64,000 nt of DNA from Phycisphaerae bacterium (GTDB taxonomy: Bacteria > Planctomycetota > Phycisphaerae > UBA1845 > PWPN01). A program made the translations under genes and the position numbers. The notes beneath the pieces were generated by a model. The model was not told the origin of the DNA. It saw only the letters and a program-made list of their open reading frames with translations, and searched no databases. The stretch is taken from assembly GCA_018003015.1 (NCBI GenBank), contig JAGNEZ010000036.1, positions 1 through 64,000 on the forward strand. Direction: 5' to 3'. Below are positions 1 through 64,000 of this stretch, piece after piece (positions within the stretch are counted from its first letter, which is position 1; each line of letters starts with the position of its first letter).

Positions 1-515
1 GGAGCCATGCCTCAATAAATCCCGGGGCCTGGGGCAGAGCCCCAGCGGTGCCCGACCACACCCAGCTTCGAGGGCAAACCCTCAAATAACGTGATCCGAA
101 GTCCCTCAGAAAACGCGAGCACGCTCATCTCCCAGCGAGACCACGACTGTGGTTCTTCGGAAATGCATCGGATGCCAAGAATGCGCGGGCGAGAAGGACA
201 TCGAAGGGTTTCTTGAGCGGCTTTCGATAAAGCCAAGAGCCTTCTTCGAAGAGATTGACGGCGACTGGTCTGGGAGGCCGTTCATTGGCCAGCACGTCTT
301 CAGGGTCGTTCAAGCGGCTGGTTACGGGGGAACGGAGGACGACCTGTGGCTTTCCGTTACCGGCGGTGCGGCTCCCTATGGTATTAAGGGGCATAAAGTC
401 CAACGCAAGGTGTCTGCCGTCGCCAAGCTCAATCCGGTGGTCAGGCCAACCCGTCGTGCCCGAAAAACCCGCCCCGGATCTTCATCAGAGTGACTAATGC
501 AATCCTGACGGCGGC
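1..515. other. No supportable gene at the left edge
   Basis: I see no gene here that I can support. The longest candidate is a minus-strand reading frame at about 125-403 (92 residues from its first ATG). It has no recognisable motif and no convincing ribosome binding site. The overlapping plus-strand frame at 149-493 is no better. The stretch lies downstream of the truncated ADP-ribosylglycohydrolase and may be decayed sequence or the end of an element that begins outside the window. Confidence 0.4.
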
Positions 516-1163
516 TCAACGGCAAGGCATGGCTCGAAGGAGTTCTGAAGCCAGATCATGGAGAGCGGCGGAATTCTCTACGGTTTGCCGCCAGCTCGCG
601 GGAATGCCGTCAAGGCCGTTGTACGCGCCGCTGATCGCTCCTGCGATACAGGCAATGCTGTCCGAATCACCCACCGTATTTGCCCCAGTGATGACCGTCT
701 GTCGGTAGTTTCCTGGGCTTCGACAAACACAATACAGGGCACTGGCTACCGCTTCGTGGCCTACCCATGACTCCCCAAGCACCCCGTCGCACAGCACCTC
801 GTCGGGATGACGAGCCAGAACATCTGGAATCCGTTCAACCAGTTCAGCCACCGGGTGACCGCCGTCCATCTTGCCCATGATGCTGCTCAGTCTCTCTGGA
901 TAGCGGGCGGGGTCATCGCCCCGAACCGCCCATGCGACCAGCAAGGCGGCTGCCGCCGCCGACGCCTGGGCGGTGGGATGACGATGGGTCAGGACTGAGC
1001 TTGCCCTGGCCACCCCAATCAGTCGGGCTTCGTCATTCCAAAAGTACAGCCCAATCGGTCCGGTCCGCATCGCACTGCCGCAACCCATGGAGCCTGGGAC
1101 ACCCGCCTCGCGCCAGGGCAGCCCCTTCTGGAGATTGCGGCAGTCTGTACTGCGTTCGAGGCT
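516..1163 (-). pseudogene. ADP-ribosylglycohydrolase (DraG-like), 5'-truncated remnant
   Basis: The product matches the C-terminal two thirds of the ADP-ribosylglycohydrolase family, whose binuclear-metal enzymes remove ADP-ribose from proteins or small molecules. The diagnostic block is GDSDSIACIAGAISGAYNG near the C-terminus, with the metal-binding Asp pair, and the mid-protein signature GSAMRTGPIGLYF is also present. The first ATG is at 1088, but family-like sequence (WREAGVPGS) continues upstream in frame to about 1150, and a stop codon lies at 1164-1166. The N-terminal region with the first metal-binding acidic residues is therefore missing, and no other upstream frame restores it. I read this as a broken gene. 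A sequencing frameshift is the alternative. Confidence 0.7.
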
Positions 1164-1345
1164 TCACCTGCACAAAGGACAGCGTTAGGATCTTGCCATG
1201 AGCAGTGCCGGTCGAGAGCCCGCCGAGGATGTCAAGCGACGGATCGTCATCGTAGCCTGGCGAGACGCAGGTCTGACGGTGCTTTCCGCCCTCCTGTCAG
1301 CCGTCAGGTTGGGGCTTCGGCTTTCGTAGGTGCGAGTATCGAATC

Positions 1346-2806
1346 ATGCGAGGCATCACGATTTCCGAATGCGTCGTCGGACTCCCGAACATCTGCGGAT
1401 TGGAGGAGTCGATAAGTGAGGCTGTGGCCTGGCCCGGTTCCCTCTATCTGGCTAAGAGCGGCATCGACTTCAGCCGCATCAAGAGCGCTTTCGCCATCGC
1501 GCTGCACATGCACCAACCTCTGATCCCCGCCGGGGCTATTGATCTGCGGACGCCGGTCATCAGCAACCTCAAGTACATGATGGATAATCCAAACACCGGG
1601 GACAACCACAACGCGCCCGTCTTTCACCAATGCTACAAGCGGATGGGCCAGTTCATCCCTGAGCTCGTCCGCGAGGGGATGCGGCCGCGGGTCATGCTTG
1701 ATTACTCGGGCTGCCTCCTCTACGGGCTCCGCGCGATGGGGCTGGACGACGTGTTCGACAGCCTCAAGGCCATCACCTGCGATCCTTCGTACTGGTGCTG
1801 CGTTGAGTGGCTCGGTTCAGCCTGGGGTCATCCGGTAGCGCCGTCGACTCCGGTGCAGGACTACCGACTCCACGTCCGGGCCTGGCAGCACCAGTTCGCC
1901 GCGATCTTCGGCCTTGAGGCGCTCAGTCGCGTGCGAGGGTTCTCCCCTGCCGAGATGGCCCTGCCCAACCACCCGGATGTGAACTACGAGTTTGTGAGAA
2001 CCCTTAAGGAGAGTGGATACCGTTGGGTGCTGGTCCAGGAGCATTCGGTGGAGCAGGCCGAGGACGGAGGCCCCATTCGTTATCCTCACGTCCCGCATCG
2101 ACTGCTGGCGAAGAATTCACGCGGCGAGCGCCTCAGCATCACCGCCATCATCAAGACCCAGGGTAGCGACACCAAACTCGTCGGCCAGATGCAGCCGTAC
2201 TACGAGGCCAAGGGCCTTTCGCGCGTGTGGGTGGCTGGCGAGTCGCTCCCCCCGCTCGTGACACAGATCGCCGACGGCGAGAATGGCGGCGTGATGATGA
2301 ACGAGTTCCCTCCCAAGTACCACGCTGTCATGCGGGAGTGTTCGGGAAGTGACACGCCCATCGTGAACGTCACGGAGTACCTGGAGTACCTCGAATCGAT
2401 AGGCATTACTGACGAGGACTTGCCTGCCATCCAGCCCATCATGCAAAAGCGCGTTTGGGACCGCTTCGAGAATGGTGCCGGGCCGGAAGCGCTGGCCAAG
2501 ATTCTCAGGCAGTTGAAGTCCGAGGACGGCAGATTCCACATGGAGGGCGGCAGTTGGACGAACAGTATCTCGTGGGTCCGCGGCTACGAGAACGTGCTGG
2601 GGCCGATGGAGACAGCGAGCGCGTTGTTCGCGGAGAAGGTGCTTGATCGCGGCGTGCCCACGTCCGACCCTCGGTATCGCAACGCGCTCTATCATCTGAT
2701 GATGACCCAGACCAGCTGCTACCGCTACTGGGGCCCGGGCATTTGGACCGACTACGGGCGCGACTTGTGCCGGCGAACCATGGACATTCTCGAACATGAC
2801 TTTTGA
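1346..2806 (+). CDS. Glycoside hydrolase family 57-type protein
   Basis: The product is a 486-residue protein of the GH57 alpha-glucan hydrolase/transferase type. The N-terminal HMHQP motif (residues 54-58) is the usual GH57 signature after the first beta strand. Other typical blocks are WLGSAWGHPVAPSTP (about 155-170) and GFSPAEMALPNH (about 195-205). Family members act on alpha-1,4 glucans, but this subgroup has no activity I can assign. No signal peptide is visible, so it is probably cytoplasmic. The start is uncertain: the ATG at 1346 lacks a good ribosome binding site and the first 45 residues look atypical, so the true start may be further in. It has no obvious operon partner. Confidence 0.85.
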   Translation: MRGITISECVVGLPNICGLEESISEAVAWPGSLYLAKSGIDFSRIKSAFAIALHMHQPLIPAGAIDLRTPVISNLKYMMDNPNTGDNHNAPVFHQCYKRMGQFIPELVREGMRPRVMLDYSGCLLYGLRAMGLDDVFDSLKAITCDPSYWCCVEWLGSAWGHPVAPSTPVQDYRLHVRAWQHQFAAIFGLEALSRVRGFSPAEMALPNHPDVNYEFVRTLKESGYRWVLVQEHSVEQAEDGGPIRYPHVPHRLLAKNSRGERLSITAIIKTQGSDTKLVGQMQPYYEAKGLSRVWVAGESLPPLVTQIADGENGGVMMNEFPPKYHAVMRECSGSDTPIVNVTEYLEYLESIGITDEDLPAIQPIMQKRVWDRFENGAGPEALAKILRQLKSEDGRFHMEGGSWTNSISWVRGYENVLGPMETASALFAEKVLDRGVPTSDPRYRNALYHLMMTQTSCYRYWGPGIWTDYGRDLCRRTMDILEHDF

Positions 2807-3093
2807 TCGGACGCGGGAGGAGGTTCGACGTCGGACGGCTCGGTCATCCTGCCCGAGACGCCTGCGATGATCACCTGCGTGTCAGGAAGTGCCCTGCGCC
2901 AGAAGACGCCCAAACGGACTGGGGATTGGAAGTCTTTCTCTGGCTGGGCGGGAAGGCCGACGAGGGGGCGGGCCACGGAGCGAGGGATGAACACCCCCGA
3001 AACAGGGCACCCAATATGGCAACGGACTTCAGCCCCACCCCGGTCCCAGGATTCGCCACGATCTTGGGGTCCCATCGCGAACGTTGGAACTCG
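2807..3093. other. Intergenic, nothing recognised
   Basis: This is about 290 bases between the GH57 gene and the 3' end of the converging tspO-like gene. Several short open frames occur on both strands, but none shows a motif or a convincing start. I see no hairpin with a T-run that would serve as the expected terminator. Confidence 0.4.
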
Positions 3094-3582
3094 TCACCTG
3101 CCTGAGTTCATCCAGGTGATCGCGAGTTGCAGCACGCTGGCGATTGAGACCCAGACGAAGTAAGGCAGCTGAGCCATTGCGACCCACCGGTAATGCGGCC
3201 ACACGGCAACCGCCGCCCAGATGATGGTGGTCCACAAGATCACGATGTCCACCGAAGCCAGAGGCAGGTTCCGCATCCCGAACTGGATGGGCGTGAAGAT
3301 CAGGTTTGTCACAAGGTTGACGGCGAAGGGCAAGGCAACAACCCAGGCCACCTTCCCACGAAACGCCTGCACGAAGACGAATCCGAAGGTGACGATGATA
3401 ATCGGGTAAAGAATCTGCCAGATTAATCCGATGGTCGGCGGCGATGGCGTCCAACTCGGTTTGGCCAGTCCGTTGTACCAGGTCATCCAGTCCACCGGCG
3501 AATCCTCATTGAGCAGAAAGCTGACATCTTCCGCATTGTGGCTCGGCATCGAGCGTTCGTCTACCATCAACGCCGCCCTCAC
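3094..3582 (-). CDS. TspO/MBR-family membrane protein (short form)
   Basis: This is a TspO/MBR (tryptophan-rich sensory protein) relative, a family of small membrane proteins that bind porphyrins and related ligands. Seen in the sequence are WYNGLAKPSWTPSP, the hallmark region before the second helix of the family, then NLIFTPIQFG and PYFVWVSIASVLQLAI, with four hydrophobic segments. The usual first transmembrane helix before the WY motif is replaced by a polar stretch of about 35 residues, so it seems to have four helices instead of five. The GTG start at 3582 overlaps the stop of the upstream small gene (GTGA), which implies translational coupling. An ATG at 3567 is a possible alternative start. 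Confidence 0.8.
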   Translation of the reverse strand: MRAALMVDERSMPSHNAEDVSFLLNEDSPVDWMTWYNGLAKPSWTPSPPTIGLIWQILYPIIIVTFGFVFVQAFRGKVAWVVALPFAVNLVTNLIFTPIQFGMRNLPLASVDIVILWTTIIWAAVAVWPHYRWVAMAQLPYFVWVSIASVLQLAITWMNSGR

Positions 3583-3956
3583 TCCTCATCCTCCAGCAAC
3601 CATTCCTTTGCCCGCTCCACCAGTAGAAGATCCCTGGCCGCCTCGCGGATGTCCTCCTGTCGGTCCATCTCGATCTCCTCGGGATCGTCGTCTTCGTCGT
3701 AAAGGCTGGGGTCAAACGGCTCGCGCAATCGGGCCTTCTCCAAGTACTCGGCAAGCTGCCAGCGTTCAAAGATGATTTTGATTTCACCAACGAAGGCGGG
3801 GATTTCCGCGCGAAAGTCGGCGTGGGTCTCAGCAGCTTGGAGGAAGTTCAGGAATTTCTCTCCAATCAGATACTCCAGGGCCTTGTCGGTGCCGAACTGG
3901 CCTTCGATGTTCTGGGCAGCCTCACATTGCTCGATCCAGATCTTGCACGGGTTCAT
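3579..3956 (-). CDS. Small acidic conserved hypothetical protein
   Basis: This is a 125-residue, strongly acidic protein of unknown function. It has an N-terminal CKIWIEQCEAA segment, a central helical part and an acidic run (YDEDDDPEE) near residue 92. No catalytic motif or membrane segment is visible. A GAGGGGG ribosome binding site lies about 11 nt before the ATG. It begins 16 nt after the stop of the recombinase gene and its stop overlaps the start of the tspO-like gene, so the three are probably one transcript. That position suggests an accessory cargo or recombination-associated protein, which is inference only. Confidence 0.7.
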   Translation of the reverse strand: MNPCKIWIEQCEAAQNIEGQFGTDKALEYLIGEKFLNFLQAAETHADFRAEIPAFVGEIKIIFERWQLAEYLEKARLREPFDPSLYDEDDDPEEIEMDRQEDIREAARDLLLVERAKEWLLEDEE

Positions 3957-3972
3957 TGTTGTCTGTACCCCC

Positions 3973-5328
3973 TCAAAACTCGAACGGTATCGACTCTACC
4001 GTCGCCCGCTTGTCCTTCGGCATGAAATGAATGTACCTGCGCGTTGTCTTCGGGTCCAGATGCCCCACGAACGCTGCGATCTGATCCCATGTCTTCCCCT
4101 GCGCCACCAGAATCGAGATGAACGAATGCCGCAGCGCGTGATATCCGTCGAGCCTCTCGAAGTCCGTGCCCTCAACCAACTTCTCAAACAACCTGTCCGC
4201 CTTGTCACACCGCCGCTGTTCCAGCGTCCGCTTGCCGTTGCCTTTCCACCGGGAATTGATGCCCGAGTAATTCATGTCATCGAAAATGGGAAACAGGATC
4301 TTGCTGCCCTTCGGTAGCTTCTTGATGTGCTGCTCCAGCGCCTTCGATACCGAATCCTTCAACTCAATCGTGAGTTGGACCTCCGACAGACCCCGTTCCC
4401 TTGCGCCCTTCTTGCTCGTGATCGTGAGTGTGCCTTTCACGTAATCCGTCGGTTTGAGCCGAACGAGCTGTATCCGCCGCATCCCCGTCGAGCAAACGAG
4501 TTGGATCGGCAACAGCATCTCGGACATCTTCTCCGCCGTCTTTTTCACGAACTTGTTGATCTCGTCCAGATCGAGCACCCAGCGAGCGGTCAGGTCTCCC
4601 TGCTCCGTGGCCGGTGTGCGAGCAAGAAGGCGGTTCATTTCTTCCGTGGGCAGAAACGGTTTCAGGGTGGAACTTCCAAGTGACGGAATCGTGAACGGGC
4701 ATGAGGTCAGCAGCGGCGGCTTGCGGGTCACTGCCCAGTTGATCGCGGACTTGAGCGACTTGAAATCGGCCCTGATGGTCCCGTGGCTGACGTGGCGTTT
4801 CGCGACGGCAGTTCTCTTCTTCTCCCGCTTCGCATCGGACTTCGCGGCCTCCTGCCCGACCTTCTTCTGTCTGGCGGCGTTTTCCTGTTCTCGTTTCTGC
4901 TTGAACTTGGCCATGTCGTTGTCGGTCAGGCTCATCACCCGCTCGTCCCCCAGGACGCGGATGAAGTGGTCAAGATGGATGCGGGTGCCTTCGAGGTGGC
5001 CGGGGGTCCGATCCGTAGATTGCAGGTGGTCGATGAAGGCGTCACGGAGTTCGGACAGGGTCAGGGGATTATCGTCGGATGGTTTTGCGAGCAGGTGTCC
5101 GATTTCGGGGGAGCCGAACAGGACGTCGAGGATGGAATGGCCGTCGGCGAGGAGTTTGGAGGCGAGGGCGCTCTTGCCGTTGCGGATACGGGCAAGTTGG
5201 TCTTCCGCGTCCTGTTTGATTTGCATGGCTTCGGCTTCGTTGTCTGTTCCGAGGGCTTTGATGTGTTGTTTGCCCTTCCACCAGAAGATCAGGGAGTAAA
5301 CGCCGTTTCGTATTCGTAAGGACGCCAT
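3973..5328 (-). CDS. Tyrosine recombinase / phage-type integrase
   Basis: This 451-residue site-specific recombinase breaks and rejoins DNA through a 3'-phosphotyrosine intermediate. The catalytic set is readable: Arg in STGMRRIQLVRL (about residue 280), HALRHSF (HxxR, about 403), VGHLDP (His, about 421) and the nucleophile Tyr in TRRYIHF (about 431). An N-terminal core-binding/SAM-like domain (about 75-170) is followed by a Lys-rich linker. I prefer the ATG at 5328, which has AAAGG 8 nt upstream; a GTG at 5337 is in frame. The gene lies just beyond the 3' end of tRNA-Pro and reads away from it, the classical arrangement for an element integrated in a tRNA gene. Confidence 0.9.
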   Translation of the reverse strand: MASLRIRNGVYSLIFWWKGKQHIKALGTDNEAEAMQIKQDAEDQLARIRNGKSALASKLLADGHSILDVLFGSPEIGHLLAKPSDDNPLTLSELRDAFIDHLQSTDRTPGHLEGTRIHLDHFIRVLGDERVMSLTDNDMAKFKQKREQENAARQKKVGQEAAKSDAKREKKRTAVAKRHVSHGTIRADFKSLKSAINWAVTRKPPLLTSCPFTIPSLGSSTLKPFLPTEEMNRLLARTPATEQGDLTARWVLDLDEINKFVKKTAEKMSEMLLPIQLVCSTGMRRIQLVRLKPTDYVKGTLTITSKKGARERGLSEVQLTIELKDSVSKALEQHIKKLPKGSKILFPIFDDMNYSGINSRWKGNGKRTLEQRRCDKADRLFEKLVEGTDFERLDGYHALRHSFISILVAQGKTWDQIAAFVGHLDPKTTRRYIHFMPKDKRATVESIPFEF

Positions 5329-5363
5329 AGCCTTCACCTTTCACAGCCCACGCGCCAGGAAAC

Positions 5364-5405
5364 ACGTTGGCGTTCCGTTGGCTAACCGTTGTCAAAACGT
5401 TGGCG
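5364..5405. repeat. Direct repeat in the recombinase leader
   Basis: The 9-bp sequence ACGTTGGCG occurs at 5364-5372 and again at 5397-5405, 33 bp apart, with a related CCGTTGGC at 5375-5382. The repeats lie between the predicted promoter and the start codon of the recombinase. They could be binding sites for the recombinase or a regulator (arm-type sites or autoregulation). This is inference from position only. Confidence 0.4.
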
Positions 5406-5411
5406 CGCATC

Positions 5412-5439
5412 ATTATAACGGAAAAAGGACTCACGCCAA
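5412..5439 (-). promoter_or_regulatory. Predicted sigma70-type promoter of the recombinase gene
   Basis: On the minus strand a TTGGCG box (-35 like) and a perfect TATAAT (5412-5417) are separated by 16 bp. They lie about 85 bp upstream of the recombinase start. The -35 part lies within the tRNA terminator hairpin, so tRNA termination and recombinase initiation share the same DNA. Confidence 0.55.
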
Positions 5440-5459
5440 GGTTTGACGTAAGTCCTTTA
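5424..5459 (-). terminator. Rho-independent terminator after tRNA-Pro
   Basis: On the minus strand, 20 nt after the tRNA 3' end, AAAGGACTTACG pairs with CGTGAGTCCTTT around an 11-nt loop, and the second arm runs into TTTTT. The stem is nearly perfect with a single mismatch. It is well placed to end the tRNA transcript before the recombinase gene. Confidence 0.7.
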
Positions 5460-5478
5460 TTTGTATGGGTTTAATTAA

Positions 5479-5554
5479 TCGGGGCGACAAGATTTGAACT
5501 TGCGACCTCTTGACCCCCAGTCAAGCGCTCTAGGCCAGGCTGAGCTACGCCCCG
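5479..5554 (-). tRNA. tRNA-Pro (anticodon GGG)
   Basis: On the minus strand the acceptor stem CGGGGCG pairs with CGCCCCG and is followed by discriminator A. The anticodon arm is CTTGA / CTGGGGG / TCAAG, which puts GGG at positions 34-36 with G37, as expected for proline tRNA. The T arm contains GTTCAAATC and the D arm GCTCAGCCTGG. CCA is not encoded. The gene is 76 nt long. Its 3' end faces the recombinase gene, which marks it as a likely attachment site. Confidence 0.93.
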
Positions 5555-5880
5555 ATGGTCTCGGGACCCTGCCCAACCAGAGGAGGCCGGCGCCGCGCCG
5601 TCGCCTGCCACCGTGCTGCCCGCTTGGGCGGAGTCCAGTCGTTCTTCACTTGCATGTCATACTAGCAGATCGTGCCTCGCCCGTAAACAAGGCTCCCGCC
5701 CCCGACAAACCAGACCACTGAACCGGGGGAAGATCTGACCTGGAGGTGTCGCGAATCCGACGCTCGGAGCACATCGGCCACCGCCGCCTCAGGGCTTCCT
5801 CGACGCCGGCTCGTCGCCGTAGCGATCATCGTGACAAGAAGCCCCCAGCGTGGCGGTCATCACCGGCCCAGCCTTGGGCC
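5555..5880. other. Intergenic between tRNA-Pro and hflX
   Basis: These 326 bases contain no gene I can support. They hold a candidate promoter for the tRNA (annotated separately) and the GC-rich 3' flank of hflX. No T-run hairpin is evident for the end of hflX. Confidence 0.4.
5659..5687 (-). promoter_or_regulatory. Candidate tRNA-Pro promoter
   Basis: On the minus strand TTTACG (-35 like, 4 of 6 matches) and TAGTAT (-10 like, 4 of 6) are 17 bp apart, and the -10 is preceded by TGC, an extended -10 element. The tRNA begins about 100 nt downstream. The spacing supports the call and the box matches are moderate. Confidence 0.4.
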
Positions 5881-7245
5881 TCACCTGGCGTTGACGACCT
5901 GTGAGGCCGGATGGTGCTCCCGTAAGCGGTTCAGGTGCGAGTTGCGGATGACTACGTCCATCTCCACCGCGTGGTCGGCATAGCGGCGATCCAGTACCTC
6001 GGCGTGCCGTTCGACGTAGGCAATCGCCCGCCCGTCGGTCGTACTCAAGCGGATCACCGCCCGCTGGGAGGGGCCACCCGCCAACTCCCGGACTCGTTCG
6101 GTCAGCTCCGTCAGGCCCACCGCCGTCCGAGCCGAGATCGGCAATGCGTCCGGTAACTGGTGCCGGAGAACCTGGAACATGGCCTGATCCTCCACCGCAT
6201 CGGTCTTATTCAGCAAGACGAGCGAATGGTGCCCCGTACAGCCGAGATCATCGAACACCCTGGTCACCGCCTGGTACTGGCTCCAGGCCGTCGGGGCAGA
6301 AGCATCCACGATATGGAGGAGCAGATCCGCGTGAATGGCCTCCTCCAGCGTGGCCCGGAAGGACGCCACCAAGTGGTGGGGCAAACGCTGCACGAAGCCA
6401 ACGGTGTCGCTGAGCAGCACACAGTCACCGGCCCCCAGATTCCAGCGTCGCGTCTTGGTGTCAAGCGTCGCGAACAGCCTGTCCACCGCGAGCACGCCGG
6501 CGTCCGTGAGGGCGTTCATCAGCGTGCTCTTCCCGGCGTTGGTGTACCCGACGAGCGAGACATTGAAGTGGTCGCCTCGCGAGCGGACCTGCCGGACCTT
6601 GCGGCGATCGATCTCGGAGATCTGACGCTTGAGCATGGTGACCCGGCGGTTGACGATCCGGCGGTCGATCTCGATCTGCCGCTCTCCCGGTCCACGCGTG
6701 CCAATCCCGCCCACCGAACCAACCCCGGTTCCGCCGCCCGCTCCGGCGATCCGCTCCAGGTGGGTCCACATGCCGCGAAGCCGCGGCGCGGTGTACTCGA
6801 GCTGAGCGAGTTCGACCTGCAACCGAGCCTCATGGGTCCGGGCCCGGTTCGCGAAGATGTCCAGAATCAGCTCGCTGCGGTCGATGACCTTGCACTTGCA
6901 CGCCTCTTCAATCTCGCGAATCTGGGTGGGCGAGAGGTCGTCGTCGACGATGACCACATCGGCCCCCTGCCGCTCGACCGTTTCGGCGAGTTCCTCGACC
7001 TTCCCTTTACCGATGTAGTAGCGGCCGTCCGGACGCTGCCGGCGCTGACGCACCACCCCGACAATGCCAGCACCGGCGGATTCCGCCAGCGATGCAAGTT
7101 CCTTCAAAGAGGCCGCAGGATCGTAAGGGGAGTCGTCGAATGCAACCCCCACCAGGACGGCTTTCTCGCGTTGAACCGAGATATTGTCTCTTAGTTCCGT
7201 TCCCAACTCGATTCCATTATAGCCGCCCGACGCCGCCAGGGTCAA
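5881..7245 (-). CDS. hflX: GTPase HflX
   Basis: HflX is a ribosome-associated GTPase that splits stalled or stress-inactivated 70S ribosomes. The N-terminal HflX domain is seen at about 30-160 (YYIGKGKVEEL, VIDRSELILDIF), followed by a Gly-rich linker GPGERQIEIDRR. The G domain has the P-loop GYTNAGKSTL (about 230), DTVGF (about 283) and NKTDA (about 343). A TTG at 7245 overlaps the stop of the upstream gene (TTGA). However, a strong promoter lies across 7216-7245, so transcripts from it cannot include that codon. A downstream start such as the TTG at 7206 is then more likely, and the true N-terminus is open. Confidence 0.93.
   Translation of the reverse strand: MTLAASGGYNGIELGTELRDNISVQREKAVLVGVAFDDSPYDPAASLKELASLAESAGAGIVGVVRQRRQRPDGRYYIGKGKVEELAETVERQGADVVIVDDDLSPTQIREIEEACKCKVIDRSELILDIFANRARTHEARLQVELAQLEYTAPRLRGMWTHLERIAGAGGGTGVGSVGGIGTRGPGERQIEIDRRIVNRRVTMLKRQISEIDRRKVRQVRSRGDHFNVSLVGYTNAGKSTLMNALTDAGVLAVDRLFATLDTKTRRWNLGAGDCVLLSDTVGFVQRLPHHLVASFRATLEEAIHADLLLHIVDASAPTAWSQYQAVTRVFDDLGCTGHHSLVLLNKTDAVEDQAMFQVLRHQLPDALPISARTAVGLTELTERVRELAGGPSQRAVIRLSTTDGRAIAYVERHAEVLDRRYADHAVEMDVVIRNSHLNRLREHHPASQVVNAR
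7216..7245 (-). promoter_or_regulatory. Predicted hflX promoter inside the upstream gene's 3' end
   Basis: On the minus strand TTGACC (7240-7245) and a perfect TATAAT (7216-7221) are separated by 18 bp. The -35 box overlaps the stop codon of the DUF4091 gene. Transcription would begin near 7209, within a few bases of an in-frame TTG at 7204-7206. hflX is therefore probably expressed independently of the upstream gene. Confidence 0.65.
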
Positions 7246-9167
7246 TCGGTCAACTTGAAGGTCCGCGTCACGGCCCGCTTGAGCCCCCGATGCTCGACCT
7301 CAACCGTAAGGGTCGGCCGGCCGTCGGGCATGAAGAACGGCATCGCGAAGTAGCCGCTCGGGCGGACGGTCGGGACCGACCGGCCATCAACGGTGACTCT
7401 GGCACCCGGCGGAACCAACCCCCGGATGCCAATGTGGCGCGGGCCTGCCGGCACCACCGCGCCTTCCGGCGGAGAGGTCTGCACGACTAGCAGGGGCCCG
7501 GTTCGAAGGGCTTCAATCTCCTCGGCCAACGCCTTCCGGGCCTCGAGCAGGACGTCCGGATTGCGGGTGTAGTCGTGGAACGACCATATGACCCGCCGGC
7601 ACAGCTCCAGCGGACGCTGGCGGGGATCGAGCCAAAAGGCCTCCTTCTCGCCGACCTGCTGCTTGATCTGTCGCAGGCGATTCTCGAGGACCCAGAGATA
7701 CTCATAGTCCTGCAGCCCGTCGCGCTGGGTGCTGAACCGCAGCGAGCCGACCAGCCCGGTCCGGCCGGGGTAGGCGATTGCCCGTTCGCCTGGCGAATAG
7801 GGCGAGCCAATCGCTTTCTCACTGTACGGATCCCCCTCCGCGAAGTGATTCAGTGCCCAATGCAGGAAACCGCGGAGGTCGTACAGGTAGTTGAGCCAGT
7901 GCAGCACGCGGACGTGGAGCAGTGGCTGATCGACCCATCGGTTCGGGTATCGCCCCACAGGATGGCAGCAGATGTAGAACCACAGCTCGGCCCCCTGGTG
8001 GCGGGCCTCGTCGAACCTCGAATACCACAAGTTCAGGTGGCTGTATTTGGGGATCCAGATGTCGAGCTTGCCCGGGTATTCCGTTTCCACCGCCTCGGCA
8101 CAGCGGACGCCGGGCGCAGTCTGGTGAACGCGGTCGACCAGCGCGGCATACGTCTCCTCGTGATGCACGAACGGCTCGTCGCTGATACTGACCACGAAAC
8201 GCCTTGACCAGCCCCGGCGCTGAATGAGTTGCTCCAGGGCCGCCAGACGCCGAAAGTTGGGCTCGATCGCAGCAACGCGGCTGGCTGGATCGAGGATCTC
8301 GGCGGTGAGGCGCCCGACCGAATGCAGATGAATCTGCCGGATGCCGGCCTTGAAGACCGTGTCGGCGTATCGTTCGAGCTTGCCTGTGTCCTGGGTCCAG
8401 CCCTTCTGGTCGTCGCCGGTCTCGTCGATCAGCCCGATCGAGGTGTTGATGTCCGTCTGGCGATGCTCGACCAGGAACGCGCAGAAATCCGCAAGCAGCT
8501 TCCAGTACTCGTCGCTGTACAGCTTCACCCGGTCGTCGAAACCCGGACCGGGGAACCGCCACCAGTTGATCATGGACAGGTGGCGTTCACGTGGAAGCTC
8601 GAAATCCCATACGTGGAGCCTGACCCGCAGCACGGCCGGGGCGACGCCACCCTTGACCTGGAGCTCACCTGTGTACGCGCCGGCCTGGGCATCGAACGGG
8701 ACGTGGAACTCCAGCCAGATTGGCTGGGCCTGGTTGGCCTTCACCGCGATCGCAGCATCCTCCCAATACGGATCGGGCAGGCTGACTGGGGCGGCGGCCA
8801 CCAGTTCATCGCTGGGTACGCCCTGGCTGTTGCGGGTCAGGTCGATGTAACGAACCCACTGCAGTTTGACCCCCGAGGCTGGGATCCTGGCATCCGAAAA
8901 AACGCCGACCAGGTCGCTGATACTCGAGGTTGCCGCGGGCAGATCGGTCGGTACCCGAAACACGGCCTGGGCACTGACGATCTCGCCGCGAGCCCCCCAT
9001 ACCTCCAGGGCCGCGGGAGCCGAGCCGGCCTCGGCCGTTCGCAGGACCTTGGCCAGGCAGCTCTCCGGCCAGAGAAGCCGCGGCTCCGCGGCCATACCCG
9101 AAGACAGAACAGCCAGTTGGATGGCAACCGCAGCGGTTCTGATGCAAGCCTTCCGTGTCGTGTTCAT
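7242..9167 (-). CDS. Secreted DUF4091 / GH123-like glycosidase
   Basis: The product is a 641-residue exported protein with a DUF4091 domain, which belongs to the GH123-like TIM-barrel group (GH123 includes beta-N-acetylgalactosaminidases). The ATG at 9167 begins a signal peptide (MNTTRKACIRTAAVAIQLAV, cleavage near GMAAEP). An N-terminal beta domain precedes the barrel, where VSISDEPF and the carboxylate-rich region around residues 330-360 are seen. DGLQDYEYLWVLE near residue 525 is typical of the C-terminal part of DUF4091 proteins. A small beta domain ends the chain. It probably removes sugars from glycans outside the cytoplasm; the substrate is not readable. Confidence 0.8.
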   Translation of the reverse strand: MNTTRKACIRTAAVAIQLAVLSSGMAAEPRLLWPESCLAKVLRTAEAGSAPAALEVWGARGEIVSAQAVFRVPTDLPAATSSISDLVGVFSDARIPASGVKLQWVRYIDLTRNSQGVPSDELVAAAPVSLPDPYWEDAAIAVKANQAQPIWLEFHVPFDAQAGAYTGELQVKGGVAPAVLRVRLHVWDFELPRERHLSMINWWRFPGPGFDDRVKLYSDEYWKLLADFCAFLVEHRQTDINTSIGLIDETGDDQKGWTQDTGKLERYADTVFKAGIRQIHLHSVGRLTAEILDPASRVAAIEPNFRRLAALEQLIQRRGWSRRFVVSISDEPFVHHEETYAALVDRVHQTAPGVRCAEAVETEYPGKLDIWIPKYSHLNLWYSRFDEARHQGAELWFYICCHPVGRYPNRWVDQPLLHVRVLHWLNYLYDLRGFLHWALNHFAEGDPYSEKAIGSPYSPGERAIAYPGRTGLVGSLRFSTQRDGLQDYEYLWVLENRLRQIKQQVGEKEAFWLDPRQRPLELCRRVIWSFHDYTRNPDVLLEARKALAEEIEALRTGPLLVVQTSPPEGAVVPAGPRHIGIRGLVPPGARVTVDGRSVPTVRPSGYFAMPFFMPDGRPTLTVEVEHRGLKRAVTRTFKLTD

Positions 9168-9251
9168 GGGATTCCTCGGTCGAAAAGACCTAAAAACCTC
9201 CGCAGCCGGGCGTGGCCCTTTCCGAGCCCTCTGCCGTCGGTCCATGCCCGC

Positions 9252-9495
9252 TCAGGGCACCATTAGGCAGTCAAGCACCTGCCGCTTGAGCCGAATCCTG
9301 CTGGCGGCGCCGAGTTCCATCGCCGGGCAGCCGTTGAAATCCAGTCCCGTGACCTTGAGCCGGCCCGCGTCGGCACGCTGCAACTGAACGAGACCGGCCA
9401 GGTCCTTCACCTGCTCGACGGCCTTTTCCTGCTCGTCTGGCCCAGCACGTAGATACTGCTCTGGCGACGGACGATGTGGTGGGTCGGATGAAGGG
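9252..9495 (-). pseudogene. Possible coding remnant, unrecognised
   Basis: After the stop of the small RHH-like gene, another minus-strand frame stays open to a TGA at 9252. It shows the strong third-position G/C bias of real genes in this window and encodes a helical segment then GLDFNGCPAMELGAASRIRL. I find no start codon with a ribosome binding site in this interval, so it may be a fragment or a frameshifted tail of a neighbour. I do not recognise the family. Confidence 0.3.
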
Positions 9496-9690
9496 CTACC
9501 TTGCCTTGCGGTGTATGAACTTGTCCAGGTTGGCGAACATCTGGGCCCGCCGCCTGGGGTCGCTTTCCAGGAAGGTGAACATGGCCGCAGCCACGACCTT
9601 CTCTCGGATATAACCATGCTTGGCAGCTTCCTTGTCAAAGGCGGCGATCAGTTTCGCGGGCAGGTAGTACGCCCGTTTGGGCTTGTCCAT
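9496..9690 (-). CDS. Small RHH-like conserved protein
   Basis: This is a 64-residue basic protein starting MDKPKRAYYLPAKLIAAFD. A short strand is followed by two helices (LIAAFDKEAAKHG and REKVVAAAMFTFLE), the layout of ribbon-helix-helix DNA-binding or antitoxin-like proteins. The ATG at 9690 is chosen because the family-like sequence begins there and GGAG lies about 8 nt upstream. No partner toxin is recognisable next to it. Its role is unknown; DNA binding is inferred only from predicted fold. Confidence 0.6.
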   Translation of the reverse strand: MDKPKRAYYLPAKLIAAFDKEAAKHGYIREKVVAAAMFTFLESDPRRRAQMFANLDKFIHRKAR

Positions 9691-9927
9691 CGCGTTTCTC
9701 CTGTCACAGCATCGAGCATTCCTCGGTACATTAGACAGGCGACAACCGGTGGTCAAGGGCAAAAACCAGACCGGACTGTCAATCTACCTCCATGACATCG
9801 TTCCAGCGCCGAACAGGCGGGTCTGAGATCGAGGCTCGCCCAGGAATGCCCTGAGAGGCTCAGGTCCGAATCACCTCCTGGACTGTGAGGGGCATCTCCC
9901 TCCAACGAAAGGTGCACCACGGCGCGG

Positions 9928-11406
9928 TCAACCGGCCTCCTGGCGCATTCGGGCGAATGTCTCAGTCACCGTCGGCCCAGGGGGCTTGTCCAGCAGGCTG
10001 ACGGTGACGATTGCCAGACTGGCCAGGGTAAACCCCGGAATCATCTCGTAAAGGTCCCACAAGCCGTAATGACGCCAGAGAATCACCGTGGCGGCGCCGA
10101 TCAGCATCCCGGCTAGCGCTCCGCGGCGGGTCATGCGCGGCCAGATCACGGAGAACAACACCAAGGGTCCGAAGGCGGATCCGAACCCGGCCCATGCGTA
10201 GGCGACCAGGCTCAGTACCCCGCTATCCGGGTTGGAGGCAATCGCAATGGCAATGGCGGAGACCAGCAGTACCATCGCCCGCCCGATCCAGACCAGTTCC
10301 TTCTGCGAAGCACCCGGATGACAGAAGACCTTGTAGAAGTCCTCCGTCAACGCAGAGGAGCAAACCAGCAACTGACAGGAGAGCGTGCTCATCACCGCCG
10401 CCAGGATGGCCGACAAGAGAATGCCGGCCACCCACGGGTTGAACAGAACCTGAGACAGCGTGATGAACACGGTCTCGCGGTTCGCCCGCACCGGCGCCGC
10501 ATCCTCCGGATGGGCCGCGAAATAGGCGATGCCAAAAAAACCGACCGCCATGGCGCCCAGCAGGCACAGGACCATCCAGATCATCCCGATCCGCCGGGCG
10601 CTGGGGATGACCTTGACCGAGGAGGCGGACATGAAACGAGCCAGAATGTGAGGCTGGCCCATGTACCCCAGCCCCCAGGCCAACAGCGAGATGATCCCCA
10701 CCCACGAGGCGCCGCGAAACCAATCGAGACGAGTGGTATCCAGCGATCGAATCACATCCCACGCTGCTGCTGGACCACCCACCTTGGCGAACACGACGAG
10801 TGGAGCCAGCAACAAAGCGAGGATCATCAGCGTGGCCTGGACGGTGTCGGTCCAGCTCACCGCCAGGAAACCACCCACAAACACGTACACGATGGTGGTG
10901 GCCGCACTGGCCCAGAGGGCCGTCGGATAATCCATCTGGAAAGTCCTTTCGAACAGGCGAGCTCCCGCCACCATCCCGGACGCACAGTAGATGGTGAAGA
11001 ACACCAGAATGACCAGGGCCGAAAATACACGCAGCAGGACTCTCTCATCCTCGAAACGATGTGTGAAATAGCCGGGCAGCGTCAGGGCGTTTCGGGTTAA
11101 CTCGGTGTACACCCGCAGCCGGCCGGCCACCAGCCGCCAGTTGAACCAGGCCCCCAACGTGAGACCCAGGGCGATCCAGCTCTCCGATAGCCCGAACGCG
11201 TACAATGCCCCAGGAAGGCCCATCAGCAGCCAGCCGCTCATGTCCGAGGCCCCGGCACTCATCGCCGTGACGAAGCTGTTCAAACGCCGGCCGCCGAGAA
11301 TGTAGTCCGAGAGGTTGCTCGTGCTCCGCCATGCGACAAATCCGATGACGACCATAACCGCGATGTAGATCAGGAAAGCGATCGTGGTCGGATGGCTCAG
11401 GTTCAT
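9928..11406 (-). CDS. putP: Sodium/proline symporter (PutP-type)
   Basis: This is a 492-residue member of the solute:sodium symporter family (SSS/SLC5), with about 13 hydrophobic segments. Sequence blocks typical of PutP are ILGGRRLNSFVTAMSAGASD (about 37-56), GWLLMGLPGALYAFG, and MGQPHILARFMSA (about 250). It uses the sodium gradient to import proline. Proline is the best guess, but related members carry sugars or other small solutes, and the glycosidase-rich setting leaves that open. It is divergent from the GH172 gene, with about 190 bp between the two starts. Confidence 0.85.
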   Translation of the reverse strand: MNLSHPTTIAFLIYIAVMVVIGFVAWRSTSNLSDYILGGRRLNSFVTAMSAGASDMSGWLLMGLPGALYAFGLSESWIALGLTLGAWFNWRLVAGRLRVYTELTRNALTLPGYFTHRFEDERVLLRVFSALVILVFFTIYCASGMVAGARLFERTFQMDYPTALWASAATTIVYVFVGGFLAVSWTDTVQATLMILALLLAPLVVFAKVGGPAAAWDVIRSLDTTRLDWFRGASWVGIISLLAWGLGYMGQPHILARFMSASSVKVIPSARRIGMIWMVLCLLGAMAVGFFGIAYFAAHPEDAAPVRANRETVFITLSQVLFNPWVAGILLSAILAAVMSTLSCQLLVCSSALTEDFYKVFCHPGASQKELVWIGRAMVLLVSAIAIAIASNPDSGVLSLVAYAWAGFGSAFGPLVLFSVIWPRMTRRGALAGMLIGAATVILWRHYGLWDLYEMIPGFTLASLAIVTVSLLDKPPGPTVTETFARMRQEAG

Positions 11407-11599
11407 CAGACAGGATCCCCGGTGACCTCGCCGGATCAGCCAGGCACCTTACCTGTGAACCTGTACCGCCGCAATGTGTCTCGCCGGCTCAGGAGTCCGA
11501 AAGGGCTTCGTGATTGCCTTCCAAGTCCAGTACCCTGGTCGTATCATGCACAGCCTGGTTCGAGGGAACACTGTCCACCGCTCAACTGGGAGGTCACTG

Positions 11600-13588
11600 A
11601 TGAAGCCGCTGCTATCAGGTCCGTGGGCCCTATTCACGGTCGCCGCCGCCGGGGGTGTCTTCGCCGAAGAGGCGCCGCGGACTATCGGGATGGAGGAACT
11701 GCATCGGCTCGACCTGCTGCCGGCCTTCAAGACGTCGGTCAAGGTCGCCTCCATCTCCACCTATGACCACACCGGTGGCAACGACGACGGCTTCTCCGGC
11801 AAGTACTCGTTCGTCCGCAAGGAAGGCGACGATCTGGTTCTGGCCGACCTGAAGGGCCCCGGCTGCCTCTATCGCTTCCATACTCCCACGCCGACAGACG
11901 ACTTGATCGAATTCTACTTCGACGGTGAGGTCGAGCCGCGGATCAGGCTCCCCCTGAGGCAGATGTTCACCGGCCAACATGAGCCCTTCGTGGAACCGAT
12001 CTGCGGCCACGGGGCCGGCGGGTTCTACAGCTACGTCCCCTTGACGTACAAGAGGTCGCTCAAGATCCTGCTCAGAGCCAAGTCGTTCCAGTTCTATCAG
12101 CTCAACTATGCCACCTATCCCGAGAACGCCTTCGTCGAGACGTTGATGCCGGTGCACTCGGCCGCCTACCTAGATCACCGGGCGAAAGCTGCGGCTCTCT
12201 TCTCACAACGCGGCCAGGATCTCTTCGAGTTCAACCTGCCGCCCGGAACGACCGTGAAGCGTCAACGCGTCGAGGCCTCGCTCCAGCCGGGCCAGACGTC
12301 CACGGTATTCAGGACCGAACACCCAGGCCGGATCGCCGCTCTTCGTCTGGGACCGGCCGACGCCCTGGCCGGCAAGGACCGTGACATCCTCCTGCGAATC
12401 ACCTGGGACGGCGACGATCAGCCTGCGGTGCTTTGCCCGGCGGGCGATTTCTTCGGTTACGCCTGGGGAAAACCGGCCACCGGTTCCTGCCTGCTGGGCA
12501 CCGCGAACCAGGCCAACTACTGTTTTCTTCCCATGCCGTTCGATCGCTCCGCGGCCATCGAGCTGATCTCCGCCCGCCGGGAAGGCTCACCGGTCAGCGT
12601 GACCGGCGAAGTGGTCACCGCCGAGCTACCCCGCCGGCCGGACGAGGGCAAGTTCTACGCCATCTGGCACCGGGAAAACCCCACCACCAAGGGCAAGCCC
12701 TTTACCTTCGTTGACACCCAGGGGCGCGGGCACATCGTGGGCCTCATCCTCCAGGCTCAGGGCCATTCGACCGGCACGACCGGGTTCTTTGAGGGCGACG
12801 ACCAGACCACCATCGATGGCGAATTGGCCGTGATCGGGATCGGATCGGAGGACAACTTCAACGGCGGATGGTACGACGTGGTTGACCGGTGGGACGGCGC
12901 CCTGTCCCTCCCGTTGAGCGGATGCCTGGGCTATCAGAAGCACCTCGGCCGCACCGGCGGCTACCGCTTCATGATCGGCGACGCCTACAGCTTCAGGAAG
13001 AGCGTGCGCCAGACCATCGAGCACGCCCCTGAAGGCAACACTATGATCACCGACTACTGCGGCATGACCTACCTCTACTGCGAGCCGCGCCCCACGGTGG
13101 CGTTCCCCATGCCCGACGCGGCCGCACGCCGGGTGGTCGATTTCAGCAAGATCACCTTCGCCGCGGGGTGGAATCTGCCGATCCGCGGCTTCTGCTATCA
13201 GGGTGGCACGCTGACCAAGCAGGGGGCCAAGATTGACGGCCGCGATGTCCGCTTCTTGTCCCTGCGGGCCGAAGGACACGACTTCTTCGGGCCGCCGTTC
13301 ATTTCCATCACCTGTGACCTGCCAGAGACGGCCAGGTACACGGTGCACATCGAGCCGGTCAAGGGGCCCCAGCAGGGTCACGTGCAGCTCTTTCAGACTG
13401 AAGCGCCTGTCGGCGAACCGGCGGACCTCTTTGCCGAGAAGCCGACCCGGAGCGGACCGATCAGAATGGGCGTGATCTCCGCCGCCGAAGGCCCCAACCA
13501 TCTCATGTTCAAGATCGTGGGAAAGAACAACGCCTCGAAGGCTCTCGGATTCGATCTCGTGAACATCATCTGCGAACGCGAGGAGTAG
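11600..13588 (+). CDS. Secreted GH172 / DUF2961 protein (1)
   Basis: This exported protein of 662 residues belongs to DUF2961, now glycoside hydrolase family 172, whose characterised members act on arabinofuranosides or fructofuranose dianhydrides. The ATG at 11600 has GGGAGG six bases upstream and begins a signal peptide (MKPLLSGPWALFTVAAAGG, then FAEEA). Family blocks are YDHTGGNDDGFSGKYSF, GPGCLYRFHTPTPTDD and, later, GIGSEDNFNGGW and RFMIGDAYSFRKS, which include acidic residues conserved in the family. A C-terminal beta domain follows. No dockerin is present, in contrast to the second GH172 gene at 24149. The precise sugar is not readable. Confidence 0.85.
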   Translation: MKPLLSGPWALFTVAAAGGVFAEEAPRTIGMEELHRLDLLPAFKTSVKVASISTYDHTGGNDDGFSGKYSFVRKEGDDLVLADLKGPGCLYRFHTPTPTDDLIEFYFDGEVEPRIRLPLRQMFTGQHEPFVEPICGHGAGGFYSYVPLTYKRSLKILLRAKSFQFYQLNYATYPENAFVETLMPVHSAAYLDHRAKAAALFSQRGQDLFEFNLPPGTTVKRQRVEASLQPGQTSTVFRTEHPGRIAALRLGPADALAGKDRDILLRITWDGDDQPAVLCPAGDFFGYAWGKPATGSCLLGTANQANYCFLPMPFDRSAAIELISARREGSPVSVTGEVVTAELPRRPDEGKFYAIWHRENPTTKGKPFTFVDTQGRGHIVGLILQAQGHSTGTTGFFEGDDQTTIDGELAVIGIGSEDNFNGGWYDVVDRWDGALSLPLSGCLGYQKHLGRTGGYRFMIGDAYSFRKSVRQTIEHAPEGNTMITDYCGMTYLYCEPRPTVAFPMPDAAARRVVDFSKITFAAGWNLPIRGFCYQGGTLTKQGAKIDGRDVRFLSLRAEGHDFFGPPFISITCDLPETARYTVHIEPVKGPQQGHVQLFQTEAPVGEPADLFAEKPTRSGPIRMGVISAAEGPNHLMFKIVGKNNASKALGFDLVNIICEREE

Positions 13589-13682
13589 GAGCCTACCGGA
13601 GCCGGGGGTAGTGATGCGATTGACTTGCAGGTGATCACATTCAGCAGCTCCCTGGTCAAGACAACCTCTTCCCGAGGTCAGA

Positions 13683-16600
13683 TCAGAAGCCGGGGTACAC
13701 ACCGAACCAGCGGCGGCTGTTGGACTCGCTGCCGATCACCTTCAGCCGTAGGGGTTCCCCTGGGGCGGCAAGGGACGACGGCAGCGTCAGCGTGAACAGC
13801 CCGGATTCAGGGAGCGATGGGTCTCGGGTGTATCTCAGCTCGACCTTCTCGTCCGGGCTGGACCAAACAGCGTCCTGCTCGCTGATCGTGGGGATTGCGA
13901 TGACCTTCACGTCATTGACGTACAGCGCGAACGAACCTTCCGGCTGGGCGAAGTAACCCATGCCTCCGTTCCACGAAACGGTGAATGTCGGCCGTTCGCC
14001 CACGTTGGCGGGTGCGGGGTAGGTCTCCCAGGCAAGCACGTTTTTGCCCTTCATCGCTCGGGCGACATCCAATCGCCAAAAGCCGGGCGGCAGGTTGTCC
14101 TCGGCCGAATCGCCCGCGGTCACCGTCTTCCGCCAGCCGGTCTGCGCGTGAACCGCAAGCTCGACCTCGCCACGCGGTTTGAAGGCGTCCGACCGTGCGT
14201 AGGCAATCAGACCGTCCAGGATGCAGGTTCCCTCGGGATGACCCGCAAGCAGATCCAGTCCAAAGGTCAGCAGGACCCGTCCCGCCCCGACGCGACCTTC
14301 CGCCCCGTACAAGAAGTAGCTACTTCCACCCTCCCCGACGGCGAACATCTCGTCGGGCCGCAGTCCGGACAGCGCCGGCAACCGCAGACCTTGTTTCAGG
14401 ATCCTGAACGCCAGCGGCGAGAGATGGCCCGCATGTGGAAAATCGCCCAGAGCCGGGTGCCGGGCGAAGGCGGTGCCCACCTGCGACCCCATCCACCACC
14501 ACCCGAGGCTGACGTTCGGGGAGCCTTCTGTCCGGTTGATGAGGATGACGCTCTTGCCGGCCGCCAGGGCCGGAGCGACATCGGGTGAACCGAAACGGGA
14601 GATGAGCAGGCTCGCCTTCTCCGCATCGGGCGTGCCAGCCTCCGCCAGGTCGCGATACAACGGCCTCAGCGCTTCCCTTAACGGCGCGGAGACGGCGATG
14701 CCCTGGCCGCTCGCCGTCGTGCGTGTGGGAAAAACCCAGAAGTCCCAGACGTTCTTTATAGGGGTATTCTCGATGGATACTTCGAGCGTGGCATGCGAAG
14801 GCCGCTTGAGGCCCGGGATCTCGATCTCGACCTGGGCCAGCTCGCGCACAGCACCCGGTTCGACCACCCCACCTTCACACACCGCTCCGGCCAGAAGCGT
14901 CTCGCGGGCACGCAGCGTCCAGATGACTCGGGTCCGCTCCAGCCTCCGCGGACCATAATGCGAGATCCATAGACGCAACCCAAGACGCTCCCCGGCTACC
15001 GCGACGGGCGGCTCGCGCTCCGTCTTGAGCAGCAGGACGGTCTCACCGTTGAACAGGCGGAATGTCTCCGGAGTCGAGCCGTTGGATTTCGCCTCCCAGA
15101 ATGCGTTGAGCAGTCCCTGGGCACTGTACGTCCTGCCCTGGCTCACCATGACGTCCACAATCGTCCAGAAGCAATATCCGTCGCAGGCGGGATCCATGCG
15201 CGCGGCCTCGATACCCTGCTTCTGGTAATAGCCCTGCAATGCGTGGGCGGCATCCTGGCAGGCGTCGCCCCAGCGGCGATCAAGTCCCGCCTCGGCCAGC
15301 CATTGGTCGCGCATTTCAAGCGTCACCGGCGGCTGCAGGACACCGGTGAACTTCGGGGCCAGACGCGGATCGAGCTTGACGCTCAAATTCAGATACTCGT
15401 GGGCGACAAAAGGCGCCTCGCAAGGGAAACCTCCCGGCGGCCAGACGTTGATCGGACCGCTCCGGTAGTCCGAGTTCTCCGCGGTGTTCAGCGTGCCGTC
15501 CTGGTGCAGCACCAGACGGTCGGGATCCAGGCGTTTGGCCAACTTGTACAACTCGTGATCCAGCGGCCGTCCGAGCAGCCCCTCGTTACCCATGCAGTAG
15601 GTGGCCAGCGAGACGTGGCGGCGGTAGTGGGTGATGAGCTCCTCCAGATCGCGCAGCGGATCAAACGCGAACGCTTCGGTCGGATAGTCGCCGTAATAGG
15701 GCAACTCCGGCTGGATCATAATACCAGCCTCGTCCGCAGCCTCGAAGAACTCGGGCAGCTCGCAATGGGTGTGCAGGCGGACATAAACGAAACCCGACGC
15801 CCGCGCGGTTCTGAGATGCTTCAGGTGCTCCTCGCGCGAGGCGGGCGACATCAGCGTCAGCGGGTAGACGGCATCGTCGCCGTAGCCGCGGAAGAAGAAG
15901 GGAGCGTGGTTGAGGAAGAAGCGGTCCCCGCGGACTTCAAGCTTGCGCACCCCGAACCGCTCGGTCCAGCCGTGCACCGGCCGCGTGCCATCGCAGAGCG
16001 TCAGCTCGGCGTGGTAGAGCGACGGCGTCTCGGGCGTCCACGGCTGAAAGAGCGTCAGCGGGACGCGGCACACTGCTTCGGCCCGTTTGTCCTTGTGGCC
16101 CAAGGCGATCTCCTCGGCACCCTCGCCCGCAAGCTGTCCGTCAGCGGTCTTCACCCTGATCCGCAGCATCGGATCGCTGAGCATGGCGCGCGGCTCGCTC
16201 CACGCGAGCGTCGCGTGGACCTCGGCCGTACGCCCGTCGAAATCGCCCCGCACCCATGCATAGTCGATGCGCGTGTCGGGTGTCGCCTCCAGCTCGACAT
16301 CGCGGTAGAGACCACCGAAGCGATGAACCGCGCTGAACAGGCCCTTTCGGCTGGGCAGAACGTTGCTGACCTCCGCGACGACGGTTGCCGGCTTGCCAGC
16401 CTGGACCAAGTCGGTCACGTCATACTTGTAGGTGCCGCAGTAGTGGTCAACCCAGGCCACCGGTGTGGTGTTGACCCAGAACCAGCCCTGCGAGCGCACG
16501 CCACCAATCTTCAGCCACACGCGCTGCCCCCGCCATGACTCCGGAATGGCGACCGTCTTGCGGTACCAGGCGTCACCCTTGTACACGTGGCGCAGCGGCT

Positions 16601-17030
16601 TGGCGCAGTGGTCCCACTTGCAGTCCCACGAGTCGCCCATGCCCGGCTCGCCGACTCCTTGGGCCTCCCAGCATCCCGGCACCTGAACCGTACGCGCGCT
16701 CGGCCAGGGCTTGGCGAAAAACGCATTCCAGGTCGGGTGACGCAGCGGACTGACCTCCCGGGTGACGAACTCCCACTCGCCGCGCAACGAAACCGCGGTC
16801 TGCAGCGGCGATCGCACAACCGGATTCACTACCGCCGGCAATGCCTGCCGCCCGGCCCACGAATCCGCCCCCCCCAACCAGCCGCCACCCTCCTCGGCCC
16901 GGCTCGGACTCGCCAAGAGCAAACCGGCCAGAACAGAAGCCGCCGCGGCAGTCCGAATGACTCCAGCATGCCTCGTCAATCGGTTGGGGCAACCGGTGCG
17001 GACCGGTCGCGTTGACATCGCCTGCTTCAT
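13683..17030 (-). CDS. Secreted glycoside hydrolase family 2 protein
   Basis: This 1115-residue exported protein has GH2 (beta-galactosidase/mannosidase/glucuronidase clan) architecture. A signal peptide lies at residues 25-45. A jelly-roll sugar-binding domain follows (VQVPGCWEAQGVGEP, DAWYRKTVAIP) and then an immunoglobulin-like domain. The TIM barrel (about 360-640) contains LNHAPFFFRGYGDD and LATYCMGNEG, where Glu near 480 fits the acid/base. An extra C-terminal part of about 400 residues is unassigned. The nucleophile is not evident to me. It starts 10 nt after the stop of the upstream 964-residue gene, whose stop overlaps its GAGG ribosome binding site, so the two form an operon. Confidence 0.82.
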   Translation of the reverse strand: MKQAMSTRPVRTGCPNRLTRHAGVIRTAAAASVLAGLLLASPSRAEEGGGWLGGADSWAGRQALPAVVNPVVRSPLQTAVSLRGEWEFVTREVSPLRHPTWNAFFAKPWPSARTVQVPGCWEAQGVGEPGMGDSWDCKWDHCAKPLRHVYKGDAWYRKTVAIPESWRGQRVWLKIGGVRSQGWFWVNTTPVAWVDHYCGTYKYDVTDLVQAGKPATVVAEVSNVLPSRKGLFSAVHRFGGLYRDVELEATPDTRIDYAWVRGDFDGRTAEVHATLAWSEPRAMLSDPMLRIRVKTADGQLAGEGAEEIALGHKDKRAEAVCRVPLTLFQPWTPETPSLYHAELTLCDGTRPVHGWTERFGVRKLEVRGDRFFLNHAPFFFRGYGDDAVYPLTLMSPASREEHLKHLRTARASGFVYVRLHTHCELPEFFEAADEAGIMIQPELPYYGDYPTEAFAFDPLRDLEELITHYRRHVSLATYCMGNEGLLGRPLDHELYKLAKRLDPDRLVLHQDGTLNTAENSDYRSGPINVWPPGGFPCEAPFVAHEYLNLSVKLDPRLAPKFTGVLQPPVTLEMRDQWLAEAGLDRRWGDACQDAAHALQGYYQKQGIEAARMDPACDGYCFWTIVDVMVSQGRTYSAQGLLNAFWEAKSNGSTPETFRLFNGETVLLLKTEREPPVAVAGERLGLRLWISHYGPRRLERTRVIWTLRARETLLAGAVCEGGVVEPGAVRELAQVEIEIPGLKRPSHATLEVSIENTPIKNVWDFWVFPTRTTASGQGIAVSAPLREALRPLYRDLAEAGTPDAEKASLLISRFGSPDVAPALAAGKSVILINRTEGSPNVSLGWWWMGSQVGTAFARHPALGDFPHAGHLSPLAFRILKQGLRLPALSGLRPDEMFAVGEGGSSYFLYGAEGRVGAGRVLLTFGLDLLAGHPEGTCILDGLIAYARSDAFKPRGEVELAVHAQTGWRKTVTAGDSAEDNLPPGFWRLDVARAMKGKNVLAWETYPAPANVGERPTFTVSWNGGMGYFAQPEGSFALYVNDVKVIAIPTISEQDAVWSSPDEKVELRYTRDPSLPESGLFTLTLPSSLAAPGEPLRLKVIGSESNSRRWFGVYPGF

Positions 17031-17040
17031 GGCAGCTGCC

Positions 17041-19935
17041 TCAGTATCTGACAGTCACCGACAACCTGCCTGCCAGGCCAGTCAGTTCGACGGTCTCTTT
17101 CTGCTTGTTGAAGCGGGTCCACGGCTCGCCGTTGACCTGCACGCCCTGGATGGGGAACGCCTTTGGATGGCGTAAACGTAGGAATACGCTCTGAGGTAAG
17201 CTCCGATTCGGTATGTCAACGGTGGCGGTGATCCTGCCGTTGTCAGTGTCCGAGACGATTTCGTACGCCAGGAGTCCGAAGTGGGTCGGAGCGTTCCTGA
17301 CCGCAACCCTTTTGCCCTGCTCCAGCCAGGCTCGCGGCGTGGCCCGGGCGATCCACAGGCACCGACTGTCCTCCATCACCAGCAGATTGCGGAAGTTCTC
17401 CATGAACCAGCCCGCCGTACCATTGTCCGGAGCTTCGCAATTCGTGTACCCGCCCAGATGCCAGTGCTCCCAGAGCTTGCCATCGGCACCCACCACGGCA
17501 GCGTAGGAGTTCATCCAGAAGCGCAGAAAGTTCGGAACGTCGTCCTGCAACAGGTAGGTGTTGGCGGTATGCGAGGCCTTCGGCAGGATGACGTAGGACT
17601 TCCAGAACCAGGCATCGTCCGTGGAGAGCCCCTGTTTCTTCTTCGCCTCCTCCAGCTCGCTTACGGCTTTGGCGGACGTGCCCATCTCCTCCATGATGCT
17701 CACCGTGTCGACCATGCGACGATCCTCGGCCTCCACCGCCGCGAACGGCTCGACCAGCGGGAGCCCGCCCATCCAGATGTCGCAATCCGGGAACTGGGGG
17801 GCCCCTAGCTCGGGGCCGGTCAGGCCGTGAGCATACGGCATCCGCGGAACGTAGTGGTGATACATGCCGTCGTGGCCGAGCCGGACCGGCGACAGAGCCG
17901 CATCACGGTCAACGACCCGGCGGAGGTCGTTGCGAAACGCTGCGGCCTCGTCGAGGTAGGCGCGGGCGGCCGGGGGATCGAGCACTGCCAGGGCGTCGGC
18001 GAACCGCTGCAAGCCCTGGAGCGCAAAGGCGTTGTCACAGTAGTACCAATGCCAGTCGCAGGTCGGTAGGGCATAATCACCAAGCATGCAGGGCGGCATG
18101 AGGCCGGCCACAAGGAGGTTTCGACGGTTGGGGATGTCCTTCATGTAGAGCGCTCGCTGCCGGATGATCCAGTCGGCCGCAGCCTGCATGCGGACACGGT
18201 TCCGCTGGAACCACGCCTTGTCGCCGGTCAGGAAGAAGCGTTCGGCCATGCCGAACAGGAGCCTGCCCGTCGAAGCATGCGTGCCGTCGTGGCTGTAGCC
18301 CATGTCGTGTCGCATGGAAGTCGCCCATTCCAGAGCGCCGTTGCCATCCGTGTAGTCGCCGTCCGACTTGGCCCCGGGCCCCTTCAGAAAATGCTGATAG
18401 ACCTTGTCAGCCTCCTCGTGCAGACCAACGAGGTCCATGCCATGAGCGACTCGGGCAACCTCGAATGCGAGCCCGCCCCACATGTGCTTGCCCTTCAACT
18501 GGAACGAGGCCGCCCGCCAGGCATCGGTCCAGCCCGCGTCCGGCAGTTGAACCTGCACCGGAGGGTCCTCGACCTTGGGAAACGGTGGGATGGCCGTCCC
18601 CGGCGGGCACGTCCACAGCCTGACTTCGCGCATCACTTCGTCCCATGAGGCGGCCTCGCGATGCTCGCGGGTCATTTGGCAGACGCTCTTGCGATTCTTG
18701 GTCGCCAGTTCGCGGACGAACTCCCTGGCGGTTTTGCCGCTGCCCACCTTGGTGACGAAAACACCGTGCTCGGGAATGAGGATCGGCCCGTTTTCAGTGT
18801 CACTGGGACGGAAAGTGAAACCCCTCGTCCGGGTCCAGACCGTCACGCGGGTGTCCAGAGCGGGGCGGCCGGCCGAAGCATACAGCAACGGCACGACGAT
18901 GCCCCGCCTGGCCCCGCCTGCGCCGCCTCGTGACTGCCAACTCTCCGTGCCAGTCACCGTGGTACTCTTGTCCTGGCTCAAGGGCGACACGGAGCCGATG
19001 AGGCCCACATGGGACTCGACCCGGCCGTCAAAGTCCGCCGTTTCGGTTCCTTCTCGGAAGCCCCACTCGATCTCCAGGTCGATTCGCTGCCAGACACCCA
19101 CCTCCGGGCTTGTGACGCAGATGCTGGGCACGACGGGCCAGGGACTGCCCTGCGTCGGTTCCGCTTCACAGAAGACCGCGACCATTTCCGTAGCCGCATC
19201 GACCTGGGTGCTGTAGGCAAAGTCCATCTTCGCACCGGGTCCGCTCCTGTAAGTCCACGTGCGCCGATCCGCCGATAACTCCGGCTTGGCCAGGATCCTG
19301 TCCACGGTCCAGCCAAACCAACCATAAGAGGTGGGGTAGACCCGAACCTCGACGGCTTCAGGCAGTGGCACCGTCTGGACGTTGACTGGCCAATGGAGTT
19401 GCACCTGGTAGTCGGCCAGTCGGCCGGTCCAGAGCAGTCCGGTGAGCAGTTGACCTTTCGGTTTGGGCGGAAACGGCTTCAGGAGATCGGGCATCTGGTA
19501 GTAGATGCTCTTCAACTCTGACTCGGGCAAGGCCTGACGCGCCATGCGATAGATCCGGTCCAATCGCTCCAAACGCCGCGGAATGAAGTAGGCCTCCGGC
19601 TGTGCCTGGGCCGCCAGATCGGCCCGCCACACGTAGCCCCAGGGCGCAATGTCAATTGGCTGGCCCACTCGCCAGCCACCCTCCTCAAAGCGCACCGCAG
19701 ACCCCCACCCTGCGAAACCGCCGTAGCCGGGGAATAGAACGGGTTGACTGACGCCGGGGCCGACAAGAACCACGCGGCAGTCTTCCGGCCGGGCTCTTGA
19801 ATCACCACCTTCGACCACGATCGCGCGGGGATTCGACGGGTCTGCCGCCGCGGATGTCGTCGATGCGGCGCCGGATGCCAACAGCGCCGCCAGCAGGACA
19901 ACCGCGGGTCCGAGATTCGGGATGAGAAGTGTCAT
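17041..19935 (-). CDS. Secreted six-hairpin glycosidase-like protein
   Basis: This 964-residue exported protein has an N-terminal signal (VVLLAALLASGAAS). The N-terminal half is beta-rich. The C-terminal half from about residue 480 has the helix-rich pattern of an (alpha/alpha)6 barrel, with MRHDMGYSHDGTHASTGRLL, DWHWYYCDNAFALQGLQRFA and a stretch around DDAWFWKSYV. Aromatic and acidic residues are clustered as in glycosidase clefts. I cannot place it in a numbered family. It is first in a two-gene operon with the GH2 protein, so the two probably act on the same extracellular glycan. Confidence 0.6.
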   Translation of the reverse strand: MTLLIPNLGPAVVLLAALLASGAASTTSAAADPSNPRAIVVEGGDSRARPEDCRVVLVGPGVSQPVLFPGYGGFAGWGSAVRFEEGGWRVGQPIDIAPWGYVWRADLAAQAQPEAYFIPRRLERLDRIYRMARQALPESELKSIYYQMPDLLKPFPPKPKGQLLTGLLWTGRLADYQVQLHWPVNVQTVPLPEAVEVRVYPTSYGWFGWTVDRILAKPELSADRRTWTYRSGPGAKMDFAYSTQVDAATEMVAVFCEAEPTQGSPWPVVPSICVTSPEVGVWQRIDLEIEWGFREGTETADFDGRVESHVGLIGSVSPLSQDKSTTVTGTESWQSRGGAGGARRGIVVPLLYASAGRPALDTRVTVWTRTRGFTFRPSDTENGPILIPEHGVFVTKVGSGKTAREFVRELATKNRKSVCQMTREHREAASWDEVMREVRLWTCPPGTAIPPFPKVEDPPVQVQLPDAGWTDAWRAASFQLKGKHMWGGLAFEVARVAHGMDLVGLHEEADKVYQHFLKGPGAKSDGDYTDGNGALEWATSMRHDMGYSHDGTHASTGRLLFGMAERFFLTGDKAWFQRNRVRMQAAADWIIRQRALYMKDIPNRRNLLVAGLMPPCMLGDYALPTCDWHWYYCDNAFALQGLQRFADALAVLDPPAARAYLDEAAAFRNDLRRVVDRDAALSPVRLGHDGMYHHYVPRMPYAHGLTGPELGAPQFPDCDIWMGGLPLVEPFAAVEAEDRRMVDTVSIMEEMGTSAKAVSELEEAKKKQGLSTDDAWFWKSYVILPKASHTANTYLLQDDVPNFLRFWMNSYAAVVGADGKLWEHWHLGGYTNCEAPDNGTAGWFMENFRNLLVMEDSRCLWIARATPRAWLEQGKRVAVRNAPTHFGLLAYEIVSDTDNGRITATVDIPNRSLPQSVFLRLRHPKAFPIQGVQVNGEPWTRFNKQKETVELTGLAGRLSVTVRY

Positions 19936-20036
19936 TCTGGCCGCATCGTACCGAGGCCGTCCGGCTCGTCAACCGGTCGCACTCGCAGGACTCGCCCGAT
20001 CGTGAAGCCCTGAGCCGGCAATCCCATACCACGGGC

Positions 20037-20057
20037 CGATCATCATCGCTATGATCG
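20037..20057. promoter_or_regulatory. Inverted repeat between divergent genes (possible operator)
   Basis: CGATCAT and ATGATCG form a perfect 7-bp inverted repeat with a 7-bp spacer, in the 255-bp gap between the divergent glycosidase operon and the ACT-MBL gene. Its symmetry and position fit a dimeric regulator site controlling one or both directions. No cognate regulator is encoded nearby. Confidence 0.35.
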
Positions 20058-20190
20058 TCTCCTGCCCGGCCAGGTCAACCGGTCGAGGAACGCAAACCGC
20101 GGCGCGATGCGCCCGCCTGGGGCGAGGCAACCGCCCACGTGGCCAGGCCACGTCCTCCCGGGTCCGGACTTTCGGGGGATCGGAGATTCA

Positions 20191-21849
20191 ATGATGCTCA
20201 ACGAGGAATCGGCATCCTGCATCGAATCGGAAGCGGGTCGCTTGCGGCTGACGGTGCTGCCGTCCGGCGAATGGCTGGTGTCGGGCGGCCTGTACGTCCA
20301 TGACCGCCCCGGCGAACTCGCCGAAGTGTCTTCGGCGATCGCGCGACAGGGCGCAACCATCGAGCGCTTCTTCTACAACCGGTCCGAGGATCCTTCCATG
20401 GTCAGCATGACCGCCCGCGTTTCAAAGGCCGAGACTGCCGGCCTGCTGGCGGACGAACTGCGCAAGGCGGGACGTCTGGGGCCGGCGCCAGCCCAAGGCG
20501 GCGATGAGTCGGAAGTGACCGATCCCGGCGGCCTGCTGCGAGTCAAAGTGCACATCGAGCCCAGCTCAGGCTCGCTGGCAGCATTCGCGGCCGTGCTGAA
20601 GGGACACCGGGCCAACGTTCTTTACCTTGCCTACGACGCGAGCCGATCGCCCAGCCTGCTGGAGATGGCCATGGCCACGGAGTCGCCCGAGGAGGTCGCC
20701 GCTCTGCTAAACGACTTCAACAAGCGATCCTACCACTACCATGTGGAGTGGCAGGGTGCGGCCGGTAGCCCGATCGGCGACGTCATCGGCCTGAACTCGG
20801 TGGAGCGGTTCCTGCTGAACCTCAAGGTCGTTCTCCCCCGCGACCGCCTCCATGAGCTGGAGGGGCTGATCCGCTCGTCGAAGGAACTGCAGGAGACGCT
20901 GCTCCGCTTTCGGCGCGAGGCCGGCGGCAGCGACGAGTCGATGGCCGCCTCGGAGATCTTTACCAAGATCCTGGAGCTGGCCACGTCTTCAATCAGCAGA
21001 ACCGGGGCCGCCTTCTGCCTGCACCTCGCCGGGCCCGTGCCCCTGAACGAGAAGGTGACGCTTTGCATGATCGCCTGCCCGACGGGCGCCAACAGCTACC
21101 TGCTCCGCTGCGACGGGGAGTACACGCTGATCGACTCCGGCTACGGACTCTACTATCCCGATGCGAAGGCCGCCCTGGCCGGGCACGGCATCGACCCGTC
21201 GCGCATCCGCAACGCCCTGTTTACCCACGCCGATGCCGATCACGCCGGCTGGGCGGCTCATCTCGAACGCGACTTCGGCACCACGGTGTACATCCATCCC
21301 GACAGCCTGGGCATCTTCGAGCACGAGAATCGGGCCTTCGGCAGCGACAGTCACCTGATGGCCCTCAACGCCCAGTTCACTAAGCTGATCAACCGGTTCA
21401 CCAATCTGCACCCGCCGACTTCACCCCGCCCGTTCCCACCGGCCACCGGCCGGGCCGGCGACTTCGACGTGCTGGGCAGTTACACCATAGGCAACATCGA
21501 GCTGCAGGTGCTCAAGAGTCACGGCGGCCACGTGCCCGGCCAGGTCTTCTTCTTCGCTCCGCGCGAAGGGTTGCTCTTCAGCGGCGACTACCTGATCGAC
21601 TTCGCCAGCCTCTCCGATCGCGAGAAGACCACGCTGAGCATCCCCAGGTTCCTGATGACCAGCACCAACGCCGACGCCCGCGTCTTCGGCCGCGAGATGC
21701 ACAAGCTGGCGGAGCTGATGATGACTACGCACGCCCGCTTACAGGAATCCAACCGCGCCGCCCGCGTCTTCCCCGGCCACGGGAGCTTCTACCGCGTGGA
21801 TGAGGCGAACGCCATGCTCGCAGGCCTGACGGCCGGACAGCAGGTGTGA
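20191..21849 (+). CDS. ACT-ACT-metallo-beta-lactamase fusion protein
   Basis: This 552-residue cytoplasmic protein begins with two ACT-like modules (about 20-90, VHDRPGELAEVSSAIARQG, and about 110-190, VKVHIEPSSGSLAAFAAVLK). It ends in a metallo-beta-lactamase-fold hydrolase (about 280-550). Metal-site motifs are FTHADADHAG (about 345-354), SHGGHVPGQ, FSGDYLID and FPGHGSF. The usual HxHxDH reads HADADH here, so the second His is Asp. ACT domains commonly bind amino acids, so allosteric control of a hydrolase is plausible. The substrate is unknown. ATG 20191 has GGAG five bases upstream. Confidence 0.8.
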   Translation: MMLNEESASCIESEAGRLRLTVLPSGEWLVSGGLYVHDRPGELAEVSSAIARQGATIERFFYNRSEDPSMVSMTARVSKAETAGLLADELRKAGRLGPAPAQGGDESEVTDPGGLLRVKVHIEPSSGSLAAFAAVLKGHRANVLYLAYDASRSPSLLEMAMATESPEEVAALLNDFNKRSYHYHVEWQGAAGSPIGDVIGLNSVERFLLNLKVVLPRDRLHELEGLIRSSKELQETLLRFRREAGGSDESMAASEIFTKILELATSSISRTGAAFCLHLAGPVPLNEKVTLCMIACPTGANSYLLRCDGEYTLIDSGYGLYYPDAKAALAGHGIDPSRIRNALFTHADADHAGWAAHLERDFGTTVYIHPDSLGIFEHENRAFGSDSHLMALNAQFTKLINRFTNLHPPTSPRPFPPATGRAGDFDVLGSYTIGNIELQVLKSHGGHVPGQVFFFAPREGLLFSGDYLIDFASLSDREKTTLSIPRFLMTSTNADARVFGREMHKLAELMMTTHARLQESNRAARVFPGHGSFYRVDEANAMLAGLTAGQQV

Positions 21850-21874
21850 CAGCCCGTCGCTTGACTTCCCTGGC

Positions 21875-21894
21875 CCCCCGGATTGTTCCGGGGG
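21875..21894 (+). terminator. Hairpin after the ACT-MBL gene
   Basis: CCCCCGGA pairs perfectly with TCCGGGGG around a TTGT loop, 26 bases after the stop codon. There is no T-run, so it may be a weak or factor-assisted terminator or a 3'-end stabiliser. Confidence 0.4.
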
Positions 21895-22065
21895 ACACTC
21901 GTAGCCTGGGCGACCCTCTCGATCCTGGCGCGGGCCGAAGATGCCTTTCATGTCAGCCCGAAGAACGCTGATGAGGCCGAGAAGTTCGTCACCGCCGCGG
22001 AGATCAACGCTCGGTGCGAGGTGGCCGTCCCGGTTGTTGCGGCCACGAAATGCCCAAACGAGAAA

Positions 22066-22088
22066 GCCCCGCGTATCCCACGCGAGGC
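22066..22088 (-). terminator. Terminator of the PEP-CTERM gene
   Basis: On the minus strand GCCTCGCGT pairs with ACGCGGGGC around a short loop (one mismatch), followed by TTTCTCGTTT. It lies about 110 bases after the stop of the PEP-CTERM gene and fits a rho-independent terminator. Confidence 0.5.
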
Positions 22089-22199
22089 TGTCTCAGCTGC
22101 GCGGCAGGCAGGTCATGGGAAGCGACTGGCCGCGCTGATGCTCGAGGCTATTGCCGGACTCGTCAACGTGCGCCCTGCACTTCGTACAAACCTACGGAC

Positions 22200-22913
22200 T
22201 CACGCGAGCCGGCGCTTGACCCAGCCAACTAGACCGAGGCCCAACAGGCCTAACGCCATCGCCGCAGGGGCCGGGGCGACCGGTGTCTTGGTGTCGGGCA
22301 CCGCGATCTTGCAGAGAGCATTGCCCTGCGCGTCAAAGGCACCCGAGAAGTTGTACGGGTCGGCCACGTTCACCATGAAGTCCTTGTTCCACGCGGTCGG
22401 CACTTCCCCGTTCGCGCCCCCCTTGGCGTAGAAGTTGCCCCACATCGCCGCACGATCCGAATCGAACGACAGCGTCAGCAACGTCGACCCACTTCCATCG
22501 AACTTCAGGCCGAAGATGTTGCCCGGCAGCTGCGGGTTGGAGTTGCCCATGGCGCCGGGCTGGTACGTACGGGGATCACCAGAAGCCGGATCAATGGAGG
22601 GCTCTATCAAGTCAGCAAGCGTGAAGTTGTCAGAGACCTGAAGCAGCATGTGACTGACGCTCTTGGTCAGGGGATCCCCGTTATCGGCGGACAACGTATA
22701 CACGTAGTGCAACGTGCCGTTGTGGTTGTCCGTGATATTCCACGTGATCTTGAAGAACGGCTCCTCCGCCCACTTGTTGGCCGCTGTCACTCCACCATTC
22801 ATCGAGGTCAACGAGCCTGAGCTTAGATCCGCTTGGGCAACGACCGGGCACAGCAGCATTGCCGCACCTAGGGCCCCAAACAACCGCAGTTTCCAGCTGG
22901 TCCTGGGATTCAT
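22200..22913 (-). CDS. PEP-CTERM-like exported protein
   Basis: This 237-residue protein has an N-terminal signal peptide (LFGALGAAMLLCPVVAQA) and a C-terminal sorting-tail layout: a Pro-rich motif (VAPAP), a hydrophobic helix (ALGLLGLGLVGW) and a basic end (VKRRLA). This matches the PEP-CTERM/exosortase sorting pattern, except that the motif reads PAP instead of PEP. The body is beta-rich with no catalytic motif, as is usual for exopolysaccharide-associated surface proteins. The ATG at 22913 has GGAGAGGAG about 10 nt upstream; an in-frame start at 22958 would put extra basic residues before the signal. No exosortase gene is in this window. Confidence 0.75.
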   Translation of the reverse strand: MNPRTSWKLRLFGALGAAMLLCPVVAQADLSSGSLTSMNGGVTAANKWAEEPFFKITWNITDNHNGTLHYVYTLSADNGDPLTKSVSHMLLQVSDNFTLADLIEPSIDPASGDPRTYQPGAMGNSNPQLPGNIFGLKFDGSGSTLLTLSFDSDRAAMWGNFYAKGGANGEVPTAWNKDFMVNVADPYNFSGAFDAQGNALCKIAVPDTKTPVAPAPAAMALGLLGLGLVGWVKRRLA

Positions 22914-23454
22914 GATTTGAAGGCTCCTCTCCGTTCTTCTGGGGGACTTTGTCTTCATTCTCCTCCAGCGAACGCGCTCGCTTCAGGACGCTGCCCCAAA
23001 GCACCGCGTTGCCAAACAGTACCGTCCGAGGAAGGACCCCCCGCTTGCAGCTATGGTCCCCGACAGACCGATCCCTACTACGCCAATCATAAACTGTCAC
23101 CGGAGGGATAGCAAGTGTAATTCAGTGCCAAAGTATGGCGTGAAGAGGCTTTCATGAGTGTTATCGGACGACTGCGCGGGCTTGGAGGGGGAACCCGCGA
23201 GTCATCAGGCCGGCTTCACTACTCCATCAGGCCCAACCGGAGCGGCAGCGAAACCCGAGAGACGGCGGCTTGGTTCGAACCGCCGTTCCGCCCCGCAGCC
23301 GCTTGGCCGACGACCGCCGCTGCCGCCGCCAGCGCTCCGGCCAACTGATCTTTGCGTCTCTCCAGGACCCCCATTAGACTGACCGCGGTCCCGGATCGCT
23401 CGCCGGCTCGGTTAACTGAGCGAACGGCACGCCGAGATAGAGAGAGAGCGGCGA
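22914..23454. other. Long divergent intergenic region
   Basis: These 541 bases separate the PEP-CTERM gene from the lipoprotein gene. They hold the PEP-CTERM promoter (annotated) and a minus-strand leader of about 165 nt with GC-rich short inverted repeats (GGACC / GGTCC near 23031-23059). I considered a riboswitch but recognise no known consensus. The rest, 23115-23454, shows no gene or site I can support beyond a purine-rich GAGAGAGAG just before the lipoprotein ATG. Confidence 0.4.
23086..23114 (-). promoter_or_regulatory. Predicted promoter of the PEP-CTERM gene
   Basis: On the minus strand TTGCTA (23109-23114) and TATGAT (23086-23091) are 17 bp apart, matching sigma70 boxes at 4 and 5 of 6 positions. 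The predicted leader is about 165 nt long. Confidence 0.55.
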
Positions 23455-24066
23455 ATGCACTCAAAATCAATCGTCCGAACGTCTCGCGTCTTCGCGACCT
23501 CTGGTTTGGCCGCTGTCTTCCTCGGATCGCTAGTCGGCTGTACCTCGCCGGAGACTCGGATCAACCTGACTACCTTCGATGCCCAAGGGCAGGATCAGCA
23601 GCACTATGCCACGTTCACTCAGGCCAGCTACCGCCTTACCCCCGGGGGCACGTTCGAACTGGCTCTGCACACCACCCGGCCCAGCAGCCTCGATCCCACC
23701 CAGAGCATCACCCAGATCATCTACCTGAAATGCCTGTGGACGCCGCGACCGGGTACAACCTACGCCGAACCTTCACAGATTAACGCCAAAGTCCAGTACG
23801 CGATCCTTACCCCTCCTACCGGAGTGCGCTACGACGGCAGTGCTTTCCTCTCCTGTAAACTCGATCAGGGCTCGGGAATGCTGACCGGTCGAATCGAATC
23901 CGGGACCCTTTCCGCCCGATTCCGCGTGGGCGAGGCGATCGAGCCATTCGCTTTCGCCAAGTTCACCGGAGCCTTCACGGCCGTGGACAACCCCCGGGAG
24001 GTGGTCCGCGCCGCCCAGTCGCTGAACGCCCAATTCACCGCTCCGATCAGCGAGGAGAAGCCTTGA
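23455..24066 (+). CDS. Putative lipoprotein, unknown function
   Basis: This is a 203-residue protein with a type II signal: basic N-terminus, hydrophobic stretch and the lipobox LVGC (Cys near residue 29). After cleavage the Cys would carry the lipid anchor. The mature part is beta-rich with no motif I recognise. A purine-rich GAGAGAGAG lies just before the ATG. It ends about 40 bases before the predicted promoter of the second GH172 gene, so the two are probably separate transcripts. Confidence 0.7.
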   Translation: MHSKSIVRTSRVFATSGLAAVFLGSLVGCTSPETRINLTTFDAQGQDQQHYATFTQASYRLTPGGTFELALHTTRPSSLDPTQSITQIIYLKCLWTPRPGTTYAEPSQINAKVQYAILTPPTGVRYDGSAFLSCKLDQGSGMLTGRIESGTLSARFRVGEAIEPFAFAKFTGAFTAVDNPREVVRAAQSLNAQFTAPISEEKP

Positions 24067-24100
24067 TCACTACCGTCTCGCCCCGGAATCTTCGCCGGCG

Positions 24101-24109
24101 TGCTATAAT
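24101..24109 (+). promoter_or_regulatory. Extended -10 promoter of the second GH172 gene
   Basis: TGC followed by a perfect TATAAT (24104-24109) forms an extended -10 element, 39 bases before the ATG at 24149. No good -35 box is present at 16-18 bp, which is typical of extended -10 promoters. Confidence 0.45.
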
Positions 24110-24148
24110 CCGATAGACGAAGGACCCTCGGTCCGCGGAGTGTCCCTG

Positions 24149-25918
24149 ATGTCCGTTCGCTGGCACATCCCGGCTGCCGTATGCGCCGTGACAATATCGG
24201 TCCTCGCCGCGGTTGGCGCCGATCTGACCGGCTACGAGTCACTGGCCGACTGGTCGGCCCTGCCCAACCCCAAGGTCGGCATGGTTGCCGGGTTGGCCAG
24301 CAGCTACGACCGGGCCGGGGCCAACAACGATTTCAGCCAGTTCGAATCACCCGTCGGCCTGGTGACCAGCGACGTAAACACGGTCGTCAAGACCATCACC
24401 GGCCCCGGAGTGCTCACCCGCTTCTGGATGCCTCACGCATGCGCGGACGAGGCCTTCACCGTCAAACTCACGATTGATGGTACGCTCCTCATCGATACCA
24501 CGAGCAATGTAATCCTCGGAGGCAGCTTCGGCTACATGCAGAATCCCCTGGTTCGTACCCTGATCGGCGGCCAGGTGAGCTACGAGCCGATCGCGTTTCA
24601 GAACTCCGTGGTGATCGAATCCAACAACTACGCCGCCGGGCTCCATGCCCGGACCCACCATTTCTACCAGTACGGCTACCATGTGTTCACCGGTGGGCAG
24701 ACCATCCCGTCCTACAGCGGCTCGTTGAACGCCGCCCAGCAGACTGCCCGCGACAGCGTGGTCGCCATACTCGGCAACCTCGGCAAGAACCCGGCCGGTA
24801 CCAGTGAGCAGGCCGCTTTCATCGCCACCGAGGGGCAGTCCATTGAAGCCGGCCAGGCCCTGACCTTGTGTGACCGCGTCGGCAGCGGACGAGTCCGGGC
24901 GATCCGCCTGAAAATGACCGGCCCCACCGATGAAGCCCTCGATGGCCTGCGTCTCCGCGTACGCTGCGGCGGGCGAAGCCAGAACGTCGTCGATGTCCCC
25001 GTCGCCCACTTCTTCGGGGCCGGACACAAGCGGGTGGCCTTCAAATCCCTGCCCCTGGGAACGGATGGCCCGGACGGTTTCTACTGCTACTGGCCCATGC
25101 CCTATCGCGTCGGCCTGATCATCGAGCTGTACAACAGCACCACATCCGCCATCGCCATCGATTCCGCGCTCGTCGAGTATGAGTCCGGCGCCCAGCCCGC
25201 GGTGATCGGCTGTCTCTACGCCTCGTTCAGCGAAGAGACAACAGTCAGCGGACAGAAATACCATCAGTTGCTCAGCTCAACCGGCGCCGGGCACTACCTG
25301 GGCAGCCTGTTGTATGTCCAGAAGGCCGGGGTGGCCAAGATCCTCCTCGAGGGCGACGAGATCGTGACCGTCGACGGCACCACGATGCTCTTCGGCACCG
25401 GCATGGAGGACGCCTACAACGGCGGTTACTACTACAACAACATCGCCAACAGCCCACAGCGAAACACACCCGACGATCCGCCCTGGCCGGACAATGGCGT
25501 CGCGCCCTACCACGGTCTGCTCAATATCGACGACCCCGACCCCAAACGCCCAGGCAGTACCGATACGGTCTTCCGCGCCGACCAGTACCGCTGGCTCATC
25601 GGCGATGTGGTGCCTTTCACAACCGGCATCGACGTCAAGATCGAGAACTACGGGTCCTACGCCAACACGCTCTTCGGTTCGACCGCTTTCTGGTACCAGC
25701 TTGATTGGGCCGCCGATTTCGACCAGGACGGCGACGTGGACTCCGACGATTTCGCTCACCTTCAGCTCTGCCTGAGCGGCCGCGGCCAGCCGTACGAGAG
25801 CGGGTGCGACAACGCCGACCTTGACGTGGACTCCGACGTCGACGCCGATGACCTGGCCGCATTCCTGCCCTGCGTCTCCGGAACCGACGCCCCCGCCAAC
25901 CCGGGCTGCGGTTCCTGA
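24149..25918 (+). CDS. Secreted GH172 / DUF2961 protein (2) with dockerin-like tail
   Basis: This is a 589-residue exported protein. A signal peptide ends near VGADLTG. The DUF2961/GH172 core (about 40-520) shows SSYDRAGANNDFSQF, GPGVLTRFWMPHA, GTGMEDAYNGGYYYNN and ADQYRWLIGDVVPF. The last 65 residues carry two calcium-loop repeats, DFDQDGDVDSDD and DLDVDSDVDADD, each followed by a Cys pair, which form a dockerin-like domain. That tail suggests docking to a surface or complex, although cohesins are not visible here. The ATG at 24149 is preferred over a GTG at 24140, because GGAG lies 8 nt before it. Confidence 0.85.
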   Translation: MSVRWHIPAAVCAVTISVLAAVGADLTGYESLADWSALPNPKVGMVAGLASSYDRAGANNDFSQFESPVGLVTSDVNTVVKTITGPGVLTRFWMPHACADEAFTVKLTIDGTLLIDTTSNVILGGSFGYMQNPLVRTLIGGQVSYEPIAFQNSVVIESNNYAAGLHARTHHFYQYGYHVFTGGQTIPSYSGSLNAAQQTARDSVVAILGNLGKNPAGTSEQAAFIATEGQSIEAGQALTLCDRVGSGRVRAIRLKMTGPTDEALDGLRLRVRCGGRSQNVVDVPVAHFFGAGHKRVAFKSLPLGTDGPDGFYCYWPMPYRVGLIIELYNSTTSAIAIDSALVEYESGAQPAVIGCLYASFSEETTVSGQKYHQLLSSTGAGHYLGSLLYVQKAGVAKILLEGDEIVTVDGTTMLFGTGMEDAYNGGYYYNNIANSPQRNTPDDPPWPDNGVAPYHGLLNIDDPDPKRPGSTDTVFRADQYRWLIGDVVPFTTGIDVKIENYGSYANTLFGSTAFWYQLDWAADFDQDGDVDSDDFAHLQLCLSGRGQPYESGCDNADLDVDSDVDADDLAAFLPCVSGTDAPANPGCGS

Positions 25919-26138
25919 CGATTCCTTGGCCGCTTGACGCTGTCCGTGTCCACCGACCGGATCTCGGCATCCTGCCCGATCCTCAGTCGAATCGCCACCG
26001 CCCACCCGTTCCCCCGGAACAGCCCAGGCGGCGCCGGGGCAGGGATGCGGTACAATGCCGAGACGCAGAACGGGCAGCGTGGCCGGGCGAGGACCGCCGG
26101 GACAGAGGTCTTCATTTCGCAGATTGAGGAGAAACGCC

Positions 26139-27467
26139 ATGGGCAGACTGACCAAGCGGCTTGACTCGAGCCGGCGAGACTTTCTGAAAGTCGCTCTCGC
26201 CGGTGGCGCCGCTATATCGGCACCTTGGATCGTGTCTTCACGCGCGTGGGGCCGAGGGGGCGCGGCCGCGGCCGGCGAGCGGCTGACCTTGGGTGTGATC
26301 GGCTTCGGCCCACGCTGCAAGTACGACCTGGCCGCCATGCTCAAGTTGCCCGACCTGCAATGTGTCGCCCTGGCCGAGGTGCAGGCCAGCCGGCGTGATG
26401 CCGGCAAGGCCACGGTCGACGGACACTACGGCAATACGGACTGCAAGGTCTACCGCGACTTCCGCGAAATGCTCGAGCGCAAGGACATCGACGCCGTGCT
26501 CGTCGCGACCGGAGACCGCTGGCACGCACTCGCCTCAATCCTGGCCGCCGAGGCCGGTAAGGATGTGTACAGCGAGAAACCGTGCGGATTGACTATCGCT
26601 TGGTGCCAGAAACTCGCCGAGACGGTGAAAGCCACCCAGCGCGTGTTCCAGGCTGGAACGCAGCGCCGCAGCGTGCCGAACTTCCAGCAGGCGGTGCAAC
26701 TGGCCCACAGCGGCAAGCTCGGCAAGATCCATACGGTCTACGCCTCGGTCTACACCCCTCAGATCGAGACCACCTGGCTGCCCGGCGAGCCGACCCCGCC
26801 GCCCGAAGTGTGCGACTGGAACCTGTGGCTCGGGCCAGCCCCCTGGCGGCCGTACAACAGCAAGTACGTGGGCGGCGGCTGGCGCGGCTACTGGGACTTC
26901 GATTCGGGGGCCCGCCTGCTGGACTGGGGAGCCCATACCGTCGATCTCTGCCAGTGGGCCAACCACGCCGACGATACCATGCCCGTCGAGTACGAGCCAT
27001 CGAGCACGAATATCACCTGCCGGTACGCCAACGGGGTCAAGCTGGTGCTGGATTTCCTGAAAACGCCGTTCGGCGAGCGACCGGGGTGGATCACGCGGCT
27101 GGGAACCTGCCCGGTGCGGTTCGTGGGCGACGAAGGCTGGGTAGAGACCGGCGACAACGGTGAGACCGAGGTGCACCCGGTGTCGCTCAAGAGCGAGCTG
27201 AAAGCGACCGCAGCCGGGACCCAGGGCCTCGACGTCTCGGCCCATGCGCGGAACTTCCTCGACTGTATCAAGTCACGCGGCGAAACGGCGGCCAACCCGC
27301 GGGTGATGCGTCATTCGCACATCGCCTGCCACGCCGCCGCCCTCGCGTGGATGTTGAATCGGAAACTGTCGCTCGATCCGGCGAAGGAAGCGTTCGCGGA
27401 CGATGACGAGGCGAACGGCTTGCGATCGCGGCCTGCACGCGACTATGCGGACTACTCCAAGTCATAG
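26139..27467 (+). CDS. Tat-exported Gfo/Idh/MocA-family oxidoreductase
   Basis: This is a 442-residue NAD(P)-dependent oxidoreductase of the Gfo/Idh/MocA family. It begins with a clear twin-arginine signal (SSRRDFLKVALAGGAA), so it is exported folded with its nucleotide bound. The Rossmann part has GVIGFGPRC, VYRDFREML and the conserved EKPCGLT (catalytic-site Lys in EKP). The C-terminal domain has GGGWRGYWDFDSGARLLDWG and WGAHTVDLCQW. The ATG at 26139 has GAGGAG 7 nt upstream. The GH127 gene begins 11 nt after its stop. Exported members of this family often act on free or polymer-bound sugars; the substrate here is unknown. Confidence 0.88.
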   Translation: MGRLTKRLDSSRRDFLKVALAGGAAISAPWIVSSRAWGRGGAAAAGERLTLGVIGFGPRCKYDLAAMLKLPDLQCVALAEVQASRRDAGKATVDGHYGNTDCKVYRDFREMLERKDIDAVLVATGDRWHALASILAAEAGKDVYSEKPCGLTIAWCQKLAETVKATQRVFQAGTQRRSVPNFQQAVQLAHSGKLGKIHTVYASVYTPQIETTWLPGEPTPPPEVCDWNLWLGPAPWRPYNSKYVGGGWRGYWDFDSGARLLDWGAHTVDLCQWANHADDTMPVEYEPSSTNITCRYANGVKLVLDFLKTPFGERPGWITRLGTCPVRFVGDEGWVETGDNGETEVHPVSLKSELKATAAGTQGLDVSAHARNFLDCIKSRGETAANPRVMRHSHIACHAAALAWMLNRKLSLDPAKEAFADDDEANGLRSRPARDYADYSKS

Positions 27468-27478
27468 AAAGGTGAAGA

Positions 27479-30124
27479 ATGCGCACACACATGGACCACG
27501 CGATGCTCAGCGTAGTGACGGCGACGGTGTTTGCGGCGACTTGCCCGGGGGCGGAGATCAACCTCGCCCCGATGGCCAAACCGTCGACTTCCTTCGTGTC
27601 CGGGCATGAGACGCTCGATGCGATGAACGACGACTTCCAGCCGGGCGGGGTGAACGACCACAGCCACGGATGCTACGGCAACTGGCCGCAGACCGGCACA
27701 CAATGGGTGCAGTACGAATGGAGCCAGCCCGTCAGCACCCGCAAGGTCGATGTGTACTGGTGGGACGATGCCCGCGGCGTGCGCCTGCCCAAGGCGTACC
27801 GGTTGCTGTATTGGGACGGGAAAGCGTTCGTACCGGTCAAGGAGGCGGCCGGGCTCGGTGTGGCCGGCGGACGATACAACTCGACCACCTTCACCGAGGT
27901 CACGACGTCCAAGCTTCGGTTGGAGTTCGACGGGAACGAGAGGTTCTCGACCGGCATCATCGAGTGGAAAGTCTACGACTCCGGCAAATCACCGAAGTTC
28001 GCGCCGCGCGTGGAGGCGGGCGTCGATCGCGTGACCGTGTTGCCGGCCAAGACATATCTCGACGGGGAGGCCCGCGGAGTAGTTGATTCGATCGCCTGGA
28101 GCAAGGAGACAGGTCCGGGGACGGCAACGTTCGCGGAGGCGGACAAGCTCGAGACAACTGCGCAGTTTGCGGAACCCGGCGACTACGTGCTCAAGCTGAC
28201 CGCAAAAAACGGCGACCGCAGCGCGTCGGACACGCTGAAGGTCCACGTCGAGCGAGCCCCGACAGCCTCTCATCTTCAGCCCGTGCCCACCGTGGCGTAC
28301 AAGGTCAACAGCCCGTTCTGGGGGCCGCGGCTGAAGCACCAGATCGAAAACTGGATCCCACACTGCATCGCACAACTCTCCAAGACGGGCCTCCAGGAAG
28401 GCGGCTTCGAGAACTTCATCCAGGCGGCAAACAAGAATGCGGGGCGCCCGCACAAACCGCACGTCGGTCCGCCGTGGGCCAATGCCTATACGCTGAACAC
28501 GATCGAATCGATGTGCCTGGCGCTCATGGTGGACGCCCAGGGCGACGCGGATCTGGCTAAAGCCCAGGCGGCGATCCGCGCGAAACTCGACCAGTGGATT
28601 CCAGTGGTGCTGGCCGCCCAGGAGCCGGACGGCTACCTCCAGACCCGGTTTACGCTCGGCGATCCGAACGAGAACGACCGGCCGCCGCCGCGCTGGTCGC
28701 GACGCGGCGACCACGAGGGCTATGTGGCCGGCTATCTCATCGACGCCGCAATGGCCCACTATCGCCTGACCGCCGGCCACGACCGGTGTCTGTACGACGC
28801 GGCAAAGAAGATGGCCGACTGCTGGGATGCCAACATCGGTCCGCCGCCGAAGAGGCCGTGGTATGACGGGCATCAGGAACTCGAGCAGGCCCTCATCCGC
28901 CTGGCGTGGCTGGTGAACGAGGTCGAGGGCGGTGGCAAGGGTGACAAGTACCTCCAGCTCTCGAAGTTCCTGCTCGATTGCCGTCGCGACGGGGAGAGCT
29001 ACGATCAGAGCCACTTGCCGGTCGTGAGGCAGTACGAAGCCCTCGGCCACGCGGTTCGGGCGGTCTACTGCTACGCGGCGATGACCGGCATCGCCATGGC
29101 AACCGGCGACCCGGAGTATCACAGTGCGGTCAGGTCCCTCCACGACAACATCCTGAACGCCAAGTACTATGTCACCGGCGGTGTCGGCAGCGGCGAGACT
29201 TCCGAGGGATTCGGCAAAAACTACTCGCTGCCCAACAACGCGTATTGCGAATCTTGCGCGGCTTGCGGGCAGATCTTCTTTCAGCATAACATGAACCTCG
29301 CCTATCGCGAAGCTCACCATGCCGACCTGGTCGAGGAAACCCTGTACAACGCGGTGCTGGGCTCCGTGGATCTGCCGGGCAGAAACTTCACCTACACCAA
29401 CGCCCTCGACTCCAGCGAGGCTCGGTATCTCTGGCATGGCTGCCCGTGCTGCGTGGGCAACATCCCGCGTACCCTGCTCGATCTGCCGAGATGGATGTAC
29501 GTGAAGGACGCGGAGAATCTGTACATCAACCTGTTCATCGGCGGCACCGTCCGCGTCGGGACTGTGGCGGGAACAGACGTCGAGATCGAGCAGCGCACCG
29601 AGTATCCGTGGAAGGGGCGGGTCGAAATCGTCGTCAGGCCCACGGCGGCTAAAAGCTTCACGCTGCGCGTGCGCGTGCCACAACGCGGTGTGAGCGCCCT
29701 TTATCACGCTACGCCCGAAGCCGACGGTCTGGCCTCGCTGGCGGTGAACAATACGCCGGCCACCCCGGAAGTGAAGGACGGCTACGCGGTGATCACGCGA
29801 ACCTGGCAGTCCGGCGATACCGTTCGCCTGGAACTGCCGCTCCAGATTCAGCGGATCAAGGCCGACGAACGCATCATCGCTGATCGCGGGCGAGTGGCCC
29901 TGCGTTGCGGAGCGCTGATCTACAACATCGAAAGCGTGGACCAGAACGTCGACGGCATGCTCAAGCCCGACACGCCCCTGACCATGGAATGGAAGCCCGA
30001 CCTGCTCGGCGGAGTGATCGTGATCCGCGGCCAGTTCGCCGACGGCTCGCCACTCCTGGCCATCCCGAATTACACCCGCCTCAACCGCGGCGGAAGGTCA
30101 ATCGTCTGGATCAGGGATCGGTAA
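27479..30124 (+). CDS. GH127 (DUF1680) beta-L-arabinofuranosidase-like, exported
   Basis: This 881-residue protein has three parts: a discoidin (F5/8 type C)-like module (about 20-165), an Ig-like linker (about 170-260) and a GH127 (alpha/alpha)6 barrel with C-terminal beta domains. GH127 cleaves terminal beta-L-arabinofuranose with a cysteine nucleophile on a zinc site. The ligands are visible: YCESCAACG supplies Glu-x-Cys (about 590), and CPCCVGN supplies the adjacent Cys pair including the nucleophile (about 656-660). A short hydrophobic N-terminus ends at CPGAEIN, so it is probably secreted. It follows the Gfo/Idh/MocA gene by 11 nt, implying coordinated arabinoside processing. Confidence 0.88.
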   Translation: MRTHMDHAMLSVVTATVFAATCPGAEINLAPMAKPSTSFVSGHETLDAMNDDFQPGGVNDHSHGCYGNWPQTGTQWVQYEWSQPVSTRKVDVYWWDDARGVRLPKAYRLLYWDGKAFVPVKEAAGLGVAGGRYNSTTFTEVTTSKLRLEFDGNERFSTGIIEWKVYDSGKSPKFAPRVEAGVDRVTVLPAKTYLDGEARGVVDSIAWSKETGPGTATFAEADKLETTAQFAEPGDYVLKLTAKNGDRSASDTLKVHVERAPTASHLQPVPTVAYKVNSPFWGPRLKHQIENWIPHCIAQLSKTGLQEGGFENFIQAANKNAGRPHKPHVGPPWANAYTLNTIESMCLALMVDAQGDADLAKAQAAIRAKLDQWIPVVLAAQEPDGYLQTRFTLGDPNENDRPPPRWSRRGDHEGYVAGYLIDAAMAHYRLTAGHDRCLYDAAKKMADCWDANIGPPPKRPWYDGHQELEQALIRLAWLVNEVEGGGKGDKYLQLSKFLLDCRRDGESYDQSHLPVVRQYEALGHAVRAVYCYAAMTGIAMATGDPEYHSAVRSLHDNILNAKYYVTGGVGSGETSEGFGKNYSLPNNAYCESCAACGQIFFQHNMNLAYREAHHADLVEETLYNAVLGSVDLPGRNFTYTNALDSSEARYLWHGCPCCVGNIPRTLLDLPRWMYVKDAENLYINLFIGGTVRVGTVAGTDVEIEQRTEYPWKGRVEIVVRPTAAKSFTLRVRVPQRGVSALYHATPEADGLASLAVNNTPATPEVKDGYAVITRTWQSGDTVRLELPLQIQRIKADERIIADRGRVALRCGALIYNIESVDQNVDGMLKPDTPLTMEWKPDLLGGVIVIRGQFADGSPLLAIPNYTRLNRGGRSIVWIRDR

Positions 30125-30214
30125 CCGACAGACCCTCGAACGGCAAAGCGCCCAGCACCCGACGACACCAGAACCGCGACCTGCGGCCCCTGACGCCCTC
30201 CAAAGCATGCCCAC

Positions 30215-30239
30215 GACAACCCGGACCCCTCAGGTTGTC
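30215..30239. terminator. Hairpin between convergent GH127 and AGE genes
   Basis: GACAACC pairs perfectly with GGTTGTC around an 11-nt loop, overlapping the stop codon of the epimerase gene on the minus strand and about 90 bases after the GH127 stop. There is no T-run. It may act as a bidirectional 3'-end hairpin. Confidence 0.3.
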
Positions 30240-31396
30240 AGGCGGCCAAGGACTTCCGTACAGCAGATCAACGCTCGAGGCAGATGGAACGGATCCTTGA
30301 CCGGCAACGCCACAACCGTGGTGAACGGCCGGCCCTGGCGATCGAGCTTCTGCGTCCACTCGCCGTGCTCCTTCACCGGGTAGTGACCATAACTGTACTC
30401 GCGGATCCGCTCGTGCCACTGTAGACACCAGTCCTCCCGGCAGCACTCGTAGGCCAGGAGCGTCGCATACAGGGCCTCGACATGCGGCCACCAGAGCTTG
30501 GAGTCATGGAACGGCCAGGCGGGCTCCTTGCCGCCCTCGGCATCCACCGCCAAAAACAAGCCCCCGTACGCAGTATCCCAGCCGATCTCCAGGTGCCGCC
30601 GGATGGCTCGAACGGCGCAATCGATGGTCGCCAGATCGCCGGCCGAGCGCGCCAGGTGGATCTGGAACCACATGGATTCAATGGCATGGCCGGGCAGCAC
30701 CAAGGTCCGGTCCGGCGGTTCAACTTCCCGGCCGTCACCGGTCAGCCACTCGACGACCAGGCCGCGGTCCGGCCGCAGGAACGCTTCCATCACCCGCCGA
30801 TGATGGCTCCGGGCGGCGCCGCGCACAGTCGAATCGCCCGTGGCTTCCGCCAATTCATGATACGCCAGCGAGAACAGCATGCTGATGCCATGATTCAAAC
30901 GGTCGGAGGGGATCGGGTAAGGCCAGGCGGGCACTGGCTCGTCACCATGCAGGGCGTGCTCAGTCCCCTGAAACGTGTCCATGGCCAGATCGAGCACCGC
31001 TCGCTCCCCTGTCGCCCGCCACAGCTCGACGAGGGCGTAGATGGCGAACCCGTCGGCGTAAATGCTCTCGTAGCCACGCGTGATCCGCCCCTCGCCGTCA
31101 ACCAGCAACGGCCAGTGACCGTTGGCCAGCGGGCCATGAGCGACCTGGAACCGGTAGATGCCCCGGGCAATGTTCAGCCATTCCGGCCGATGCGCCACAC
31201 CGTTGTACAACCTGCTGAACACCCACACGGCCCGCCACTGCGACCAGCTCCACCGGTCTCGACTGACCACCCGTCCGTCATCCGTGATGCACGAGTTGAT
31301 CGCTCCGTCGGCGTCGACGGCGTGCCTCGTCCAGAAGGGGATGACGTCGTCCAGCAACGTTTCGCGGTAAAGCTGGAGCAGCCCTGGGAGATCCAT
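30230..31396 (-). CDS. AGE-family (N-acylglucosamine 2-epimerase-like) protein
   Basis: This 388-residue protein belongs to the AGE superfamily of (alpha/alpha)6-barrel epimerases/isomerases, which interconvert N-acetylglucosamine/N-acetylmannosamine or the C2 epimers of sugars. Typical blocks are DDVIPFWTRHAVD, RWSWSQWRAVWVFSRLYN, LPGHAIESMWFQIH (with a conserved His) and DSKLWWPHVEALYATL. An HGEWTQKLDRQG block near the C-terminus carries another conserved His. No signal peptide is seen from the chosen ATG at 31396 (GAGG four bases upstream), so it is cytoplasmic. It lies last in the operon with the AmmeMemoRadiSam genes, 127 nt downstream. Confidence 0.82.
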   Translation of the reverse strand: MDLPGLLQLYRETLLDDVIPFWTRHAVDADGAINSCITDDGRVVSRDRWSWSQWRAVWVFSRLYNGVAHRPEWLNIARGIYRFQVAHGPLANGHWPLLVDGEGRITRGYESIYADGFAIYALVELWRATGERAVLDLAMDTFQGTEHALHGDEPVPAWPYPIPSDRLNHGISMLFSLAYHELAEATGDSTVRGAARSHHRRVMEAFLRPDRGLVVEWLTGDGREVEPPDRTLVLPGHAIESMWFQIHLARSAGDLATIDCAVRAIRRHLEIGWDTAYGGLFLAVDAEGGKEPAWPFHDSKLWWPHVEALYATLLAYECCREDWCLQWHERIREYSYGHYPVKEHGEWTQKLDRQGRPFTTVVALPVKDPFHLPRALICCTEVLGRLTT

Positions 31397-31523
31397 GCCC
31401 TCAGCTTGTACCAGGCAGCGATCGGCGTCAATCCGGACAAGTCTGGCATGAGGGCAGGACTGCGCCAGGCGAGCGGCTTCGGCCCGTTCGCCGCCCAGGG
31501 TGCATGGGCCGGGTTCACAGTCG

Positions 31524-32768
31524 CTATGCCGGGCGAGTCGTCGCGGCGCCTTCGGCGCGTGTCTCGCGAGGTTTGAACGCCAAGGCCTGGGCCTGGGACC
31601 AGACGCCGGGAATGGCCGTTCCGCACTTAGGACATTTGCCTTCTTTGACTGCGTTGGCGGCGATGCGATAGCCAACCCGGCGGATCAGCTCTGCCTTGCA
31701 CTGGTGGCAGTAGGTGTTCTCGCCGGGGTGTGACGGCAAATTGCCGACGTAGACGTAGTGCAGGCCCGTCTCGAGGGCGGTTTTGCGGCAGCGGTCCAAC
31801 GTGGCGGCGGGCGTGGGCGGCAGATTCTTGACCCGATAGGTGGGGTTGAATCGCGTAAAATGCACCGGCACGTCCGGCCCGAGGTTCTTGAGTATCCAAT
31901 CACTCATCTGCCTGATCTCGTCCGCCGAGTCGTTCTTTGTCGGGATGATCAGAACCACCACTTCAAACCAGATGCCGATATGCTTGAGCGTCTTGAACGT
32001 GTTCAGCACCGGCTCCAGCGAGGCGGAGCACATCTCCGCGTAGAATTCCTGGCTGAAGGCCTTGAAGTCGATCTTGACCGCAGTCAGATGGCCACACAGT
32101 TGACGAAGCGGTTTCTCCTGCATGTAACCATTGGAGATGATCACGCTGCCGATCCCCGCCCGGCGGGCCAGGGCGGCCGTGTCGTGCACGTACTCGTAGG
32201 AAATGGTCGGCTCGGAGTAGGTGTACGCGATCGTCGGGCATCCTCGGGCCTTGACCATCTCGACGAGCCGCTCCGGCTTGACCTCGACGCTCTCGATCTG
32301 CTCCGGACGAAACTGGCTGATCTCCCAGTTCTGGCAGAATCTGCACTCGAGGTTGCACCCGGCGGTGGCAATGGAAAACGCCGACGAGCCGGGCAGATAA
32401 TGGAACAGCGGCTTCTTTTCGATCGGGTCGAGGTTGGCCGAGCAGAGTGCCCCGTACACCAGTGTCTGGTACTGCCCACCCTGGTTCTCACGCACGCCAC
32501 AATAGCCGCGCTCAAGATCGACAACCTTGCACTCCCGCGGGCAGAGCAGGCACTTCACCTCGCTCTCCTTGTGGGTCGGCTCCCAGAACATCGCCTTGTG
32601 CCGGATCACGCCCTTGAGCTTCGGCCCGGACGCCTCGCCCGTGCCGGCCGTATCCTCGGCAAGGGCCGGTGCCGATCGCCACATCGCCGCTGCGGCGGCG
32701 CATGCAGCACACGAGCGAAGCAAGGTCCGCCGAGTAGGCACAGTGAGGATGTGGCGATCCGGGTTCAT
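31524..32768 (-). CDS. amrS: AmmeMemoRadiSam radical SAM enzyme, Tat-signal form
   Basis: This 414-residue radical SAM protein belongs to the AmmeMemoRadiSam system, whose reaction is unknown. The cluster motif CNLECRFC (CX3CX2C, about 136-144) should bind the SAM-ligating [4Fe-4S] cluster. An N-terminal CLLCPRECKVVDLERGYCGV and a C-terminal CxxC...CxxC pair (CHQC, CPKC) are typical of the family. Notably, the N-terminus is a twin-arginine signal (PTRRTLLRSCAAC...). The ATG at 32768 has AAGGG five bases upstream. It follows a DUF362 gene and a Memo-AMMECR1 fusion, so all system parts lie together. Confidence 0.9.
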   Translation of the reverse strand: MNPDRHILTVPTRRTLLRSCAACAAAAAMWRSAPALAEDTAGTGEASGPKLKGVIRHKAMFWEPTHKESEVKCLLCPRECKVVDLERGYCGVRENQGGQYQTLVYGALCSANLDPIEKKPLFHYLPGSSAFSIATAGCNLECRFCQNWEISQFRPEQIESVEVKPERLVEMVKARGCPTIAYTYSEPTISYEYVHDTAALARRAGIGSVIISNGYMQEKPLRQLCGHLTAVKIDFKAFSQEFYAEMCSASLEPVLNTFKTLKHIGIWFEVVVLIIPTKNDSADEIRQMSDWILKNLGPDVPVHFTRFNPTYRVKNLPPTPAATLDRCRKTALETGLHYVYVGNLPSHPGENTYCHQCKAELIRRVGYRIAANAVKEGKCPKCGTAIPGVWSQAQALAFKPRETRAEGAATTRPA

Positions 32769-32822
32769 GCTGTCCCTTCGATTGCGGCGAATCGGTCACC
32801 TCCGGAGAGCTCATCCCGTCAA

Positions 32823-32876
32823 GTGTGGGACCCGCATCTTGCCGATCAAGTGACAGGCTGGAGGCCTGTCCCACAC
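32823..32876. repeat. Compound palindromic (REP-like) element
   Basis: The outer arms GTGTGGGAC (32823-32831) and GTCCCACAC (32868-32876) are perfect complements. Inside, GACAGGC (32852-32858) and GCCTGTC (32864-32870) form a second perfect hairpin around TGGAG. The element lies in the 131-bp gap between the DUF362 gene and amrS. It looks like a dispersed repetitive palindrome; it may also attenuate or protect the operon transcript. Confidence 0.65.
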
Positions 32877-32899
32877 CTACAACCCAGATCCGCCCAGCT

Positions 32900-33898
32900 T
32901 CAAATCTCGACGCGTTCGATCGCGGCCAGATCAGCCACACCCAATCCGCGAGCACCCGCCGTCTTGATGTGCACCGGTGGGCGCTTCTCCTCGGCCAGGG
33001 TCTTCATGCCTGTGGCCTTGCGCTGCTGCTCGAGCAGGTCAGCGCCCACCGCGTCCACCGCCACGAAATCGGTGCCCACGATCATGCCGCCCAGCGACCA
33101 GGCGAAGCCGGGGTTCCGCACCGGACCGGCATTGTACTGGCCCCGGGTGCCGTCGCAGACCGTCAGCCGCCATCTGGGGCGGATGAACCGGTGCTCAACC
33201 ACGTCGGCAACATAAGGGTCGCAGTGGTGCTCATGGTACTTGTTGGGATTGTGGATGGCCCCGAAGAAGTTCTTCATCCCCAGCGTCACGCCGGCAAACG
33301 GGTGGTCCTTCAGAACCGGCACACAGACCAGCGCATCCACCTGCTCGGCCACGATCTTCGAGAAGCACGAGCCGATCCGGCCGTTGGTCTCGACCTCCTT
33401 CTGGTAGCCGCTGCCGTAGCTCTGGGCGTCCGTGCCGTAGCACTGCACGCCGGTCTTCGAACGGTTGAGCTGGTAGCCGGCCGCGGTGAGCTCGGAGTCA
33501 AACCGGTCCCAGATGATGATGTTCTCGGCAGGCACGTCGGCGCTTCGCAGGCCGGCCACGACCGCATCGACCACCACCGGCTGAGTCGCCAGCCCCAGCG
33601 TATTCACCTTGATGCCCACACGATCGCCGCTCTTGAAGAGCCTCCGCCAGGCGGCTTTGGCGTCGGCCTCCCCGGTCAGCTTTTGCATCGAGGCATCCAG
33701 CATCTTGCGAAGCAGCTCGCGATGCCCCTCCATTTTGCCCCCGGTAACCGCCTCGTCGCGGGCGATGACCACGCGCGGCCGCGGCTTGCCGGCCGGCGCA
33801 GAGTCGCTGCCCAGGGCCAGTGAGCCCGATACGGCCAGGCCACACGCCACACCGCCAATCCGGCTGAGCATCTGTCTCCGATCGAGAGATTCTGGCAT
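32900..33898 (-). CDS. DUF362 protein with Tat signal
   Basis: This 332-residue DUF362 protein begins with a twin-arginine signal (LDRRQMLSRIGG) and should be exported folded. DUF362 proteins are often ferredoxin-linked, but no CxxCxxC cluster motif is present in this one. The conserved core includes VGIKVNTLG (about 95), DALVCVPVLKDH and GVTLGMKNFFGAIHNP. The ATG at 33898 has GGAG seven bases upstream and lies 26 nt after the Memo-AMMECR1 gene. Its function is unknown. Its position between the two AmmeMemoRadiSam genes suggests it is part of the same process. Confidence 0.82.
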   Translation of the reverse strand: MPESLDRRQMLSRIGGVACGLAVSGSLALGSDSAPAGKPRPRVVIARDEAVTGGKMEGHRELLRKMLDASMQKLTGEADAKAAWRRLFKSGDRVGIKVNTLGLATQPVVVDAVVAGLRSADVPAENIIIWDRFDSELTAAGYQLNRSKTGVQCYGTDAQSYGSGYQKEVETNGRIGSCFSKIVAEQVDALVCVPVLKDHPFAGVTLGMKNFFGAIHNPNKYHEHHCDPYVADVVEHRFIRPRWRLTVCDGTRGQYNAGPVRNPGFAWSLGGMIVGTDFVAVDAVGADLLEQQRKATGMKTLAEEKRPPVHIKTAGARGLGVADLAAIERVEI

Positions 33899-33924
33899 GA
33901 ACGTACTCCGGGTGATGAACAGAC

Positions 33925-35463
33925 TCAGTCTCTTGAGTCGGCCGGTCTCGTCGTCGGCTCGGGCTCGCCGAACACCTCCGCTTCAAAGGAGTAGAGCTTG
34001 GCCTCCGGCCGCCTCCAGGCGTCGGCCGGCAGACCTGCCTTGTTGACGCACAGCTGGGTCAGAAACTCATCGCGCGTCCAGCCGCGCTCGTAGGCCACCT
34101 GGGGCAGAAACACCGCCCGCCGCGAACCCGAGTCAATCAATACCCCGTGCCGCCCAACAATGATCTCCTCGACTTTCCCCACCAGCTTCATCGGCGTCAG
34201 GTAACTGATCTCGATGTGCAGGTCGCCCAGTTCCTTGATGGTCACCGGATTGTCGGCGAAGCGATAGTCCTCCGTCGCGGCGGAGATCGCGTTGTGGATC
34301 ACGGATTCGACCAACGGCCCGCGAGCTTCCATGTTCCCAATACAGCCCCGGAGCTGGCCGCGGTTCTGGAGCGTGACAAAGCAGGCCCCTTGCTCACGAA
34401 GCGCCGGCGGCAGCGTCGCTAGGTCGGGACGCGGTGGATCCTGCTTGTTGAGCACGGCCGCTAAGGTCGCGCGGGCCAGCTTCAGGGCCGCGGCCCGCGC
34501 ATCGGCCGGCAGCGTCCCTGGCCGGGCAGTGAATACGAACGACTGGTAGGTCACGCTGTTCTCGTAATCGTTGGTCATGCGGCCCGAGGTGTCAAACGCC
34601 GTGCGAATGCCCAGGGCCCCTCCCTGCATGGACAGCACACGCATCAACAGCAGGATCGGCTCCCGCCCGCAAATCGTATCCTCGGTGTCGACCAGGTGCT
34701 TCGTGAACCCGTCAAAATCGCAGCGCTCGATCGCCGTAGAAGCCTTGTCGGCCAGCTCCTTCAACTTGGCGGGAATGTCCGTGCGGAACGGCTCGTAGCC
34801 GTAGTTCGGCCCGAAGTGCGTACAGTCGCTGCTGACCACGAGCAGCGTGTCGCTGTCCAGCAGCGGGAGAATCGCCGCCGCGGCCGCCGCGTGCTCGCCG
34901 ACCGACATCTTGCCAACCAAAAGCGGCACGAGCTTGAAGTCCTTCAGCGTCCGCTGCAGAAATGGCACCTGCAGCTCCAGGGAATGCTCGTCGGCGTCGA
35001 CACCCGGGTGCGAGGCGAACAGCGACTTTCCCTTCAGCCTCTTGACCGCTTCAGTGTCAATCGGCACATCGCCCAACGGCGTACGGTACGCGGTCCACTT
35101 GTCGGGTACGTCGATCCCCCGATAGCTGTGCGCATACCGGTGGCTGAACGCCAGAGCAATGACCCGTCTGTAACTCTGCCCGCGAAGACAGCGGTATCCG
35201 GCGGCCGCCACCGGGGCACTGAACCGGTATCCGGCGTGCGGGGCAATGACCGCCCGGGGCTTGCCCGCCAGCCTCGCAACCGGTGCCCGCTCCAGCAGCT
35301 GGTCGATCAGGGCGGCTAGTTCAGCGGAGTCCCCAGGATACCACGAGCCGGAGAACCGAGCCGGTCGGGGGTCGAAGCCGCCGCCAGGGGCGGACTGTCC
35401 GTGCGCACTTGTCAGAATGGCCATGATGAACATACCCCCTTGTAGGAGACAGGAGGCCTTCAT
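33925..35463 (-). CDS. amrBA: AmmeMemoRadiSam Memo-AMMECR1 fusion (AmrB-AmrA), exported
   Basis: This single 512-residue chain joins a Memo (AmrB) domain (about 30-315) to an AMMECR1 (AmrA) domain (about 320-505). Memo is seen from [49 protein letters not shown] and [15 protein letters not shown], which keep the dioxygenase-like His/Asp/Cys site. AMMECR1 is seen from [20 protein letters not shown] and [13 protein letters not shown] short Sec-type signal precedes Memo ([14 protein letters not shown]). The ATG at 35463 has AGAGGTGA upstream and a candidate extended -10 (TGG-TAAACT, 35495-35500). It is the first gene of the operon. Confidence 0.9.
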
Positions 35464-35494
35464 GTTCGGTCACCTCTTTCGACGCGGCACCGTA

Positions 35495-35502
35495 AGTTTA
35501 CC
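35495..35502 (-). promoter_or_regulatory. Candidate promoter of the AmmeMemoRadiSam operon
   Basis: On the minus strand TAAACT, preceded by TGG, resembles an extended -10 element about 32 bases before the first ATG. No convincing -35 is seen. It lies in the 87-bp gap shared with the divergent rnhA. Confidence 0.35.
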
Positions 35503-35550
35503 ACAAAACCGCCGTCGCGGCTGGGAAGCACCCCGGGTACGATACCAACC

Positions 35551-36066
35551 ATGAAAAAGGTGACCATTTACACCGATGGCGCCTGCCAGGGCAACCCCGG
35601 TCCAGGTGGCTGGGGCGTCGTCCTGAGCTACGGCCGAGCCCGCCGCGAGCTCGCCGGTGCCTGCCCAGCCACAACGAACAACCAGATGGAACTGACCGCG
35701 GCCATCGAGGGGCTCCGGGCTCTCAAGGAGGCCTGCGAGGTCGACCTGTACACCGACTCCAAGTACGTCCAGCTCGGCATGCGCGAGTGGCTGCCCGGCT
35801 GGAAGGCCAAAGGCTGGCGCCGAGGCAGGAAGCCGGTCAAGAACCTCGATCTCTGGCAAACCCTGGACGCCGAGGCTTCCCGCCACAACGTCCGTTGGCA
35901 CTGGGTCAAGGGCCACGCCGCCAACCCGGGCAACGAACGCTGCGACCAACTGGCCACCGAGGCGATCGAGAAGATGCGGGTTGACCTGGGCGAGGACGCC
36001 CTCCGCAGGGCCCTCGGCGAGTTCATGAATCGTGACGACGAGGAGCGGAGCCTCTCGAGCCATTGA
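35551..36066 (+). CDS. rnhA: Ribonuclease HI
   Basis: This is a 171-residue RNase HI, which cleaves the RNA strand of RNA-DNA hybrids with two metal ions. The catalytic residues are all present: Asp in YTDGAC (about 9), Glu in NNQMELTAA (about 48), Asp in YTDSKYV (about 70), His in WVKGHAA and Asp in RCDQLA. The chain is slightly longer than the classical enzyme, with an acidic C-terminal tail. The start has no strong ribosome binding site. A TACGAT box (35538-35543) lies exactly 7 nt before the ATG, a spacing also seen at other possible leaderless starts here. It is divergent from the AmmeMemoRadiSam operon. Confidence 0.95.
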
Positions 36067-36137
36067 ACGCCGGGTGACGGTCGCCCCCATCCGTCTCCCG
36101 TGCATCTCCGACAATCGATATCCCCCGAGCTCAGCAC

Positions 36138-36281
36138 ATGGAGATTCGTCCCTATCCGAAGGTCAACCTGCAGGTCATTGCCAGCAATGCGGCAGTTGTC
36201 GCTTTCTACCGGAAGCTCGGCTACAACGTCGAGGAGCGGCTCAGTATGGGAAAGGTGCTGCAGACTCGCGGTCCCTACTGA
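36138..36281 (+). pseudogene. GNAT acetyltransferase, C-terminal remnant
   Basis: This 47-codon frame encodes the last part of a GNAT-family N-acetyltransferase. The sequence LQVIASNAAVVAFYRKLGYN followed by VEERLSMGK is the typical acetyl-CoA-binding end and final strand of the fold. The N-terminal hundred or so residues, including the acetyl-CoA P-loop, are absent, because rnhA ends only 71 bases upstream. It is most likely a decayed gene left by a deletion. Confidence 0.75.
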
Positions 36282-36533
36282 ATCCGCAGAGAGGCCTCAG
36301 AGCGACAGGACGCACCAACGGTCGGCCTACAGATTCGGCATCGCCGACGAAAAGCAGTCCTGGCCCCCTCGTCGATGCCCCGACGGCATCCCCGGAGCTT
36401 CACCCCCCAACGCCGTCACCAGGCTCCGTATCGCATCGCAGGTGCCGCGATTCCTTCCCACTTACGCCATATCTGTGGTACACTTGAGAAGGAGAAGCAG
36501 GGGGGCCTGGCGCTACACGTGGAGGGCCATACC
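36282..36533. other. Intergenic upstream of the dockerin protein
   Basis: I see no gene here. A candidate extended -10 promoter (TGG-TACACT, 36476-36484) lies about 50 bases before the ATG at 36534, without a recognisable -35 box. Confidence 0.35.
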
Positions 36534-37922
36534 ATGGTCGGCATCAGACCATCCCGGGCGTATGCCGTGGGGACACTCGTTCTGGCTTTGGCCAGCGGGC
36601 CCGTCACCGCACACGACGTCACCGCTGTCCTGGCTGACCCCGCCCTGCCGGTGCAGAGCGACGCGATCACCTTGACGGTCATCGGTTACTTCTCCGATGG
36701 GTGCGAACGCACAGCCTCCGCCACCGCCCAGGTCACCGACCACCGCATTCTAATCACCCTCATGCTCGTCAGTACGGAACCCGGTTCCGCGTGCCCGGCC
36801 ATCGCGGTGCCGTTCGAGCTGTCGGTCGAGATCCCCAAGCTCGCCGTCGGCAACTACATCATCGACGTGAACCTGATTTCGAGCGACAACCAGTCCAAGT
36901 TCTACCCCGCCGTAAGTGAGCTGTACGTTCACCAATCGCGGGTCCCCTACAAGCTCCTGCCCGACAGCTGGTTCATGAACGAGTGTCCTATCTGCGATAA
37001 CATCCCCATCAAGTGGCCGATGACTGGTACGTTCGACCTCCTGCCCATCGGGCCGGGTAACGTGTTCGATTTCTACGACGTCGCCGCAGTCAGCTTCCAT
37101 GCCAAGGGCTACGACGTCTCCGCCCAGGGTCGATACCAGAAATCCGATCCGCACATCGCCGGTCTCCAGGCCATGAACCTCGATGCGACCGTCAACAAGG
37201 AGACCGGACTGGTTCTGGAGAGCCGGCTTGTTCCGTTCACCGGCGGGGGCATGCTGCCGCTGATCGACATCGAGGTGTCCGAGGTGACCGACAGCAATAC
37301 ACGCGTCTACCGCATGAGGATCGTGGCCGCACCCCTGCCCCCGTATCCCGACCTCGACGGTGACGGCGATGTCGACGCCGACGATCTCGCCGCGTTCACG
37401 GCCTGCGCTTCGGGTTCAGCCGTCCCTTACGCCCACGGCTGCGACCAAGCGGACTTTGACGGCGACAGTGACGTCGATCAGTCCGACTTCGGCGCCCTGC
37501 AACGATGCTACACTGGTCAGAACCAGCCCGCGGGCGAGGACTGCACCTCCAGGATACCCCACATCGCCGCAAGCTGGCAAAGCGACTGCATGCCGGGCGA
37601 CCCCTCGATGGACGATTACCCGGGTTGCGGGAAAGACGAATTTGATCTGGTCGCCCAGGGCTACGCTCTCCAGGTGACCCACCGGAACATCGTCTACAAT
37701 TGCTGCTTGAATGGCATCTCAGTGACCCTGGAGGCGAACGGAAGGTACCTTCGGTTGACCGAGAAGGAAGACCTCGCCGCCCCATGCGATTGCCTCTGCT
37801 GCTACGACACCTCGACCACCGTCGAGGGGCTCATACCCGGTGTGTATCTCGTCGAGTACTGCTGGGTGGAAGACAGGATCGGCCCCACCTGCCTGACCTC
37901 GGAATGGACCCTGGCTCCCTGA
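36534..37922 (+). CDS. Exported protein with internal dockerin-like repeats
   Basis: This 462-residue exported protein has a signal peptide (YAVGTLVLALASGPVTAHD). Its N-terminal 250 residues are beta-rich with no family I recognise. Two calcium-loop repeats follow, DLDGDGDVDADDLAAF and DFDGDSDVDQSDFGAL (about 273-337), each with a Cys pair, forming a dockerin-like domain. Unusually, this is not C-terminal: about 125 Cys-rich residues follow (NCCLNG, CDCLCCYD). The ATG at 36534 has GGAGGG seven bases upstream. It may attach to a surface scaffold, but no cohesin partner is seen. Confidence 0.75.
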   Translation: MVGIRPSRAYAVGTLVLALASGPVTAHDVTAVLADPALPVQSDAITLTVIGYFSDGCERTASATAQVTDHRILITLMLVSTEPGSACPAIAVPFELSVEIPKLAVGNYIIDVNLISSDNQSKFYPAVSELYVHQSRVPYKLLPDSWFMNECPICDNIPIKWPMTGTFDLLPIGPGNVFDFYDVAAVSFHAKGYDVSAQGRYQKSDPHIAGLQAMNLDATVNKETGLVLESRLVPFTGGGMLPLIDIEVSEVTDSNTRVYRMRIVAAPLPPYPDLDGDGDVDADDLAAFTACASGSAVPYAHGCDQADFDGDSDVDQSDFGALQRCYTGQNQPAGEDCTSRIPHIAASWQSDCMPGDPSMDDYPGCGKDEFDLVAQGYALQVTHRNIVYNCCLNGISVTLEANGRYLRLTEKEDLAAPCDCLCCYDTSTTVEGLIPGVYLVEYCWVEDRIGPTCLTSEWTLAP

Positions 37923-38141
37923 TCCCGGCGACAACTCTCCCAGTGGCTGGTCCAAGCCAAGGACGGTACAATGCGGCCTGCAGCCCGGTGCCGTCGATGA
38001 GCCGTGTCACCGGGCGGCGCGGGGCAGGGTGCGGTAGGCCTGCGATCGCCCGGGACGCCGGGCGGCCCCCTGAGGTCGCCGCGGCCCGCATCCCTCGGGC
38101 GAGTTCAGTGCGAGTTTCTGTTTTGTCAGAGGAAGGTACCG

Positions 38142-40109
38142 ATGCGTAAGCCAAGTGCGTGGACAGTGGTGGGTGTGCTGGTCCTGCTCGCGGGAGGGAC
38201 TGCCCGAGCCGAGGTCAAGATCCTGACAGATCGCAACCAGGACAACGCAACCGGCCAGTTCAAGTTCTCCGGCGTGCCGGCTCCATCCAGGACGGATGCC
38301 GGGACTGCCGGTCAATTCAAGGTCCTGCTTGGCCAGCGCGATCCCAACGGCGGCGACGTCGACAAGCTGAACGACGGGGTAGTGCCCGGCGAAGCCGACC
38401 AGCCGGACGAGAACTTCTTCTTCGACGCCGGTACCGAGGGCGGGTGGCTGCTCGCCGATCTGGGCAGCGTCATCGAGGTCAAGCAGGTCAACAGCTACTC
38501 ATGGCATCCCGGCCCCCGCGGCCCGCAGGTCTACAAGCTCTACGCCGCCGACGGCAAAGCCGACCGCTTTAAGGCCGATCTCGGGGTCGGCGACAAGCCG
38601 GAAGCACTTGGCTGGAAGTTGATCGCAAACGTGGATACCCGCCCAGCCGACGGAGAAGCCGGCGGCCAGTACGGCGTGAGCATCTCCGAGTCCACAGGCC
38701 CGCTCGGCAAATACCGCTATCTGCTGTTCGACATCTCGCGCACCGAGGCCGACGACACTTTCGGCAATACCTTCTTCAGCGAAATCGATGTCGTCGGCAC
38801 CTCCGACAAGATCCCGGCACCATCCCCGCGGGGTGGGTACGAGATCGTCATCGACGCCTCCGAGACCCCCGACCTGAAAGAATGGATCGACACCAAGCTC
38901 AAGCCTACGCTCGATGCCTGGTACCCCAAGATCGTTGAGATGCTGCCCAGCGAAGGATTCGTCGCTCCAAAACGTATCGACATCGCCTTCCGCAAGGACA
39001 TGCGCGGCGTCGCCGGTACGGCCGGAACGCACATCTCCTGCGCCGAACGGTGGTTCAAGGATAATCTCGACGGCGAGGCGGCGGGAGCGGTCGTGCACGA
39101 ACTGGTCCATGTCGCCCAGCAATACCGCAGCCGGCGCAACCCGGGCTGGCTCGTGGAGGGCGTCGCGGACTACATCCGCTGGTTCAAGTACGAGCCGGTC
39201 TCCAAGCGGCCTCGGCCCAATCCCGACCGGGCCAAGTACACCGACAGCTACCGCACCACCGGGGCTTTCCTCGAGTACGTGGCGGCCTGTCATGACCACG
39301 AATTCGTGGTCAAGATCAACGCGGCCATGCGCGAGGGCCGCTACTCCAGCGGTCTCTGGCAGAAATACACCGGCAAAACGGTGGACGAACTGTGGGCCCT
39401 GTATGTGGCCACACTGAAAGAAGGCAAGCCTAAACCCGCCGCGGCAAGGTCTGGCCCCAATACCCTCACCGCCGAGGAGGAAAAGGCCGGCTGGCGACTC
39501 CTTTTCGACGGCGAGAGCCTCAGCGGCTGGCACAACTTCAAGCGCGAAGGCGTCCGGCCCGGCTGGCAGGTGCAGGACGGTACGCTGGCCTGCGTCGATC
39601 CCAGAAACGCCGGCGACATCGTCACCACCGACAAGTTCGCCTGGTTCGAGCTCACCCTCGAGTACAACATCTCCAAGGGCGGCAACAGCGGTATCATCTA
39701 CCACGTGACCGACGAGGAGGACGCCGCCTGGGCGACCGGACCGGAGATCCAGCTCCAGGACAACGCCAACGCCCACGACCCGCAACTGTGCGGCTGGCTC
39801 TATGCACTCTATCAGCCACCCGACGACCCCAAGACCGGTAAGCCCATCGACGCCACCAAGCCCTTTGGCCAGTGGAACCAGGTCCGCATCCTCATCAGCC
39901 CGACAAAATGCGAGCACTACGTCAACGGCGTCAAGTACGTCGAGTACGTGCTGGGCAGCGAAGACTTCAACTCCCGCGTGGCCAAGAGCAAGTTCGGCGG
40001 AATGAAACGCTTCGCCAAGGCCGGCAGCGGCTACATCGGCCTCCAGGGCGACCACGGGAGCGTGTCGTTCCGAAACATGAAGATCCGACCGATCGAGGCC
40101 GCCAGGTAA
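38142..40109 (+). CDS. Discoidin-BSP peptidase-DUF1080 fusion, exported
   Basis: This 655-residue secreted protein has three modules. A discoidin-like region (about 20-200; LADLGSVIEVKQVNSYSWHP) may bind sugars. A basic-secretory-protein (BSP) peptidase domain (about 225-425) has the zinc motif HELVHVAQQY (about 320) followed by GWLVEGVADYIRW. A C-terminal DUF1080 / 3-keto-disaccharide hydrolase domain (about 445-650) has GWRLLFDGESLSGWHNF, GGNSGIIYHV and PEIQLQDN. The signal peptide ends near ARAEVK. The ATG at 38142 has GGAAGG five bases upstream. The combination suggests attack on glycoprotein or a cell-surface glycan, which is inference. Confidence 0.85.
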   Translation: MRKPSAWTVVGVLVLLAGGTARAEVKILTDRNQDNATGQFKFSGVPAPSRTDAGTAGQFKVLLGQRDPNGGDVDKLNDGVVPGEADQPDENFFFDAGTEGGWLLADLGSVIEVKQVNSYSWHPGPRGPQVYKLYAADGKADRFKADLGVGDKPEALGWKLIANVDTRPADGEAGGQYGVSISESTGPLGKYRYLLFDISRTEADDTFGNTFFSEIDVVGTSDKIPAPSPRGGYEIVIDASETPDLKEWIDTKLKPTLDAWYPKIVEMLPSEGFVAPKRIDIAFRKDMRGVAGTAGTHISCAERWFKDNLDGEAAGAVVHELVHVAQQYRSRRNPGWLVEGVADYIRWFKYEPVSKRPRPNPDRAKYTDSYRTTGAFLEYVAACHDHEFVVKINAAMREGRYSSGLWQKYTGKTVDELWALYVATLKEGKPKPAAARSGPNTLTAEEEKAGWRLLFDGESLSGWHNFKREGVRPGWQVQDGTLACVDPRNAGDIVTTDKFAWFELTLEYNISKGGNSGIIYHVTDEEDAAWATGPEIQLQDNANAHDPQLCGWLYALYQPPDDPKTGKPIDATKPFGQWNQVRILISPTKCEHYVNGVKYVEYVLGSEDFNSRVAKSKFGGMKRFAKAGSGYIGLQGDHGSVSFRNMKIRPIEAAR

Positions 40110-40127
40110 CCGCCCGCGGCCGAGGCT

Positions 40128-41438
40128 TCACCTCAGCGCATCGGCATCCTCCGCCTGATCCAACTCCACGCGGATCATCCAGTTACCCTCTCCGAGCGGT
40201 CCGCCCTTCTTGCCGGGCGTGGCCACCTGGGAGTGCCCCTGGCCGCTTGAATCAAAACCCACGTAGACGCCCTTGGTTGCAGTCGGCTTGAAGTTCAGGC
40301 AGATCTGGAACTCGATCGGGACACGCGTCGGCGGCACCTCGAGACGCGTCCAACTCATGTTGCCGTACGCGAAGCTGCCGATCGGTTTCCGCCAGGTGGC
40401 CACAACGGCCAAGTCCTTGTCACACAAGGCGATATCGAACGGCGACGGCGGCGCCTTGGGCGTGCCGTAGCGGGACCCGTAAACCGAGATCGCCCGGATG
40501 TACCACTTGCCGCCCGCCGGAGCCTTGAACAAAACCGCATGCCCGCCGCCGGCAATCGACTTCTTGCCGTCACAGCTGTCGTCGTCGTGCTTGAGCAGCG
40601 TGGGCTGGCCGCTCAGCTTCGAGACGGCGATCGTCTCCGCCTTGGTCTTGCTGACCGCAACCTTCTCGACAAACAGCGGCCCGGCCACTTTCCACCACGC
40701 GGCAATGGCATCCTTCTTCGCCGGCTGCATCTCCTCCAGAACCGCCAGCAGGCCGGCGTCAGGCTTGCCCGCGTCCACCTTGGCCGCCTCCCAGGCCGCG
40801 AAAAGCCGGGCGAACTGGGTCGCTCCAGTAATCGCCTCCAGCTTCTGCCATTGCCCGGCGCTCTGGTCGATCGGCGAAGGCTTGGCCCCGGCCAACTGCT
40901 TCTTCAACCTCGCCGTGCCGTCCTCCCGGTAATCGTAACCGTCTGGCCAGAGCTTCTCGCCCTTGGCCGTCCAGACCCGATCAACCACCACCGAACCAGC
41001 ATAGTGAGCCCATCCTTCCGCCGCCGCCGAGGTCATCCAGTCGCGACTCTTGAGCGTGCGGTACATGGCCATGTGGCCCAGCTCGTGGCACATGCCGTAC
41101 AGGTTGAAGACGCCACTCTTCGAAGGCTTGGCCAACTTGTCCTGCGAAGATAGAGAAAGAAACAGCCGATCCTCGCCGTCGGTGTAGAGCCGGGTGGTCT
41201 GGTCCGGCCCGCATTGGACTTCCAGAATCACGGTGTTCGGCATGTCGAACTTGAGGGTGTCGGCGTAGACTCGCCTCGCAGCAGCCAGCGTCTCCGCGAG
41301 AGCAGTCGCATACTCGGCGCTGATCCCCTCGTAGCTGACCTTGACGTGCGCGATCTCCTTGACCTCGGCTCTCGCCGGGGCAGCCAGAATACCGGTGGCA
41401 ACCAGAACGGCGACAACAGACGGCATCACGGTTCTCAT
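40128..41438 (-). CDS. Secreted HExxH metallopeptidase-like protein
   Basis: This is a 436-residue exported protein. The signal peptide (VVAVLVATGILAAPARA) follows the ATG at 41438, which has AGGAG upstream. CHELGHMAMYR (about 115) is a zinc HExxH motif, and EGWAHYAG about 25 residues later could supply the third Glu ligand, giving a gluzincin-like peptidase. The C-terminal 150 residues are a beta-sandwich (GGKWYIRAISVYGSRYG). The cleaved substrate is unknown. It converges with the BSP-DUF1080 gene, 18 bases apart, so two different HExxH proteins sit end to end. Confidence 0.72.
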   Translation of the reverse strand: MRTVMPSVVAVLVATGILAAPARAEVKEIAHVKVSYEGISAEYATALAETLAAARRVYADTLKFDMPNTVILEVQCGPDQTTRLYTDGEDRLFLSLSSQDKLAKPSKSGVFNLYGMCHELGHMAMYRTLKSRDWMTSAAAEGWAHYAGSVVVDRVWTAKGEKLWPDGYDYREDGTARLKKQLAGAKPSPIDQSAGQWQKLEAITGATQFARLFAAWEAAKVDAGKPDAGLLAVLEEMQPAKKDAIAAWWKVAGPLFVEKVAVSKTKAETIAVSKLSGQPTLLKHDDDSCDGKKSIAGGGHAVLFKAPAGGKWYIRAISVYGSRYGTPKAPPSPFDIALCDKDLAVVATWRKPIGSFAYGNMSWTRLEVPPTRVPIEFQICLNFKPTATKGVYVGFDSSGQGHSQVATPGKKGGPLGEGNWMIRVELDQAEDADALR

Positions 41439-41568
41439 GTCCCTGCTCCTTCGAAATGCGCGTGGGATTCCACCAAATACTCTGTTAGACGCGCAGGCCA
41501 TGGGTTTGTTCCTTCTTTTTCCGCTTGGCCTCGCGAAAACCCCCTTCCCCGAAGCCTTTGCCCGGCCC

Positions 41569-43437
41569 TCACCCGTGTCTCTTGAACAGCTTCCGCTGAT
41601 GGGCGGCCAGGGCGGTCCGGATCGACCCCGAGGACGACGCAATCGCTTGCCAGTAGGGCTTCCATTCGGGATCGGGCCGGCCTGGACGCCGAAGGTACTG
41701 CTTGAGAAACCGCAACCGGTCGGTCCGGGTGAGCCGCCGGCAGTGGTCCAGACTGACGTTCAGTCGGGTGATGGCCCGGAGCTGCCGAGCCTCGCTCGGT
41801 CGGCAAACCTGACGCAAACCGTCCAGGTCCACCAAACTGAGCCGCGGCGGATCATCCGAAATCGGCGACCACTGGACCATGATGTTCGGAGCCTTGAAAT
41901 CACGGTGGACGAATCCCTGTTCATGCATCAGCCGCACCAGCCGGGCCAGCTCCTGCGAAAGCCACAGCTTCACGCGACGTTCCCGGCCGGCCGGCAAGGC
42001 CCGAAGCTCCATCACCAGCAGCGAATCCAGATCGTGGCCATCTTCCAGGTACTCGGTGATCACAAAGCTGTCCAACACCAGTCCGAACCGACGACGCTCC
42101 AGCACCGCCAGCGGGCGGGCGGTGGGAATACGCCGGTGCAGGAGAGCGTTGCCCTTCATCCAGGTCAGCATCGGACGCGAACCCAACAGGGCGTACCGCA
42201 ACAGCTTGAGCGGGTTTCGCGGGCGCGATCGCTTGCACACCACTTCGAGCGGCTCACCCTCGCCGGCATCGAGACGCTGCCGGCAGACGATGGCCGTCGT
42301 CGAGTCCTTGATGACTCGGCCGCGGTCCGTGGGCGTGAACCAGGCGGCCGGTTCACAAAGCCACTCCCGCCACTGCTGCCCGGTGAAGATCATGCGCGAC
42401 ACGCGCGAGCCGGGCATGGGGTGCTTGCATGCCAGGTAGGTGTGGGCCCGCCAGCCGTCCGGCAGATCGAGCCGGGCAAAATAAGATCCCGTCCGCAGCA
42501 ACCGCCGGTCGCGCCGGGCGTATAAGCCATGGGCGTGACGGCGAATCGCCCATTCCAGGGCCTCGATGAGGCCCCGGCGGTCGCCACCCAGTTCACGCCC
42601 GCAGGCCGCGGCGCCGCGGACCTCCCTGTGCCAGTGCACATAGCGGTCCAGAAACCGCACGCGATCGGTCACCGTCGCGTGCCAGCTGAACCACTGGTTC
42701 AACTGAGCGAGGTTGCGCACAATGCCCGCATCGCTCACCCGCTGGCCGGTGCGGATGTCGTGCAGGTCGACAAACAAGGCGCGGTATTCCCCGCAGCGAG
42801 TCCGGATGAGCACGTTACTGGCATGGAGATCGAAATGCTCGAAGCCGTTCTGATGGGCCCGGGCCAGAAGCTCGGCCACGGCGTCGATCACCGCATTCTT
42901 GAGCCGGCGCTGACCGGTAGTGGCAGAAGACAGTTCCTGCCAGCATTCCTCCAGCGGCCGGACGTCCTCGCGGCCCAGCGTGATGTAGATGCTGTCGACC
43001 TCACGACCACGGATCGGAGCCTCGGCCGTCGCGACCGGCTCAACCGCGCCGATTCCGTGAGAGCGGGCGTACTCCGTGATACGCCGCTCCCGAGCGGCAT
43101 CCGAACCCGCAAGGTGACGCCGCAATAACCCCCACCGCCCGACCGGCCGGAAGAGCTTGGTATAGAGAACCACCTCCCCGGCCCGCACTCGGAAAACCTC
43201 ACGCCCCCCATCGCTGCCCTTCACCCGCTCGGCCCGCGGATCCGCGGCAAGGCCCAACCAGTCCGGCTCGCGGACATCGTCAAAGAGATGAAGCCACTTC
43301 GGGTGGATCCACCACTGCCACCGCCCCCGTGTACGCCCCACCCACGCCCCCGATGATCCCCGCCCAGAACCGGCCCCTGAGCTCGGCTCGTGTTCCCCGT
43401 GAGGTGAGGCGTCTGGCGTCGTTTGGCATTCTCTCAT
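41569..43437 (-). CDS. Tandem WaaP/Kdo-type lipopolysaccharide kinase-like protein
   Basis: This 622-residue protein carries two protein-kinase-like folds of the WaaP/KdkA (sugar kinase of LPS core) type. The first catalytic loop is HFDLHASNVLI with VDLHD as the metal-binding Asp (about 200-225). The second is HRDFKAPNIMV with VDLDG (about 510-540). The second domain's front part lacks an obvious canonical P-loop, as in WaaP proteins. No membrane segment is visible, so it is cytoplasmic or membrane-associated. It probably phosphorylates a sugar in a lipid-linked glycan. It may be the first gene of a transcript with the metallopeptidase, 130 nt downstream. Confidence 0.75.
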   Translation of the reverse strand: MRECQTTPDASPHGEHEPSSGAGSGRGSSGAWVGRTRGRWQWWIHPKWLHLFDDVREPDWLGLAADPRAERVKGSDGGREVFRVRAGEVVLYTKLFRPVGRWGLLRRHLAGSDAARERRITEYARSHGIGAVEPVATAEAPIRGREVDSIYITLGREDVRPLEECWQELSSATTGQRRLKNAVIDAVAELLARAHQNGFEHFDLHASNVLIRTRCGEYRALFVDLHDIRTGQRVSDAGIVRNLAQLNQWFSWHATVTDRVRFLDRYVHWHREVRGAAACGRELGGDRRGLIEALEWAIRRHAHGLYARRDRRLLRTGSYFARLDLPDGWRAHTYLACKHPMPGSRVSRMIFTGQQWREWLCEPAAWFTPTDRGRVIKDSTTAIVCRQRLDAGEGEPLEVVCKRSRPRNPLKLLRYALLGSRPMLTWMKGNALLHRRIPTARPLAVLERRRFGLVLDSFVITEYLEDGHDLDSLLVMELRALPAGRERRVKLWLSQELARLVRLMHEQGFVHRDFKAPNIMVQWSPISDDPPRLSLVDLDGLRQVCRPSEARQLRAITRLNVSLDHCRRLTRTDRLRFLKQYLRRPGRPDPEWKPYWQAIASSSGSIRTALAAHQRKLFKRHG

Positions 43438-43461
43438 CGCTACCGGCGGGTTATCGTATGG

Positions 43462-43531
43462 GGCGGTAGACAGGCCTGCAAGCTTGGGATCGAACCCACG
43501 TGAAACCGGTCTCAGCAGGCGCCGTACCGCC
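43462..43531. ncRNA. Nested-stem element in the kinase-sigma gap (candidate structured RNA)
   Basis: GGCGGTA (43462-43468) pairs perfectly with TACCGCC (43525-43531). Inside, GCCTGC (43474-43479) pairs with GCAGGC (43515-43520). At the tip, TGGG (43485-43488) pairs with CCCA (43495-43498), and a near-palindrome TGAAACCGGTCTCA follows. The minus strand contains a T-loop-like GGTTCGATCC, but the arms are in the wrong order for a tRNA. It could be a leader structure of the sigma gene, a small RNA, or a DNA site. Confidence 0.35.
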
Positions 43532-43552
43532 GTCTCCCCGGTGCGGGTTCAA

Positions 43553-43565
43553 GCGGGATCCCCGC
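43553..43565. repeat. Small GC-rich hairpin before the sigma gene
   Basis: GCGGG and CCCGC are separated by ATC, about 65 bases before the sigma-factor start. It is a second stem in the same 194-bp divergent gap. Function is not readable. Confidence 0.3.
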
Positions 43566-43631
43566 ATCCCGAGGTCTGCTGGAACAGCCTCTGGTGCGGT
43601 TTTCCGGGTAGACAAAAACAGCTGAGCGGCC

Positions 43632-44195
43632 ATGAGTCTCATGATGAGTGACGACGGCAGTGACCTGACCGCCGCGCTGGCGGGTGACCGGGAGGCGTTC
43701 GCGCGATTGTACGACCGCCATGCCGCCGTCGTCCTCTCACTGTGCCGGCGAGGCTGTTCGCAGGCCGAGGCCGAGGACGCATGCCAGGAAACCTTCCTGC
43801 GGGCGTACCGCCGACTCAGCCAGGTGCGCGACCCCGCCGGGTTGCGGCCCTGGCTCTACGCCATCGCCCGCCGGGTCTGCTCGGATCGGCGGCGATCGGC
43901 CGAACGCCGCGGCCGGCACGAGGAGCAAGTCGGTATGAACCTGCTGGCTTCACCCCCGGAAACGCCAAGCCCGCCCCAGGCGGCCGAACAGGCCGAACAA
44001 CTCGATCGGCTGACCGCCGCCCTCGACCGGCTCCCGGATGAAGAACGCTTGGCCATCCACCTGTTCTACCTGGAACCCGATCCGCCAATGGCAGCCTCGG
44101 CGGTACTCCACCTCTCACGGAGCGGGTTCTACAAGCTGTTGACCAGGGCCCGCGAACGGCTGGCCCGTCTGATGCGGGAGGTGCAACCCGTATGA
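43632..44195 (+). CDS. ECF-type RNA polymerase sigma factor
   Basis: This 187-residue extracytoplasmic-function sigma factor directs RNA polymerase to a regulon. Region 2 is seen in DREAFARLYDRHA and AEDACQETFLRAYRRLS, followed by LRPWLYAIARRVCSDRRRS. Region 4 is seen in LDRLPDEERLAIHLFY and the helix SRSGFYKLLTRARERLARL. Its stop overlaps the start of the VIT-vWA gene (ATGA), so the two are translationally coupled. ECF genes are usually paired this way with an anti-sigma factor, which points to the downstream membrane protein as its regulator. An ATG at 43644 is an alternative start. Confidence 0.88.
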   Translation: MSLMMSDDGSDLTAALAGDREAFARLYDRHAAVVLSLCRRGCSQAEAEDACQETFLRAYRRLSQVRDPAGLRPWLYAIARRVCSDRRRSAERRGRHEEQVGMNLLASPPETPSPPQAAEQAEQLDRLTAALDRLPDEERLAIHLFYLEPDPPMAASAVLHLSRSGFYKLLTRARERLARLMREVQPV

Positions 44196-47100
44196 CCACG
44201 TCACACGATCCGTCACCGCAACCGGACGACCCGCGGAACGCCGGCCCACCTCCGGCCGACGAACTCGACCGGCTCCTCCGCGCCTGGCATGAACAGAACA
44301 CCCAACGAGCCCACGACCTGCGCGACCGGCTCATGATCGCCATCGCGAAACAGGACCAGACCAACCCCACCCCATCCTCCCTCGACGACCATGAGCCTCA
44401 GGTTGCGCCCGCATCCCGCCGAGCCACCGCGCCCACTCCATCACCCCTCTACCTCGTCAGGAGATTCCTCTTGAACCGCTACTCGCCGATCGCCGCAACG
44501 TTGATCCTGGCCGCCGTGCTTGTTCCACTGCTCATGCCGCCAGGTACCTCACCAACCTATGCAAGAAACGTGATCCTCGCCCCCGAGGGCGGCCGACTCG
44601 ATGCCTTGGACCGCGACGGCCAGGTCATGGGACCCTGCCCCCTCCGCCACACCGACGTCGATGTCTCTATCAGCGCTTTCTTCAGCCGCGTCCGCGTGAC
44701 CCAGCGGTTCCAGAACACCTACGCCGATAAGGTCGAAGCAGTCTATACCTTCCCGCTCAGCCATCGCGCGGCCGTCGACCGCATGACCATGACCGTCGGC
44801 GATCGCGTCATCGTCGGCGAAGTCCACGAACGCCAGCGAGCCCGGCGAATGTACGAAGCCGCCCGCGAGCAGGGCTACGTCGCCAGCCTCCTTGAACAAG
44901 AACGCCCCAACATCTTCACCCAGTCGGTCGCCAATATCGAGCCCGGCGCCGAAGTCACCATCGATATCAGCTACGTCGAGATGCTCGAGAGCAAAGACGG
45001 CCTGTATTCATTCAATTTCCCGATGGTCGTCGGCCCACGGTACGTCCCCGGCACGCCGACCGGCGACCTCGGGGCAGCCGAACTCCCCCCCGGCCTGAAA
45101 CGACGCGGCGGCATTACCCTCATGGCCCCGGCGACACTCACCATCGGCGACGCCGGTGATACCAGCCGCTTGGGTACCCTCCAGAGCGGCAGGCTCGACA
45201 CCCTGCTCCAAAACGCCGTCCCCATCAGTGTTCCAGACGCCACCTGGTGGGCCAGGCTTGGCCAGGGTGGCACCGGCGTCTCGCCGGTGTCCTCGGGTGG
45301 TGAGCCAGCCCTCTGGTACCGCTTCGAAGCTTCATATCCCAACGGCGCCAAGGAACGCGGTACCCTCCATACCGACGGCACAGGCCAGATCAACGGCCGG
45401 TGGTTCTACGTGAACACCCAGACCAGCGCTGAACCGGGCACCGGCTTCTCGCCAAATACCAACCGTGTTCCCGATGCCGCGAAGATCACGCCCATGCCGG
45501 TCAAGCCGGACAAGCGCGCCGGACATGACGTCTCTCTCCGCGTCACGATCGACACCGGCGGACCAGGCATCCTCTCAGCCAAGTCCGAACTCCACGAGGT
45601 CGTCCGAACCGAAACCGTCAAACGCGACGACGGCAACCCCCGCAAGCTGAGCCTCGAACTGATGAAGGCCGACGAAATCCCCAACCGCGACTTCATCCTC
45701 AACTGGCACCAGACGGCCGACACCATCCAGGAGGCAACCTTCACCCATACCGACAAAAACGGCAAGTTCTTCACCCTCATCGTCCAGCCACCCGATCGGG
45801 TCACCCATGAACAGGCCGTACCCCGCGAACTCATCTTCGTGCTCGACTCCTCCGGCTCCATGAGCGGCTTCCCCATCGAGAAGGCCAAGGAGGTCATGAG
45901 TAAGGCCATCGATACCCTCCGCCCGCGGGATACCTTCAACCTGATCACCTTCTCCGGCGATACCCGCATCCTGTGGGATAAGCCCCGCCCATTCAATCAG
46001 GCCAACCGCGATGAGGCTCAGGCGTTCCTGGCCGCCAGGCAGGGCAGCGGCGGCACCGAGATGATGAAGGCGATCAACGCCGCCCTCATCCAGACGGCGA
46101 GCTCTGCGGCAGAGGCGATCACCCTTGAGCAACTCGCCGATCTGCCAGCCGACGGCCGCACGGTGAGCGTACGCCTCGACTGGAGCAAGCACCCCGGAGC
46201 GATGCTCAGCCTCCCCTACAAGATCGAAGGCGACCGCAGCCCCCTCTCCTTCGCCCTCAAGAACGGGGCCGCCATCGAGACCCACATTCCCGTGAGTGGC
46301 CTCCAAAAGGGCGATGACAGGAATCTCAAGGTTAGCGTGCTGACCGGCAAATGGCAGACCAGACACGGCCATGCCATGCTCATCGTCGATCAGGTGGACT
46401 GGATCCGGCCACCAACCGAAGGCCCGGTCCGCATCTGCTGCTTCATGACCGACGGCTACGTCGGCAACGACATGCAGATCATCGACGCGATTCGCCGCAA
46501 CGCCCACACCACCCGTGTCTTCAGCTTCGGCATCGGCAACAGCGTCAACCGCTACCTGCTGGACAATATGGCCAAGGCCGGCCGGGGTGAGGTCGAGTAC
46601 GTGCAGGTCAGGCCGGGTTCCGAGGCCGCAAACCAGCCGGGCGGCCAGAACGATGCCGTCGAGCAGGCCGTCGCCCGATTCTCAAAGCGGATCCAGACCC
46701 CGGTGTTGATGGACGTCTCGCTGGCGTTCAGCGAGAACCTCGACGTGACCGACCTCGTCCCCACCCAGGTGCCCGACCTCTACGACGTCAAACCACTGGT
46801 CCTGCACGGCCGGTACACCAGGCCCGGCCAGGGCACACTCACCATCCGCGGTCGCAGCGGCTCAGGACCGTATCAGCGAATCCTCCCACTCGACCTGCCC
46901 GATTCGCAGCCCGAACACGACACCATCGCAACACTCTGGGCCCGGGCCCGGGTCGAGTCGATCATGAACCAGGACCTGGCCGCCATGCAACGGGGAGCGT
47001 TCCCCGAGCCGCTCAAAAGCGAGATCGTCGATCTCGGCGAACGGTTCGGAATGATGACCCCGTTCACCAGCTTCGTGGCGGTCGAGAAGGCCCGGATTAC

Positions 47101-48766
47101 CATCGGCGGCCAGCCGCGGCTCGTGGCCGTGCCCATCGAGATGCCCCAGGGCGTCAGCTACGAAGGCATCTTCGGCCCCTGCGTTCAAGGTACGGCCAGT
47201 GCGGATACGTTGTCCAAGGACTGCCTGCGCGAAATCCGCTTCGCCGCCAAGGTGACCGCAATGCAGGCCGGCCAGGCTGCGGGTAGACAGTCCGACAAAC
47301 CGGCGTTCACGCCTTTCAGCGCATCGGGTGACCTTGAGCGGCAAGAGCAAGTCTCGACGCTGAACACACTTGCGAAGAAGCCAGAAGGCACGGTCAGGGG
47401 AATCGAGCAGGAAACGCTCGGCAATGACTTCACATGGGGATTGCGCTCGGAACACCTGTCTCAAGAGTCCTTGTACGGTCAGAACACGGAATGGGCGGAT
47501 GCATCAGCCTTTCCCGGCCTTCTCCTAGATGGCCGGCCCGACGTTGGGGCCCGCGGGTACTTCTCCTACTATCCCTCGAACCACGCATGGGACCGCTACG
47601 ACGTAGACGGTGATGGAGCCTCGGTCAGCTACGGCTTCCAGGCCCGGTACGGTAACACGAGTGTGTATGACTTCTACGGTCTAGTACCAGGGCAACTGAC
47701 CAACGAGCAAACCGTCGGCCTCCAGTTTCAGCCGTCTACGCCCCTGACGCCGTTCTCTACCCGACATGATCTGAACGTCAAATCCGCAACCGCCCAGAGA
47801 GGACAAGTCAACGAAGCCCTCATCGAAGCAGGTTCGCGGCTGGGGTCAACGGCCACTGCTGGCGAGGCCGCCAGGCAGATCGAAATAGTCCAACTCCGAA
47901 AGGGCAAAGCCTCGGAGGTGGCATCTATGATCAGGGAGGTACTGAGCTCTGGAAAGCACTTCGTGAGAGGTGCACCTGATTCGCTGAAAGTGACGGCTGA
48001 TGACCAGACTGACATGTTGGTGCTGAACGGTACCGACAAGGAGAGGGACCTGGCCAAGCGAATGCTCGCGACACTGGACGTCAAAGCCCCCGCGGCGAGT
48101 CAGCCGGGCACGCAACCCGCTCAAGCGGCCATTTCCGCCCCCGCCCGCCCGCCGACCACCCAACCGGCCGAACCAGCCGAGACGACTGAGATGGTCGCCC
48201 TTCTCGACACCCTGGGCACCGATCAGGGCCGAGCCTGGGCCACGCAGACCCTACTCCGCGAACGACTGGCCTTGCTGGTCGCCGCCCTGGTGAAAGAAAG
48301 GCGGATCGACCAGGCCCAGAAGCTGGCCAACGCCCTGGCCACCCTCGCCCCCGATTTCCCCCCCGCCGTCCAGATGGCCAAGGTCCTGGCCAGCCCCTCC
48401 TTGGCACCGGCCGAGCGAGACCGGCAGATCGCTGCCCTGGCCAATGAAGCCCTTAAGCCCATCGAGGCCGCCGTCCGCCGTGCAAAGATCATCCGACGAC
48501 TGCACCCGGAGCTCCAAAAAATCGTCAAGACCCCGGAAACTAAACCAGCCGACACGCGTATATCTGATGCCAACGCGGACCTGATCGTCACCGTGCTGGC
48601 GACAGATACACAACCGAATACTCTGGCCGCCCTCAAGCAGGCCGGTTTCCGGGTCGAAGCGGTGGCCGAACGAGCCAAGCTGGCCGTCGGCCGCATCGCA
48701 CCCGATAAGCTGGAGAACGTCGCATCCCTCGACGTCGTCCGCAAGATCGATCCGGACAAGCGGTAG
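44192..48766 (+). CDS. VIT-von Willebrand A transmembrane protein (possible anti-sigma partner)
   Basis: The chain has 1524 residues. A polar cytoplasmic part (1-95) precedes one membrane helix (about 99-121). Outside lie a VIT domain (about 140-270), a vWA domain with MIDAS DSSGS (about 551-555), GGTEMM and TDGY, a secretin short-domain-like segment (about 1228-1299, VQLRKGKASEVASMIREVL), a helical part and a peptidase-propeptide-like end (LAALKQAGFRVEAVAERAKL). A block of about 100 residues (near 636-736) interrupts the vWA fold between its Thr and Asp strands. Overlap with the ECF gene suggests a sigma/anti-sigma pair sensing ligand or adhesion; that is inference. Confidence 0.8.
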   Translation: MTTSHDPSPQPDDPRNAGPPPADELDRLLRAWHEQNTQRAHDLRDRLMIAIAKQDQTNPTPSSLDDHEPQVAPASRRATAPTPSPLYLVRRFLLNRYSPIAATLILAAVLVPLLMPPGTSPTYARNVILAPEGGRLDALDRDGQVMGPCPLRHTDVDVSISAFFSRVRVTQRFQNTYADKVEAVYTFPLSHRAAVDRMTMTVGDRVIVGEVHERQRARRMYEAAREQGYVASLLEQERPNIFTQSVANIEPGAEVTIDISYVEMLESKDGLYSFNFPMVVGPRYVPGTPTGDLGAAELPPGLKRRGGITLMAPATLTIGDAGDTSRLGTLQSGRLDTLLQNAVPISVPDATWWARLGQGGTGVSPVSSGGEPALWYRFEASYPNGAKERGTLHTDGTGQINGRWFYVNTQTSAEPGTGFSPNTNRVPDAAKITPMPVKPDKRAGHDVSLRVTIDTGGPGILSAKSELHEVVRTETVKRDDGNPRKLSLELMKADEIPNRDFILNWHQTADTIQEATFTHTDKNGKFFTLIVQPPDRVTHEQAVPRELIFVLDSSGSMSGFPIEKAKEVMSKAIDTLRPRDTFNLITFSGDTRILWDKPRPFNQANRDEAQAFLAARQGSGGTEMMKAINAALIQTASSAAEAITLEQLADLPADGRTVSVRLDWSKHPGAMLSLPYKIEGDRSPLSFALKNGAAIETHIPVSGLQKGDDRNLKVSVLTGKWQTRHGHAMLIVDQVDWIRPPTEGPVRICCFMTDGYVGNDMQIIDAIRRNAHTTRVFSFGIGNSVNRYLLDNMAKAGRGEVEYVQVRPGSEAANQPGGQNDAVEQAVARFSKRIQTPVLMDVSLAFSENLDVTDLVPTQVPDLYDVKPLVLHGRYTRPGQGTLTIRGRSGSGPYQRILPLDLPDSQPEHDTIATLWARARVESIMNQDLAAMQRGAFPEPLKSEIVDLGERFGMMTPFTSFVAVEKARITIGGQPRLVAVPIEMPQGVSYEGIFGPCVQGTASADTLSKDCLREIRFAAKVTAMQAGQAAGRQSDKPAFTPFSASGDLERQEQVSTLNTLAKKPEGTVRGIEQETLGNDFTWGLRSEHLSQESLYGQNTEWADASAFPGLLLDGRPDVGARGYFSYYPSNHAWDRYDVDGDGASVSYGFQARYGNTSVYDFYGLVPGQLTNEQTVGLQFQPSTPLTPFSTRHDLNVKSATAQRGQVNEALIEAGSRLGSTATAGEAARQIEIVQLRKGKASEVASMIREVLSSGKHFVRGAPDSLKVTADDQTDMLVLNGTDKERDLAKRMLATLDVKAPAASQPGTQPAQAAISAPARPPTTQPAEPAETTEMVALLDTLGTDQGRAWATQTLLRERLALLVAALVKERRIDQAQKLANALATLAPDFPPAVQMAKVLASPSLAPAERDRQIAALANEALKPIEAAVRRAKIIRRLHPELQKIVKTPETKPADTRISDANADLIVTVLATDTQPNTLAALKQAGFRVEAVAERAKLAVGRIAPDKLENVASLDVVRKIDPDKR
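45271..45289. repeat. Palindrome inside the VIT-vWA coding sequence
   Basis: CACCGGCG and CGCCGGTG are perfect arms with a TCT loop. In frame they encode part of GGTGVSPVSSGG (about residues 357-368), a low-complexity stretch that breaks the surrounding beta pattern. It resembles a dispersed palindromic repeat that inserted in frame. Confidence 0.5.
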
Positions 48767-48862
48767 CGTCAACGCGGCGCGAACCCCCTACCCATAGGGG
48801 TACCGTGCCGTGGACCCCGCTCTCGGGCGAGCTCGCGGAATACCTTTCTCCTCCAGAAGTAA

Positions 48863-48894
48863 CAGGGCCGGTCTGACGGAACAGGCCGGCCCTG
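48863..48894. terminator. Bidirectional terminator-like hairpin between vWA gene and trpB
   Basis: CAGGGCCGGTCTG pairs with CAGGCCGGCCCTG (13 bp, one G-T wobble) around a 6-nt loop. It is centred between two convergent genes. Neither flank has a strong T-run, so termination may be weak or factor-assisted. Confidence 0.55.
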
Positions 48895-48924
48895 CGACTT
48901 CCTCGCTCCGGTCAACTGCCCTAC

Positions 48925-50145
48925 CTACCCGATCCGCTTGCCCAGCAACCGGGCGACCTCCACGCAATCCTTGTCACCCCGGCCGGAAAGGTTGACCACG
49001 ATGGTGTAGTCCTTGGGCCGCTTGGGCGCCACTTTGACCACGTGGGCCACCGCGTGGGCGCTCTCCAGAGCGGGGATCAACCCCTCCGTCTGGGACAGCA
49101 GCGTGAAAGCCGCCAGAGCCTCGGCATCAGTGGCACCGACGTACATCACGCGACCGCTGTCCCTCCATGCCGAATGGAGCGGCCCCACGCCGGGGTAGTC
49201 CAGCCCGGCCGAGACCGAGTGAACCGGCGAGGTCTGACCGTCCGCGTCCTGGAGCACGTAGGTAAACATGCCGTGGATTACCCCGGGCGAGCCCTTGGCC
49301 AGGGTCGCGGCGTGCCGATTCCCATCAAGCCCTTCACCAGCCGCCTCGACACCAACCAGCTCGACCGATTTGTCGGACACCAGCGGACCGAAGACGCCAG
49401 CCGCATTGCTTCCTCCACCCACGCAGGCCACCACCATGTCCGGCAATCGCCCCTCCGCGGCCAGAAACTGCTCACGCAACTCACAGCCCTCCACCGACTG
49501 CAGATCGCAGACGATCATCGGGAACGGGTGCGGGCCCATCACGCTGCCAATGATGTAGTGGGTACTCTCGACGCTGCCCATCCAGTCGCGCATCGCCTCG
49601 TTGATCGCATCCTTCAGCGTCTTCTGACCGCTTTCGACCGCCACCACCCGCGTGCCCAGAAGCTCCATACGGAACACGTTGAGCTTCTGGCGGCGGACGT
49701 CCTCCGATCCCATGTAAACCACGCAGTCGAGCCCAAAGACCGCCGCCGCCGTGGCCGTCGCCACCCCATGCTGCCCCGCCCCCGTCTCGGCAATCACCCG
49801 CTTCTTGCCCATCCGCATGGCCAGAAGAGCCTGCCCGAGCGTGTTGTTGATCTTGTGCGAGCCGGTGTGGTTCAGGTCCTCGCGCTTGAAGAAGATCCGG
49901 GCCCCGCCCAGCTTCTCGCTCAGCCGCCGGGCAAAGTACAAGGGGCTCGGCCGCCCCACGTAGTCCTTCAGGTACCCCCGCAACTCGGCCCAGAACGCCG
50001 GGTCCTGCTTCGCCTTGTCGTACTCCCGTTCGAGCTGGTGAATGGCCGCCATCAGCGTTTCGGGCACGTACTGGCCGCCGAACAGGCCGAAACGACCATG
50101 CTCATCCGGGGCGGAGAAAACGTGACTCGCGGATGCTGTACTCAT
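48925..50145 (-). CDS. trpB: Tryptophan synthase beta chain
   Basis: TrpB makes tryptophan from indole and serine with pyridoxal phosphate. The PLP lysine is K98 in HTGSHKINN. The substrate loop ETGAGQHG and phosphate-binding GGGSNAAG are present, as is the C-terminal SGRGDKD. The length (406) is normal for the standard TrpB1 type, which works with TrpA. No trpA or other trp gene is adjacent, so the pathway is split. A promoter with TATAAT exactly 7 nt before the ATG suggests a leaderless mRNA, and no ribosome binding site is seen. Confidence 0.96.
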
Positions 50146-50152
50146 GGCCCAG

Positions 50153-50181
50153 ATTATAGCCGGAACCGGAGTGAAGGTCAG
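50153..50181 (-). promoter_or_regulatory. trpB promoter (predicted leaderless)
   Basis: On the minus strand CTGACC (50176-50181) and a perfect TATAAT (50153-50158) are 17 bp apart. The ATG follows the -10 by 7 nt, so transcription should start at or within one base of the start codon. Confidence 0.6.
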
Positions 50182-50422
50182 ATGACCCAGCTCCAGACTT
50201 CAGAGCCCGAACCAGCAGAGCCGGCATCGGCGAGACGCCGCCGAGGAATCGGGTGAGAAATCTGCATCACGCCGCCTGGCGCGAGGGCTTTCCATCTCAG
50301 GGGAAACGCCCCGATCCGGGACCCGCTCGCCACCACCACCCACCATCGCTACCAGATCGGTCACCATCCCCAGGACCGACTGGAAAAGGGGGGCCAACGC
50401 CTCGGCCGCCACCGCCGCTCGC

Positions 50423-51400
50423 TCATGTCGTCACTTCGCCGGTCATCACCATGGCCGCCGCGCCGATCAGACCAGCATCCGGACCCAACGCTGCCGCATC
50501 AATCAGAACGTGCCCGGTCGCGTTCGGCTGCCCGACCTCCGCTAGGCCACGTCGTACCGCCTGAAGATAGGTCTCCCCCAGCGCCGAAACACCTCCGCCG
50601 ATCAGGACCTTGTCAGGCCGGTAGATCACCGACCAGGAGGCAATGCCTGCCCCCAACCACCAGCCGCATTCATCGATCGCCTGCTCGGCCACGGCGTCAC
50701 CTTCGGCCAAGGCCGTCCCGATCTCCACGCCGGTCAGCTGACCATACTCCGCTTTCATCGCCGCCAGCCGTGACGTCGGCTGAGCATCGGCCAGCTCCGC
50801 CGCCCGCCGTTCTAAGGCCGGACCCGCCGCCAGCGATTCCACACAGCCGCGAGCGCCGCACTTGCACGCCGGACCTCGGGCGTTCACGATCACGTGACCC
50901 AGGCTGCCAGCGATGTGGTGCCATACCCGAAGAACCTCGCCTCCAAGGATGACGCCCGCGCCGATTCCCGTCCCGATCGTGGCGACAATCAGACGATCGA
51001 CGCCACGGCCCGCTCCGAATCGCGACTCGCCCACCGCCGCCGCATTGCAGTCCGCATCGAAAACCACCGGCAGCGAGAGCCCATGCCGGAGCCTGGCCAG
51101 GAAACCACACTGGTTCAACGTCGGAAGGTTCGTGGCAAAAACAAGCGCGGTGCGGTCTCGGTCCATGTACCCCGGCATGACCATCCCCACCGCCGAGGGG
51201 GCATGCCCTTGACGACAAGCCTGCCCGATCATCTGCTCCACCGCACCCGCGATCAGGTCCGTGATACGCTCCACCGGCCAAGTCGCCTCGATCGGGATCT
51301 GCCGTCGAAGGCGAACCGTACCGGTGTCCTCCACCGTGGCCAGCTTGACACTCTGACCGCCTAGATCCACGCCGATCGCACACCGCCCACCCGTCACCAC
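50423..51400 (-). CDS. ROK-family sugar kinase / transcription regulator-type protein
   Basis: This 325-residue ROK-family protein has no N-terminal helix-turn-helix, so it is probably a sugar kinase (glucokinase or N-acetylhexosamine kinase type) and not a repressor. The ATP-binding motif is IGVDLGGQSVKLA, the sugar/catalytic region has FDADCNAAAVGE and ATIGTGIGAGVILGG, and the ROK zinc signature is CKCGARGCVES (about 188). A second phosphate-binding region is IGGGVSALGE. GTG at 51400 has GGAGGAC about five bases upstream. Sugars released by the glycosidases in this region are plausible substrates. Confidence 0.88.
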   Translation of the reverse strand: MVTGGRCAIGVDLGGQSVKLATVEDTGTVRLRRQIPIEATWPVERITDLIAGAVEQMIGQACRQGHAPSAVGMVMPGYMDRDRTALVFATNLPTLNQCGFLARLRHGLSLPVVFDADCNAAAVGESRFGAGRGVDRLIVATIGTGIGAGVILGGEVLRVWHHIAGSLGHVIVNARGPACKCGARGCVESLAAGPALERRAAELADAQPTSRLAAMKAEYGQLTGVEIGTALAEGDAVAEQAIDECGWWLGAGIASWSVIYRPDKVLIGGGVSALGETYLQAVRRGLAEVGQPNATGHVLIDAAALGPDAGLIGAAAMVMTGEVTT

Positions 51401-51498
51401 ACGTCCTCCATCCGCAGGGTCATCATCACCGGATCGTCAACTCCGGGCAACTCCCCCAAGCCAGTCCTCTCCACCATCGACCGGACCGCAAACGAGAC

Positions 51499-51530
51499 GG
51501 CGTTCGAGCAATCGGAATCGCTCGAACGCC
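51499..51530 (-). terminator. Terminator hairpin after the TPR lipoprotein gene
   Basis: GGCGTTCGAGC pairs perfectly with GCTCGAACGCC (11 bp) around a 10-nt loop, about 70 bases after the stop of the TPR lipoprotein gene on the minus strand. The following GTCTCGTTTGC is only weakly T-rich. Confidence 0.6.
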
Positions 51531-51600
51531 GAGATGCACTTGCCGCCCCAAGAGAACGGCACCGCTACATTTCCAGGCGAGGCAACCGTCCACCCGGGCT

Positions 51601-52353
51601 CTATGGCCGCGGCGCTCCACCTCGGGGTGGAACACTCTCCCCGGCAACGGTTCGTACGCCTTCATCAACCTCAAGCATGGCCAGTTGAGAAGCCACACCT
51701 GGCTCGTTGTGGTTCAACTCGTGCGCCTTACGCAGCGAGTCAAACGCCATGGCTCGATCGCCGGTCCTGATATACAGCCGGCCCAGCTCGCTGTACGCCC
51801 GGGCCGCACGGGGGTTCGTCGTCAGGGCAAGCTTGTAGACCCGCAAAGCCTCATCATACTCCCCCCGGTCTCGATACTGATTGCCTAAGACGACATAGTG
51901 CTCCCAGTGCCCGCGGTTCGTGTCGGCCACATCCTTGGCCACCGTCAGTGCCTGATCATACTTTCCGCGGGCCTCAAGAGCCTCGGTCTTGGCGTCGATA
52001 GCGGCCAGGTAGTTCGGCCAGCTCTTCACCGCTTCCGAAAAGTACAGCACCGACGTGTCGAGTTCCCGACACGCCGAGGCAACGTCGCCGTCCCGGAACT
52101 TGCGTGCAGCCATGGCCCGATAATTGAGCCCCATGTAGTAGTTCGTCTGAGGATCCGTGCGCTTGATCTCCAGGGCCTCACGCAGCGTGGCCGTCGATTC
52201 CACATACTGCTGGTTGCGGAACTGCTCAATGCCCGCTTCGCGAAGGTCCTTCAGGTCGGGCGCGCAACCCGTCAAAAACCCGACCACAGACCCCAGAAAT
52301 ACCAGCGCGGCAAACCCCAGACCCATCTTCGTTTGGACGACCGTGTTACGCAT
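51601..52353 (-). CDS. TPR lipoprotein
   Basis: This 250-residue protein has a lipoprotein signal, with lipobox FLTGC near residue 29, and tetratricopeptide repeats. The TPR pattern is seen in REAGIEQFRNQQYVESTATL, YVVLGNQYRDRGEYDEALRV and AYSELGRLYIRTGDRAMAFD. TPRs bind proteins, so it probably scaffolds a complex at a membrane. The ATG at 52353 has GGGAGG eight bases upstream and is preferred over in-frame starts up to 52428. It is divergent from the LigD-type gene. Confidence 0.78.
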   Translation of the reverse strand: MRNTVVQTKMGLGFAALVFLGSVVGFLTGCAPDLKDLREAGIEQFRNQQYVESTATLREALEIKRTDPQTNYYMGLNYRAMAARKFRDGDVASACRELDTSVLYFSEAVKSWPNYLAAIDAKTEALEARGKYDQALTVAKDVADTNRGHWEHYVVLGNQYRDRGEYDEALRVYKLALTTNPRAARAYSELGRLYIRTGDRAMAFDSLRKAHELNHNEPGVASQLAMLEVDEGVRTVAGESVPPRGGAPRP

Positions 52354-52441
52354 AGCCGCAGCCTCCCTGACCATGGCTTGACACATCCCTGTCCGCAACA
52401 TCATAGGCCCGAGCGGGGTCGGGTTCAATCGATCCGGGGGC

Positions 52442-52447
52442 TATAAT
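52442..52447 (+). promoter_or_regulatory. -10 box of the LigD-type gene (predicted leaderless)
   Basis: A perfect TATAAT is followed after exactly 7 nt by the ATG at 52455. No good -35 hexamer is seen at 16-18 bp. The geometry equals that at trpB. Confidence 0.45.
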
Positions 52448-52454
52448 ACCGTCG

Positions 52455-52868
52455 ATGATCAAGCCAACACAACGCTTCGTACTGCTACGCCATGTAATAT
52501 CGGACAACCGTCACTGGGATCTGATGCTGGAAAAAGGCAACCACTTGGCGACTTGGCGACTCTTGACCCATCCTTCATCACTGGCGTCGGCCGGTCCAAC
52601 CGATCAACTGCCAGCCGAACGCATCGCCGATCATCGCCTGGCCTATCTCACCTACGAAGGCCCGGTCTCGGGGGGGCGAGGCGAAGTCACTCGAGAGGAC
52701 GCCGGAGAATATGAGGTCTGCCACGAATCCACCGATGTCTGGCGGGTAAGACTGACGGGAAACCGACTGAACGGGCTCTTCGATCTCCCCATCGCGACTG
52801 GAAAAGGGTATGTCCGACGGGCAAGCCCTGTCAGCGACTCCGGCGAGAGCCCAACGGCTCCAACGTGA
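52455..52868 (+). CDS. Stand-alone LigD-type 3'-phosphoesterase domain protein
   Basis: This 137-residue protein matches the N-terminal 3'-phosphoesterase (PE) domain of bacterial NHEJ ligase LigD, which trims 3' ends of broken DNA. Typical blocks are RFVLLRH, HWDLMLEKG (the His and Asp of the metal site), LATWRLL, and AYLTYEGPVSGGRGEV followed by REDAGEY. In LigD it is fused to polymerase and ligase domains; here it stands alone. No Ku or ligase gene is nearby. The last 38 bp overlap the converging 245-residue gene. Confidence 0.82.
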   Translation: MIKPTQRFVLLRHVISDNRHWDLMLEKGNHLATWRLLTHPSSLASAGPTDQLPAERIADHRLAYLTYEGPVSGGRGEVTREDAGEYEVCHESTDVWRVRLTGNRLNGLFDLPIATGKGYVRRASPVSDSGESPTAPT

Positions 52869-53568
52869 GAATCAGGATCCCCGGCTCTGCCCTGACCTCC
52901 GCAATGCGAAACCGCCGCTGAACATTGGGCCAGTCCCACTCGTTGGGCAGTAGGATCCCCTCAAACAGACCCGTGAGCGAAGGAATCGGCCACTCGACTT
53001 GCCCGCGGCCTCCCCTGCTCCGCAAAGCAGCGTCAATCCTGCCCAGTTGATCCTCGATCAGAACTCGTGGCACAGGCAGTGAACCGCAAGTGACGTCCGT
53101 GAGCCATACCCGGATGCCCTTCTCCTCGACATGAGCCTGCACCTTGAGGCTCAGCACCGTCTCCACCCCGCCGCTGCGGGCGGCTACCGCCAGACGAGCA
53201 CCATCAGGCTCAATCACCACCATCGGATCACGCAGCCCGGAAGGAAGCCATTTGCGGGTCATCGGGTCAATGGCCTCGCGCCCTGCCACCCAGGTGTTGA
53301 GCTGCTCCTGCGTGAAGCGACACTCGAATTCGCCTTGGGCCTTGTTCAGCCCGCCACCCACCCCGTCAATCATGTTCGCGAACTCAGTCCTCACCGCCAC
53401 GGCCGCCTCGGGCGAGATCTCAATCGGGCGGTACCACGCCGGAATGTGCTGGAAAAGCAGCCAACCCGTAATGGCGACCACAACCAGCAGCAGAGCGGCA
53501 GCAAGGCCCAGTCGCTTCGACCAGACCGCCCAACGCCGACGCTGCGGCACACCCCGCGACACACTCAT
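52831..53568 (-). CDS. Membrane-anchored protein, unknown function
   Basis: This 245-residue protein has a basic N-terminus, one membrane helix (about 20-40, LGLAAALLLVVVAITGWLLF) and a beta-rich outside domain. I recognise no family. It begins three bases after the stop of the octaheme cytochrome gene, so the two are co-transcribed and it may help assemble or anchor that cytochrome. Its 3' end overlaps the convergent LigD-type gene by 38 bp. Confidence 0.65.
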   Translation of the reverse strand: MSVSRGVPQRRRWAVWSKRLGLAAALLLVVVAITGWLLFQHIPAWYRPIEISPEAAVAVRTEFANMIDGVGGGLNKAQGEFECRFTQEQLNTWVAGREAIDPMTRKWLPSGLRDPMVVIEPDGARLAVAARSGGVETVLSLKVQAHVEEKGIRVWLTDVTCGSLPVPRVLIEDQLGRIDAALRSRGGRGQVEWPIPSLTGLFEGILLPNEWDWPNVQRRFRIAEVRAEPGILILTLEPLGSRRSR

Positions 53569-53571
53569 GGC

Positions 53572-55800
53572 CTAAGGGTTTCCTCCACTGACGGCCGCTC
53601 GGACGCCCGGATGGTTCGGGTCGATGCTCAACGCTCTCTGTAACGCCTCCTCCGCATCCGATCTCTGACCCAGCTGCAGGTGAATCGTCGCCCGGGCGAA
53701 GGGGTAATCGGCCACATCGGGCTCGAGCTGCTCGGCTTGCCGAATGGCCTCAATGGCCGCCCCCGGCTCACCGAGCTGCGACTCCGCCAAGCCAAGATTG
53801 TACCAGTACCGGCCCTGGCCGCGATCCTTGCCAATGGCCACACGGATCGAATCGCGGGCGTCCGCGATCCGACCCAGCTCGGCATACAGCAGCCCCAGGG
53901 CATAAGGATAGGCTGACTGGCCGGGCTCAATCTCCGCAGCCTTCCGGAGCTGCATGATCGCCTCCTCGGATCGGCCAAGGCTCTGGAGAGCAATGGCCAG
54001 TCCGTACCGCACCGCGGCGGCGGCCGGATCCCATGCGATCGCCTTCTCATACCACGGTAAGGCCTCCTGGGTCTGGCCGCGATCCATCAACAGCGCGGCC
54101 TGATGTAACGCCCCAGTCGGCTGGTCCTGGTTGGCCGCCAACAAGCCCATCAGGTCCTTCCCCGCAGTCGAGTTGAGATCGAGCCGTGTCCGCAACGCCC
54201 AGGCGGCCTTCAGACGCACCAGCCGGCTGGGACTCTGCAACTTGGCGGCCAACGACGCGGCGATCGACTCGGCGTAGGGCTCCAGCGATTCGATCGCCAC
54301 GGCCTGCGGCAGCGGGGCGGGATCGTCCAGCAGGCGGATCAGTGACTCGACCGGCACCCGCCGAGCACCGGGATCACGCGCCTCCAGGGCGAAGGGGGCC
54401 AGAAACCGGGCATAGACGGCCCGCCACGTGGGGTTCGTCTCCTCCTGGAGCAGCCTGACCACATCGGGGATGGCGCTCGCATCGCTCTGCTTGAGCCGGG
54501 ACAGCAGCCGCGAGCGCACGGCGGTCGGGCGGTTCATGCGCGGGCCGTACCACTGCCGCACATAATCGATCGACCACTGCAGCCCCTTGTCCGCGTGGCA
54601 GCGGGTGCAGGCGTTCGGGATGCCGTAGTCACGCGTCAGTTCCGGGTCGGGCACGGTCATGCCGTGATCATGTCGCGGATGCCGCTGCATGAACGGCGTC
54701 ACCGGCATGTGGCAGTCCACGCACAAGAAACCGCCCTTGTCCCGCGGATGGAGACTGTGCTTGACCTCGTCGATCGGAATCCTCGTGGTAATGCCGTTCT
54801 CGTGACAACGCAGGCAGAGGCGATTGTCACGCCGCGTGGGCTTGCCGATGTGCCACTGGTGACAGTCCGTGCAACGCACCCCCCATTGCTGCATGTAACT
54901 GAGACTGAAAGCCGCAAACTCGAAATCCTCGTCACGCACCTGGCCGTCCGGGTAATACAGGTCGGTCGGATCCGGCACCATCAGCTCATAGTGGTCGGAA
55001 AACTCGTCGCCCGCCATGAACCCCCCGGTCAGATCCGCGCGCCGGGCATGGCAAGAACCGCATACCGATAAATACTTCTGACGATCCATCGGCTTGATCG
55101 TCGGGTCGCCCTTCTGGTCCTTGTGGGCCCGCTGCCATTCGTTGTGAGCCCGCATCGGACCATGACACTGCTCGCAACCGACGCCTTGCTCCACGTAGGT
55201 CGAACGGTACCCGTCCTTGGCCGGATCATAGTCCTTGCGGAAACCCGTGGTGTGGCAGGCCGCACACATCGAGTTCCAGTTCATCCCCCGACCCGTCCAG
55301 TGACCCCACTCGCCGGCCTTGCGGTCCTCGCTCCCGTAAACGTTGAACCACTCCTTGCGAGCCGGCTCGAACGCCAGTTCCGTGACCTGCAGCCGTCCAC
55401 CCGGCGCCGGAATGAGATACTGCCAGAGCGGATCCACGCCGATCGCCCCAATCGGTTCGAATGCCTGCTGCGTGCCGTCTAATCCGGTGGTCACAATCGA
55501 GAACCGGCCACCCTCCGTCTGGGCCACCGATAGCTGCGAACCGTGGACGATGATCTGCAGAGGTTCGAACGCCTCCCCGTCCAATGCCGGCACGATCGGC
55601 CGCTGAGCCTTGGCATGGTGCGAACGCTTCCAGTCATCGTACGCCTGCTGGTGGCACTCCGCGCAACTCGCCGAGCCGCCGTAGCTCGCGTAAACACCCA
55701 GCCCCGCCGGTTGGGACATCGGCGGCTCCCCCCCGAACAGGGTGCACGGGCTCATCGCAAGCCCAACCGCGACCACGGCAGGAAGCACCCTACGCTTCAC
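53572..55800 (-). CDS. Exported octaheme cytochrome c with HEAT and TPR regions
   Basis: This 742-residue periplasmic protein has a signal peptide (VVAVGLAMSP, cleavage near FGGEPP). It carries eight CxxCH heme sites: CAECH, CAACH, CEQCH, CGSCH, CTDCH, CLRCH, CVDCH and CTRCH. The heme part (about 40-410) is followed by a helical HEAT-like region (about 430-560) and TPRs (about 575-740, WYEKAIAWDPAAAAVRYGLA). It probably moves electrons to or from an unidentified reductase or substrate while its repeats bind a partner. The GTG at 55800 has GGGGG eight bases upstream. It lies between yhbY and the 245-residue membrane protein. Confidence 0.88.
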   Translation of the reverse strand: MKRRVLPAVVAVGLAMSPCTLFGGEPPMSQPAGLGVYASYGGSASCAECHQQAYDDWKRSHHAKAQRPIVPALDGEAFEPLQIIVHGSQLSVAQTEGGRFSIVTTGLDGTQQAFEPIGAIGVDPLWQYLIPAPGGRLQVTELAFEPARKEWFNVYGSEDRKAGEWGHWTGRGMNWNSMCAACHTTGFRKDYDPAKDGYRSTYVEQGVGCEQCHGPMRAHNEWQRAHKDQKGDPTIKPMDRQKYLSVCGSCHARRADLTGGFMAGDEFSDHYELMVPDPTDLYYPDGQVRDEDFEFAAFSLSYMQQWGVRCTDCHQWHIGKPTRRDNRLCLRCHENGITTRIPIDEVKHSLHPRDKGGFLCVDCHMPVTPFMQRHPRHDHGMTVPDPELTRDYGIPNACTRCHADKGLQWSIDYVRQWYGPRMNRPTAVRSRLLSRLKQSDASAIPDVVRLLQEETNPTWRAVYARFLAPFALEARDPGARRVPVESLIRLLDDPAPLPQAVAIESLEPYAESIAASLAAKLQSPSRLVRLKAAWALRTRLDLNSTAGKDLMGLLAANQDQPTGALHQAALLMDRGQTQEALPWYEKAIAWDPAAAAVRYGLAIALQSLGRSEEAIMQLRKAAEIEPGQSAYPYALGLLYAELGRIADARDSIRVAIGKDRGQGRYWYNLGLAESQLGEPGAAIEAIRQAEQLEPDVADYPFARATIHLQLGQRSDAEEALQRALSIDPNHPGVRAAVSGGNP

Positions 55801-55908
55801 CGCATTGACCCCCTTGCACGAGGACCGCCGGCCCAGCCCTCGCGGCTCGCCTGGCAAACCGGGCCGGGCTTGAGCTCGCATGCCACGGGACTCGTCTCTC
55901 GTCGCTCA

Positions 55909-56220
55909 TCAGCATCCCTTGGGTAGAGGCAGGTAGAGTAGGGCCACACGCCCGGTACATTGCAGAAGATGACAGGGAACCCGTCGGGCCAGCTCCGCGG
56001 CGAGATCCTTCGTCTCCTTTAAACCCTCGGCCGCCAGCCGTATCTTGAGTAAATCCGTGTGGGTGAAGGCGACTCGAACCTGGACCACAAAGGCCTCGCT
56101 CAGCCCCTGGTGCCCGAGGGCCAACTTGGCCTTCAGGGCATTGCCCCGGGCGCTCAACGCCTTTCGCTTGGCAGGCTCCGGGATGGGCCCCGGCTCACGT
56201 CCCGCGGCGGGTCGATTCAT
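55909..56220 (-). CDS. yhbY: YhbY-family RNA-binding (CRM domain) protein
   Basis: This 103-residue protein has a CRM (chloroplast RNA splicing and ribosome maturation) fold, as in E. coli YhbY, which associates with 50S ribosome precursors. The pattern is LSARGNALKAKLALGHQGLS, then VQVRVAFTHTDLLKIRL and ELARRVPCHLLQCTGRVALL. The loop after the first strand (GHQG) corresponds to the conserved GxxG. It has an N-terminal Pro/Arg-rich extension. The ATG at 56220 is preferred over 56241. It is divergent from polA and upstream of the cytochrome gene. Confidence 0.78.
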   Translation of the reverse strand: MNRPAAGREPGPIPEPAKRKALSARGNALKAKLALGHQGLSEAFVVQVRVAFTHTDLLKIRLAAEGLKETKDLAAELARRVPCHLLQCTGRVALLYLPLPKGC

Positions 56221-56258
56221 GCCCGCCACCTTACCGCCCACGGCTCGTGATCACAATC

Positions 56259-56286
56259 TTGACACCCCTCCCCGCCTTCTTACAGT
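56259..56286 (+). promoter_or_regulatory. polA promoter
   Basis: A perfect TTGACA (56259-56264) and TACAGT (56281-56286) are 16 bp apart, about 45 bases before the polA ATG at 56331. The promoter argues against the in-frame upstream start at 56247. Confidence 0.6.
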
Positions 56287-56330
56287 TGAGACCGGTTCCG
56301 CTCAGCAACAGATTCCGGCGGGTGGGCGAA

Positions 56331-59204
56331 ATGGCCAGACGCTTCTTCATCATCGACGGCCTCGGTCAGATCTTCCGCTCCTACTACGCGCCTTTCCAGC
56401 ACCTCAGTTCACCCCGGGGCGAGCCAACCCGGGCCACCTTCGTCTTTACCCAGATGCTCCTCCAACTCATCCGCGAGCAGAAACCAGACTACCTGGCCAT
56501 GGCCATGGACAGCCCCGACGCCGCCGTCTTCCGCCGCGGAATCGATCCCCAATACAAGGCCAACCGCGAACCGCCCCCAGAGGACCTCGCCCCCCAAATC
56601 CAGCGAATCCTCCAGATCGTTGCCTCCCAGGCCATCCCGATCATCAGCATCCCGACCTTCGAGGCCGACGACGTGATGGCCACACTCTGTCGAAGACTGG
56701 CCGACCAGCACGACCTTCAGATCTGCCTGGTCAGCAAGGACAAGGATCTCGACCAGTTGCTCTCCGATCGCGTCTGTCTCTTCGATCCGGGAAAGAACGA
56801 GTTCCTCGGGCCAGAAGACCTCCGCAGGGCCAAAGGCTATGGGCCGGATAAGGCCGTCGAGATTCAGACCCTGACCGGTGATTCGACCGACAACGTGCCC
56901 GGCGTCAAGGGGGTCGGCCCCAAAAAGGCCGCCGACCTCATCGCCCGTTTCGGCTCCGCCGCAGTCGTGATCGAACATGCGGCCGAACTCACCCCCGCCA
57001 TGCGCCAAAACGTGCAGGCCTTCGCCGAGCATCTCGAACGAACCCGGCAGCTGGTCACCCTCCGCCAGGACGTCCCCTTCGAGTTCAACCTCGAAGCCTG
57101 CCGGTGGACCGGGTTGAACGCCGCGGCCCTGCACCCCGTCTTCGTGGAACTGGGCTTCCGGCGCCTGGCGGATCAGTTCGCGGATCTCGTCGGCAGTGCC
57201 TCGGATGCCGGGGCCAAGTCAACTCCCCCGCCGAGCACGCCTCAGGCCGCCAACCGCCCGACTCAGAGCGGTCAGGGCCAGCCCTTCGGTCCGCAGCACG
57301 ACCTCTTCTCGGGCCTGAGCCCGGTTCACGCCGCCCACGAACTGCCGCCATCCGGGCCGGCACCCGCTGCACCCGGTCCGGGGCAACTCTTCGCCGCTCG
57401 CCCCGAGCGCGAGTACCTCCTGATCGACACCCCCGAATCACTCACGACCTTCCTCGCCGAGTTGCGGAAACAGCCTCGCTTCGCCTTTGACACCGAAACT
57501 ACCCACATCAACCCCGCTTGGGCGAAACTGGTCGGCCTGAGCTTCTCCTGGAAGCGCGATACGGGATACTACCTGCCGGTCCGAGGCGTGGGCCGGACCC
57601 TGCCCCTGAAATCGACCCTCGAAGCCCTCCGGCCAATCATGGCTGACCCCAAGGTGGGCAAGATCGGGCAGAACATCAAGTACGACCTCGTGGTCATGAG
57701 CCGCCACGGCGTGCCGGTCAACGGCGTCGAGTTTGACACCATGGTCGCCAGCTTCGTGCTCGACTCGTCCCGCCGCTCGCACGGCATGGACGCCCTGGCC
57801 CGCGAACTCCTCGGCTTCGAACCCATCCCGATCAGCGACCTCATCGGTAAGGGCAAGGATCAGATCACCTTCGACCAGGTGCCCACCGACCGGGCCTGCG
57901 AGTATTCCGCCGAGGACGCCGACGTCACCTGGTCGCTGTACAAGGTCTTCTCCACCCAGATGGCCGGCAGCGATGTCGACAGCCTCTTCCACGACACGGA
58001 AATGCCGCTCGTCGAGGTCCTGGCAGCCATGGAAGCCGAGGGCGTCAAGCTCGACACCCCATTCCTCAGGAGGATGAGCGGCGAGCTGGCCGGCCGTCTG
58101 GACGACCTGACCCGCCAGATCCACGAGGCGGCCGGGCATCCGTTCAACATCGACTCAACGAGGCAGCTCGCAGCCGTTCTCTTCGACGAGCTCAAGCTGC
58201 CGTCAATCAAGAAGACCAAGACCGGGCAGAGCACCGACGCCGAGACGCTGGAAACCCTCGCCTGGCAGACCGACCACCCCGTGCCCAAGCTGGTCAAGGA
58301 ATACCGCGAGCTGGTCAAGCTCAAGGGCACCTACATCGACACCCTGCCGGAAATGGTCTGCCCGGACACCGGCCGGGTCCACGCGAGCTTCAACCAGACC
58401 GTGGCCGTCACCGGGCGCCTGTCGTCCAGCGATCCGAACCTCCAGAATATTCCCATCCGCACCGAGATCGGCCGGCAGATCCGCCGGGCCTTCGTGCCCA
58501 GCAGCAAGACCTACGTGCTCCTGACCGCCGACTACTCGCAGATCGAGCTGCGGGTCATGGCCCACTTCTGTCAGGACGCCGCTCTCATGCAGGCGTTCGT
58601 CGAGGACCGCGACATTCACCAGTTCGTGGCCGCCCAGGTCTTCGGTGTGCCCATCGACCAGGTCACCCGCGAGCAGCGCGGCCGGGCCAAGGCGGTCAAC
58701 TTCGGCATCATCTACGGCCAGACGGCCTTCGGGCTCTCGCGGACCACGGGCATGGCCGTGGGCGAAGCCCAGACGTTCATCGACAAGTACTTCGCCCGCT
58801 ACCCCGGCCTGCGGCAGTTCATCGACCAGGCGGTGGCCGAAGCCCGCCGGGCCGGCCACGTGCGGACCATTCTGGGCCGTCGCCGGGCGATCGAGAACAT
58901 CAACTCGCGCAACACCGGACTGCGATCGGCCGCCGAGCGGTTCGCGATCAACACCATCATTCAGGGCAGCGCCGCCGACCTCATCAAGCAGGCGATGATC
59001 AACATCCACCGCAAGATCCGCGAAGGCAACCGCCCGACGCGAATGCTCATCCAGGTTCACGACGAACTCGTCTTCGATGCGCCCCGCAGCGCGGTCGAGA
59101 CCGAGGCCGAGTTCATCCGCCAGGAGATGTGCAACGCCCTGCCGCTGCGCGTGCCGGTCAAGGTCGATCTCGCCTGGGGGGACAACTGGTTCGAGGGGAA
59201 GTGA
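56331..59204 (+). CDS. polA: DNA polymerase I
   Basis: This 957-residue enzyme fills gaps and removes RNA primers. The 5'-nuclease domain is at about 1-290 (IDGLGQIFRSYYAP, KDKDLDQLL, GVKGVGPKKA). A low-complexity linker rich in Pro/Gln (about 295-360) follows. The 3'-5' exonuclease domain keeps its DEDDy residues: FDTET, NIKYDLVV and the YSAEDAD region. The polymerase has motif A TADYSQIELRVMAHF, the O-helix RGRAKAVNFGIIYG and motif C VHDELVFD. The ATG at 56331 fits the promoter upstream. Confidence 0.97.
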   Translation: MARRFFIIDGLGQIFRSYYAPFQHLSSPRGEPTRATFVFTQMLLQLIREQKPDYLAMAMDSPDAAVFRRGIDPQYKANREPPPEDLAPQIQRILQIVASQAIPIISIPTFEADDVMATLCRRLADQHDLQICLVSKDKDLDQLLSDRVCLFDPGKNEFLGPEDLRRAKGYGPDKAVEIQTLTGDSTDNVPGVKGVGPKKAADLIARFGSAAVVIEHAAELTPAMRQNVQAFAEHLERTRQLVTLRQDVPFEFNLEACRWTGLNAAALHPVFVELGFRRLADQFADLVGSASDAGAKSTPPPSTPQAANRPTQSGQGQPFGPQHDLFSGLSPVHAAHELPPSGPAPAAPGPGQLFAARPEREYLLIDTPESLTTFLAELRKQPRFAFDTETTHINPAWAKLVGLSFSWKRDTGYYLPVRGVGRTLPLKSTLEALRPIMADPKVGKIGQNIKYDLVVMSRHGVPVNGVEFDTMVASFVLDSSRRSHGMDALARELLGFEPIPISDLIGKGKDQITFDQVPTDRACEYSAEDADVTWSLYKVFSTQMAGSDVDSLFHDTEMPLVEVLAAMEAEGVKLDTPFLRRMSGELAGRLDDLTRQIHEAAGHPFNIDSTRQLAAVLFDELKLPSIKKTKTGQSTDAETLETLAWQTDHPVPKLVKEYRELVKLKGTYIDTLPEMVCPDTGRVHASFNQTVAVTGRLSSSDPNLQNIPIRTEIGRQIRRAFVPSSKTYVLLTADYSQIELRVMAHFCQDAALMQAFVEDRDIHQFVAAQVFGVPIDQVTREQRGRAKAVNFGIIYGQTAFGLSRTTGMAVGEAQTFIDKYFARYPGLRQFIDQAVAEARRAGHVRTILGRRRAIENINSRNTGLRSAAERFAINTIIQGSAADLIKQAMINIHRKIREGNRPTRMLIQVHDELVFDAPRSAVETEAEFIRQEMCNALPLRVPVKVDLAWGDNWFEGK

Positions 59205-59309
59205 TCCGCCGAGTGCCACGCAGGCATCAAGGCGAACGATGGACTGTCGACCAGGCTGCCGGCGGGGTGTGTGCAGAAGCGGGCGCGGCACGTCCCGAGC
59301 CGCAGGGCT

Positions 59310-60461
59310 TCACGCCGTGGACAGGGGTGCAGCCCCCCGGCGAGCAGGCCCGAGTCGCAGCGTGTACATGAGGTCGTCGCCGGATCGGGTGATGGTTGCG
59401 CGCCCTGGTTGGTGCAGGTCCTTCATCGTCGCGGGGCCCAGGCCGGCGAGGGGCGCGGTGGCCGTCGCGCCGCCGATGAGGCACGGGGCCACGAAGATGA
59501 TCGCCTCATCCGCCAGGCCCGCGTCATAGAAGCGGCCCAGGGTCTGGCCGCCCCCTTCGACCATCACGTTGGTCATCCGCCGGCGGCCGAGTTCATCGAG
59601 GAGGGAGCCGAGGTCCAGCCGGGAACGTGTGGAAGGGACGCCGAGCACCTCGACGCCGGCGCGGGCGAGCCTGCGGGCGGCCAGGCCGCAAGCCGATCGC
59701 TGATTGGCCACGACCATGGTCGGCACGGTTCGGGCGGTGCGGACCAGCCGCGATCTCAGCGGGAGGCGCAGCCGCGGGTCGATCACGATCCGGGTGGCCG
59801 TCCGCCGGGGGCGTCCGTGACGGCAGGTGAGTAGCGGATTGTCGGCCAACGCGGTACCCACGCCGACGATGACGGCATCGACCCGGCCGCGGATGCGGTG
59901 AGCCAAGACCCGCGATCGCTTGCAGCTGATCCACTGCGAGTTGCCGGTGCGGGTGGCGATCCGGCCGTCGACACTCTGGGCCCATTTGAGGATGACCCAC
60001 GGCCGGCCCCGGCGCTGGAGCTTGAGGTACGGCTGGTTGAGCTCCACGGCGTCGGCTTCGCGCAGGCCGACCGCGACGCCGATCCCCGCCGTTGCGAGCT
60101 TCCTTAACCCTCTTCCTGCCACCTTTGGGAAGGGATCGCGCGCGGCCACGATGACGCGGCCTATGCCGGCGGCGATGAGTGCATCGGTGCAGGGGGGGGT
60201 CTTGCCGAAGTGGCAGCAGGGCTCGAGGGTCACGTAGGCGGTGGCACCCTGCGCGAGCCGCCCGGCGGCTCGAAGGGCATAAACCTCGGCGTGTGGTCCG
60301 CCGAACCGGCGGTGGTATCCTTCCCCGACCACGCGATTCCTCCGGACGATCACGCAGCCGACCATCGGGTTGGGCTCGACGAAACCCTGCCCGCGAGCGG
60401 CTAGGGCGAGTGCCCGCCGCATGTGCTGCTCGTCGTCAGGCGTGAAAGCGCATCGAGGCAT
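59310..60461 (-). CDS. ribD: Bifunctional riboflavin biosynthesis protein RibD
   Basis: RibD performs the deamination and reduction steps that make the riboflavin pyrimidine precursor. The deaminase domain (about 1-145) has the zinc site HAE plus PCCHFGKTPPC. The reductase domain (about 150-380) has LKWAQSVDGRIATRTGNSQW, GVGTALADNPLLTCR and a dinucleotide-binding VEGGGQTLGRFY. The start is between ATGs at 60467 and 60461; I chose 60461 because GGAAG lies 6 nt upstream. It follows lspA by 65 nt and is probably in the same transcript. No other rib gene is visible. Confidence 0.93.
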   Translation of the reverse strand: MPRCAFTPDDEQHMRRALALAARGQGFVEPNPMVGCVIVRRNRVVGEGYHRRFGGPHAEVYALRAAGRLAQGATAYVTLEPCCHFGKTPPCTDALIAAGIGRVIVAARDPFPKVAGRGLRKLATAGIGVAVGLREADAVELNQPYLKLQRRGRPWVILKWAQSVDGRIATRTGNSQWISCKRSRVLAHRIRGRVDAVIVGVGTALADNPLLTCRHGRPRRTATRIVIDPRLRLPLRSRLVRTARTVPTMVVANQRSACGLAARRLARAGVEVLGVPSTRSRLDLGSLLDELGRRRMTNVMVEGGGQTLGRFYDAGLADEAIIFVAPCLIGGATATAPLAGLGPATMKDLHQPGRATITRSGDDLMYTLRLGPARRGAAPLSTA

Positions 60462-60526
60462 GAGCATCTTCCACCGGCGCACCGGCGCGCCACGGGCTTC
60501 CTGGCCACGGGTCCTCTCGCCGGGTG

Positions 60527-61306
60527 TCAAGGACTCTGGCTTGCCTGCTGGTGGGCGGCCCTCTCCGCCTTTCGCTCCCACCAGAAGTTCAGCATGAGCA
60601 GACCCACGCCCACGACGAGTAGCACGTCGGCGATATTGAACACCCAGGGCCAGATCTCGATGTGCTGGCCGGCGACTGTGAAGCGCGGTTCCATTTTGAC
60701 GAAGTCGCGAACCACCCCCTGCTGATGGAACCGCGGCTGGAGAGAGTCAGGAAACGGCCGCGGATGCTCGCCATTGGGCCAGGTTCCGACCATTTTGACG
60801 CCGGGGCGGTCCAGCTCCGGGAGCCGCTTGACCGCATCCGCGTACTCGCGGTCGCCGACGGTGTAATGGACCACGTCGGCCACCATGAACACCCGGTCGT
60901 ACATGTTGCCCAGTGCGCCCGCCAGGACCAGTCCCAGGGCCACGTGGAGGCTTCGGCGTTCGCGGCTGCTGTGATAGAACAGGTAGAGGACGAAGGCCAG
61001 GGCGACCACCGATGCGGCGATGAACAGGGGCACCAGGCCTTTGCCCATGCCGAACAAGGCGCCGGTGTTCAGCGACCGCCGGAAGGTCATCAAGTGCGGG
61101 ATGATCTCCATCGAGGTCGAGGCGTCGGGGTTCGCACTCAGATGGGAGAAGGCCCAGTCCTTGGACCAGAGATCCGCGAGCAGTCCCAGAGCGGCCGCCG
61201 GCCACAGTCGGAGGTGCGACCGCAGATCACGCATCGCGGATGGGACCGGGAGAACAGGGGCTGAGTCCAGTTGCTGATACGCGGTGATTTGCGGACTTTC
61301 TGCCAT
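60527..61306 (-). CDS. lspA: Lipoprotein signal peptidase with extended outer loop
   Basis: LspA cleaves the signal of lipid-modified prolipoproteins in the membrane. The catalytic aspartates are D137 (GNMYDRV) and D227 (FNIADVLL), and RSLNTGALFGMG is the conserved N-terminal block. The protein has 259 residues instead of about 165: some 70 extra residues (about 145-215) are inserted between the two catalytic Asp motifs and would be on the outer side. There is also a polar N-terminal extension. The lipoproteins in this window (23455, 51601) are expected substrates. It lies 22 nt after the DksA-like gene. Confidence 0.9.
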   Translation of the reverse strand: MAESPQITAYQQLDSAPVLPVPSAMRDLRSHLRLWPAAALGLLADLWSKDWAFSHLSANPDASTSMEIIPHLMTFRRSLNTGALFGMGKGLVPLFIAASVVALAFVLYLFYHSSRERRSLHVALGLVLAGALGNMYDRVFMVADVVHYTVGDREYADAVKRLPELDRPGVKMVGTWPNGEHPRPFPDSLQPRFHQQGVVRDFVKMEPRFTVAGQHIEIWPWVFNIADVLLVVGVGLLMLNFWWERKAERAAHQQASQSP

Positions 61307-61328
61307 AGAGGAGATCGGGCGAGGACGG

Positions 61329-62207
61329 CTAGACTAATCCCAGCTCACGCTTGCGGGCATACTCGATGCAGTACTTGGCCCATGGCTTGGCTCGCAGCCT
61401 GGCCTTGGTGATCGGCTTCCCCGTGGCCAGACACATGCCGTAGGTACGATCCTGGATCCGTTCGAGGGCTTCGTCAATCTCGCGGAGCAGCCCGCGTTCG
61501 TTCTCGATCAAGCCGAGGGTCAACTCCTGTTCCCAAGTGTCGCTTCCGATGTCGGCCATGTGGATGGGCATTGACGACAGACCGCTGGTACTCTGCCCTC
61601 CCCCTGAACGAATCGCGCCGTCCTCGAGGTTGGCCACATCGCCGATGAGCTCGTGGCGCTTCTCCAGCAGCATCTCGCGGAAGCTCTCGAGTTCTGCCGG
61701 GGTCAGGTACGTTGGCGGAATCTCTGCGGGCAACTCGGGGATCACGGGCCGCCGGTCAATTCGCACCGGCCGGGGGTGCCGAGCTGACGCCATTCCGTCC
61801 GCCGGGCGGGGCTTGGTCTTGGGGTGGCCATCGACACCTGGGCCCCCAGCCCGCTGGCGGTTGTTACCGCCTGGGGCACGGTTGACGGGCTCGATCTTCA
61901 CAACCGGGGTCTTTTTGACTTCGGGGGTGGTCGTCTTGGTGATCGCTGGCTTTTTGGGTTGTGCTGAGGTCGCAATCTCCTGTCCGGCCTTCTTGGCTGG
62001 CCGGGTCTTGACTGGGAGCTTGCCCGGCTTGGCTGGCTGGGTCAGATTGCGGGAAGGGGCCTGGTTGCCGGCGGTGGCGCTGCGGGGACGAGGTGAGGCA
62101 CTCTTGGCCGGCCGAGGTGTTTCCACGGCCTTCTTGGGTCGGGCGATCTTTCCCGCCTTGGGTGCCGCCTTTTGGCCTGTTTTCTTAACTGTCGCTTTTT
62201 TCGCCAC
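61329..62207 (-). CDS. DksA/TraR-family protein with histone-H1-like N-terminal tail
   Basis: This 292-residue protein joins a long Lys/Ala/Pro-rich tail (about 1-150, KKATVKKTGQKAAPKAGKIA) to a DksA/TraR-type C-terminal domain (about 175-290; LESFREMLLEKRHELIGDV, then EALERIQDRTYGMC). DksA binds the secondary channel of RNA polymerase. The zinc finger is degenerate: CLAT ... CIEY keeps one Cys of each pair, as in zinc-independent DksA2 proteins. The GTG at 62207 has GGGTGGAG before it; the ATG at 62300 lies within the -35 region of the promoter, so it cannot be the start of that transcript. Confidence 0.85.
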   Translation of the reverse strand: MAKKATVKKTGQKAAPKAGKIARPKKAVETPRPAKSASPRPRSATAGNQAPSRNLTQPAKPGKLPVKTRPAKKAGQEIATSAQPKKPAITKTTTPEVKKTPVVKIEPVNRAPGGNNRQRAGGPGVDGHPKTKPRPADGMASARHPRPVRIDRRPVIPELPAEIPPTYLTPAELESFREMLLEKRHELIGDVANLEDGAIRSGGGQSTSGLSSMPIHMADIGSDTWEQELTLGLIENERGLLREIDEALERIQDRTYGMCLATGKPITKARLRAKPWAKYCIEYARKRELGLV

Positions 62208-62271
62208 GCTCCACCCTCGTTCGCGCAACCTTATATCTGACAAGATGAAAGGATAAGCCCTAAGCCTTGTT

Positions 62272-62300
62272 AGTATATGTTCAATTGGCCTTAATGTCAA
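62272..62300 (-). promoter_or_regulatory. Strong promoter of the DksA-like gene
   Basis: On the minus strand a perfect TTGACA (62295-62300) and TATACT (62272-62277) are 17 bp apart. It overlaps the 3' end of the nucleotidyltransferase gene and predicts a leader of about 58 nt before the GTG at 62207. It is the best sigma70-type promoter in the window. Confidence 0.75.
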
Positions 62301-63540
62301 GGGCAGGCGCCTCGGCGATTTCGGCCAAGCCCGGAAGCTCCCGAAACAAAGCCTCCTGTGCGGCCGTCATGTCGGTTTGTCGTCTGGCCATGACCCGTTT
62401 GGCGACCTCCAGGCACCGTCCGAGCTCGTAAGGTTTGCGGGCCGTGGCGGTCAGCCAGGTGAACGACGGAACGAACTTGGGGGCGAACTCGCAGGTTGCG
62501 ATATTGGACCCGAAGCCGACCACGGCTCCGGTAGGGAACATCTGGCCGATGCCCGTCTTGCTGTGGTCGCCGATGGTTAAGCCCGCGAACATTTGTCCCG
62601 ATTCGACCTCGACACCGTTGATTGGCACGCGAACCGTGCCATAAGTGTTCTTCAGATCGCTGTTTACTGTATCGGCGGCCAGGTTGACCCACTCGGCCAC
62701 GTAGGAGTGGCCAAGGAAGCCATCGTGCTGTTTGTTGGAGAAGCCGTGGATGATTGACGACTCCAGTTCGCCGCCGACTTTGCAGCGTGGTCCGATGCTC
62801 ATGGCGTCGCGGAGGGTGGCTCCGGGCTGGATCAAGGAGCCGTCTCCGATGTAGCAGGGGCCTTCGATGCTGACATTGGGGGCGATGGTGACGTCCTGGC
62901 CGACGTAGATGGCCCCATGCTCGGCGTCGAGGACGACGCCGGGTTTCAGGACGGTCCTGGCCCCGACGTGGATGGCGGACTCGTTGAGCAGGTGAACGCC
63001 CTGGCAGATGCGGCCGTCCAAGCCGGCTGGCGAGCCCGCCCGCCTCCATCCGAAGTTGAGCATATCTGGGTTTGCGGCGACCAGGTCCCAGGGGTAGCCG
63101 ATCAGCTTCGGCGTTTGGACGAAGCGATGCTCGGGGATGCCGGCGAGCACCTGTCGAAGAAGCACACGGTCGAGCCAGGTTTGAGGGCTGAGTTTCTCGA
63201 AGATTTCCTGGTTGGCCCGGAGGGCGACGAGCCAGCCGTCCTGCCATTGGGCGGAAGGCAAGGGTCCAAGGTCCAGCGGGCTGGTTAGGAGGAGGCGGCC
63301 ATTGATGAAGACGGCCGCCTCGCCAGCCGGGACGCGGTTGACCGGCTGGGCGAAGCGTTCGGCCGTCACTGCTGCCATGATGGGGCGGCAATAGTATGAC
63401 ACCTCCGAGCCGTTGAGGCTGGCGGTGATGTGGTCGGTGAGTCGGCCATAGCCGGTGCGCAGTTCGAAACACGTCCGCCAGTAGGTCAGCGGGAGCAGCT
63501 GGCGATAGGCTTCGTCCTCGAAGATGACGGTGGTTTCCAT
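62281..63540 (-). CDS. GlmU-like putative sugar nucleotidyltransferase
   Basis: This 419-residue protein resembles the GlmU-like bacterial sugar nucleotidyltransferases. The N-terminal half is a divergent nucleotidyltransferase-like fold. The C-terminal half (about 195-370) is a left-handed beta-helix built of hexapeptide repeats (YVGQDVTIAPNVSIEGPCYI, IQPGATLRDAMSIGPRCKV), usual for acyltransferases that make UDP-N-acetylglucosamine-type sugars. The N-terminal nucleotide-binding signature of classical GlmU is not clear, so its reaction is uncertain. The ATG at 63540 is preferred over a TTG at 63552. The DksA-like gene is downstream with its own promoter. Confidence 0.75.
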   Translation of the reverse strand: METTVIFEDEAYRQLLPLTYWRTCFELRTGYGRLTDHITASLNGSEVSYYCRPIMAAVTAERFAQPVNRVPAGEAAVFINGRLLLTSPLDLGPLPSAQWQDGWLVALRANQEIFEKLSPQTWLDRVLLRQVLAGIPEHRFVQTPKLIGYPWDLVAANPDMLNFGWRRAGSPAGLDGRICQGVHLLNESAIHVGARTVLKPGVVLDAEHGAIYVGQDVTIAPNVSIEGPCYIGDGSLIQPGATLRDAMSIGPRCKVGGELESSIIHGFSNKQHDGFLGHSYVAEWVNLAADTVNSDLKNTYGTVRVPINGVEVESGQMFAGLTIGDHSKTGIGQMFPTGAVVGFGSNIATCEFAPKFVPSFTWLTATARKPYELGRCLEVAKRVMARRQTDMTAAQEALFRELPGLAEIAEAPALDIKAN

Positions 63541-63651
63541 GGCTTCTGGCAATATCGGACGGGCTGCGCGGGGGTCTCAAGGAAAGCGGAGCGGATTGGC
63601 GTGTGGGCAGTGGTGGAGCGTCAGGCGAGGCGGGTAGGCGGCGGAATGGCG

Positions 63652-64000
63652 TCACTGGGCCAGGAAGTCGGCGATGCCTTCGGCGATGGCGGCGGCCAGC
63701 TTGGCCCGATAGGCGCCGTTGTTGAGGGCGGCGGCATCCTGGGGGTTGGTGAGGAAGCCACATTCCATGAGGACGGCAGGGCGGGAGTGTTCGCGCAAGA
63801 CGTGGAAGTCGCTGCGTTGGATGGCCCTGGTTTTGATGCCTGACCGCTTGAGGGCGGCGACAATGCATTGTGCCGCTCGGCTGCTGGTGGAGGTTGCCTG
63901 GGTGTAGATGTGGGCCTCGACGCCGGAGGCGCTCCGGTTGCGTGGGGCGGAGTTGACATGGATGGAGACGAACAGATCGGCGCCGGACCGATCGGCCATC
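63652..64000 (-). CDS. N-acetylmuramoyl-L-alanine amidase (partial, cut by window end)
   Basis: The visible 115 residues are the C-terminal part of an Amidase_3 (AmiA/AmiC type) enzyme, which cleaves the lactyl-amide bond of peptidoglycan with zinc. SGADLFVSIHVNSA carries a zinc His, and RPAVLMECGFLTNPQDAAAL carries the catalytic Glu. The N-terminal zinc ligands lie beyond base 64000. The ATG at 63999 is internal to the domain, so the true start is outside the window. Confidence 0.85.
   Translation of the reverse strand, partial: MADRSGADLFVSIHVNSAPRNRSASGVEAHIYTQATSTSSRAAQCIVAALKRSGIKTRAIQRSDFHVLREHSRPAVLMECGFLTNPQDAAALNNGAYRAKLAAAIAEGIADFLAQ

Follow-up and report, generated by a model that had tools for sequence, protein, structure and literature searches.

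The window analysed here, a stretch of 64,000 nucleotides from a Phycisphaerae bacterium (JAGNEZ010000036.1), carries on its minus strand at 31524-35463 a cluster in which all three AmmeMemoRadiSam models (TIGR04335, TIGR04336 and TIGR04337) score above cutoff. A Memo-AMMECR1 fusion of 512 residues (33925..35463; TIGR04336 181.3 bits, cutoff 26; TIGR04335 170.7 bits, cutoff 99) and the radical SAM enzyme AmrS, of 414 residues (31524..32768; TIGR04337 379.2 bits, cutoff 220; PF04055), are separated by the gene of a 332-residue DUF362 protein alone (32900..33898; PF04015, 81.5 bits), an order common to many relatives. The three genes lie where an earlier sequence-only reading of this DNA had placed them. 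That reading continued the operon into an AGE-type epimerase, which is present where it was placed (30230..31396, minus strand; PF07221 above cutoff, NF052547 reaching 257 bits against a cutoff of 600) and, apart from the window, adjoins the module solely in a same-genus genome (L033/L096). Being so confined, the adjacency is regarded as a local accident, and the epimerase was rejected as a genus-specific neighbour rather than a part of the module. The suggestion that the system acts on the glycan or cofactor chemistry of adjoining genes is unsupported, since neither the epimerase nor the other neighbours are conserved with the module. A short palindrome lies between the DUF362 gene and amrS (32852-32874), with one exact copy in the genome, and the same genome encodes a further AmrS-like protein that lacks a signal, as well as another Memo.

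Relatives of the AmmeMemoRadiSam system occur in all domains of life, including humans (MEMO1 and AMMECR1), and we know of no established reaction or function for it; in the five papers found to name the system, the name occurs a single time each. The present cluster brings the three families together with conserved catalytic residues, but here an export signal precedes each part separately, Memo is joined to AMMECR1 in one protein, and a DUF362 protein of predicted LarA fold and predicted export is included. The fusion opens with a putative Sec-type signal (residues 1-22, 35398..35463, minus strand; AHG ahead of QS, read from the sequence), followed by the Memo domain (residues 33-311, 34531..35367; TIGR04336) and the AMMECR1 domain (residues 326-498, 33970..34488; TIGR04335). 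The LRGCIG motif of AMMECR1 is invariant in 16 fusions, as are Memo H76, H108 and C265, which occupy the place of the metal ligands of MEMO1, whose metal site has been described (PMC11081632). The Memo domain matches chains of human MEMO1 (iron/copper; 7kq8, 7l5c) at 193 bits with the H/H/C metal site conserved, and differs from it in its fusion to AMMECR1 and its predicted export.

The radical SAM CxxxCxxC of AmrS (C138, C142 and C145; 32334..32357, minus strand) is invariant in all AmrS groups compared, and within the clade to which the operon belongs, clade A, E186-P187, N213-G214, E269 and H303 are invariant as well. The positions expected to bind SAM are equally invariant in the exported clade and in cytoplasmic AmrS, and the catalytic residues are intact. 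The nearest solved relatives by sequence are the pyruvate formate-lyase activating enzyme and other glycyl-radical-enzyme activases (3c8f), with which AmrS has the CxxxCxxC core in common, whereas its predicted export, an extra N-terminal four-Cys motif and a C-terminal CxxC...CxxC set it apart; among the neighbourhoods inspected, no glycyl radical enzyme stood out. Eight more cysteines are conserved beyond the radical SAM triad.

The DUF362 protein is predicted to have the fold of lactate racemase, LarA, and the two families (LarA as DUF2088) are placed in a common Pfam clan, CL0471 (PMC11770544). A Foldseek search with its AlphaFold2 model (pLDDT 89) returned a list headed by LarA chains (E 4.4e-06 to 9q3k), and the model aligns with malate racemase 7s91 at a VIA Z of 17.2 and an rmsd of 3.0 over 206 residues. 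The likeness is to the N-terminal domain of these nickel-pincer nucleotide enzymes (Z 15-17), the aligned residues ending near 261-286 of ~390-450 in most LarA chains, and the C-terminal domain of LarA is absent from the 332 residues of the DUF362 protein. An hhalign comparison with the LarA family sets H199 and K209 (33272..33304, minus strand; both invariant) opposite His174 and Lys184 with the same 10-residue spacing. In LarA, Lys184 tethers the NPN cofactor, His174 and His108 are catalytic and His200 is a nickel ligand. His108 falls in a gap of the DUF362 alignment, while the position of His200 is variable among DUF362 proteins and has an invariant Cys next to it. At E 0.01 DUF362 alone was reported for the protein and Lar_N (PF09861) was unmatched. 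Membership of LarA itself was rejected on the grounds of PF09861, His108 and the C-terminal domain, and predicted export is a further difference; what was kept is a likeness of fold and, possibly, of cofactor chemistry. LarC (PF01969) was rejected as an indicator of a nickel-pincer cofactor: it is present in 119 of 150 related genomes and therefore does not discriminate. Searches for a solved homologue by sequence, and for relevant literature on DUF362 together with radical SAM, returned nothing.

Each of the three proteins carries an apparent export signal. AmrS begins with MNPDRHILTVPTRRTLLRSCAACAAAAAMWRSAPALA, ahead of ED (residues 1-37, 32658..32768, minus strand; TRRTLLR ... SAPALA), and the DUF362 protein with MPESLDRRQMLSRIGGVACGLAVSGSLALG, ahead of SD (residues 1-30, 33809..33898, minus strand; DRRQML ... 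LALG). Both have a twin-arginine motif, hydrophobic core and predicted cleavage site; the Tat calls come from a crude, home-made rule together with conservation, and the cleavage sites were placed by eye; tatC (PF00902) is present in the genome. R7 and R8 of DUF362 are nearly invariant among 29 homologues. In a comparison with the same-genus genome (L096), most of the differences within the signals of DUF362 and the fusion fall at third positions of codons, and there are no indels; the AmrS signal has changed faster, yet keeps its RR, hydrophobic core and AxA-like site. Conservation among relatives thus upholds the Tat signals that the sequence-only reading had recognized in AmrS (TRRTLLRS) and DUF362 (DRRQML), and its Sec-like signal on the fusion is in keeping with a signal in 38 of 42 fused Memo proteins. 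Its broader claim, that every component has an export signal, also holds and points to a radical SAM system apparently situated outside the cytoplasm.

Across the family, in sequences taken nearly all from metagenome bins, a strict Tat rule is satisfied by 55 of 62 clade-A AmrS, by none of 39 cytoplasmic AmrS and by 8 of 644 other genes at the same loci. The Tat-bearing AmrS make up a single clade whose members come from at least five phyla, and in a tree of 99 rows, with long branches removed, a single branch with 98% support splits Tat from non-Tat; the Tat state changes once on this tree, against a mean of 27 when shuffled. DUF362, with its own Tat signal, adjoins Tat-AmrS at about half of the loci (33 Tat-called rows plus L003, out of 68; L003, with TRRDWLR, was missed by the first Tat rule and is counted among the Tat-AmrS rows), and at none of the 39 remaining rows called signal-less. 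Among 27 Tat-AmrS genomes from beyond the window's own taxonomic order, ~25 have a Memo with predicted export, by Sec or as a lipoprotein, mostly from unlinked loci, and signal-less Memo is common; no signal-bearing Memo was seen in the other two (G163 and G167). Under the rule, none of seven genomes chosen for signal-less AmrS only has an exported Memo, and G180, a seeming exception to the coupling, also holds a Tat-AmrS. Among relatives of DUF362 and Memo, lipobox and signal-peptidase-I sites replace one another. A fused MFS/SpeE-like membrane protein is a frequent neighbour of the exported AmrS and a candidate partner; for the type-C partner protein, neither Pfam nor NCBIfam gave a match, and none of its fold matches fell below E 0.001.

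The explanation we favour, at a probability of roughly 0.7, is that the operon encodes a variant of the AmmeMemoRadiSam system situated outside the cytoplasm, a localisation that we infer from the signals. Since Memo would travel by a different route, Sec, the sole compartment shared by the signals is outside the inner membrane. The cytoplasm is, to our knowledge, where radical SAM enzymes are assumed to work, as that is where SAM and low-potential electrons occur. We found neither SAM nor an electron donor outside the cytoplasm, nor, in the papers searched, a relevant account of a radical SAM enzyme that is exported or periplasmic. An ancient, multi-phylum AmrS clade with conserved Tat signals challenges this cytoplasm-only view, and an export signal on every part implies that radical chemistry may also proceed beyond the inner membrane. 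Export of the system together with its partners would leave a smaller space in which to seek the substrate, the periplasm or the cell surface, and it points to DUF362 as a partner whose LarA-like cofactor site can be tested.

AmrS and DUF362 would fold in the cytoplasm, where AmrS would load its iron-sulfur clusters, and each would leave through Tat, directed by the signal it bears, while Sec would separately export Memo-AMMECR1, soluble or as a lipoprotein, to acquire iron or copper outside. The three would meet outside the inner membrane. That SAM-dependent radical chemistry takes place there with co-exported metal and LarA-fold proteins, SAM being supplied outside, possibly via the MFS/SpeE-like protein, has in our estimation slightly less than an even chance. 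More tentative, and on balance doubtful although it is the likeliest working mechanism we can offer, is a scheme in which AmrS, a relative of the glycyl-radical-enzyme activases, brings SAM with it or is given SAM outside and uses radical chemistry to modify a partner or a substrate at the surface. The conversion would be finished by Memo through its metal, by AMMECR1 through its invariant Cys and by DUF362 through LarA-like handling of a hydride or proton.

AmrS might instead carry out its SAM chemistry before export, with DUF362 or AmrS itself as a possible target, and leave the cytoplasm together with the product. This would explain the SAM paradox, SAM outside being unnecessary, and would resemble cofactor-loaded Tat substrates; of the partners of AmrS, DUF362 shows the tightest linkage and takes the same route, and Tat exports folded proteins (PMC10924467). 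We nevertheless think it unlikely, because Memo, travelling unfolded via Sec, could not meet AmrS inside, and because its export goes together with that of AmrS even in genomes that keep the two genes apart.

The sequence-only reading had also allowed for retention of the signal as a tether on a cytoplasmic enzyme; as membrane anchors, such signals would leave the domains at work inside. Some AmrS h-regions are short, and a Cys within the h-region of 57 of 60 clade-A signals could mean a function beyond targeting (a lipobox at this Cys was rejected by eye because it lies too near the RR). An anchor, however, requires neither the conserved RR nor the AxA site that follows the h-region in 41 of 55; with the switching between lipobox and signal-peptidase-I sites among DUF362 and Memo relatives, and Memo on the Sec route, these features make tethering quite improbable. 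About as improbable is the notion that AmrS has taken on a new role outside, carrying electrons or sensing through its iron-sulfur clusters with no SAM chemistry, which the additional conserved cysteines and the want of a known outside SAM source would suit, but which sits poorly with SAM-binding positions as invariant as those of cytoplasmic AmrS.

That the proteins really begin at the core and the signals are spurious, as the signal-less cytoplasmic AmrS that do start there might suggest, can be dismissed almost outright: between signal and core, 26 of 58 clade-A genes have no ATG and 9 of 58 no ATG, GTG or TTG, so that a downstream start is not generally available, and RR and h-region are kept while the AmrS cores are only ~40-65% identical. 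Relatives starting downstream of the signals, which would have counted against them, were sought and did not overturn the calls; judged by their conservation, the export signals are neither chance nor the product of wrong starts.

The gene cluster is transcribed from the minus strand in the order Memo-AMMECR1 fusion (33925-35463), DUF362 protein (32900-33898), AmrS (31524-32768) and AGE-type epimerase (30230-31396), and its first three genes form a real, conserved and extracytoplasmic-looking variant of AmmeMemoRadiSam, a known yet functionally obscure system. Together, the fusion and AmrS score above the curated cutoff of each AmmeMemoRadiSam model (TIGR04335, TIGR04336 and TIGR04337). The genome was assembled from metagenomic data and totals 6.86 Mb across 144 contigs, and its nearest named public record is a Planctomycetota bin of the same genus (L033; 94% AmrS identity). 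The signal evidence comes from comparison across loci, 62 from public genomes and many from 150 related genomes; nearly all are metagenome bins, kin sequences were treated as independent in the counts, and several family counts were made partly by eye.

Tat signals were called by a home-made rule requiring RR and, after it, 12 or more consecutive uncharged residues whose hydropathy averages at least 1.2. By this rule, 55 of the 62 AmrS sequences of the window's clade (clade A) bear a Tat signal, the seven misses being two sequences cut or at contig ends, two with KR and three with RR and a weaker stretch. None was called among the cytoplasmic AmrS (23 ordinary, 16 'type B'), and the background rate was 8/644 other genes from the same loci. 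One branch of the AmrS core tree parts nearly all Tat sequences from the rest, and in a trimmed tree lacking 12 long, cut or ambiguous rows the Tat label changes once (SH-aLRT 98%) versus 27 times in shuffles, the tree searches being short. By record titles, hosts of Tat-AmrS belong to the Planctomycetota, Thermodesulfobacteriota/'Deltaproteobacteria', Myxococcota, Candidatus Eisenbacteria and Acidobacteriota. The export signals claimed by the sequence-only reading could have been artifacts if relatives start downstream of them. The signals withstand this check: downstream starts are unable to replace them, the interval between signal and core being devoid of ATG in 26 of 58 genes, and of ATG, GTG and TTG in nine. 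The AmrS of the same-genus genome has a different n-region, its likely start being a TTG two codons before the RR, but keeps the RR, h-region and AxA-like site.

The AmrS signal (32658-32768) and its clade-A homologues also display a Cys in the h-region in 57 of 60 cases, with CxxC in 18; the same count for DUF362 signals gives 14 of 32 and none, respectively. The segment from DUF362 to the AmrS twin Arg (32732-32900) has no alignable counterpart in the same-genus genome; it contains a short palindrome that is single-copy in the genome.

DUF362 directly adjoins AmrS in 33 rows called Tat and in L003, a locus missed by the first Tat rule because of a Trp in the signal, and in none of the 39 remaining rows scored as lacking a signal. 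RR is present in nearly all of 29 aligned DUF362 signals, which end in either a signal-peptidase-I site or a lipobox-like Cys, depending on the relative. Memo provides a further test of coupling, because it often lies outside the AmrS cluster in genomes beyond the window's order. There, a Sec or lipoprotein signal is found on a Memo, usually on another contig, in about 25 of 27 Tat-AmrS genomes, a count made partly by eye, with the G165 Memo, cut at a contig end, judged by its lipid-anchor-like linker; the two exceptions, G163 and G167, showed no signal-bearing Memo. At the rule's threshold, none was found in seven genomes chosen because their AmrS were all signal-less (G181 was borderline, at 1.60), and an eighth genome so chosen (G180) has a signal-bearing Memo and also a Tat-AmrS. 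Across all loci, 38 of 42 fused Memo proteins bear a signal and 32 of 41 single ones do not; of the nine signal-bearing single proteins, seven come from Tat-AmrS genomes, one is a fusion truncated where its contig ends, and another is a probable false positive.

AmrS and DUF362 would take the Tat route and Memo-AMMECR1 the Sec route, so that the compartment shared by these signals would be the outside, and we infer from the signals that the system resides beyond the inner membrane. The window's own genome also encodes a signal-less 'type B' AmrS-like protein (L095, contig C3; 274 bits to TIGR04337), as do many relatives, and a second Memo; inner and outer versions of the system therefore appear to coexist.

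The apparently exported enzymes retain their motifs. In 57 clade-A AmrS, conservation matches that of the cytoplasmic proteins at the CxxxCxxC, N-terminal four-Cys motif, C-terminal CxxC pairs (98-100%), E186-P187, N213-G214, E269 and H303, some of these positions being putatively SAM-binding by likeness to pyruvate formate-lyase activase. Memo H76, H108 and C265 are invariant and sit in motifs that may be equated with those of the MEMO1 metal ligands H49, H81 and C244 (PMC11081632), and the LRGCIG motif of AMMECR1 is likewise invariant.

DUF362 shares a Pfam clan with DUF2088 (PMC11770544), the domain of the lactate racemase LarA, a nickel-pincer enzyme. An AlphaFold2 model of DUF362 built on 29 sequences (pLDDT 89) matches LarA-type racemases (Foldseek E 4.4e-06; VIA Z 17.2, rmsd 3.0 over 206 residues), the best non-LarA chain following at Z 5.0, and aligning its profile to LarA proteins from related genomes gives an hhalign probability of 74% (E 2.8e-05). 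Invariant H199 and K209 pair with residues matching LarA His174 and Lys184 by spacing; His108 falls in an alignment gap, and DUF362 varies at the position of His200, with an invariant Cys adjoining (184 and 200 being the LarA numbers of the tether Lys and this His). From these features, the modelled DUF362 resembles LarA in its fold and in a portion of the site, and is not a LarA member. Roles of LarA residues, including catalytic His174 and the Lys tethering the nickel pincer, follow PMC12611868.

Activity of AmrS outside would demand SAM and electrons; supply could take place there, or the enzyme might be exported with SAM bound, or its chemistry completed before export. One lead for outside supply is a fused MFS/spermidine-synthase-like (SpeE-like) membrane protein, usually convergent to the exported AmrS (L124:2634-5144, L043:1805-4144, L133:3550-6006 and others), which adjoins 15 of the 50 AmrS genes of clade A that could be scored versus 0 of 38 cytoplasmic ones. 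Across 12 sequences, the distribution of loop Lys/Arg suggests an outward-facing SAM-fold domain. Many planctomycete copies have a degraded catalytic motif, and a role as SAM supplier is suggestive only.

In a literature search thin on subscription journals and preprints, the name AmmeMemoRadiSam turned up in five papers, a single time per paper, and no paper joining DUF362 with radical SAM and no description of an exported radical SAM enzyme were found, a silence that says little for novelty. The window's order and class also contain another Tat-AmrS group ('type C'), directly following an all-helical, apparently exported protein (L104:6141-8783, L125:5426-8167, L130:5308-8263 and others), whose model (pLDDT 80) returned no fold match below E 0.001 and whose sequence matches no Pfam or NCBIfam family. 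The window further encodes a Gfo/Idh/MocA oxidoreductase (26055-27467, plus strand) whose Tat-like signal scores 22.0 bits to PF10518, narrowly under the cutoff of 22.7, apparently another cofactor-dependent enzyme sent out by Tat.
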